Below, in pieces: positions 1 through 28,001 of a DNA stretch of 28,001 nucleotides. Below the pieces are notes generated by a model that was given only the letters and a program-made list of their open reading frames with translations, ran no database searches and was not told the origin of the DNA. The DNA comes from a virus. The stretch's first letter is position 1. Each line of letters opens with the position of its first letter. A program made the translations under genes and the position numbers. The stretch lies in the IMG/VR virus record IMGVR_UViG_3300008111_000187, positions 1 through 28,001 of that record. One strand, given 5' to 3'.

Positions 1-1
1 T

Positions 2-454
2 ACTTTCTATGGATTAAAAATTCAAAATGAAAAAACATTTGATCAAAGGGATATTAAGTCATTATTGAACAATAATTTAAATTCATCCTCAATGGATAGA
101 TATCTTATGTCTAATTATAAGGATGGAGGAAGGAAAATAACAAAAAGTGAGTTTGATGAATTTGCTAAACAAAATGATGCTTTATTAAAGGAATTTATTG
201 AAGTGATACATAAAGATGGCTTCCCTGTGACTGATGATAAAGGTAATATAGTTTATAAGAAAGTTGAGGGAGAAGGCCCAGATGTTGCTACAAAGCAAGA
301 ATTGGCTGATGCGCTTAGTAAAATTAAAAAAATTGCTACAAGAATAACTAAATTGGAGATGTTTGGTCAAAAAGAAGCAGAGGATCCGGGTGTTCAAGCT
401 GATTTAAGGGAAGCTTGGGCTGAACTAGGAATTGGCGATAATGATGACGAATAA
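2..454 (+). CDS. Phage protein, 3' part only (start lies left of the window)
   Basis: The reading frame is open from base 2 to the stop at 452-454, so the gene very probably begins outside the window. The first in-frame starts, TTG at 65 and ATG at 92, are likely internal, because the upstream codons read as ordinary protein (FYGLKIQNEKTFDQRDIKS). The visible 150 residues are hydrophilic, with a Lys/Glu-rich helical segment and an acidic C-terminus (GDNDDE). No family is recognised. It lies just upstream of tail-associated genes, so a role in virion structure or assembly is inferred from position only. Confidence 0.75.
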   Translation, partial: TFYGLKIQNEKTFDQRDIKSLLNNNLNSSSMDRYLMSNYKDGGRKITKSEFDEFAKQNDALLKEFIEVIHKDGFPVTDDKGNIVYKKVEGEGPDVATKQELADALSKIKKIATRITKLEMFGQKEAEDPGVQADLREAWAELGIGDNDDE

Positions 455-481
455 TTTTGCTTAATATAGCCATATTTTTCT

Positions 482-489
482 TATATTTG
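482..489 (+). promoter_or_regulatory. Bacteroidota-type -7 promoter element
   Basis: TATATTTG at 482-489 matches the Bacteroidota -7 consensus TAnnTTTG and lies 18 bases before the ATG at 508. A TTTG at 456-459, 22 bases upstream, could be the -33 element; that spacing is on the long side. It would drive the tail-gene block. Confidence 0.5.
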
Positions 490-507
490 GTGTAAAATTT
501 AAAGCAA

Positions 508-1026
508 ATGCCTCTTGTACCTAATTTTACGGCCAGTCAATTTAGTGGCACTCCGTCAGTTATTACATTAACCGATACAAGTACGGGAAGTGATGGTTCT
601 ATTACTTCTCGCAGAGTATATTTATTACAAGCTAATGGTACGTTTCTAGTACCGGCTGGAACAACTACAGATTATGTGGTTTGGGATTTAGTTGATACAA
701 GCATTGATTTAGATGTGTTATCTCAAGATTCTGCATTAAGTATTACTGTACAATGGATGAGCAGTACAAATACTGTAGTCACTTCAAAGACTATATCATT
801 TGCATTTACAGCATATAATGAAACTTTTTATTACGGCTTAACTGAAAGTCAAGTTGCAAATTCTAATTTGTCTGCAAGCACCAACTGGTACCAAACGAAA
901 CTAGTATTACGAGTTGAAATTGATAGTGCGGATCAGGCAATTACATTTGCTTCTGATATTTATTCAGCACAAGCTGCATTAAACAGAGCAACATACATAT
1001 CTACTAACCAAGCTTTATTCTTCTAA
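508..1026 (+). CDS. Tail-associated structural protein (probable)
   Basis: 172 residues, starting at an ATG 18 bases after a TAnnTTTG element. The sequence is Ser/Thr/Val-rich and predicted mostly beta, with an N-terminal segment of the type FTASQFSGTPSVITLTDTS. This resembles small virion proteins placed before fibre genes in Bacteroidota phages. It has no signal peptide, membrane segment or catalytic motif. Two bases separate it from the next gene, so the two are co-transcribed. The tail or baseplate role rests on recognition of the general sequence type and on position. Confidence 0.7.
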   Translation: MPLVPNFTASQFSGTPSVITLTDTSTGSDGSITSRRVYLLQANGTFLVPAGTTTDYVVWDLVDTSIDLDVLSQDSALSITVQWMSSTNTVVTSKTISFAFTAYNETFYYGLTESQVANSNLSASTNWYQTKLVLRVEIDSADQAITFASDIYSAQAALNRATYISTNQALFF

Positions 1027-1028
1027 AC

Positions 1029-1553
1029 ATGACACCACAAGAAGTAGTATCTATAGCAGAAATTTCACAATATTTATGGAATGATTCTATTCCTAAGCAA
1101 AATGCTTTCTTCAATGGAAGTATTGATCCGCGTAAGGCTCAACAACTTTACCTAGAAAGAAAAGCTTTGCAATATGGTATTGACCAATCATTATCAGGAA
1201 TCCCCGGAACTTCTAATTATGTTTATGCACTATGTGGTTCTAAATTGCAAGTGGCAATAGAAATATTAGGAACTGGAACTGGTGGTGGCGGTGTAATCCC
1301 CGGCGGTGGTGGTAACTTTAGTGTATTTGAATACTCAGACAATGCAGTCTTAGGTTCATTTACAATATACTTCCCACAAGCAATTGGTAAGAGATGTGTA
1401 AACGCATTTAGACAAGGTAACAATATAGGTGCCATATTAACTTCAGGTACTCCAACAGGAAACCAAGTAGTATGGGATAAGACAACAGGCGCATTAACGG
1501 TGGCGGTTGCATTTTACGATAATGAATTTGTGAGAGTAGTTGTTCAACAATAA
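1029..1553 (+). CDS. Small virion-associated protein with glycine linker
   Basis: 174 residues in two parts. Residues 1-80 are helical (PQEVVSIAEISQYLW... YLERKALQYGIDQSL). Residues 97-174 are a predicted beta domain (FSVFEYSDNAVLGSF... VAFYDNEFVRVVVQQ). A Gly-rich linker, TGTGGGGVIPGGGG, joins them at about residues 82-95. The design is typical of a phage tail adaptor or fibre-connector protein, but no named family is recognised. It follows the previous gene by two bases and is followed by the inserted HNH gene. Confidence 0.65.
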   Translation: MTPQEVVSIAEISQYLWNDSIPKQNAFFNGSIDPRKAQQLYLERKALQYGIDQSLSGIPGTSNYVYALCGSKLQVAIEILGTGTGGGGVIPGGGGNFSVFEYSDNAVLGSFTIYFPQAIGKRCVNAFRQGNNIGAILTSGTPTGNQVVWDKTTGALTVAVAFYDNEFVRVVVQQ

Positions 1554-1564
1554 AAAGAATATAC

Positions 1565-2077
1565 ATGAAATTAATTAAAGGAATGACTGACTATTTAATC
1601 ACATTGGATGGCAGAGTATTTTCTTTGAAAACAATGAGATTTTTGAAAAATTTTGTTAAAAATGATTATGTATATGTTAAAATAGGGAGTAAATCGTATT
1701 TGGCTCACAGGTTAGTAGCTCAAACATATATTGAAAACCCTGAAAATAAAGCAACTGTAAATCACATTGATGGTGTCAAAACAAACAATTTATTGTTTAA
1801 TTTGGAATGGGCTACCCCCTCAGAAAACATGAAACATGCTTGTGATACAGGTTTAAGAAAAATATCAGAAGCTTTAAGAGAAAGCGGCAGGATAGCTGCT
1901 GAAAGATTTGGGGCAAAAAATGGTTATGTATTTAAAAAAATTGTATTAGATACTGAAACAGGTGTCTTTTATGAAGGTGCTAAAGAAGCTGCTGATACTA
2001 TTAATGTAAATGCAAAATATTTGTGGAGAAGATTGAATGGCGAGTTAAAAAATACAACAAAATTTAAATACGTTTAA
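1565..2077 (+). CDS. HNH homing endonuclease (free-standing)
   Basis: 170 residues. The HNH nuclease fold is visible at residues 47-91: AHRLVAQTYI, then VNHIDG (N66, H67, D69), then NNLLFNLEWATPSENMKHA, the typical NUMOD4/HNH spacing. His48 and His67 with Asn79 are the likely metal or catalytic residues. The C-terminal segment (residues 125-168, VLDTETGVFYEGAKEAADTINVNAKYLWRRLNG) resembles NUMOD1-type DNA-binding helix-turn-helix modules. Such proteins cut a specific site in genomes lacking the gene and spread by repair. It sits between two virion genes, ending one base before the GTG start of the giant fibre gene. Confidence 0.92.
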   Translation: MKLIKGMTDYLITLDGRVFSLKTMRFLKNFVKNDYVYVKIGSKSYLAHRLVAQTYIENPENKATVNHIDGVKTNNLLFNLEWATPSENMKHACDTGLRKISEALRESGRIAAERFGAKNGYVFKKIVLDTETGVFYEGAKEAADTINVNAKYLWRRLNGELKNTTKFKYV

Positions 2078-2078
2078 G

Positions 2079-4853
2079 GTGGCTGTACAAAATTTAATAA
2101 CGGGAGAGTTCCAAATTCGTCAAGAAAATGGAGTTTTGGTAGCTGTGAACGGATTGGTTTCCGCAGATACTTCTGGTACTATTGGTACTTCGGGATCTAG
2201 CGGTTCATCTGGAACATCAGGATCTAGTGGTTCATCTGGTATTTCTGGTTCTTCGGGTAGCACCGGGACAAGCGGATCTTCAGGTAGTTCTGGTTCTTCG
2301 GGATTAAATGGTTCTTCAGGCACAAGTGGTAGTTCAGCGACTAGTGGCAGCTCAGGCACATCTGGTACCACAGGTAGCAATGGGACATCGGGTACAACTG
2401 GTACCTCTGGTAGTTCGGGTACATCTGGATTTAATGGTTCATCAGGTACAAGCGGAAGTTCAGCTTCTAGCGGTTCTTCTGGTACGTCTGGCTCATCGGG
2501 AATTGATGGAACTTCGGGTACAGCAGGCACTACTGGTACGTCAGGAAGTTCAGGTACATCGGGTAGCTCTGGTACGTCAGGAACCACTGGTACGTCAGGT
2601 ACGTCAGCCACAAGTGGTACTTCAGGTACTTCGGGCAGCTCAGGTATAGATGGCACATCAGGTACTTCAGGAAGCTCAGCAACTTCTGGTTCTTCTGGGA
2701 CTTCAGGTTCATCGGGAAGTTCAGGTAGTTCTGGGGCGAATGGTAGTAATGGCACTTCGGGTACTTCAGGAATTGATGGTACTTCTGGAAGCTCTGGCAG
2801 CTCTGGATTAGATGGAAGCAACGGCACATCAGGTACATCGGGAATAAATGGCACATCGGGGATAGACGGCACTTCAGGTTCATCAGGTTCTTCGGGAAGC
2901 TCTGGTTCTTCAGGTACGTCTGCTATAGATGGTACGTCTGGTTCTTCGGGTACATCTGGAACTTCAGCAACAAGCGGCACTTCAGGTACGTCAGCGACAA
3001 GCGGTACTTCAGGTACGTCAGCTACATCGGGTACTTCTGGAACTTCAGGATATTCTGGAGATAAATATTACACAACGTCAACATCAACCTTTACTCTTGG
3101 TAATGCAGGATCTATAACAGTTGGGACAGGGCTAGCGTATTCGCCAGCTCAATCAATCATTGTAGTTTATAATGCAAGTAACTTCCAAGAGTGTGAGGTT
3201 ATTTCATATAACTCAGGAACCGGAGCATTGCAGTTTGCAGCTCCTACTAGAACAGTGGGTTCCGGAACATATTCATCATGGACAGTAAACTTAGATGGTG
3301 CTAGTGGAGGCGATGGATCAAGCGGTACGTCAGGAACTTCAGGTGTTAGCGGTACGTCAGGTACTACAGGCACATCAGGTTCCTCAGGTACAACTGGAAC
3401 ATCAGGCAGTTCAGGTTCTTCTGGTTCAAGTGGGACTTCGGGAACGTCAGGACGTAATGGTATAGATGGTTCTTCAGGAGCTTCTATTGCCAACTGGTAT
3501 GGTTCTTTTTCAAGTACAACAACTCAAGTGGTTGGTGGAATTAATACTCCAACAGCTATTACATATAATAATGTTGAGATTTCAAATGGTACTTCTATTA
3601 GCGGATCTCAAATATCAGTACAACATGCAGGTGTATACGAAATAGCTTACTCTTTACAAATAGAAGTTACTTCAGGTGGTACAGCTGTAGAGGTGGATAT
3701 ATGGCTTAAAAAGAATGGTACTAGTATTATTAGAACAGATTCTATTTTAGGTTTGCAATCAAATTCAGGTAAGCAATTGCCTTTTGTGTCTATCATAGAC
3801 CAAGCAAGTGCTAATGATTATTATGAGGTTTATTTCCAATCAACAAGTGCTAATACACAAGTTACAGCAGTAGCGGCAGTAGGTGGTATACCAGCAGCCC
3901 CTTCAATCATTACCAATATCAAACAAATTGGTATAGCTGTAGGTACAACATCTGGAACAAGTGGAAGCTCAGGAAGTTCAGGCACGTCTGGTACTACAGG
4001 GACCTCTGGAAGTAGTGGTGTAAACGGCACATCTGGTACCTCTGGTAGTTCAGGAGTGAGCGGTTCATCTGGTTCTTCTGGAAGTTCGGGTACGACTGGT
4101 ACATCAGGTACGACTGGTACGTCCGGCACATCAGGATTTAACGGAACATCTGGTTCATCTGGTACTACTGGAACGTCAGGTTCATCGGGTACAAATGGAA
4201 CGGGGGGTACGTCAGGAACTAGTGGTAGTACGGGTACGTCTGGCACATCTGGTAGTACGGGTACGTCTGGTTCAAGCGGTACGAGTGGCAGTTCGGGTAC
4301 GTCTGGTACGACAGGTACGAGTGGGACATCTGCTGTAAATGGTACTTCAGGATCATCAGGCACGTCTGGGACATCTGCTACTTCTGGTACAAGTGGATTT
4401 ACCCCTACCAATCAAGTAACAGGAACAGGTACTACTAACTACCTACCTAAGTTTACAGGAAGTACAACTATTGGTAATAGTCAAATATTTGATAATGGTA
4501 CAAATGTAGGTATTAATACGGCTACTCCAAACACAAATTCAAGATTAACTATTTCTGACGGAACTTCTATTTCTGCATATTGGAGAGCAACAAATACAAA
4601 TGCTGCAACAAGAGATTGGTGTATAATAACAAACAATGCTAACTTTGGAGATTTTACTATTAGACAAGGTAACTCACAAGGAGCAGATGCAACTTCAGGA
4701 ACAGATAGATTATTATTATCCGCTTCAGGCAATTTAGGTTTAGGAGTAACACCAAGTGCGTGGAGTTTATTAACCGCATTACAAATTAGTGGCGGTGCTT
4801 CTTTAGCAGGGTATGGTGGTGCTACTTATTTAGGGCAAAATTTTTACCAATGA
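2079..4853 (+). CDS. Giant tail fibre, N-terminal part: collagen-like Gly-Ser/Thr-Ser repeats with C1q-like domain
   Basis: 924 residues from a GTG start (MAVQNLITGEF); no ATG precedes it in frame. Order: short N-terminal attachment segment (1-30); G-x-y repeat tract built from GSS, GTS and GSN with no proline (about 31-325); beta-rich insert (about 326-407); second tract (about 408-467); a jelly-roll-like domain resembling C1q/TNF trimer heads (about 469-622, NWYGSFSSTTTQ... HAGVYEIAYSLQ... VDIWLKKNGTSI); third tract (about 623-774); then the segment NQVTGTGTTNYLPKFTG leading into beta-strand repeats. It overlaps the next ORF by ATGA at 4850-4853. The overlap lies inside a repeat unit that continues in the other frame, so this is probably one fibre of about 1,630 residues broken by a frameshift. 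Confidence 0.88.
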   Translation: MAVQNLITGEFQIRQENGVLVAVNGLVSADTSGTIGTSGSSGSSGTSGSSGSSGISGSSGSTGTSGSSGSSGSSGLNGSSGTSGSSATSGSSGTSGTTGSNGTSGTTGTSGSSGTSGFNGSSGTSGSSASSGSSGTSGSSGIDGTSGTAGTTGTSGSSGTSGSSGTSGTTGTSGTSATSGTSGTSGSSGIDGTSGTSGSSATSGSSGTSGSSGSSGSSGANGSNGTSGTSGIDGTSGSSGSSGLDGSNGTSGTSGINGTSGIDGTSGSSGSSGSSGSSGTSAIDGTSGSSGTSGTSATSGTSGTSATSGTSGTSATSGTSGTSGYSGDKYYTTSTSTFTLGNAGSITVGTGLAYSPAQSIIVVYNASNFQECEVISYNSGTGALQFAAPTRTVGSGTYSSWTVNLDGASGGDGSSGTSGTSGVSGTSGTTGTSGSSGTTGTSGSSGSSGSSGTSGTSGRNGIDGSSGASIANWYGSFSSTTTQVVGGINTPTAITYNNVEISNGTSISGSQISVQHAGVYEIAYSLQIEVTSGGTAVEVDIWLKKNGTSIIRTDSILGLQSNSGKQLPFVSIIDQASANDYYEVYFQSTSANTQVTAVAAVGGIPAAPSIITNIKQIGIAVGTTSGTSGSSGSSGTSGTTGTSGSSGVNGTSGTSGSSGVSGSSGSSGSSGTTGTSGTTGTSGTSGFNGTSGSSGTTGTSGSSGTNGTGGTSGTSGSTGTSGTSGSTGTSGSSGTSGSSGTSGTTGTSGTSAVNGTSGSSGTSGTSATSGTSGFTPTNQVTGTGTTNYLPKFTGSTTIGNSQIFDNGTNVGINTATPNTNSRLTISDGTSISAYWRATNTNAATRDWCIITNNANFGDFTIRQGNSQGADATSGTDRLLLSASGNLGLGVTPSAWSLLTALQISGGASLAGYGGATYLGQNFYQ
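2184..4400 (+). repeat. Three coding tracts of Gly-Ser-Ser / Gly-Thr-Ser triplets
   Basis: Degenerate 9-base repeats of the type GGTTCTTCA / GGTACTTCA / GGAAGCTCA encode uninterrupted G-x-y triplets at about 2184-3060, 3299-3480 and 3948-4400. Codons vary between units while the amino acids stay fixed, so selection acts on the protein. The tracts also produce long spurious antisense frames rich in Pro-Glu-Val and Pro-Asp-Val. Confidence 0.9.
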
Positions 4854-4904
4854 CGTTAAACGCTTCAGGTAATTTAGGTTTAGGAGTAACACCAAGTGCG
4901 TGGA
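4731..4904 (+). repeat. 34-base direct repeat flanking the fibre frame break
   Basis: The same 34 bases (beginning AATTTAGGTTTAGGAGTAAC and encoding NLGLGVTPSAW) occur at 4731-4764 and 4871-4904. The copies are 140 bases apart, which is not a multiple of three, and they are read in two different frames by the two fibre ORFs. A one-base loss between them, for example in the T-run at 4841-4845, would explain this. Confidence 0.85.
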
Positions 4905-6976
4905 ATAGTAATTCAAAAGCATTACAACTTCCAAGTTTTATATCACTATCACAACAAAATAGCGGAGCATTAAATTTAATGTCTTATGCTTACGAAAGTA
5001 GCGCAAACACATTTACATATGGTGCAACAGGTGTATATGCTACAAGATTATCTATGAACCCAAATGACGGGGTAATAGCATTTTATAATTCAACAACAGG
5101 AACGGCAGGTAACGCTATCAGCTTTACACAAGCTATGACGTTAAACGCTTCAGGTAACTTATCTGTGGGTAATACTAATGATACTTATAAACTTGATGTG
5201 AGTGGAACGGGTAGGTTTACGGGTGTATTGACAGGAACAAGTGCTACGTTTAGTGGAATACTTACAGTAACATCAAGTAGTGGAACAAAGGCAATATTGG
5301 CAACAACAAGGGCATTTGGAGTTAATCGTAATTTTCAAATTGCAGTTGATGAATACGAAGAAGGTCAATTTACAATAACACCAAGTACAACACAAGGTGG
5401 TTCTGGATATACTACTCCTATTTTTAAATTAGCAGCCACAGGTGCAGCTACATTTAGTTCATCGGTTACGGCAACGCAGTTTACTTCTACAGGTGGCAGA
5501 GGAACAGATTATGGTTATGAATTACCAGACTGGCAGATATACAATACATCAAGTGGGAATAATTTAGCTTTTAGTAACTATACGGTTGACTTTTTAACAA
5601 TAACAAGCGGTGGTAATTATCAATTAAGAAATACTGTATATAGTACATCTGCAGATGTTACTACAACAACTTATAGGCAGTTATATCCAAGTGGATATAA
5701 TATCGCAGAAATCGCAGTTAGAACTGATGGACAATATTATGCAGGCGCTTTTAGTTTTAGAACTGCTGATGCTGCTAATGCGAATGTGTTAGTTGAACGT
5801 CTATTAATAGCCTCAACAGGTGCAGCTACATTTAGTTCATCGGTTACGGCAACGCAGGGAATATTTACAGGTGGTGCAATTCCAAATTTATTTATTCAAT
5901 CTGCAAGTGGTGGAACATCTGTTCAATTTAGAGCAACTGCAAATGAATCATCTCAACAAGTAAATTTAGTAGCAGAAAGTAATCACCCATTAACTTTTTG
6001 GACTAACTCTACCGAACGTATGAGAATAACAAGCGGTGGGTTAATTGGAATGGGAGTAACTAACCCAAGCGAAAAATTACATTTAAAAGATGCAACAACT
6101 GGTTATGTAGGTTTAAGATTAGAAGGTACAGGAGTTTATGCAGGTACTGATTGGACTATGTATGCTTCATCTACATCGCCAAGTACTGCTAATGACTTTT
6201 TAGGTTTTTATAATAACTCAACTACTGACGGAGCAGTTGCAGGTTACAAAATGAGTATTTTAAAAAACGGAAATGTAGGGATAGGAACTAATTTAAATAC
6301 AAATGGGTTTTCAAGATTAGTATTAAATGGTGGTGCAAATGGGAATGAGTCAGGTATACAAGTGAATTATGGAGCTTCTACTTATGGTGGGTTTGCACTA
6401 ACAACTTTATCAGCAGCAGGTGGTGGTATGGCGGTATACACATACACAGGAAATGTAGGAAGCGAGTCGTATTCCGAGCGTATGAGAATAACAAGCGCTG
6501 GGAATGTGGGGATTGGAACTACAAGTCCTGCTTATAAATTAGATGTTACAGGAGAAGTAAGAACATCCGCAGGTTATTTATTTAATAATCAGGCAGCATC
6601 AGGTTTCTTTTCTTGGTACGCATATAGCGGAACTGTCTATGTGTACAGCAGTGCTGTTGGTAACCTTGCTTCAATAAATGGAACTACAGGAGCTTATACT
6701 GCCGTTTCAGACATCAACAAAAAGAAAGATTTTGAGCTATCTAATTTAGGTCTTGATGCCGTTATGGGATTAAAGCCAACCATGTATAGAATGAATTCTG
6801 AATACGGAACTCAAAAGCACTTAGGATTTATAGCACAAGAGGTTAAGGACTATATTCCACAGGCTTATGTAGAGAGTGGAAATTTTATAGGTTTAAGCGA
6901 AATGCCTCTTATAGCAACTTTGACAAAGGCAGTGCAGGAACTTAAAGCAGAATTAGACACATTAAAAAACAAATAA
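4850..6976 (+). CDS. Tail fibre, C-terminal part with S74 intramolecular chaperone
   Basis: 708 residues. The body consists of repeated beta units of the type ERMRITSGGLIGMG and MTLNASGNLGLG, found in trimeric phage fibres. Residues 620-708 form a peptidase S74 / endosialidase-type chaperone: SDINKKKDF carries the Ser620-Lys625 pair at the Ser-to-Lys spacing of known self-cleaving members, followed by LGFIAQEVKDYIPQAY and a C-terminal helical coil (LTKAVQELKAELDTLKNK). In this family the chaperone trimerises the fibre and is then released by cleavage next to the Ser. The ATG at 4850 corresponds to an internal Met of the same repeat at about 5136, so it may not be a real initiator. The last gene of the fibre pair is followed by the GIY-YIG gene. 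Confidence 0.88.
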   Translation: MTLNASGNLGLGVTPSAWNSNSKALQLPSFISLSQQNSGALNLMSYAYESSANTFTYGATGVYATRLSMNPNDGVIAFYNSTTGTAGNAISFTQAMTLNASGNLSVGNTNDTYKLDVSGTGRFTGVLTGTSATFSGILTVTSSSGTKAILATTRAFGVNRNFQIAVDEYEEGQFTITPSTTQGGSGYTTPIFKLAATGAATFSSSVTATQFTSTGGRGTDYGYELPDWQIYNTSSGNNLAFSNYTVDFLTITSGGNYQLRNTVYSTSADVTTTTYRQLYPSGYNIAEIAVRTDGQYYAGAFSFRTADAANANVLVERLLIASTGAATFSSSVTATQGIFTGGAIPNLFIQSASGGTSVQFRATANESSQQVNLVAESNHPLTFWTNSTERMRITSGGLIGMGVTNPSEKLHLKDATTGYVGLRLEGTGVYAGTDWTMYASSTSPSTANDFLGFYNNSTTDGAVAGYKMSILKNGNVGIGTNLNTNGFSRLVLNGGANGNESGIQVNYGASTYGGFALTTLSAAGGGMAVYTYTGNVGSESYSERMRITSAGNVGIGTTSPAYKLDVTGEVRTSAGYLFNNQAASGFFSWYAYSGTVYVYSSAVGNLASINGTTGAYTAVSDINKKKDFELSNLGLDAVMGLKPTMYRMNSEYGTQKHLGFIAQEVKDYIPQAYVESGNFIGLSEMPLIATLTKAVQELKAELDTLKNK
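5438..5857 (+). repeat. 42-base direct repeat inside the fibre C-terminal part
   Basis: Identical 42-base segments occur at 5438-5479 and 5816-5857, beginning ACAGGTGCAGCTACATTTAG and encoding TGAATFSSSVTATQ. They are 378 bases apart (126 codons, in frame). They fit a fibre that grows or shrinks by recombination between repeat units. Confidence 0.85.
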
Positions 6977-6985
6977 AATAAATAA

Positions 6986-7690
6986 TTGGCATACGTTTAT
7001 AGACATATCAGACTTGACAAAAACGAACCTTTCTATATAGGGATAGGCTCAAGCAAGTATTACAATAGAGCATATAGACATAAGAGTAGAAGTGATTTTT
7101 GGAAAAAGGTAGCCAATAAAGGAGGTTATGAAGTAGAAATACTTATGGATGATTTAACTTGGGAGCAAGCCTGTGAAAAAGAAAAAGAATTTATTAAATT
7201 ATATGGCAGAATTGATTTAAAAAATGGATGTTTAGTTAACATGACGAATGGCGGAGATGGAGCTTTAAATGCAATAATATCAGAAAAAACTAGAAAAAGT
7301 GTTGCAGAAGCAAACAGAAGAAGGATTTTTACTGATGAGCAAAAAGAAAAGATGGCCGAAAGGATGAGTAAAAGAAATAAAGATCCTGAATTAAGAGCTA
7401 AAATAACAGAAGGGTTAAGAAATAGCGAAAAAGTTTTAGCAAATGCTAGAAATTTAGGAATTAAAGCCAAGGGTAGAAAGCATTCAGATTTAACAAAAAA
7501 GAAAATGTCTGATTCAAAAATAAAAAAACCTATAATTCAATATGATTTAAATGGTAATTTTATAAAAAAATGGGAATCTTCTTGTCAAATAGAAAGAGAT
7601 TTGAATTTTGATCAATCCAATGTATCACATTGTTGCAAAGGGTTGAGCAAACAGAGGTATGGGTTCAAATGGGAATATTATAAACAATAA
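6986..7690 (+). CDS. GIY-YIG homing endonuclease with NUMOD DNA-binding modules
   Basis: 234 residues from a TTG start (MAYVYRHIRL). The GIY-YIG domain spans about residues 2-90: YVYRH stands for the GIY strand, FYIGIG for YIG, then Arg28, a Glu in EKEKEFI (about 65-70) and Asn88 in TNGGDG. Several NUMOD3-like segments follow (KTRKSVAEANRRR, DEQKEKMAERMSKRN, KGRKHSDLTKKKMS). The C-terminal IIQYDLNGNFIKKWESSCQIERDLNFDQSNVSHCCKG is NUMOD1-like. It is a free-standing mobile endonuclease inserted right after the fibre gene and before the Thr-rich protein. With the HNH gene at 1565 it brackets the fibre. Confidence 0.9.
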   Translation: MAYVYRHIRLDKNEPFYIGIGSSKYYNRAYRHKSRSDFWKKVANKGGYEVEILMDDLTWEQACEKEKEFIKLYGRIDLKNGCLVNMTNGGDGALNAIISEKTRKSVAEANRRRIFTDEQKEKMAERMSKRNKDPELRAKITEGLRNSEKVLANARNLGIKAKGRKHSDLTKKKMSDSKIKKPIIQYDLNGNFIKKWESSCQIERDLNFDQSNVSHCCKGLSKQRYGFKWEYYKQ

Positions 7691-7703
7691 AAATAAAATA
7701 AAA

Positions 7704-8087
7704 ATGATAGTTTACAACTGGTTAATTTCGCAATTGGATTGTTTGCCACAAGATGGCGATTTAAAGGATTTCGTAGTTGTTTGCCACTGGCGCAGACAAG
7801 CTCATGAAATAGTAGATGGAAAAGAGTATAATGCAGATGTGTATAGTACTCAGTCATTCAGCCCTGATAATGTAGAAAACTTCATTCCTTATGAGGATTT
7901 GACATTTGATATTGTATGTGGCTGGTTAGAATCATCAATGGATGTGGCAGCTATAGACGCTAATTTAGATACGCAAATTGCCAATCTAATTAACCCTCCG
8001 ATTGTTTCGCCGCCGCTTCCATGGCTTCCAACCACAACTACCACAACTACGGCAGCTCCTACAACAACTACAACAACTGCTCCATAA
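7704..8087 (+). CDS. Small virion protein with poly-Thr tail
   Basis: 127 residues from the ATG at 7704. A 15-codon upstream extension to 7659 overlaps the preceding endonuclease and reads as low-complexity NK-rich sequence, so it is rejected. The N-terminal domain (MIVYNWLISQLDCLPQDGDLKDFVVVCHWRRQA) resembles a small conserved phage family found near tail genes (DUF7936-like, from memory). The C-terminus is PPLPWLP followed by two runs of six to seven Thr separated by Ala/Ala/Pro. Such Thr/Pro tails are flexible and are possible O-glycosylation acceptors. Confidence 0.75.
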   Translation: MIVYNWLISQLDCLPQDGDLKDFVVVCHWRRQAHEIVDGKEYNADVYSTQSFSPDNVENFIPYEDLTFDIVCGWLESSMDVAAIDANLDTQIANLINPPIVSPPLPWLPTTTTTTTAAPTTTTTTAP

Positions 8088-8091
8088 ATAT

Positions 8092-8122
8092 TTTGTTTAA
8101 TTAAATTAATTTATTAGTTTTG
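8092..8122 (+). promoter_or_regulatory. Bacteroidota-type promoter (-33 TTTG, -7 TAGTTTTG)
   Basis: TTTG at 8092-8095 and TAGTTTTG at 8115-8122 are separated by 19 bases, close to the Bacteroidota consensus. Between them lies the AT-rich near-palindrome TTTAATTAAATTAATTTA (8096-8113), which recurs at other promoters in the window. The ATG at 8139 follows after 16 bases. Confidence 0.65.
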
Positions 8123-8138
8123 TTAAAAATATATATTT

Positions 8139-8480
8139 ATGAAATCAATTGAACTAGTAGTAGCTAAAGAAAACATTGGTGGTAGAGATACCTTTTTAAC
8201 CACTTATGATTTATTAAAATCAGCAATCAACAATCCAACTCAAGGCGGATTTAATGTTGATGAGATGATCAAAAGACTCCGTATATTAGGAGAAGTTGAA
8301 AAGCACAAAGAGCTTTTTGAAATCAACCCAGAAGATTTTAAAGATGAATTTCTTGATAGAAAAGCCACTTTAGAATTAGAAGATGCTGATTTTACCAAGC
8401 TAAAAGAACTCTTCAAAGAAATGAAATGGGGAGTAGTATCAAAAACAATCGTTGATTTAAGCAACGAATTGGATAAATAA
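8139..8480 (+). CDS. Small charged phage protein, unknown function
   Basis: 113 residues, helical and highly charged (MKSIELVVAKENIGGRDTF... DFTKLKELFKEMKWGVVSKTIVDLSNELDK), with no signal or membrane segment. It has its own promoter at 8092-8122 and ends before the terminator at 8513-8538, so it is a single-gene transcript. That arrangement suggests independent regulation. No family is recognised. Confidence 0.75.
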   Translation: MKSIELVVAKENIGGRDTFLTTYDLLKSAINNPTQGGFNVDEMIKRLRILGEVEKHKELFEINPEDFKDEFLDRKATLELEDADFTKLKELFKEMKWGVVSKTIVDLSNELDK

Positions 8481-8512
8481 GTTTTTGATTTAGTGGTTTA
8501 TAATAATAAATT

Positions 8513-8538
8513 AAGCAGGCTGCGAACCTGCTTTTTTT
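8513..8538. terminator. Hairpin terminator between convergent genes
   Basis: AAGCAGG (8513-8519) pairs with CCTGCTT (8527-8533) around a 7-base loop and is followed on the + strand by T7 (8532-8538). The + gene ends at 8480 and the - operon ends at 8540, so it could stop both. The - strand T-run is interrupted and weaker. Confidence 0.8.
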
Positions 8539-8539
8539 A

Positions 8540-10591
8540 TTAGAAGTAACGACTGATTTTATTGATTACCATATCTGCGGTTATTGATGTCTGGCACTCA
8601 AAGTTCTTTTGATAAGGACACCAATTCCAATCGCCTTTGTCAAATTTTATGTCACGTTTATTCCAACATCCGTGACATACTTTATCATTCGTGATTCGTA
8701 TGCAGTTGCTAAGGAACTCGTGGTCGTATTCACTAAAATTACTTATTAGTACTACTTGTTTACCTAAAGCCCATGCCAACCAGCTAAGGCCACTGCTAAG
8801 CCCTACAAAGAACGTACTATGGTATATCCAATCCATTGTTGATTCCATTGATGTATCTGGTATCTGTGGGCAATTGTCAAATGGGTTTATTTCTTTGGAA
8901 ACATTGTATACTTTATATCCTTGTTCGGTATAATGGTTAATTAGTTTCTGCCATTCCTCTCTTACCCAGAATTTACATCCTAGCGTAGAATTAGTGGCAA
9001 TGGTGATGTATCTGTTATGTTCTGGACATTCTCTCTTGGTAAATAATTTGGGGCGAATTTCGGTATACTTTAAGCCTAAAATATTAGTAGCAGCTTTTTG
9101 AAGTGGTATTGTGTTTGGTAATTCTGGTTCCCTATTGGTATCGTAGTGCCAGCCAATCTTGTACATGGCATAGCAGTTTACAGAGCTTCCGGGTTCCACT
9201 AATTCAAGTTCAGGGTAGTCCAGTATTTTATTATGAAAAGTAGACAAAACAACCTTGCAGCCATGCTTCTTTTGGAACTCTAAAGCATAAGCTGACCATG
9301 CAATAGTATCTCCAAGCGCACTGCTTTCTATTGATATGAATACCTTTTTATCATGTAAATCCAATACGTTTTCATAGATAAGCTCACCATCTTGGTATAC
9401 ATACGTTTTCCATTTGGTATAGTATTGTCTATTAAGCCTTACCCAGCTATTGCTTTTGATTGTGTTTTGGTAATGGCACACATCATTTTCATCATAGAAT
9501 CTAACATCAAAATCACTATCGCTCTCTCCTTTGATTTCAAGGAAAGGGTGATTAATGAAGTGTTGTATAACACGAACCTTCTGTACTTGTGCTGGCAGTT
9601 CTAATATCTTTTCGTAGGCTTCCTGATGTTTCAGTGCGAAGTGAATAGATTTGTTGTCCTTTGGTACAACATAAGTATTGGGGTATTTGGCTATTAATTC
9701 CAAGTCCGTATTGATGTCATACAGAAATTCATCATACATTCCGGCATACTGCGGAAGATTCCGCGCAACAATAGGCAACCCATGTCCGATGGCCTCACGA
9801 AGCACTAATGGGTTACATTCCCATGTAGAGTTAAACATGAATATATCTGATGCTGTCATGAATGTATCAATATCAGTCCTTTCGCCCCATACCCATACGT
9901 TTGCTGGTAAGTCCTGCATCAATGGTTCCCAATAGTCTTTAAAGTTCCCTGCTTGATTACCAACAAAGTGAAACATCATGTCAGGGTATTTTTTTGCTAT
10001 TTGAAGCCCTTCCTTTTGATTCTTGCCCGGAGTCCATAAGCCTACATTCAGCACATGTTTTTTGTTTCTATCAAATTTAAGTTCATCTTGACATATCGTT
10101 TGGAACTTTTTAAGGTTCTGTTCTTCTATTGGATAAAGTATTGTAACGTACTTTGATTCCAAGTCTGCAAATGTTTCTTCATGATACGGAGTACAAAAAG
10201 AATATAGGTCTGGGTGAAATAGTTTGCTATTCGGATCAAACGAAATATCATGACACGTTTCTACTATTCGGTACTTTCTATCTGGGTTGTAAAGCTTCTT
10301 TACCATTTCCCTATCTAATCTTTCAGACATTTCATCTATATGGATTATATCAGGTTGGAAGTATTCTATCACATCAAATAGCTCCATCTTATTCTCATAA
10401 AGGGTAGTAAAATTACTACCAATTAGTTCCTTTATAGTGTTCCTTTGGACCACATAATCTAATCCATGGCACTGATATTCTACTACATAATATTGATTAT
10501 CAGTGTGGTTTCTCATGCTTTCTAACCTCTTTAATACGAATTGAGGGCAGCCACCTGTACTAAGATGTGGAGTTAAAAATAATATCTTCAT
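8540..10591 (-). CDS. Fused glycosyltransferase: GT4 domain + TibC-like O-heptosyltransferase
   Basis: 683 residues in two enzymes. Residues 1-345 are a GT-B, GT4-like glycosyltransferase: LTPHLSTGGCPQ at the start, LNVGLWTPGKNQ (181-192) opening the second lobe, and the E-x7-E pair in WECNPLVLREA (257-267). Residues about 365-683 resemble the autotransporter O-heptosyltransferase family (TibC/Aah): SIESSALGDTIAWSAYA (420-436), VGLSSGLSWLAWALGKQVVLIS (596-617) and a C-terminal cysteine cluster, C639-x2-C642, C658 and C666, matching the metal-binding finger of TibC. Known members move heptose from ADP-heptose to Ser of repetitive surface proteins. It is the second gene of a two-gene operon, overlapping the first by 4 bases. 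The likely acceptor is a phage or host surface protein; the Ser/Thr-rich fibre is an attractive candidate (inference). Confidence 0.85.
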   Translation of the reverse strand: MKILFLTPHLSTGGCPQFVLKRLESMRNHTDNQYYVVEYQCHGLDYVVQRNTIKELIGSNFTTLYENKMELFDVIEYFQPDIIHIDEMSERLDREMVKKLYNPDRKYRIVETCHDISFDPNSKLFHPDLYSFCTPYHEETFADLESKYVTILYPIEEQNLKKFQTICQDELKFDRNKKHVLNVGLWTPGKNQKEGLQIAKKYPDMMFHFVGNQAGNFKDYWEPLMQDLPANVWVWGERTDIDTFMTASDIFMFNSTWECNPLVLREAIGHGLPIVARNLPQYAGMYDEFLYDINTDLELIAKYPNTYVVPKDNKSIHFALKHQEAYEKILELPAQVQKVRVIQHFINHPFLEIKGESDSDFDVRFYDENDVCHYQNTIKSNSWVRLNRQYYTKWKTYVYQDGELIYENVLDLHDKKVFISIESSALGDTIAWSAYALEFQKKHGCKVVLSTFHNKILDYPELELVEPGSSVNCYAMYKIGWHYDTNREPELPNTIPLQKAATNILGLKYTEIRPKLFTKRECPEHNRYITIATNSTLGCKFWVREEWQKLINHYTEQGYKVYNVSKEINPFDNCPQIPDTSMESTMDWIYHSTFFVGLSSGLSWLAWALGKQVVLISNFSEYDHEFLSNCIRITNDKVCHGCWNKRDIKFDKGDWNWCPYQKNFECQTSITADMVINKISRYF

Positions 10592-11907
10592 AGGTTATTT
10601 TTTTTTATTGCACAGTGATGAGTAAACTTAGATTTCCATTCTTCTAGTGTTTCTTCTTGGTTATAGGTTTCGTTTATAAATTCTTTAATCTTTTCAATGT
10701 TCTTTTCTCCATGATAAAATAACAAATGCTCTTTATGTGAAGGAACTTTAATCCATGGTCCTATTAAATTATCATGGCCAGTAAATTCTAATTCTTTATG
10801 CAGCCCATTGATGTAATGGTTGCACATCCAGTGCCATTCCTCCAAGAAGTCAATAGTATTTTGCCCTGCTACATAATATCCTGTTTGTCTGTACCTGTTG
10901 CGTACATATTGGTTGATGTTGAATAGGTCACATGCTGGTGCTTCCAATGTAGTGCTTAAATCCGTCCTACTTTCAGCGCCACCTCTACCATTGACCATAA
11001 GGTATTCATATATACCCTCTGTAAAAAATGGGTAACTTGATTCATCATTATAGAAAGTAAAGATATTGTCAACGTATGGACTAGCCACAGAATCAGAGTC
11101 AACGTAAGCAATCGTTTCTGCATAGTTTTCAAGTGCGTGTTTGGTTATTAAAGGTCTTTGTATAAGTAATTTGTAAATGCTTTTATTGGATCTATCAATG
11201 TATTCGGACCTTTGTTTCAGGTGCTTTACATCACAATCCCATCTTATTGTTTTGGTATCTTCTATATCAGCAATCTTCTTATCAGAGTTTAGCATGTAAA
11301 CCAATATTGGTACTTCACTAAACTTACGGATAGATTCAGCACATACTTGGACCAAATCAAAATAAGATTCATCAGCGTACAATAGGTAGGCTTTATCGTG
11401 CTTCTGGGTTCTGTTTACATAGTAACCATAATACTGGTTAGCGTAAAGTAATCTAAGTTCTGGGTATCTGGTTTCCATGACTGCCGGAGTCAAGTCAGGC
11501 TGCAAATGTGTTTCATGGACATTGCCTTCATGCTCTCCCTGTTCCATGAGGTATGGCACTGCCACCAGACATTGCTTACCGCTATGGACTATCTTTCTAA
11601 TGATACTTTGTGCATCTTCCACAGACAAATGTTCAAGCACATCACCCATGATAATAAACTCGTAATAGTCAAAATGAAAACCAACTACGCTTTGTATGAA
11701 TACATTGTTGTACTTCTTATCTAATTGATAGTTAGCTACATAAGGTTCGTATATCTCTACGCAATCCATGTAGTAGCCATAGTTTTTTAGCATATCAGAA
11801 TAGGTGCCAATACCAGCACCCACATCTAATATCTTTTTGTTTATGTCTACGTTATCTACTATGTAATCCCTTACCTCTTGTTTAAAAAATTGAAAGCTAG
11901 TTGGCAT
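10588..11907 (-). CDS. Fused SAM methyltransferase + DxD glycosyltransferase
   Basis: 439 residues. Residues about 20-165 form a class I SAM-dependent methyltransferase: motif I ILDVGAGIGTY (26-36) and the post-I region IIMGDVLEHLS (85-95). Residues about 170-420 look like a GT-A sugar transferase: AYLLYADESYFDLVQVCAESI opening strand, the metal-binding DSD at 270-272 in AYVDSDSV, and GHDNLIGPWIKVP near the end. The order suggests that one polypeptide adds a sugar and methylates it or its acceptor. It is the first gene of the leftward operon and overlaps the GT4/heptosyltransferase gene by ATGA. The acceptor is unknown. Confidence 0.8.
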   Translation of the reverse strand: MPTSFQFFKQEVRDYIVDNVDINKKILDVGAGIGTYSDMLKNYGYYMDCVEIYEPYVANYQLDKKYNNVFIQSVVGFHFDYYEFIIMGDVLEHLSVEDAQSIIRKIVHSGKQCLVAVPYLMEQGEHEGNVHETHLQPDLTPAVMETRYPELRLLYANQYYGYYVNRTQKHDKAYLLYADESYFDLVQVCAESIRKFSEVPILVYMLNSDKKIADIEDTKTIRWDCDVKHLKQRSEYIDRSNKSIYKLLIQRPLITKHALENYAETIAYVDSDSVASPYVDNIFTFYNDESSYPFFTEGIYEYLMVNGRGGAESRTDLSTTLEAPACDLFNINQYVRNRYRQTGYYVAGQNTIDFLEEWHWMCNHYINGLHKELEFTGHDNLIGPWIKVPSHKEHLLFYHGEKNIEKIKEFINETYNQEETLEEWKSKFTHHCAIKKNNL

Positions 11908-11925
11908 AAAATTAATTTAATTAAG

Positions 11926-11933
11926 CAAAAGTA
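11926..11933 (-). promoter_or_regulatory. -7 promoter element of the glycosylation operon
   Basis: On the - strand TACTTTTG (followed by C) matches TAnnTTTG and lies 18 bases before the ATG at 11907. The AT-rich palindrome at 11933-11949 is directly upstream. No clear TTTG -33 box is seen. Confidence 0.5.
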
Positions 11934-11949
11934 ATTAATTTAATTAAAT
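11933..11949. promoter_or_regulatory. AT-rich near-palindrome shared by divergent promoters
   Basis: AATTAATTTAATTAAAT lies between the leftward -7 element (11926-11933) and the rightward one (11955-11962). A partial second copy lies at 11911-11924. Related copies occur at 8096-8113, 17059-17075, 20998-21019, 23131-23147 and 24307-24323, always in intergenic or promoter positions. It may be an upstream element or an operator. Confidence 0.5.
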
Positions 11950-11954
11950 AAATA

Positions 11955-11962
11955 TATCTTTG
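11955..11962 (+). promoter_or_regulatory. -7 promoter element upstream of the DUF6165 gene
   Basis: TATCTTTG matches TAnnTTTG and lies 15 bases before the ATG at 11978. This argues against the in-frame TTG at 11960, which falls inside the element. No convincing -33 TTTG is seen. Confidence 0.5.
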
Positions 11963-11977
11963 CCTAAAATAATTATT

Positions 11978-12355
11978 ATGAAAATAGAAGTAAGCATTGG
12001 CGAAATAGCCGACAAGTACACCATCTTAACCATCAAATCATTTGAAATCTTAGATGAAATAAAGCAGATTAACATTAAGAAAGAGTGGAAGTATATTAAC
12101 CAAGTAATCAAAGAAAGCTATCCTGAATTGGCTACGGATTCACTAACACATAGGCTCTTGGATATAAATAGGCAGTTATGGGTGGTAGAAGATTCGCTTA
12201 GGGATTGCGAAAATGACAGGGAGTTTGACAAGCTATTTGTCTTTTTGGCAAGACAGGTTTATAGATTAAATGACCAGAGAGCAGCCATCAAGAAAGAGAT
12301 TAATATTAAGTACAAGTCCGACATCATAGAGGAGAAGTCATATAACGCATATTAA
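11978..12355 (+). CDS. DUF6165 family protein
   Basis: 125 residues from the ATG at 11978. The N-terminus MKIEVSIGEIADKYTILTIKSFEI is the signature of DUF6165 (I-x-V-x-x-GE-x-x-DK-x-TIL-x-IK). The rest is helical (INRQLWVVEDSLRDCENDREFDKLFVFLARQVYRLNDQRAAIKKEIN). The family is often encoded beside glycosyltransferases, but its activity is unknown. Here it is divergent from the glycosylation operon and shares its promoter region, which fits co-regulation. An upstream TTG start is rejected because it overlaps the promoter. Confidence 0.8.
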   Translation: MKIEVSIGEIADKYTILTIKSFEILDEIKQINIKKEWKYINQVIKESYPELATDSLTHRLLDINRQLWVVEDSLRDCENDREFDKLFVFLARQVYRLNDQRAAIKKEINIKYKSDIIEEKSYNAY

Positions 12356-12391
12356 TTTATATAATTTTAGCAGAATTTGGCAGAAAAAAGT

Positions 12392-12399
12392 TATTTTTG
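12392..12399 (+). promoter_or_regulatory. Possible -7 element giving a near-leaderless lysis transcript
   Basis: TATTTTTG matches TAnnTTTG only 5 bases before the ATG at 12404, so transcription would begin at or very near the start codon. A TTTG at 12376-12379 is too close (12 bases) to be a normal -33 box. Confidence 0.35.
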
Positions 12400-12403
12400 A
12401 TAG

Positions 12404-12841
12404 ATGAATAGACTCGCTATCATAATGATTTTTTTCTGTAGCTGCGCTTCGGTTAAGAAAACCGAGAGGAGAATGGACAGCACAGTAACTAGATCCATTG
12501 ATAGTGTGAGAGTTACGTTCTATGACAGTGTTACAAAGGTAATAGAAAAAGAACAATACTTTACTAAAACAATAACATACTACGATACCCTATGGGTAAC
12601 CAAAGATAGTATGATAACCATTCCAAAGTACACAGAAACTTGGACTTCTGGCAGCCGCGAGAAGCAATCTGAATCCAAGCTAACCAAAAAAGATTCTGCC
12701 AACATTTCAAAGGCAGAAACAATCACCAAAACTATAGTTGAAAAAGATAAGAAGAAAATGGCCAATAACTTTTATAAGTTCTTGTTCTTTGTTCTTATTG
12801 CCCTACTTGTTATTTACATTTATACAAAGCTCAAAAAATGA
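12404..12841 (+). CDS. Unimolecular spanin-like lipoprotein with C-terminal TM
   Basis: 145 residues. The N-terminus MNRLAIIMIFFCSCAS is a lipoprotein signal with Cys14 as the probable lipidated residue. Residues 123-140 (FYKFLFFVLIALLVIYIY) form a single membrane helix with a short basic tail (TKLKK). The region between is about 105 residues, rich in Thr, Ser and Lys and free of catalytic motifs. A lipid anchor at one end and a TM at the other is the layout of u-spanins, which join inner and outer membranes and fuse them in the last step of lysis of Gram-negative hosts. Holin-like and endolysin genes follow. The spanin call rests on topology and context, not on sequence homology. Confidence 0.7.
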   Translation: MNRLAIIMIFFCSCASVKKTERRMDSTVTRSIDSVRVTFYDSVTKVIEKEQYFTKTITYYDTLWVTKDSMITIPKYTETWTSGSREKQSESKLTKKDSANISKAETITKTIVEKDKKKMANNFYKFLFFVLIALLVIYIYTKLKK

Positions 12842-12924
12842 AACGTATAAATCATAATATCAAGGGGTATGTATTCGCTATTGTTTACGCTATTTTAGTA
12901 CTCTTAATATTATTATTTATATGA
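12838..12924 (+). CDS. 28-residue single-span membrane microprotein
   Basis: ATG at 12838 overlaps the spanin-like stop as ATGA, and its own stop (12922-12924) overlaps the next ATG (12921) as ATGA. The peptide is MKRINHNIKGYVFAIVYAIL followed by VLLILLFI: a basic N-terminus and one hydrophobic helix of about 18 residues. The perfect double ATGA coupling and clean membrane-protein composition argue that it is real despite its size. It may help holin function or lysis timing, as an inference from position. Confidence 0.7.
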   Translation: MKRINHNIKGYVFAIVYAILVLLILLFI

Positions 12925-13181
12925 AAAAATTATTCAATTGGGTAGCAGGGTTTTTCTCAGCAGATAGCCCAAATTCAAGCAAAAGATTAGTAGGAATCGT
13001 TGGTGCCGGTTTCTTATACTGGACACTTTATTCTAATTCACATAGTGAAAGTCATGTAGTCCCAGCCGAATCATTGGTATGGGGTACCGTGGTTTTAGTA
13101 TGTACTTCTTTAGGATTAGCTTCTGTAAAGGAGATAGGAGATTTAATTGGAAATTTTAAAGGCAACAAAACCTCTGAATAA
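12921..13181 (+). CDS. Two-span holin-like membrane protein
   Basis: 86 residues. Helices at about 23-38 (LVGIVGAGFLYWTLYS) and 52-69 (LVWGTVVLVCTSLGLASV) are flanked by a charged N-terminus containing SADSPNSSKR and a short basic tail. This matches the two-TM, under-100-residue phage proteins often annotated as holin-like. It is coupled to the microprotein by ATGA overlap and followed after 2 bases by another small membrane protein. Confidence 0.7.
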   Translation: MKKLFNWVAGFFSADSPNSSKRLVGIVGAGFLYWTLYSNSHSESHVVPAESLVWGTVVLVCTSLGLASVKEIGDLIGNFKGNKTSE

Positions 13182-13183
13182 AA

Positions 13184-13444
13184 ATGGAAGCAACAATTGA
13201 AAAGCAAGTTGAACGTACTTGGCAATCAAAAACATCTTTAATTGTATTAATCCTCACAATACTAGGTGGCTACTATGCCTTAACTGGTAAATTTGAAGAG
13301 GACGGAAAGAAGTATGAAAACCATGAAGTTCGTATTGGTCAATTAGAGGCAGATAAGAAAGAAATTAGAGATGATATCAAAGACATCAAGAGAAGCAACG
13401 AGCAGATTTTAATTTTGTTACAAAATAAAGAAGATCGTAAGTAA
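13184..13444 (+). CDS. Small membrane protein with cytoplasmic or periplasmic coiled coil
   Basis: 86 residues: one membrane helix at about 17-34 (TSLIVLILTILGGYYALT) followed by a charged coiled coil at about 45-82 (ENHEVRIGQLEADKKEIRDDIKDIKRSNEQILILLQ). It resembles phage lysis accessory proteins such as XhlA in parts, but with the helix N-terminal rather than C-terminal. It lies within the lysis cassette. Its exact role is unknown. Confidence 0.7.
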   Translation: MEATIEKQVERTWQSKTSLIVLILTILGGYYALTGKFEEDGKKYENHEVRIGQLEADKKEIRDDIKDIKRSNEQILILLQNKEDRK

Positions 13445-13455
13445 TTTTAATTTAG

Positions 13456-13791
13456 TTGGATAATTTTATAGCACATTTTTTAGATGGTGGATGGGTTGTA
13501 TTACTCATTGGGGCTGCCGGTATGGTAGCTCGACTTGTTACCACTAATGAAGAGCAGTCGGGTAAAGATGTTGCTAAAAAAATGATAAGCTCTATGATAG
13601 CTTCGCTTATTGCGTGGTTTGTTATGGAGCAGTTTGAGGTTGATTCTATGTATAAAGCTATTGCATACGGTTTAGTCGGTTTGAATAGTCCAGAAATAAT
13701 ACAAGGAGTATTAAAAATAAGTGGTCAATTTGCATCCGATCCTATGTCATTTATAAAAAAAGAACAACCAAAAACTAAAAGAAAACGATGA
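13456..13791 (+). CDS. Holin-like protein, three membrane spans
   Basis: 111 residues from a TTG at 13456. An in-frame TAG lies immediately before it, and the next Met (residue 23) would remove half of the first helix. Hydrophobic segments at about 11-28 (GGWVVLLIGAAGMVARLV), 43-60 (MISSMIASLIAWFVMEQF) and 65-86, with a strongly basic tail (PKTKRKR), fit a class I-type or superfamily III (LydA-like) holin that permeabilises the inner membrane and triggers lysis. It overlaps the next gene by ATGA at 13788. Confidence 0.72.
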   Translation: MDNFIAHFLDGGWVVLLIGAAGMVARLVTTNEEQSGKDVAKKMISSMIASLIAWFVMEQFEVDSMYKAIAYGLVGLNSPEIIQGVLKISGQFASDPMSFIKKEQPKTKRKR

Positions 13792-14444
13792 AAAATACGC
13801 TATTAATTATATTAACTGCCATAATTTTAGCTGTTGCTGGGTTTGGTAAATATGTAGAATACACAATTAAAAAGACCGCAACAAGCGTTTACGAAGATAG
13901 ATTAGTTCCGCAGCCTTATTTGAGCCGCAAGTTTGACTATTACGGCTCAGCCATACAAGACCAAATTAAAGTCATAAAGGGCGGTAAGATTGATTTAGTT
14001 TCTATTCAAAAGGAAAAAGCAATCACAGATACAATGTGGGCTGCTTACCTAAAGACTTACCAAACACCAGAAGAAAAAGAAGTAAGCGACAAAGCTCAAA
14101 AGTACATAGATTCTGCCGACAATTATTTTGCTCAAATATCAGCCGATGGCATAGTTACAGATGATGAAGCCAGAGAAATGGATAGAAGAATTTATCCTGT
14201 TTTAGAGTATGTTAATGACCTAATAGACATTCAAACAACAATAGGGGCTAAAGAAACCAAAGGAATGATAACCCTTCTTAATAAGTTTTCCAACTTCATG
14301 ATAGGAGCAATTGCCTTAGCCATCGCTCTTTTAGGATCTATTATATATGATGTGTTCAAGAAGCCAAAGTTGGAGAAAAAGACAACCAAAAGAGCTGTTA
14401 AAAAACCAATTAAGAAAGCTGCCGTTAAAAAGAAAAAGAAATGA
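13788..14444 (+). CDS. Two-span membrane protein with 4HB_MCP-like sensor domain
   Basis: 218 residues. TM1 spans about 3-20 and TM2 about 168-187 (SNFMIGAIALAIALLGSIIY). The 145 residues between are helical and, in parts such as DTMWAAYLKTYQTPEEKEVSDKAQKYIDSADNYFAQI (81-117), look like the periplasmic four-helix-bundle domain of chemoreceptors. The C-terminus is a Lys-rich tail (KKTTKRAVKKPIKKAAVKKKKK) in place of HAMP and signalling domains. This suggests a membrane sensor without an output module. In the lysis cassette it might sense envelope state or gate a holin (inference). Confidence 0.65.
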   Translation: MKNTLLIILTAIILAVAGFGKYVEYTIKKTATSVYEDRLVPQPYLSRKFDYYGSAIQDQIKVIKGGKIDLVSIQKEKAITDTMWAAYLKTYQTPEEKEVSDKAQKYIDSADNYFAQISADGIVTDDEAREMDRRIYPVLEYVNDLIDIQTTIGAKETKGMITLLNKFSNFMIGAIALAIALLGSIIYDVFKKPKLEKKTTKRAVKKPIKKAAVKKKKK

Positions 14445-14875
14445 GATTTATAGCAATAATATGTTTATGTTTTGCGTTAAAAGGGAAAGCTCAATACTAT
14501 GTTATGGCAGCTCCTAACGTAGCATTTAATACACCTTTAAACGATACTAAAAATTTATTGGGGGGAACTATTGAAGTAGGAAAGTATTTTGGCAAAACGG
14601 CAGTAGGTATTAATAGCGGTTGGTGGACTTATGATAGCAAAGACTTTTATCAAGAAGTTATGGCTACATTCCCAATTTATGAAAACTTTAGCGTAAGTGC
14701 TGCAATAGGCTACTTCTATTACCATAAAGACATAACAATGGAGTATGATTTCAATTATACTATCCCAATGAAGAAAGACTACTCTTTCGTTTTAAGCTAC
14801 GGAGCGCAAAGTGCCTTTGGTGGAACTTTTGGAGCATATTCAATCGGTATTAATAAAGACTTTAAAATAAAATAA
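14441..14875 (+). CDS. Secreted outer-membrane beta-barrel-like protein
   Basis: 144 residues. A signal peptide is evident (MRFIAIICLCFALKGKAQ, likely cut after AQ at residue 18). The mature part alternates polar and hydrophobic residues with Gly/Tyr/Phe-rich strands (GGTIEVGKYFGKTAVGINSG, FSVSAAIGYFYYHKD, YSFVLSYGAQSAFGGTFGAYSIGI), as in small 8-strand outer-membrane barrels. It overlaps the previous gene by ATGA and ends one base before the endolysin gene. A phage-encoded barrel could block superinfection or help envelope disruption; neither is shown by sequence. Confidence 0.7.
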   Translation: MRFIAIICLCFALKGKAQYYVMAAPNVAFNTPLNDTKNLLGGTIEVGKYFGKTAVGINSGWWTYDSKDFYQEVMATFPIYENFSVSAAIGYFYYHKDITMEYDFNYTIPMKKDYSFVLSYGAQSAFGGTFGAYSIGINKDFKIK

Positions 14876-14876
14876 A

Positions 14877-15476
14877 ATGAAACTAGAAGCGTTATCCAAG
14901 AAAATACCAGCAAACGTAATGGAGGAAATACCTCTGATAATGGAGAAGTTTGGTATAGATGGTCCACTAAGATTATCTCATTTCCTTTCTCAATGCGCTC
15001 ATGAAAGCGGTAACTTTAAGTTTGTAAAAGAAAACTTGAACTACTCTGCTGATGGGCTTCGTAAGATTTTCCCTAAGTATTTCCCAACTACAGAAATAGC
15101 AGAAAAGTATGCAAGACAACCTGAAAAAATTGCCAACAAAGTTTATGGTGGCCGCATGGGTAATGGTGATGAAGCTAGTGGAGATGGTTTTAAATTCAGA
15201 GGTCGTGGTTATATCCAGCTTACTGGTAAGGATAATTACGCAGCGTTTGATAAATTTGTAGATGATGATATTATGGCCGATCCTGATTTAGTGGCTACCA
15301 AATATCCACTTACTTCAGCAGCCTTCTTCTTCCATAAGAATAATCTATGGGACGTGTGCGATAAAGGACATAGCCATGATGTAGTAGTGGCAGTAACAAA
15401 GCGTGTGAACGGAGGGACTCATGGTCTTGATGATAGAAAGGATAAATTTAGCGTATTCCATAGTACCCTAGCATAA
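14877..15476 (+). CDS. GH19-type endolysin
   Basis: 199 residues. It carries the GH19 chitinase/lysozyme-like motifs of phage endolysins: LSHFLSQCAHESGNFKFVKENLNYS (33-57), with Glu43 in the HES motif as the likely general acid, and DGFKFRGRGYIQLTGKDNY, the substrate-cleft segment. Such enzymes hydrolyse the glycan strands of peptidoglycan. There is no signal peptide, so export would depend on a holin, in keeping with the holin-like genes upstream. Its stop overlaps the next start as TAATG. Confidence 0.93.
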   Translation: MKLEALSKKIPANVMEEIPLIMEKFGIDGPLRLSHFLSQCAHESGNFKFVKENLNYSADGLRKIFPKYFPTTEIAEKYARQPEKIANKVYGGRMGNGDEASGDGFKFRGRGYIQLTGKDNYAAFDKFVDDDIMADPDLVATKYPLTSAAFFFHKNNLWDVCDKGHSHDVVVAVTKRVNGGTHGLDDRKDKFSVFHSTLA

Positions 15477-16474
15477 TGCCAAATCAACACACAGGACCGA
15501 CAATCAAGAATAAGATAATCAGGGAGCTTTTATTAGAGTTCCCTAATAGTTCTAAAGCCAACTTGGGAAAGATAGCATTTGAAAGACATCCTCATTTGTT
15601 TGATAATCCAGAAGTTGCCAGAACAATGATTAGAACTATTACTGGTTCAATTGGTGATAAATGCAGAAAACTTACAAGAAACATAATGGAACACAATCCG
15701 CAATTACCTCCTTCAAATTGTAAGGAAAGAGAATTTCAAGTTCTGCCAAAAGAGTGCAATAACATTCTTTGGCTTTCTGATGTTCACATACCTAACCAAG
15801 ACAATGAAGCTATTGAATTAGCCGTTGAATATGGTAAAAAGAATGATGTGAACTGCATTGTTCTGGGAGGTGATATATTGGATAATACTCCATTTACAAG
15901 CCATGATGCGCCACCGCCGGGCCTTGATGATGTTAGAACGTGGTTCCAATATGCAAAACAATTTATAGAATATCTAAAATATCAATTCCCAAAAGCTAAA
16001 TTCTATTGGATTGAGGGCAATCATGATGCGTGGATTAAGCGATACTTAATAAAGAAAGCTCCAATTTTATTTAGTGATGAGTACTACCACTTGCCACAAA
16101 GAATGAAGCTTGATGAGTTGGGTGTAAAGTTCTTTGCGGAGCATGTAGTTTTAATGGCCGGCAAGTTGCAGATGCACCATGGCCATACAATGATTCGTGG
16201 GGTATTTGCCCCAGTAAACGCAGCAAGAGGGTTATTCTTACGCGTTAAATCAAATGCAATCATAGGTCATGTGCATACCACCAGCCATCACGTTGAAAAG
16301 ACATTGAAGGGGGAAACAATTGGCACATGGTCGGTAGGTTGTCTTTGTACACTGGCTCCTGACTATGATCCACATGGCACAAAGCATAATTTAGGGTTTG
16401 CCCATATTTTAGTAGAAAAGAATGGTAACTTTAAAGTCAACAATATAGCTATTCATGAAGGAAGAATCATCTAA
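15476..16474 (+). CDS. Calcineurin-like metallophosphoesterase with N-terminal helical domain
   Basis: 332 residues. Residues 1-90 are a basic helical region (KIIRELLLEFPNSSKANLGKIAFERHP) of the kind that can bind nucleic acid. The catalytic part carries all blocks of the metallophosphoesterase fold: SDVHIP (D102, H104), GGDILD (D133), EGNHDAW (N182, H183), HHGH (234-237) and GHVH (264-267). It hydrolyses phosphodiester or phosphomonoester bonds using two metal ions; phage members may act on DNA ends or nucleotides, and the substrate here is not evident. It overlaps the DUF3310 gene by 20 bases. Confidence 0.88.
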   Translation: MPNQHTGPTIKNKIIRELLLEFPNSSKANLGKIAFERHPHLFDNPEVARTMIRTITGSIGDKCRKLTRNIMEHNPQLPPSNCKEREFQVLPKECNNILWLSDVHIPNQDNEAIELAVEYGKKNDVNCIVLGGDILDNTPFTSHDAPPPGLDDVRTWFQYAKQFIEYLKYQFPKAKFYWIEGNHDAWIKRYLIKKAPILFSDEYYHLPQRMKLDELGVKFFAEHVVLMAGKLQMHHGHTMIRGVFAPVNAARGLFLRVKSNAIIGHVHTTSHHVEKTLKGETIGTWSVGCLCTLAPDYDPHGTKHNLGFAHILVEKNGNFKVNNIAIHEGRII

Positions 16475-16676
16475 GGTAGACCACCCAGCACATTATAACG
16501 TAGGGGAAATTGAGTGTATAGACGCAATTGACGAAGCAGTAAAAGGATTAGATGGTAAAGAAGCATTTGCTACTGGCAATGCCATAAAGTATTTGTGGAG
16601 GTGGAAACGTAAAGGAGGGAAGGAAGATTTAAAAAAGGCAGTTTGGTATATTAACAGACTAATAAATGAGGACTAA
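16455..16676 (+). CDS. DUF3310 family protein
   Basis: 73 residues, matching the phage DUF3310 pattern from end to end: VDHPAHYNVGEIECIDAIDEAV, then FATGNAIKYLWRWKRKGGKEDLKKAVWYINRLI. The family is common in phages, has been linked to a nucleotide kinase annotation, and has no firm function. It overlaps the phosphoesterase gene by 20 bases, and its stop joins the next start as TAATG, so it is translationally coupled on both sides. Confidence 0.9.
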   Translation: MKEESSKVDHPAHYNVGEIECIDAIDEAVKGLDGKEAFATGNAIKYLWRWKRKGGKEDLKKAVWYINRLINED

Positions 16677-17032
16677 TGAAACTAACATCTACACTGAAAA
16701 TATCTACCTATGGTTGCAAGGTGGTACTTATTATTACAGATTCATTAATAAATGAAGCTAATAAAGTATACAAAAAGCATAAAATGGAACAGATGTTTGA
16801 AGGAGATGCAGAAGGTACAGTTATCACCCCAGATATAGATGTTTACTACATGATCATAGAGCAAAAGTATTTAAGCCACAATACCCTATCACATGAAAAT
16901 TATCACATAGTAAATGTAATAAAAAGTGACAGAGGTATTGTAGATGATGAAGCTGGAGCATGGTTATCAGGTCACATAGCTGAGTTTATCTACAAATTCA
17001 TAGACAAGAAGCAGCTAATAGTTAAGCACTAA
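16676..17032 (+). CDS. HExxH-containing small protein (possible metallopeptidase)
   Basis: 118 residues. HENYH at 73-77 (in LSHNTLSHENYHIVNV) is a zinc-binding HExxH motif, followed about 15 residues later by DDEAGAWLSGHIAEFIYKFI, where Glu92 could be the third ligand. This arrangement occurs in minimal phage gluzincin-like proteins. The first 50 residues form a small beta region. No signal peptide is present. It ends the TAATG-coupled block; a 70-base intergenic region with a promoter follows. Confidence 0.7.
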   Translation: MKLTSTLKISTYGCKVVLIITDSLINEANKVYKKHKMEQMFEGDAEGTVITPDIDVYYMIIEQKYLSHNTLSHENYHIVNVIKSDRGIVDDEAGAWLSGHIAEFIYKFIDKKQLIVKH

Positions 17033-17058
17033 TACATAGCCAATATTCCAAAAAATAA

Positions 17059-17089
17059 TTTTTTAATTTAATTAACTCGGTTAACTTTG
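17059..17089 (+). promoter_or_regulatory. Promoter of the second sugar-modification block
   Basis: TAACTTTG at 17082-17089 matches TAnnTTTG and is preceded by the AT-rich element at 17059-17075 (TTTTAATTTAATTAAC). The ATG at 17102 follows after 12 bases. A TTG at 17087 that opens the same frame lies inside the element and is not the start. Confidence 0.55.
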
Positions 17090-17101
17090 GAAAAAAAATA
17101 C

Positions 17102-18028
17102 ATGAAATTAAGGTTCATTTGCGCTCAACCAACCTCACTTTATTATGCATGGCAAGTAGAAGTTATGATTAATAACTTTATTGAAATGGGTATCAACCCC
17201 AACATGATTGATATTGTTTGCTGGAAGATTAACAATGTGATACCTGAAGAATGGGCCAAGCTCGCGGCTAATTATCCAGCTCGTTTCTTTTTTTATGATG
17301 ATACCAGAGAAAGCAGACATTATATATCCTCAATACGTCCAAACATATTAAAGCAGCATTTTGAAGCAAATGATTTGAATGGTGAAGCTATTCTTTATCA
17401 CGATTGCGACATTGCGTTTACAAAGAAAATAGATTGGGAGCAGTTCCTACAAGATGATAAGTGGTATGGATCCGATTGCCGTTGGTACATAGCACATAGC
17501 TACATATTAGGCAAAGGCCAAGACGTAATAGATAAAATGTGTGAGATAGTGGACATACCTGAATCACTGGTAAAAGATAATGAACTAAACTCAATCGGAG
17601 CGCAGTACCTAATGAAAGGTATTGATGCGCAGTTTTGGGCGGACGTGGAGAAAGATTGCGAAAGATTGTTTCATGAAGTAACTCACCTAAATAATGAAAA
17701 GAAACAATTAGATCCAACACATCACGAATTACAGATATGGTGCGCAGACATGTGGGCGGTGCTATGGAATGGCTGGAAACGTGGAGCAGAAACGATTTGT
17801 CACCCAGCATTAGAATTTTCATGGGGTACAAGTACCGAAGCGGATTGGGATAGATTAAATATATTTCACAATGCCGGTGTTGTTACATCTGCCGGTGGCT
17901 TATTCTACAAAGCAGAATACATGAACCAGTTGCCCTATAGTGCAACATTGAATATAAACGAAGGAACCGCTAGCAAGAAATACTGGGATATTATACAAGA
18001 AACAGCAAAAAAATCAGTTTTATTATGA
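17102..18028 (+). CDS. Glycosyltransferase-like protein with DxD motif
   Basis: 308 residues from the ATG at 17102. It opens with a Rossmann-like strand (MKLRFICAQPTSLYYAWQVEVMINNF) and has the metal/sugar-nucleotide motif DCD at 101-103 in AILYHDCDIAF. Conserved-looking Trp/His-rich segments follow (WCADMWAVLWNGWKRG; FHNAGVVTSAGGLFYKAEY). The layout is that of GT-A glycosyltransferases carried by phages of aquatic bacteria. It overlaps the FkbM-like methyltransferase gene by ATGA, so the two act in one unit. Sugar and acceptor are unknown. Confidence 0.7.
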   Translation: MKLRFICAQPTSLYYAWQVEVMINNFIEMGINPNMIDIVCWKINNVIPEEWAKLAANYPARFFFYDDTRESRHYISSIRPNILKQHFEANDLNGEAILYHDCDIAFTKKIDWEQFLQDDKWYGSDCRWYIAHSYILGKGQDVIDKMCEIVDIPESLVKDNELNSIGAQYLMKGIDAQFWADVEKDCERLFHEVTHLNNEKKQLDPTHHELQIWCADMWAVLWNGWKRGAETICHPALEFSWGTSTEADWDRLNIFHNAGVVTSAGGLFYKAEYMNQLPYSATLNINEGTASKKYWDIIQETAKKSVLL

Positions 18029-18537
18029 CAACAAAAGTAGTAGAGTCGGAAAATCCACTTGAACATTGGAACGACATCAAAGAAGTAGAAGGTAAAGTAG
18101 TTTTAGATTTAGGTTGTGGGTGGTTGTTCCAGCCATTTGAGTCAACTCCTCAATACTTTATAAACAGAGGAGCTAAAAAAATAATTGGTGTAGATGCATC
18201 ATGCGGAGAGATTGAAAAGTTAAATGAAACTTTCCCTGACCATACTTTCATTTGCAAAACCATTTCTAATTTTGATGATTTACTTGGCCTAATCACAGAC
18301 CATAAACCAGAGTTAATCAAAATGGATATAGAAGGCCATGAGCAACACATGAAGGATATTACTGCTGAGCAATTTGAATCAGTAGAAGAAATAGCAGTTG
18401 AATACCACAACCCTACATGCAAAGAAATACTAGAAAAGAAATTAACTGAACTAGGTTTTGAGATATTTGCAACTAATCAATTCGGTTGGTTCTGTACAGA
18501 TATTAATCAAATGGGTATCATGCACGCAAAAAGATAA
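18025..18537 (+). CDS. FkbM-type SAM-dependent methyltransferase
   Basis: 170 residues. Motif I is VLDLGCGW (residues 26-33), followed by GAKKIIGVDAS. The FkbM signature is IKMDIEGHEQHM, with the Asp-Ile-Glu-Gly core. FkbM proteins methylate hydroxyl groups, often on sugars. It is shorter than typical FkbM members but has both key motifs. It lies between two glycosyltransferase-like genes and overlaps the upstream one by 4 bases. Confidence 0.82.
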   Translation: MTTKVVESENPLEHWNDIKEVEGKVVLDLGCGWLFQPFESTPQYFINRGAKKIIGVDASCGEIEKLNETFPDHTFICKTISNFDDLLGLITDHKPELIKMDIEGHEQHMKDITAEQFESVEEIAVEYHNPTCKEILEKKLTELGFEIFATNQFGWFCTDINQMGIMHAKR

Positions 18538-18538
18538 T

Positions 18539-19399
18539 ATGATCATAAATAAAGCAACATACGGAGGTCAGGATTGTACTCAATTAATTAGAGATAAAGT
18601 AGTATCAGATAAGCTTGTAGTAAGGTCTAACAATGATATTATAGGAGATACGGCAGTTGGTCATGTAAAGTACTTGGAGTTGGATATAGACGGCAATATT
18701 TTCAGCGTTAGGGAAGGTAGTGTATTTGTATACCCTAAGTCAAAGAGCAGAAAATTGGGTATATTCTATTCAAATAACAACAACAAAAAGATATGGCCAT
18801 CAATCTATAAATCTTTAAATAGCATTAAAGAAGCAAGTGAGGGGGTAGCAGACATTGTAACTTGTATGTGGGAGCCTATGCCTGAAAACCCATTCTATCA
18901 AGTTAGAAGCTGGTATCAGTCCCAGTCCCACCTTAATCAGTTACTCCAAATTATGCAATGCCTTTATGCTGCAAAAGAAACTGGCGAATATGATTACGTT
19001 TCCTTTTTAGAGCATGATGTAATGTACCCAAAGGGTTACTTTGACTTCCCTGAATTTGCAAGAGGTAACGTGCTTACCAATATGAATTACGGGGGTGTTT
19101 GTATCAATGGGTGGCAAGAGAGAGGGCAAGATGATGAGCCGTTCCACCAAATGACCATGAGATTTGATGATGCCATTGACCATTGCTTAGCCATTTTACC
19201 CAATGCTTTGCGTACAAATAGCGGCATGATTGAAACACAAACAATGAAACGAACCCAATGGAACTGCGAAAATCAGGCTATCCATATCAACCATGGCATA
19301 CATTTTACCAGCCACAATTCAATATATCGCAAAGATAATTTATCTTTAACTCATAATTACTGGGGCGAACACTCCAATTATACCAATTTATTCGTATGA
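18539..19399 (+). CDS. Glycosyltransferase-like protein with N-terminal YGG...DCT domain
   Basis: 286 residues from the ATG at 18539, one base after the previous stop. A longer frame back to 18458 overlaps the methyltransferase and is not supported. Residues 1-67 (INKATYGGQDCTQLIRDKV... GDTAVGHVKYLELDIDG) form a small beta domain seen alongside phage sugar-modifying enzymes. Residues about 72-286 include DYVSFLEHDVMYPKGYF with an acidic EHD triad at 158-160, and HINHGIHFTSHNSIY near the end, consistent with a GT-A fold. It overlaps the zinc-ribbon gene by ATGA. The specificity is unknown. Confidence 0.65.
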   Translation: MIINKATYGGQDCTQLIRDKVVSDKLVVRSNNDIIGDTAVGHVKYLELDIDGNIFSVREGSVFVYPKSKSRKLGIFYSNNNNKKIWPSIYKSLNSIKEASEGVADIVTCMWEPMPENPFYQVRSWYQSQSHLNQLLQIMQCLYAAKETGEYDYVSFLEHDVMYPKGYFDFPEFARGNVLTNMNYGGVCINGWQERGQDDEPFHQMTMRFDDAIDHCLAILPNALRTNSGMIETQTMKRTQWNCENQAIHINHGIHFTSHNSIYRKDNLSLTHNYWGEHSNYTNLFV

Positions 19400-19620
19400 A
19401 CAAGTTAAAAGAAATATTCTTATCGTATGCAGCTTCTATGAATCCAACAGAAGAAGAAAGCCAGCTTGCGCAAGAAAGGCTCTTAACTTGTATTGATTGC
19501 GAACACTGGGTTCAGGGTAAAGTCAGGGATTATTGTGACGCATGTGGCTGCACAACAAGTAAAAAAGTTTTCTCACCAAAGGGGGCAGATGCTTGTCCAA
19601 AAGGCAAATGGCTAAACTGA
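19396..19620 (+). CDS. Small Cys-rich zinc-ribbon protein (DUF6171-like)
   Basis: 74 residues. LTCIDCEHW (CxxC), YCDACGCTTSKK (CxxCxC) and DACPKGKW form a metal-binding ribbon of the type C-x2-C...C-x2-C-x-C...C-P-x-GKW. The N-terminal 30 residues are helical. It ends the sugar-modification block with an ATGA overlap upstream and TGATG downstream. A structural or adaptor role is possible; no catalytic residues are seen. Confidence 0.75.
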   Translation: MNKLKEIFLSYAASMNPTEEESQLAQERLLTCIDCEHWVQGKVRDYCDACGCTTSKKVFSPKGADACPKGKWLN

Positions 19621-19778
19621 TGAAAACGTATCGCATCTTCTTTGATAAGGACGGAACCAAAATGACAAAGCTGGTTTATGCCGTTTCAATGTCTGATGTG
19701 CTACAAAAATATAAGGACCTGAAGATACTATCTGTTATCCAAATAGACCTCGCGCCTCCCGAAGATGAAGATGAATAA
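19620..19778 (+). CDS. Small acidic protein, unknown function
   Basis: 52 residues from the ATG at 19620 (MKTYRIFFDKDGTKMTKLVY), coupled to the previous stop as TGATG. It has a beta-alpha-beta-like pattern and an acidic tail (PPEDEDE). A longer frame from 19593 overlaps the zinc-ribbon gene and is less likely. Its last 51 bases overlap the end of a leftward gene on the other strand (19728-19886). It is the last gene of the rightward block. Confidence 0.6.
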   Translation: MKTYRIFFDKDGTKMTKLVYAVSMSDVLQKYKDLKILSVIQIDLAPPEDEDE

Positions 19779-19886
19779 CTCCTTTATAGCAAAGGTTACT
19801 ACAATTGTCCCGTAAAGCAATATAAAGGCTGGTATGCCAACCAAAAAGAAAAAGACTACTTGAAAGATCCCAATTAATTTTTTCAT
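19728..19886 (-). CDS. 52-residue membrane protein
   Basis: From the ATG at 19886 the peptide reads MKKLIGIFQVVFFFLVGIPA followed by FILLYGTIVVTFAIKELFIF and IFGRREVYLDNR. There are two strongly hydrophobic helices with Lys at the N-terminus and Arg-Arg after the second, as expected for a real inner-membrane protein. The 3' end overlaps the end of the rightward gene at 19620-19778 by 51 bases. It lies 7 bases after another tiny membrane protein gene, and may be the last gene of the leftward operon. Confidence 0.6.
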   Translation of the reverse strand: MKKLIGIFQVVFFFLVGIPAFILLYGTIVVTFAIKELFIFIFGRREVYLDNR

Positions 19887-19893
19887 GTTTTTA

Positions 19894-20037
19894 TTATTTT
19901 ATTTGTACTGCATTTAATTTTGACTGCATTTCAGCCATTTTAATTTCCATATTGTTGTTCTTCTCTATCATGGCAGCTATTACCACAATTAAAGCGCCTA
20001 TAATCCATAATAAAGCTAGAATAAGTAGTGTTCTCAT
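19894..20037 (-). CDS. 47-residue single-span membrane protein
   Basis: From the ATG at 20037: MRTLLILALLWIIGALIVVI plus AAMIEKNNNMEIKMAEMQSK and LNAVQIK. One N-terminal helix of about 20 residues is followed by a short amphipathic coil. The composition is that of a genuine small membrane protein. It lies downstream of the hairpin at 20102-20125, so it needs read-through or its own promoter; none was convincing in 20038-20101. Confidence 0.6.
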   Translation of the reverse strand: MRTLLILALLWIIGALIVVIAAMIEKNNNMEIKMAEMQSKLNAVQIK

Positions 20038-20101
20038 GTTACATAATTAGAGGGTAAAATGTTACGAAATATGTAATAAAGTGTGGGTTTATTCGGAAGC
20101 A

Positions 20102-20125
20102 AAAGGTAGTAGTTTTACTACCTTT
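20102..20125 (-). terminator. Perfect inverted repeat, probable terminator
   Basis: AAAGGTAGTA (20102-20111) pairs exactly with TACTACCTTT (20116-20125) around GTTT. On the - strand the stem ends in CCTTTTGC, a short T-run. It overlaps the stop codon (20124-20126) of the leftward gene at 20124-20519. Confidence 0.6.
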
Positions 20126-20519
20126 ATTTGATTTTAAATATAACTGTTGTGGCTTCTCCTCCCCCATCTTTTAGCCTAATAGATTCTACGATAAGGTCTT
20201 GGTATTCTTCTTTCGGCCAAAAGTGGTTAAGGTTATTACCTAACTCAATGTAAGGGCCACCTGATGGATCTACCATATTAATACTATCATCATCTGCTAT
20301 ACCATACCGCATCCATGAACCACCTGTCATAATAACTTCATCTCCATTGTGTTCAAAGATTATCTTATCTCTGTACCTGTTGTGGTAGGTTACCTTATTG
20401 TCTGCACAATCCTTGCAATATATATCATCTGTCATTCCTGTATTTATTATAACTCTACAATGATGGCATAATGTAGCACCCATTCCTCCATTGTACTTAT
20501 GTATTGGTTTCTTTTTCAT
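20124..20519 (-). CDS. Zinc-ribbon phage protein
   Basis: 131 residues. The N-terminus HKYNGGMGATLCHHCRVIINTG followed by IYCKDC forms a two-CxxC zinc ribbon (C18, C21, C35, C38), a pattern found in small phage proteins of Bacteroidota. Residues 45-131 have no recognised motif. It overlaps the gene upstream by ATGA, and its stop lies in the terminator hairpin. A nucleic-acid or protein-binding role is possible. Confidence 0.72.
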   Translation of the reverse strand: MKKKPIHKYNGGMGATLCHHCRVIINTGMTDDIYCKDCADNKVTYHNRYRDKIIFEHNGDEVIMTGGSWMRYGIADDDSINMVDPSGGPYIELGNNLNHFWPKEEYQDLIVESIRLKDGGGEATTVIFKIK

Positions 20520-20758
20520 ATTGTTTCTGGTTTAAAGGTTTGGTTGTAGTAATCTTCTGCTTTAACATTTGGTTTATCAGTAATCCATAGAGGTTCATTA
20601 TAAGAAGATATAATTTGGTCTTTTTCTTTTTTAATATATTTTTCTTCTAATTCGTCAATGTGTCCTTGTGTAAGCATAATAGCTCCCATACTTATATGAC
20701 ATTCAGTAAAAGCTAAACTTCTTAATTCTTCAATTAATTCTTGCATTGCTGTTTTCAT
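20516..20758 (-). CDS. Small helical phage protein
   Basis: 80 residues: MKTAMQELIEELRSLAF..., then LEEKYIKKEKDQIISSYNEP and AEDYYNQTFKPETI. The long helix followed by a YYNxTF motif is frequent in small ORFs of Bacteroidota phages, but no function is known. Its C-terminal KPETI is also the C-terminus of the protein at 21038-21250. It overlaps the zinc-ribbon gene by 4 bases. Confidence 0.65.
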   Translation of the reverse strand: MKTAMQELIEELRSLAFTECHISMGAIMLTQGHIDELEEKYIKKEKDQIISSYNEPLWITDKPNVKAEDYYNQTFKPETI

Positions 20759-20761
20759 AGG

Positions 20762-20956
20762 TTATTTGTTTTGGTTAATTTGATATACTTTTTCTATTGT
20801 AAATTTGGAATAGGAATCAAAGTGATTTGCTGCAAATTCAATGGCATCTTGTTCACTATTAAATTCGTAAGCAGAACTTATAGTCATATACGACTCTAAA
20901 TCATAAGCAACATAAGAGTTATCACGAAGGTCTTTAATTACATAAAATGTGTTCAT
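20762..20956 (-). CDS. Small unknown protein
   Basis: 64 residues (MNTFYVIKDLRDNSYVAYDL...), with a short beta start and then a helix (EQDAIEFAANHFD). There is no membrane segment or motif. It lies 3 bases upstream of the 80-residue gene and is preceded by an intergenic region with the AT-rich element and a -7-like box, so it probably opens a transcript. Confidence 0.65.
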   Translation of the reverse strand: MNTFYVIKDLRDNSYVAYDLESYMTISSAYEFNSEQDAIEFAANHFDSYSKFTIEKVYQINQNK

Positions 20957-20988
20957 AGGTTTATTGGTTTAATTGGTTTAATAAAGTA

Positions 20989-21019
20989 CAAAGTTGATTT
21001 AATTAATTTAATTAATATT
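20989..21019 (-). promoter_or_regulatory. Possible promoter for the 20956-20124 genes
   Basis: On the - strand CAACTTTG (20989-20996) differs from TAnnTTTG at one base and is preceded by the AT-rich element at 20998-21019. The ATG at 20956 lies 32 bases downstream. Confidence 0.35.
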
Positions 21020-21037
21020 AAGTATAAATACGCAATC

Positions 21038-21250
21038 TTATATTGTTTCTGGTTTGTAGTTATCAATATCAAAGTAGCCAGCTGGGGTTTTATGCTCATG
21101 CCTTCTACCTCTTTTCTTTAATGGCTCATATCCCATTGATTTATAGTAGGTTAATATCTGCAAATAGGTCATGTTGATATTGGGTATCATCATGGATATT
21201 GGCTCATACTTGTAGCGTTGGTCTATGTACTGCTTTTGTAGGTCGGTCAT
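21038..21250 (-). CDS. Small basic protein, unknown
   Basis: 70 residues (MTDLQKQYIDQRYKYEPISM... LKKRGRRHEHKTPAGYFDID). It has a basic patch KKRGRRHEHK at about 45-54. It ends in NYKPETI, the same last five residues as the product of 20516-20758. Function unknown. Confidence 0.6.
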   Translation of the reverse strand: MTDLQKQYIDQRYKYEPISMMIPNINMTYLQILTYYKSMGYEPLKKRGRRHEHKTPAGYFDIDNYKPETI

Positions 21251-21267
21251 TTACTTTTTTTTAATGG

Positions 21268-21501
21268 TTACTGGGTTGGCTTTTGGATATACTTTTCAAG
21301 GTAATATTTTTCAGTGACTGCTTTCCGCCATGTCTTGCTATGCCCGTCCTCATCAAAAGCATATTCCATGGCCTCGGCTATCATAGATTTCTCCTCATTA
21401 AATAGCCTATCAAAGTTATCTAATAACCATGTATCAAAGTCATTTTGATTACGAAAACTACGGGCCTCCATTACTTGTCTAATTGGTGTCATGTTTGTCA
21501 T
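21268..21501 (-). CDS. Small helical protein, unknown
   Basis: 77 residues, helical: FDTWLLDNFDRLFNEEKSMIAEAMEYAFDEDGH, a pattern met in small phage ORFs with a conserved helix-acid-helix shape. It overlaps the upstream gene by ATGA (21498-21501). Function unknown. Confidence 0.62.
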   Translation of the reverse strand: MTNMTPIRQVMEARSFRNQNDFDTWLLDNFDRLFNEEKSMIAEAMEYAFDEDGHSKTWRKAVTEKYYLEKYIQKPTQ

Positions 21502-21716
21502 AGGTGCATTGGTTTTACTACTAAATAAATTTTTCTTGGTTCATAGGGTTTGCCTAACCTTTGCAGCCATTCCTGAATGATTTTACTGCGGTGGCCTCTC
21601 CCTTTAAATTGTTTCGTTGCATACAAGCTATCATTTACCCATACTTCAATTATTCCTGATGATTTGAGTTCCTGACGTTTGCTCTCCATTATATCCTTCT
21701 CTACTGACTTCCTCAT
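21498..21716 (-). CDS. Small basic protein, unknown
   Basis: 72 residues from the ATG at 21716; a shorter start at 21689 (MESKRQELKSSG) is possible. The middle (WVNDSLYATKQFKGRGHRSKIIQEWLQRLGKPYEPRKIYL) is basic and may bind nucleic acid. Its first 71 bases overlap the end of the coiled-coil gene at 21646-21837 in another frame. Confidence 0.6.
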   Translation of the reverse strand: MRKSVEKDIMESKRQELKSSGIIEVWVNDSLYATKQFKGRGHRSKIIQEWLQRLGKPYEPRKIYLVVKPMHL

Positions 21717-21837
21717 ACGATAATAACTTTTCCTTTAAATACTTTACTTCATTTTTTAATAATTCTATCCTCTCCTTTAAGTAGTCATTTTCCATTTGGA
21801 TCATGGCAGATTCGGATATTTGATACCTGTTTTTCAT
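21646..21837 (-). CDS. Small coiled-coil protein
   Basis: 63 residues: MIQMENDYLKERIELLKNEV continues as a regular heptad coil to about residue 41, then a polar tail (EVSREGYNGEQTSGTQIIRNN) coded within the overlap with the next gene. It touches the upstream gene by one shared base (21837). It could be a dimerising accessory protein; function unknown. Confidence 0.55.
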   Translation of the reverse strand: MKNRYQISESAMIQMENDYLKERIELLKNEVKYLKEKLLSYEEVSREGYNGEQTSGTQIIRNN

Positions 21838-22034
21838 TAGATCAAAAGCATGGCCTCCTTATCCAAATAAGCAGCTAATAACTGGCTTTCTTCCCCATAT
21901 ATGTCTGCCTCGGTCATGCCGTCTTTAGCTAATCTGAATTTATAAAGGCCGATAATTACTTCACAAGTTTTTAATTGTTCTAGGTTGGTGCATGAGTTAA
22001 TGCAATTGATTACCCATTCTAAGTTTGTTTTCAT
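21837..22034 (-). CDS. Small helical protein, unknown
   Basis: 65 residues, helical (MKTNLEWVINCINSCTNLEQ... GEESQLLAAYLDKEAMLLI), containing two Cys near residues 11 and 15. It follows an A-rich leader of the AACCAACCAAACCAA type common to this operon and shares one base with the next gene. No family recognised. Confidence 0.6.
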   Translation of the reverse strand: MKTNLEWVINCINSCTNLEQLKTCEVIIGLYKFRLAKDGMTEADIYGEESQLLAAYLDKEAMLLI

Positions 22035-22057
22035 TTGGTTTGGTTGGTTTTAATTAG

Positions 22058-22264
22058 TTAAAAATTGGCATCTACGGTAAGAACGTGGACCTTGCCTACC
22101 CTAGTATACTTTAATACTTCAGGTAGGGGCATATTGTTTTTGATTCTGTACTTGATGGCTTGTTGTGTCATGGGGGCAGTGAGGTTCTTCCTATTAGCTC
22201 TAAAATGCTCAGGGTTTATCTTATCTGCATACTCTTTTAAGCTAATCTGTTTGCTCTTCATCAT
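22058..22264 (-). CDS. Small basic protein, possible DNA-binding HTH
   Basis: 68 residues from ATG-ATG at 22264/22261; the second Met is equally plausible. KQISLKEYADKINPEH, then MTQQAIKYRIKNNMPLPEVL and RVGKVHVLTVDANF resemble an excisionase or MerR-like winged-helix pattern (helix, turn, recognition helix with basic residues, then a short beta wing). It may be a small regulator. It overlaps the 55-residue gene upstream by about 20 bases. Confidence 0.6.
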   Translation of the reverse strand: MMKSKQISLKEYADKINPEHFRANRKNLTAPMTQQAIKYRIKNNMPLPEVLKYTRVGKVHVLTVDANF

Positions 22265-22409
22265 CTTGTTTTATTCGGTTATATAATCGGGTTAATTTGA
22301 CTAGCTCGTCATAGTCATCCGCACTAGCTATTCTCTTGTCTATCTCTCTTAGTTTCTTCCGTTTAATCTTTTCCTTTTCTGAAAAATAGATATTCAGCCA
22401 TTTAATCAT
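22242..22409 (-). CDS. 55-residue charged helical protein
   Basis: From the ATG at 22409 (or 22412): MIKWLNIYFSEKEKIKRKKL, then REIDKRIASADDYDELVKLT and RLYNRIKQDDEEQTD. It has a helical, amphipathic pattern with alternating basic and acidic blocks and ends in a stop at 22242-22244. It overlaps the end of the gene upstream (22402) and the start of the gene downstream (22264), the same packing as its neighbours. That packing fills an otherwise empty gap of about 140 bases. Confidence 0.65.
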   Translation of the reverse strand: MIKWLNIYFSEKEKIKRKKLREIDKRIASADDYDELVKLTRLYNRIKQDDEEQTD

Positions 22410-22614
22410 CATCGCCCTCCTCTACATGAATTGTTTTAAGGGTTTCAAAAATAGGCATTGGAGGTCTGCCGTTTTCAAGTTCATGTAACATTTGTTCCGC
22501 TTCTTCTATTTTCGTTGTCCAAGTATTGTCCACCGAATAGCCATCATCTTTGCGAATGAAATACCATACATCTCCATTAATTTCTGTCTTTTTTACTAGT
22601 TCGTACTTTGTCAT
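22402..22614 (-). CDS. Small acidic-tailed protein, unknown
   Basis: 70 residues: MTKYELVKKTEINGDVWYFI (beta hairpin), then a helix (KIEEAEQMLHELENG), then a Pro-rich stretch and an acidic end (VEEGDDD). It looks like a small beta-beta-alpha phage protein. No specific family. Confidence 0.65.
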   Translation of the reverse strand: MTKYELVKKTEINGDVWYFIRKDDGYSVDNTWTTKIEEAEQMLHELENGRPPMPIFETLKTIHVEEGDDD

Positions 22615-22625
22615 GTTGTTTTGTT

Positions 22626-22868
22626 TTATTGGTTAAAATATGTGTCAAAAATCTCGTTAAATACGTTTTGTCTATTGGATGCCTCGCTATTGATTTCCTC
22701 GGCAAATTGGTCCCATTCATCATCAGATAGGTGTATCTCCCACTTGTCAGCTAGAGCCTGCCACATAACTATAAAATCTTCCATGTCTGCGTATGGTATC
22801 GCATCATCCTTAAACATTCGGTACATATTATACCGAAGCATTTCTTTTTTGCTTAAACTTTCTTTCAT
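22626..22868 (-). CDS. Small acidic helical protein, unknown
   Basis: 80 residues, with many Asp/Glu and Trp (MVMWQALADKWEIHLSDDEW-like region, residues 34-56). It has no signal or membrane segment. It is preceded by the 55-residue coiled-coil gene at 22899-23066 and lies 11 bases before the next gene. The acidic nature would suit a DNA-mimic or protein-binding role, but nothing specific supports it. Confidence 0.62.
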   Translation of the reverse strand: MKESLSKKEMLRYNMYRMFKDDAIPYADMEDFIVMWQALADKWEIHLSDDEWDQFAEEINSEASNRQNVFNEIFDTYFNQ

Positions 22869-22898
22869 AATTTATCATTTAATATTAATTTAATCATA

Positions 22899-23066
22899 CT
22901 ACCTAGAGAGATAGTTCTCCCAATTATAGTTGTCAGATTCTACTTTCAATTTAGCTTTCAGATTTTTTATTTTCTGTTTTACTGCATAAATGTTCTTTGT
23001 GTTGTTGGTTTCAATTTTTTTGTTTAACGCTCTGATTTGAGCATTTAATTTTACAATGGTTTCCAT
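22899..23066 (-). CDS. 55-residue coiled-coil protein
   Basis: From the ATG at 23066: METIVKLNAQIRALNKKIET, then NNTKNIYAVKQKIKNLKAKL and KVESDNYNWENYLSR, stop TAG at 22899-22901. The heptad-like hydrophobic spacing and Lys-rich composition indicate a small helical coil. It follows an A/C-rich leader and the CTAATTTGC box at 23107-23115. Confidence 0.62.
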   Translation of the reverse strand: METIVKLNAQIRALNKKIETNNTKNIYAVKQKIKNLKAKLKVESDNYNWENYLSR

Positions 23067-23106
23067 GGGTTAAGGGTTGGTTGGTTATTATTTTTTTTAG
23101 TTTTAC

Positions 23107-23115
23107 GCAAATTAG
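23107..23115 (-). promoter_or_regulatory. CTAATTTGC box (copy 1), possible -7 element
   Basis: The 9-mer CTAATTTGC on the - strand also occurs at 24352-24360 and 27760-27768. It resembles the -7 consensus TAnnTTTG with one base fewer. It lies about 40 bases before the ATG at 23066, with the AT-rich element (23131-23147) just upstream. Confidence 0.4.
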
Positions 23116-23140
23116 GTAATAAAATTGATATTTAATTAAA

Positions 23141-23251
23141 TTAATTATTAATATCCTCAAATTTGTTGTTGGTATATCCGGTTTCCTTAGTACTAAGGTC
23201 TGCGCCTATGAATAGGGTTAATAGAATGGTTAGTAAGATGGCTGCTTCCAC
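23141..23251 (-). CDS. 36-residue membrane-anchored peptide (possible)
   Basis: From a GTG at 23251: MEAAILLTILLTLFIGADLS then TKETGYTNNKFEDINN, stop TAA at 23141-23143. One hydrophobic helix is followed by a polar tail. An in-frame stop lies two codons before the GTG. It lies after the decayed hammerhead-like sequence, repeating the gene-ribozyme-gene layout seen further right. The GTG start and size keep confidence low. Confidence 0.4.
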   Translation of the reverse strand: MEAAILLTILLTLFIGADLSTKETGYTNNKFEDINN

Positions 23252-23260
23252 TTTTTAAAA

Positions 23261-23323
23261 GTTTAATAGATTGGATAATATATAAAGTATGCGTGATTAC
23301 GAATGCGCATCCCTCGTTAACCT
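23261..23323 (-). ncRNA. Possible decayed hammerhead ribozyme
   Basis: After the stop of the 23322-23510 gene the - strand reads AGGTTAACGAGG. This equals the 5' arm and core of the intact ribozymes (AGGTTAACTGACGAGG) with four bases (CTGA or TGAC) missing. A GATGCGCATTC near-palindrome follows in the stem II position, then CGTAA where CGAAA is expected, and TATTAAAC where TATTAACC is expected. Without CUGANGA it should not cleave. Confidence 0.35.
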
Positions 23324-23510
23324 AAACTATTATATCATCATGCAGTGCTTCTAATTCAGTTAGCCATCCATTGTACATGGATTGTTGTGCATCCTCTAGC
23401 ACTACACATTCAAAAGTATCTTCAAGGTCATCCTTCCAACCGAAGTCGGTGTTCTCTTGTATCTTAGCTAGGATTTGTTCTAGTCTGATTTTGATTTCTA
23501 GATTTGTCAT
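23322..23510 (-). CDS. Small acidic protein, unknown
   Basis: 62 residues (MTNLEIKIRLEQILAKIQEN... DDIIV): a long N-terminal helix, an acidic middle (DDLEDTFECVVLEDAQQS) and a second helix. The stop TAG is immediately followed by GTTAACGAGG, the decayed ribozyme start. Function unknown. Confidence 0.62.
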   Translation of the reverse strand: MTNLEIKIRLEQILAKIQENTDFGWKDDLEDTFECVVLEDAQQSMYNGWLTELEALHDDIIV

Positions 23511-23528
23511 TTTGGATAATTTAATAAT

Positions 23529-23792
23529 TTAAAATATTGTTTGTTGCTCGTTATAATATGGCCTATAATCTTCTATAAAGGCCTCAAATTTCTGCTTATC
23601 ATTTAAGTTGGTACAATCTATTACATACTTATCATGTAGCCTTAATTCGTCTTTAATTGCGTCATGAATGTATCCCAATTGTTTTTTATTGCATTCGTTT
23701 AATAGCATCCTAAACAATTCATCTGCATCAATTTCATCTAGGAGAATGTTAATCCATTTTTCTATTTTCTCAGTTGGTATTTTACTTTTCAT
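23529..23792 (-). CDS. Small helical protein, unknown
   Basis: 87 residues: MKSKIPTEKIEKWINILLDE, an Asp/Glu-rich helical region (IDADELFRMLLNECNKKQLGYIHDAI), and an aromatic tail (YRPYYNEQQTIF). It has no signal or membrane segment. It lies 11 bases after the gene upstream in the same operon. Confidence 0.62.
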   Translation of the reverse strand: MKSKIPTEKIEKWINILLDEIDADELFRMLLNECNKKQLGYIHDAIKDELRLHDKYVIDCTNLNDKQKFEAFIEDYRPYYNEQQTIF

Positions 23793-23803
23793 TTTATATA
23801 ATT

Positions 23804-24001
23804 TTAAATAAATCTAATAATAAAGTTTTCGTAGTCAAACACTGAAACATTGAACATCCGCTCAAATTTTTTAATGTCAATGGGTGGTATGTTTTGCTTG
23901 GTTGCTTCTGCTATGAACTCATCATCACTACAAGTTAAACATTTGAAATCATCACCCATTTTATTAGCGTCTATTGCATAAACTTTAATCAAGTCTGTCA
24001 T
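23804..24001 (-). CDS. Small protein, unknown
   Basis: 65 residues (MTDLIKVYAIDANKMGDDFK...). A Cys pair (CLTC, residues 21-24) is too little for a full zinc site. The rest alternates helix and strand and ends in FENFIIRFI-like hydrophobics. It abuts the upstream gene with one base between. Function unknown. Confidence 0.6.
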   Translation of the reverse strand: MTDLIKVYAIDANKMGDDFKCLTCSDDEFIAEATKQNIPPIDIKKFERMFNVSVFDYENFIIRFI

Positions 24002-24002
24002 T

Positions 24003-24308
24003 TTATTTAATTTTAAAGTAGTTTATAGGATTACCTAGAATCTCGTAGTTATCAATGCCATCAACCTCATGATTGATATAATGCTTACCATCTTCTTTAT
24101 TTAATGCAGTGTCCCATATTTCGCAATACGGCTCTTGGTTTGCATCTTCCTGATGGTAATTAACATCTAGCTTGGTGCCGTCCTTCAGTTCAAATCCATG
24201 CCAATATTCACCGGTATCACCGGCATTTAAATCAAACATAAAGACCTGCTCTAGGTAGTGTAAGGTCAATACTTTGTTGTCATAGTCAATTACAAATTTG
24301 TTTGTCAT
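24003..24308 (-). CDS. Small beta-rich protein, unknown
   Basis: 101 residues from the ATG at 24308 (MTNKFVIDYDNKVLTLHYLE). The frame extends to 24356, but that region holds the CTAATTTGC box and the AT-rich element, so the inner start is preferred. The sequence is acidic and beta-rich (FMFDLNAGDTGEYWHGFELKDGTKLDVNYH). It is preceded by the leader AATTAATTAAA, typical of Bacteroidota starts. Confidence 0.65.
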   Translation of the reverse strand: MTNKFVIDYDNKVLTLHYLEQVFMFDLNAGDTGEYWHGFELKDGTKLDVNYHQEDANQEPYCEIWDTALNKEDGKHYINHEVDGIDNYEILGNPINYFKIK

Positions 24309-24351
24309 TTTAATTAATTTAATAGTGGTTAATTGTATGTCTTTACTTTTA

Positions 24352-24360
24352 GGCAAATTA
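24352..24360 (-). promoter_or_regulatory. CTAATTTGC box (copy 2), possible -7 element
   Basis: The 9-mer CTAATTTGC lies 43 bases before the ATG at 24308 and overlaps the stop codon of the 40-residue membrane protein gene (24358-24480). It is identical to the boxes at 23107 and 27760. The AT-rich element at 24307-24323 lies downstream of it here. Confidence 0.4.
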
Positions 24361-24480
24361 GAATAAAAATGATTTGATTGTTTTCAATGTTTTAACTGAC
24401 AGAGCGCCAAAAATTAATGTGAAAGATGTGGCGCATAGTGTCAATGTGATTGCGTAGAGTGTTACTAAGATTGTGTCCAT
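24358..24480 (-). CDS. 40-residue membrane protein
   Basis: From the ATG at 24480: MDTILVTLYAITLTLCATSF then TLIFGALSVKTLKTIKSFLF. It is a nearly continuous hydrophobic stretch of about 28 residues with a basic C-terminal part (KTLKTIK), as in small inner-membrane peptides or type I toxins. It has an AACCAACC leader like its neighbours. A toxin-like role is only a possibility. Confidence 0.6.
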   Translation of the reverse strand: MDTILVTLYAITLTLCATSFTLIFGALSVKTLKTIKSFLF

Positions 24481-24494
24481 GGTTGGTTTATTTT

Positions 24495-24911
24495 TTAAAA
24501 TTTTATAAATTGATAATCGTAATCTCCTTCGTATGCGCCTATAAAAATGTTATCAGATGATAAATCAAGTTCATCGGTTTCATCAGAATCAGATTGTTGA
24601 ACTGCAATGTTTATTTTGGCTAGCCAATCTTTTTTATTACGGATGGCAACCACCTCGTTTACATTTGTCAGAATAACTACACCATAAATTGATTCAGCAT
24701 TTTTTATAAATTGAAATGTACCGCTGTCATCATGTTTATCGTATGTGATTATGCCATCTGATTCTACTATATTTTCAGCATCAGATTCAATCGCAATTAA
24801 ATCTCTCAATTTTTGTTGCGCTTCTGCATCCGAATTGAATTCCTCAATGTAAGCTAGATTTTGAAATGAATAACCTTCGCCGTTCCATGTTTCAATGATT
24901 GCGTATTTCAT
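24495..24911 (-). CDS. Acidic protein downstream of ribozyme A, unknown
   Basis: 138 residues from the ATG at 24911 (MKYAIIETWNGEGYSFQNLA). The frame continues 17 codons further up to 24962, but that part lies in the ribozyme A exit and the shared leader hairpin, so it is taken as untranslated. The protein is acidic (SDSDETDELDLSSDN near residues 107-121) and alpha/beta. It would be made from a message released by ribozyme A. Function unknown. Confidence 0.68.
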   Translation of the reverse strand: MKYAIIETWNGEGYSFQNLAYIEEFNSDAEAQQKLRDLIAIESDAENIVESDGIITYDKHDDSGTFQFIKNAESIYGVVILTNVNEVVAIRNKKDWLAKINIAVQQSDSDETDELDLSSDNIFIGAYEGDYDYQFIKF

Positions 24912-24915
24912 TTTA

Positions 24916-24950
24916 ATTTTTTCAGTTTTTAATGTGGTGACTCCACAATT
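24916..24950 (-). promoter_or_regulatory. Conserved 5' leader hairpin, copy 1
   Basis: Just after ribozyme A the - strand reads TGTGG-AGTCA-CCACA (a 5-bp stem with a 5-base loop), then TTAAAAACTGAAAA, then the ATG at 24911. The same hairpin and AAAAACTGAAAA follow ribozyme C. Its function could be RNA stability, a binding site or translational control. Confidence 0.6.
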
Positions 24951-25001
24951 GGTTAAGACCACCCGAAGGTGGTTTCGGCCATTAGGCCTCGTCAGTTAAC
25001 C
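24951..25001 (-). ncRNA. Hammerhead ribozyme A (type I)
   Basis: On the - strand: stem I GGTTAA (25001-24996), core CTGACGA (24995-24989), stem II GGCC-TAAT-GGCC (24988-24977), GAA plus A15.1 (24976-24973), stem III CCACC-TTCG-GGTGG (24972-24959), U16.1, C17 (24957), and stem I partner TTAACC (24956-24951). Every invariant hammerhead core base is present. Expected cleavage is after C17. The stop codon TAA of the DUF932 gene lies inside stem I. The next gene starts at 24911. Confidence 0.93.
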
Positions 25002-25895
25002 TGCGTAGATTGTTTCAAATAATCTCTCATCTAGTGTACGTTGTTGGTCAAATGTTTTCTTTAATTTACCATGTAATAATTCGTTGAATGCGTTGTATAC
25101 AATCCATTGATTAGGACGCGTGTTTAGTAGCTTTGATTCGCGCTCAATCACATCAAAAACAAATCTTGCATTGGCGCTAGGCTCAGGGTTCTTATCGCTA
25201 GATTCATACTTAAACAATCCTGATGTTTTAGCGGTGAACTTTACATAATCCTCTAGGTTATACACCGGACGTTCTGCAAGCACCTCAAATTTGCGTTTTA
25301 GACTATAGAATTCGTTGTCCATGAACTTACCTACAATCTCATCCAATTTAGGCATTACAATGTCAGCAATAGCCCCTGAGTGCTTAACTGAGAAGCCAAT
25401 GTGTGTTTGTGCTACATGGAGGCCATTGTCACACACCTTGCGCCAAAATCCAAAAGAACCGCTAGTCTTACATGAACCATCATAGCTATTCACAAATCGT
25501 AGCATAGGACGTAGTACATCCTGTTCACCTTTAACAGCTACTTTGTACCTGTCATCTGCTAGGACGTAATCAACTACAAACGAGCGATTGTCACGATTGA
25601 TACTGCGTTGTTGGTAGTAGATGTCTGCATCAATTAGCTTCTCCTCTACACCCAGAAAAAATTTCTCATTTGGTAGATGGCCATAAGAATTAGAAACCAC
25701 ATTCACGATTTGATTCTCACAGATGATGGCATTCTCTAAACCTCTCCTAGAGGCGATTCCTGTCAGGCTTTGCAGTGGGACGATGGATGAGTCAACCAAG
25801 ACATTATCCTGTCTAGAATTGGCTAAAATGCTGTCTAATTTTGATGCTGCTTCCTGTGGTGTACGGGCTGAGAAAGTGTCTTGTAACTTATTCAT
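24996..25895 (-). CDS. DUF932 family protein
   Basis: 299 residues. The family-typical block is MLRFVNSYDGSCKTSGSFGF then WRKVCDNGLHVAQTHIGFSVKH, with upstream segments such as ENQIVNVVSNSYGHLPNEKF. DUF932 proteins are phage- and plasmid-encoded; their role is not settled, though links to anti-restriction have been suggested. This is the largest gene of the leftward operon. Its start follows the leader hairpin downstream of ribozyme C, and its stop is embedded in ribozyme A, so a monocistronic message would be released between the two cuts. Confidence 0.88.
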   Translation of the reverse strand: MNKLQDTFSARTPQEAASKLDSILANSRQDNVLVDSSIVPLQSLTGIASRRGLENAIICENQIVNVVSNSYGHLPNEKFFLGVEEKLIDADIYYQQRSINRDNRSFVVDYVLADDRYKVAVKGEQDVLRPMLRFVNSYDGSCKTSGSFGFWRKVCDNGLHVAQTHIGFSVKHSGAIADIVMPKLDEIVGKFMDNEFYSLKRKFEVLAERPVYNLEDYVKFTAKTSGLFKYESSDKNPEPSANARFVFDVIERESKLLNTRPNQWIVYNAFNELLHGKLKKTFDQQRTLDERLFETIYAG

Positions 25896-25897
25896 AA

Positions 25898-25934
25898 AAT
25901 ATTTTCAGTTTTTTATGTGGTGACTCCACGTTAT
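25898..25934 (-). promoter_or_regulatory. Conserved 5' leader hairpin, copy 2
   Basis: After ribozyme C the - strand carries CGTGG-AGTCA-CCACA (a 4-bp stem with the identical loop), then TAAAAAACTGAAAA and the ATG at 25895. It matches the leader at 24916-24950 apart from a few bases. Retention of the stem and loop after two different ribozymes points to a shared function. Confidence 0.6.
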
Positions 25935-26040
25935 GGTTAATACATCCTAGCCGGTACCCTACCGATTTGATAAATGTACCCCCACGCTCTGCATGGTAGC
26001 TCTAGGATGTTTCGGATATTGAATCCATCATCAGTTAACC
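25935..26040 (-). ncRNA. Hammerhead ribozyme C (type I, extended stem III)
   Basis: On the - strand: GGTTAA (26040-26035), CTGATGA (26034-26028), one extra U, stem II GGAT-TCAAT-ATCC (about 26026-26014), GAAA (26013-26010), stem III CATCCTAG (26009-26002) pairing perfectly with CTAGGATG (25950-25943), then U, A17 (25941) and TTAACC (25940-25935). About 50 bases inside stem III form an insert that can fold further (GGTAC...GTACC). The TAG stop of the 26042-26317 gene lies one base before stem I. Confidence 0.88.
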
Positions 26041-26041
26041 T

Positions 26042-26317
26042 CTAGTATATATCAACACCGCTATATGTTCTGCTAATTTCAATCAGGGTGTCACCAATCT
26101 GCATGGCATCCCTCCTATTAAAGAATCGCTCAACCTCGTATCCTAGCATCCCATTAGGCTTGCAATGGTCAATTGCTTTCCATCCGGCATCCTGACCGCT
26201 CTCAGGGAGCATAATTGAATTAAATTTGATAGCTTCTGAACAACTAAACGGACGGAAGCCATGCTTGGATAATTTAGCATTCACATTTGCTAATCTTCTT
26301 TTTAAATTTGGTTTCAT
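26042..26317 (-). CDS. Basic protein before ribozyme C, unknown
   Basis: 91 residues (MKPNLKRRLANVNAKLSKHG...). A basic N-terminal helix is followed by a mixed region (AIDHCKPNGMLGYEVERFFNRRDAMQIGDTLIEISRTY). The basic start may suit nucleic-acid binding. Its stop is adjacent to ribozyme C. No family recognised. Confidence 0.65.
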   Translation of the reverse strand: MKPNLKRRLANVNAKLSKHGFRPFSCSEAIKFNSIMLPESGQDAGWKAIDHCKPNGMLGYEVERFFNRRDAMQIGDTLIEISRTYSGVDIY

Positions 26318-26326
26318 GTGGTTAGT

Positions 26327-26500
26327 TTAAAATTTGATATATTCTCGTGTGTTGATATTTTTAAATAGCAGTACTTCCTTATCTGTTCCTTGGTGCTGCA
26401 CACCCATGTACATATAAAGACCGGCATAATTCTGATCGTTTGGATTACTGCTCAGCAACCCATTTTCAATAGCAATGGTAAAAGCTAAATTTGGACTCAT
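26327..26500 (-). CDS. 57-residue protein after ribozyme D, unknown
   Basis: From the ATG at 26500: MSPNLAFTIAIENGLLSSNP then NDQNYAGLYMYMGVQHQGTD and KEVLLFKNINTREYIKF, stop at 26327-26329. The mixed alpha/beta composition is that of a soluble protein and fills the gap between the genes at 26042-26317 and 26564-26767. The ribozyme D exit lies 16 bases upstream, so it would be translated from a message beginning UUAGCC. Confidence 0.68.
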   Translation of the reverse strand: MSPNLAFTIAIENGLLSSNPNDQNYAGLYMYMGVQHQGTDKEVLLFKNINTREYIKF

Positions 26501-26516
26501 GGTATGGTATTTTTAT

Positions 26517-26569
26517 GGCTAAGACGCTCCTGAGAGCGTTTCGGCCAATCAGGCCATCGTCAGTTAACC
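26517..26569 (-). ncRNA. Hammerhead ribozyme D (type I)
   Basis: On the - strand: GGTTAA (26569-26564), CTGACGA (26563-26557), one extra U, stem II GGCC-TGATT-GGCC (26555-26543), GAAA (26542-26539), stem III CGCTC-TCAG-GAGCG (26538-26525), U, C17 (26523), and TTAGCC (26522-26517), which pairs with GGTTAA with one G-U wobble. The TAA stop of the 26564-26767 gene is inside stem I. Confidence 0.9.
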
Positions 26570-26767
26570 TTTAGCAGGGGCAAACATTTCTCTGCCCATT
26601 CGTATGAATTCGCTATATTCTCTATCACCCATAAATTCTCTTAATTCATTTTGGATAGAATGGTATGCAATGGTTAAGAATCTTGCTACCTCTTTATTTT
26701 CTTGTTCATCAATTAGCATATTTACACTTAATAAATCGCTGAATAACTTGTGTTCGTAGGTTGTCAT
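26564..26767 (-). CDS. Small helical protein before ribozyme D, unknown
   Basis: 67 residues, helical throughout: MTTYEHKLFSDLLSVNMLID then EQENKEVARFLTIAYHSIQN and ELREFMGDREYSEFIRMGRE. The last codons (AAA GGT TAA) run into stem I of ribozyme D. No motif or membrane segment is present. It lies 5 bases after the upstream gene. Confidence 0.65.
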   Translation of the reverse strand: MTTYEHKLFSDLLSVNMLIDEQENKEVARFLTIAYHSIQNELREFMGDREYSEFIRMGREMFAPAKG

Positions 26768-26772
26768 GGTAT

Positions 26773-26994
26773 TTAGTTTAATCGGTTAATAATTGCTTGT
26801 AACGTGTCAGTAGCAGCTAGTACGCAGTCTTTTTTGCGGTATCCGTAATCGCTATCCAAAAAAGTATTGTCCAAGTGTATTTGCCATCCAAATTTCTTAT
26901 CGTAATTAGTAAAAATTTGAATTTCATAAATACCAACTTTTGTAGGCATTGTAGCTACATATGTGTCTGCTACTTTTTTAAATTTTAGATTCAT
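26773..26994 (-). CDS. Small beta-rich protein after ribozyme E, unknown
   Basis: 73 residues (MNLKFKKVADTYVATMPTKV then GIYEIQIFTNYDKKFGWQIH). Repeated beta strands followed by a C-terminal helix (CVLAATDTLQAIINRLN) suggest a small alpha/beta fold. It is preceded by the ribozyme E exit strand and an A/T-rich leader. No specific family. Confidence 0.65.
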   Translation of the reverse strand: MNLKFKKVADTYVATMPTKVGIYEIQIFTNYDKKFGWQIHLDNTFLDSDYGYRKKDCVLAATDTLQAIINRLN

Positions 26995-27010
26995 TTTTAA
27001 AAATTTTTAT

Positions 27011-27072
27011 GGTTAATATGCACATCCCCCTAGGGATGCACATTTCGGCCATTTAGGCCTCATCAGTTAACC
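27011..27072 (-). ncRNA. Hammerhead ribozyme E (type I), overlapping a coding end
   Basis: On the - strand: GGTTAA (27072-27067), CTGATGA (27066-27060), stem II GGCC-TAAAT-GGCC (27059-27047), GAAA (27046-27043), stem III TGTGCATCCC (27042-27033) pairing with GGGATGTGCA (27028-27019, two G-U pairs) around TAGG, then U, A17 (27017) and TTAACC (27016-27011). The core is complete. The gene at 27053-27241 is translated through stem I and the core and stops at the TAA in loop II. Confidence 0.92.
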
Positions 27073-27241
27073 TTTTTAGTGTTCTCTTGGTGAATTCCTT
27101 CTCAAATTTTGAATAGTCTAATTTGGCCAATGTGGTGGCCTCATCTTCAGAAAAATTGAATTTATTCATTAAGAATATTAATCTTTCAAGTAATGGTTGA
27201 GAATTCCAAAATTTACTGATTTCTTTAAATGTTGTGTCCAT
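27053..27241 (-). CDS. Small helical protein ending inside ribozyme E
   Basis: 62 residues: MDTTFKEISKFWNSQPLLER then LIFLMNKFNFSEDEATTLAK and LDYSKFEKEFTKRTLKRLTD. The last codons AGG-TTA-ACT-GAT-GAG-GCC-TAA are the hammerhead stem I, core and 5' half of stem II, so coding and ribozyme sequence are shared. It is the most upstream gene of the leftward operon seen here, with leader TTAACCAATAAAATTTAATACC. Confidence 0.7.
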   Translation of the reverse strand: MDTTFKEISKFWNSQPLLERLIFLMNKFNFSEDEATTLAKLDYSKFEKEFTKRTLKRLTDEA

Positions 27242-27265
27242 GGTATTAAATTTTATTGGTTAATA

Positions 27266-27600
27266 TGTGTGGCCATCGTGTGGGTAAGAAGGTAGCAGAC
27301 AAGACATCTTGAAAGTACCAACCTATGCATTCCACATCGGATTCCGTAGTTGGAGGTCAACGCTACCTATATAGGTGGTAGCTACTTCCCTAGCTTCTTT
27401 TTATACCCTCAAGCTAGTGATGGTGTGGTGGTTGGGGTGCTTATAGGCTCGGCAGACAATCCTTAGTGCTACTATATAGTATGTCTATATTTCGCATTGT
27501 CGGGTTCAGCATTTCTTAGTTTTTAAACGTAAGTGAGAACCCACCTTGAAAAGAACTAGCGACATCGTTTCCCTCAATCGCTATGCTAAGGTACGGAATT
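27266..27600. other. Non-coding region with nested inverted repeats (possible structured RNA)
   Basis: No ORF is supported. Perfect inverted repeats are 27362-27367/27377-27382 (GCTACC/GGTAGC), 27390-27396/27411-27417 (CTAGCTT/AAGCTAG), 27455-27460/27496-27501 (GACAAT/ATTGTC, enclosing the hairpin 27474-27490, ATATAG-TATGT-CTATAT), and 27557-27562/27578-27583 (TAGCGA/TCGCTA). It could be an untranslated structured RNA or a replication region. The strand is undetermined; the - strand would join the downstream operon. Confidence 0.4.
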
Positions 27601-27607
27601 ATTTTAT

Positions 27608-27764
27608 ATTTGAGCAAAATAAAATCAATGAAGAGGTGTTTTCACAAAATTTTAACATTTGGACCTAAATCAATTTAAAGGCCATTTTTAGGCGATTCTA
27701 GACACCCTGATACGTTTTGATACTAATACCAAGGACGGACCGAGATAGTTTAAATTTGAGCAAA
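27608..27764 (-). repeat. 11-base direct repeat with promoter-like boxes
   Basis: ATTTGAGCAAA occurs at 27608-27618 and 27754-27764. On the - strand each copy sits in a -7-like box: TATTTTGC for the first, and CTAATTTGC (27760-27768) for the second, the same 9-mer as at 23107 and 24352. They may be tandem promoters for the leftward operon. Confidence 0.35.
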
Positions 27765-27841
27765 TTAGATTTTTTTACTATGCGTAAAGTGTTGATTTTG
27801 GAAAACGCCCCAAATCTGCCATGGTCACCATATTAATACCA

Positions 27842-28001
27842 TACACCTAGCACCTAGCTACCATGTTATACCATACCCATGGCCCTACCTCCCCCATATA
27901 CCCTACCTACCTAGGAGCATAGCCCACCCAACCAACCGCATACCGCAACCAATTGCATGACAACCAAGCCAAGCCCCATACCCCACGAAACCCGCGCCAC
28001 A
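27842..28001 (-). other. Strand-biased C-rich (+) / G-run-rich (-) sequence at right edge
   Basis: The + strand is a patchwork of ACC, TACC and CCCC motifs with few G, and no ORF is supported. The - strand contains spaced G-runs such as GGTTGGTTGGGTGGG and GGTAGGTAGGG, which could form G-quadruplexes. It may be a replication or packaging signal continuing beyond the window. This is a description only. Confidence 0.4.

Follow-up and report, generated by a model that had tools for sequence, protein, structure and literature searches.

We analysed a 28,001-nt stretch of viral DNA (the window), in which an operon read leftward on the minus strand carries four type I hammerhead ribozymes between and within the ends of its genes. 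The ribozymes were scored with R1, a covariance model made from 28 hammerheads of other phages, none of them from the window. In the direction of transcription the locus comprises the following features:

27586-27619, minus strand: possible Bacteroidota-type promoter, TTTTG-N-TACCTTAG (pattern match; over the whole window such matches do not exceed chance)
27258-27580 (approximate), minus strand: structured leader RNA before the first gene (seven contigs, 12 covarying pairs)
27053-27241, minus strand: 62-aa gene of no family, ending within stem II of ribozyme 4
27011-27072, minus strand: ribozyme 4, type I hammerhead (R1 60.0 bits, E 4.1e-12; Rfam RAGATH-1 28.2 bits)
26773-26994, minus strand: 73-aa gene, ATG 22 nt past cut 4
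26564-26767, minus strand: 67-aa gene, stop in stem I of ribozyme 3
26517-26569, minus strand: ribozyme 3, type I hammerhead with an extra U after A9 (R1 57.3 bits, E 1.8e-11)
26327-26500, minus strand: 57-aa gene, ATG 22 nt past cut 3
26042-26317, minus strand: 91-aa gene, ending one base ahead of ribozyme 2
25935-26040, minus strand: ribozyme 2, type I hammerhead with an extra U (26027) and a three-way junction in stem III (R1, fold, covariation)
25943-26009, minus strand: stem III domain of ribozyme 2, conserved in L128, L064/L129/L130, L135 and L136
25917-25929, minus strand: small hairpin GUGGAGUCACCAC between cut 2 and the DUF932 start (sequence, fold)
24996-25895, minus strand: DUF932 protein, 299 aa, between ribozymes 2 and 1 (PF06067, E 3.1e-16)
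24951-25001, minus strand: ribozyme 1, type I hammerhead (R1 66.5 bits, E 1.2e-13; hammerhead fold)
24933-24947, minus strand: small hairpin GUGGAGUCACCAC after cut 1 (sequence, fold)
24495-24911, minus strand: 138-aa gene, ATG 45 nt past cut 1

Elsewhere, the window encodes a collagen-repeat tail fibre (2079-4853, plus strand) and a two-domain glycosyltransferase (8540-10591, minus strand).

The window ribozymes read GGUUAA-CUGAYGA-(stem II)-GAA-A-(stem III)-U-H^-UUAACC, the last element being UUAGCC in ribozyme 3. All four contain CUGANGA, GAAA, A15.1-U16.1 and H17 together with a 6-bp stem I, and their three helices are arranged as in a type I hammerhead, with stem I open and stems II and III closed. 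The A/A beside stem I and the UNANU loop II, candidate elements of a stem I-loop II contact, are conserved. The predicted cuts lie at 24957/24956 (ribozyme 1), 25941/25940 (ribozyme 2), 26523/26522 (ribozyme 3) and 27017/27016 (ribozyme 4). The original prediction had placed four minus-strand hammerheads here, with C17 at 24957 and 26523 and A17 at 25941 and 27017; these H17 assignments are correct, and the ribozymes themselves are borne out by R1 (E from 1.2e-13 to 1.1e-3), the next-best place in the window reaching 11.3 bits. The low score of ribozyme 2 (24.9 bits, E 1.1e-3) is due to the 67-nt insert in its stem III, and its assignment also draws on covariation among five sequences. The extra U between A9 and stem II in ribozymes 2 and 3 had been missed.

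A search with the pattern GGTTAACTGAYGA..GAAA, which spans stem I, the core and GAAA, matched four places on the minus strand, and the reversed control pattern matched none on the same strand of the window. A strict descriptor, which takes just two of the four window ribozymes as the other two are excluded by the extra base, gave no match among 100 shuffled windows. By single-sequence folding, three of the four adopt the hammerhead secondary structure. The covariance search proposed earlier as a check succeeded in part: R1 matches all four ribozymes, whereas Rfam, searched with E values up to 5, gives as its sole match RAGATH-1 (RF03152) on ribozyme 4, at 28.2 bits and therefore below the gathering score of 56.3. 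A degenerate hammerhead candidate at 23280-23340 was dropped, as it has no hammerhead fold.

The stems show the compensatory covariation of a type I hammerhead. In the R1 training set every sequence forms the full 15 pairs (100% of stem cells paired), and 12 of the 15 vary on both sides. The closest relative of the window among the matches listed, the 19.9-kb contig L139/L128 (blocks 89-98% identical), carries five hammerheads. At the position of ribozyme 1, stem II is GGCC/GGCC in the window and GGGGG/CCCCC in the relative; at that of ribozyme 4, GGCC/GGCC corresponds to GUCU/AGAC, and stem III differs yet stays paired. Stem changes without compensation in related phages had been named as grounds for abandoning the ribozymes; both altered ribozymes are fully compensated. 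The gene content of L139 differs too: the 91-aa gene is missing, ribozyme 2 following directly on the 57-aa gene, and an additional 124-aa gene with a hammerhead lies between the leader and the first gene.

Relatives of these ribozymes occur in more than 100 other phage sequences, likewise between stop and start codons. When viral contigs were scanned for TTAACTGANGA-N-CGAAA, at least 120 stretches matched, and among these a descriptor that is silent in shuffled sequence found complete type I hammerheads; from this and a second, more specific scan we collected at least 189 hammerheads that are non-redundant in their flanks. Two or more are present in 37 of the 73 virus records searched whole. 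The largest array in a virus record comprises nine hammerheads within 4.3 kb (G005), and the descriptor also finds nine in a 5.8-kb contig binned as Aliivibrio. Eleven contigs of bacteria or MAGs also matched, among them some from cultured strains of Mucilaginibacter and Aquimarina. Rfam at gathering thresholds gave no match in 86 kb of array loci, three other arrays had no counterpart in named phages at the DNA level, hammerheads are absent from the cultured relatives that have DUF932 (6H and FPSV-F7), and type II hammerheads were searched for in the collected loci and not found.

The core is invariant in the relatives. Stem I comprises 6 bp with A on both flanks in 168 of the 189 listed members, which also have a 4-bp stem II with a UNANU loop, and H17 is C in 173; the scans demanded parts of stem I, the core and sometimes loop II, which in part dictates the statistics for stem I and loop II, while the A/A flanks, the stop and start positions and the stem III loops were left free. 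In the first scan, where loop II was not imposed, its U and A are invariant (24/24). Stem III loops are mostly GNRA or UNCG among the at least 189 members, and the extra U between A9 and stem II recurs in at least 16 sequences, including ribozymes 2 and 3. The predicted ribozymes form one sharply defined type I subfamily of at least 189 members, which is new here, as are the recurrent extra core U, the conserved stem III junction of ribozyme 2 and the conserved, covarying leader RNA.

Members of the subfamily stand in register with the codons around them. Three of the four upstream genes in the window terminate within the ribozyme (the DUF932 stop codon, for example, lies inside stem I of ribozyme 1) and the fourth ends one base short. 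In 164 of the 170 cases listed, the position of the upstream stop is within -15 to +12 of core C3, and in 119 the stop overlaps the ribozyme; it is the UAA of stem I in 63, the UGA of CUGA in 24 and a codon whose last base is the first of stem I in 21. Counted from the cut, the distance to the next ATG is 14-37 nt in 159 of the 178 cases listed. Both neighbours, stop and ATG, are present for 161 of 189 hammerheads, compared with 17% at random positions in the same loci, and in each of the 61 loci with several ribozymes all are on one strand. Several hammerheads flank single phage genes on the coding strand, and this fixed stop/start geometry of the predicted subfamily is new here. The longer spacing of 45 nt from cuts 1 and 2 to the next ATG is explained by the hairpin GUGGAGUCACCAC, which before DUF932 is kept in L232, L469 and L472. 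A homologue of the 57-aa gene sits behind a type I hammerhead in L163.

Given their sequence, structure, covariation, position, strand and recurrence, we propose that these type I hammerheads cut the leftward polycistronic phage transcript at cistron boundaries with complete frames on both sides, a reading to which we assign a probability of about 0.78. Each cut would fall after the stop of one gene and 22 or 45 nt ahead of the next start, and because of this placement both products would contain complete reading frames. The upstream message would retain the catalytic domain as a 3' cap, consisting of stem II, the stem III hairpin and a 2',3'-cyclic phosphate, and the downstream message would begin with a short A-rich 5'-OH leader, UUAACCA.... 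If cleavage occurs in the phage, as we infer, such ends would plausibly hinder exonucleases and any decay that depends on a 5'-monophosphate, with effects on stability and translation, and each small gene might be expressed and exchanged independently. Three observations count against this reading: the extra core base in ribozymes 2 and 3; the minimum-energy fold of ribozyme 3, which is a competitor of the hammerhead; and the confinement of the ribozymes to the first part of the operon, where some junctions within the array are without one.

Cleavage at cistron boundaries could take a special form, in which it is gated by translation. A terminating ribosome would cover the core and block its folding, so that cutting would occur when the upstream gene is translated slowly or not at all, which would make the array a feedback switch, not a constitutive cutter. 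The position of the stop codon relative to C3 and its frequent overlap with the ribozyme, in the cases listed above, fit the established footprint of the ribosome. The same geometry, however, comes free in compact phage genomes, as GGUUAACUGA has stops in two frames, and fast co-transcriptional cleavage could outrun the ribosome. We consider gating unlikely on balance. Both it and the exchange of gene cassettes discussed below are compatible with cutting at cistron boundaries, and the confidences we attach to them are not exclusive.

The long stem III of ribozyme 2 had been described as a simple hairpin, but is actually a three-way junction composed, in order, of an outer helix, AGCUA, a 6-bp hairpin with an ARA loop, G, a second hairpin and GG. 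The domain is common to two phage groups, lying in stem III ahead of DUF932 in L128 and ahead of an unrelated 75-aa gene in L064/L129/L130, L135 and L136. Among five distinct sequences the hairpins covary and the junction strands are constant. Rfam gave no match to the junction, and a descriptor search found it solely inside hammerheads; a looser scan for it outside ribozymes was too loose and was set aside. As in an allosteric ribozyme, a conserved extra domain is attached to the catalytic one, and a sensor role for the junction is our guess. A fuller version, in which ribozyme 2 would be a naturally regulated hammerhead whose junction strands AGCUA, G and GG sense a metabolite or protein and tune cutting before the next gene in an array that is also ribosome-gated, seems to us improbable.

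Alternatively, the ribozymes may serve mainly as repeats for gene-cassette exchange, with cutting secondary. The extra gene and hammerhead of L139 point in this direction, as the matching joint in the window falls at a common CACACATATTAACCA, and the ends of homology blocks fall close to hammerheads in both sequences in 46 of 154 cases, where about 19.5 would be expected, although the loci were compared in pairs that are not independent and rapid divergence, too, can end an alignment. The mostly variable stem III and invariant core are, moreover, the reverse of what a recombination repeat needs, which leaves this explanation with a small chance of being right.

The fragments between cuts might also be ligated, by the ribozymes or by RtcB, to give circular or spliced RNA. 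The 5'-OH and cyclic phosphate ends and the complementary halves of stem I would suit such a reaction, and stem I is identical in all four window ribozymes (with one G-U variant), so their ends would be interchangeable. Against this, 20 of 39 multi-ribozyme loci contain ribozymes with unlike stem I sequences, and RtcB is encoded in 0 of 44 array-bearing records, a count of the phage side that leaves room for a host RtcB. Perreault et al. (PMC3088659) weighed splicing and circular RNA as products, sought them and detected neither. We regard ligation as very improbable. That the motifs arose by chance or have decayed and lack activity is scarcely credible, for although activity is here predicted from sequence, stem changes are compensated at orthologous places, the core does not vary among relatives and none appear in shuffles.

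We identified seven loci that contain a type III hammerhead besides type I:

L147, 3138-3193: type III hammerhead
L163, 721-775: type III hammerhead
L172, 12931-12984: type III hammerhead
L196, 10479-10532: type III hammerhead
L243, 384-443: type III hammerhead
L218 and L169, reverse strand: type III hammerheads

Each of the seven has a type I hammerhead 225-477 nt after the type III, on the same strand, and in six the type III is the first of the array. Shuffles of all 2.6 Mb gave one match with a looser descriptor and none with a strict one. After cleavage by type III the ribozyme stays attached to the 5' end of the downstream RNA, and after cleavage by type I to the 3' end of the upstream RNA. 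The type III-first order would therefore cap the first message at both ends, as we infer from the expected products. The order, as predicted for these mixed arrays, is new here.

The function of phage hammerheads has been an open question since 2010-2011. Perreault et al. (2011; PMC3088659) reported phage DNA in which single genes or short blocks are flanked by several hammerheads, proposed that these split transcripts, and demonstrated cleavage by clusters from prophages both in vitro and in E. coli. The original prediction that the array splits an operon is borne out in part: there is strong support for the hammerheads as such and for their place at the cistron boundaries of one operon, and the stop/start geometry of at least 189 relatives favours splitting, but neither the idea nor the arrangement is new; the new parts are details that the prediction did not contain. 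Its statement that phage hammerheads are mostly single is also at odds with the literature. In the text available, PMC3088659 describes arrays of up to three, unlike the window, and lists core insertions without naming a U after A9; nor does this text describe the stop/start register, the stem III junction or the type III-first order. A 2017 review repeats the phage-hammerhead association and calls its role open. We found no later papers on such arrays in a search whose scope omits most subscription papers and preprints. RAGATH-1 (RF03152), the only Rfam family that scores, is likewise a type I hammerhead, but its model has a further hairpin upstream, to which the window is a poor match. The discontinuous type III hammerhead of mammalian Clec2 (PMC6155905) also lies in mRNA untranslated regions, but is split, whereas the window ribozymes are contiguous and of type I. 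Theta ribozymes of gut phages (PMC10879173) are also phage-encoded small self-cleaving ribozymes; in the available parts of that paper they have an HDV-like fold, are linked to tRNA-based recoding and do not form gene-boundary arrays. The old and unproven idea that phages cut long messages into single-gene messages is now directly testable: a many-member subfamily, invisible to Rfam and in fixed stop/start register, turns a guess into concrete predictions of cut sites, ends and the effect of translation. Further novelties, each testable in its own right, are the leader RNA, the junction within stem III, the core with an extra U and the placing of type III ahead of type I.

The leader, of about 310 nt, was found in the window, L139, L232, L422, L458, L469 and L472, and Rfam gave no match to it. 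Its single-sequence fold is no better than those of shuffles; covariation nonetheless supports a structure. The leader ends in AUAUUAACC, the sequence with which a product of type I cleavage would begin; the AUUAACC there is shared with the hammerhead 3' products, though the first gene varies between phages. The leader end, CACAUA^UUAACC, could pair with the ribozyme 4 strand, with one compensated change in L422; a split hammerhead arrangement with the leader is only a lead. In the window and 95 hammerhead-bearing loci, TTAACC was seen 18-23 nt before an ATG 27 times against about 6 expected. This enrichment holds also before genes without a ribozyme, and TTAACC is possibly a translation leader motif re-used by the 3' strand of stem I.

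Gene junctions in two loci carry a hairpin and a substrate half-site, GGUC^UUAAYC or GGUGUC^UUAACC, without the catalytic half, at 2134, 2492, 3454, 4697, 5005 and 5809 in L219 and at 547 and 805 in L155. Such coreless sites are either relics or targets of a ribozyme acting from elsewhere. We do not claim trans cleavage, of the leader end or of these orphan sites, as UUAACC about 22 nt before ATG is enriched also before genes that lack a ribozyme and the coreless sites are common only in L219. The possible promoter ahead of the leader has a counterpart in L422, TTTG-N-TATCTTTG, in the same placement.
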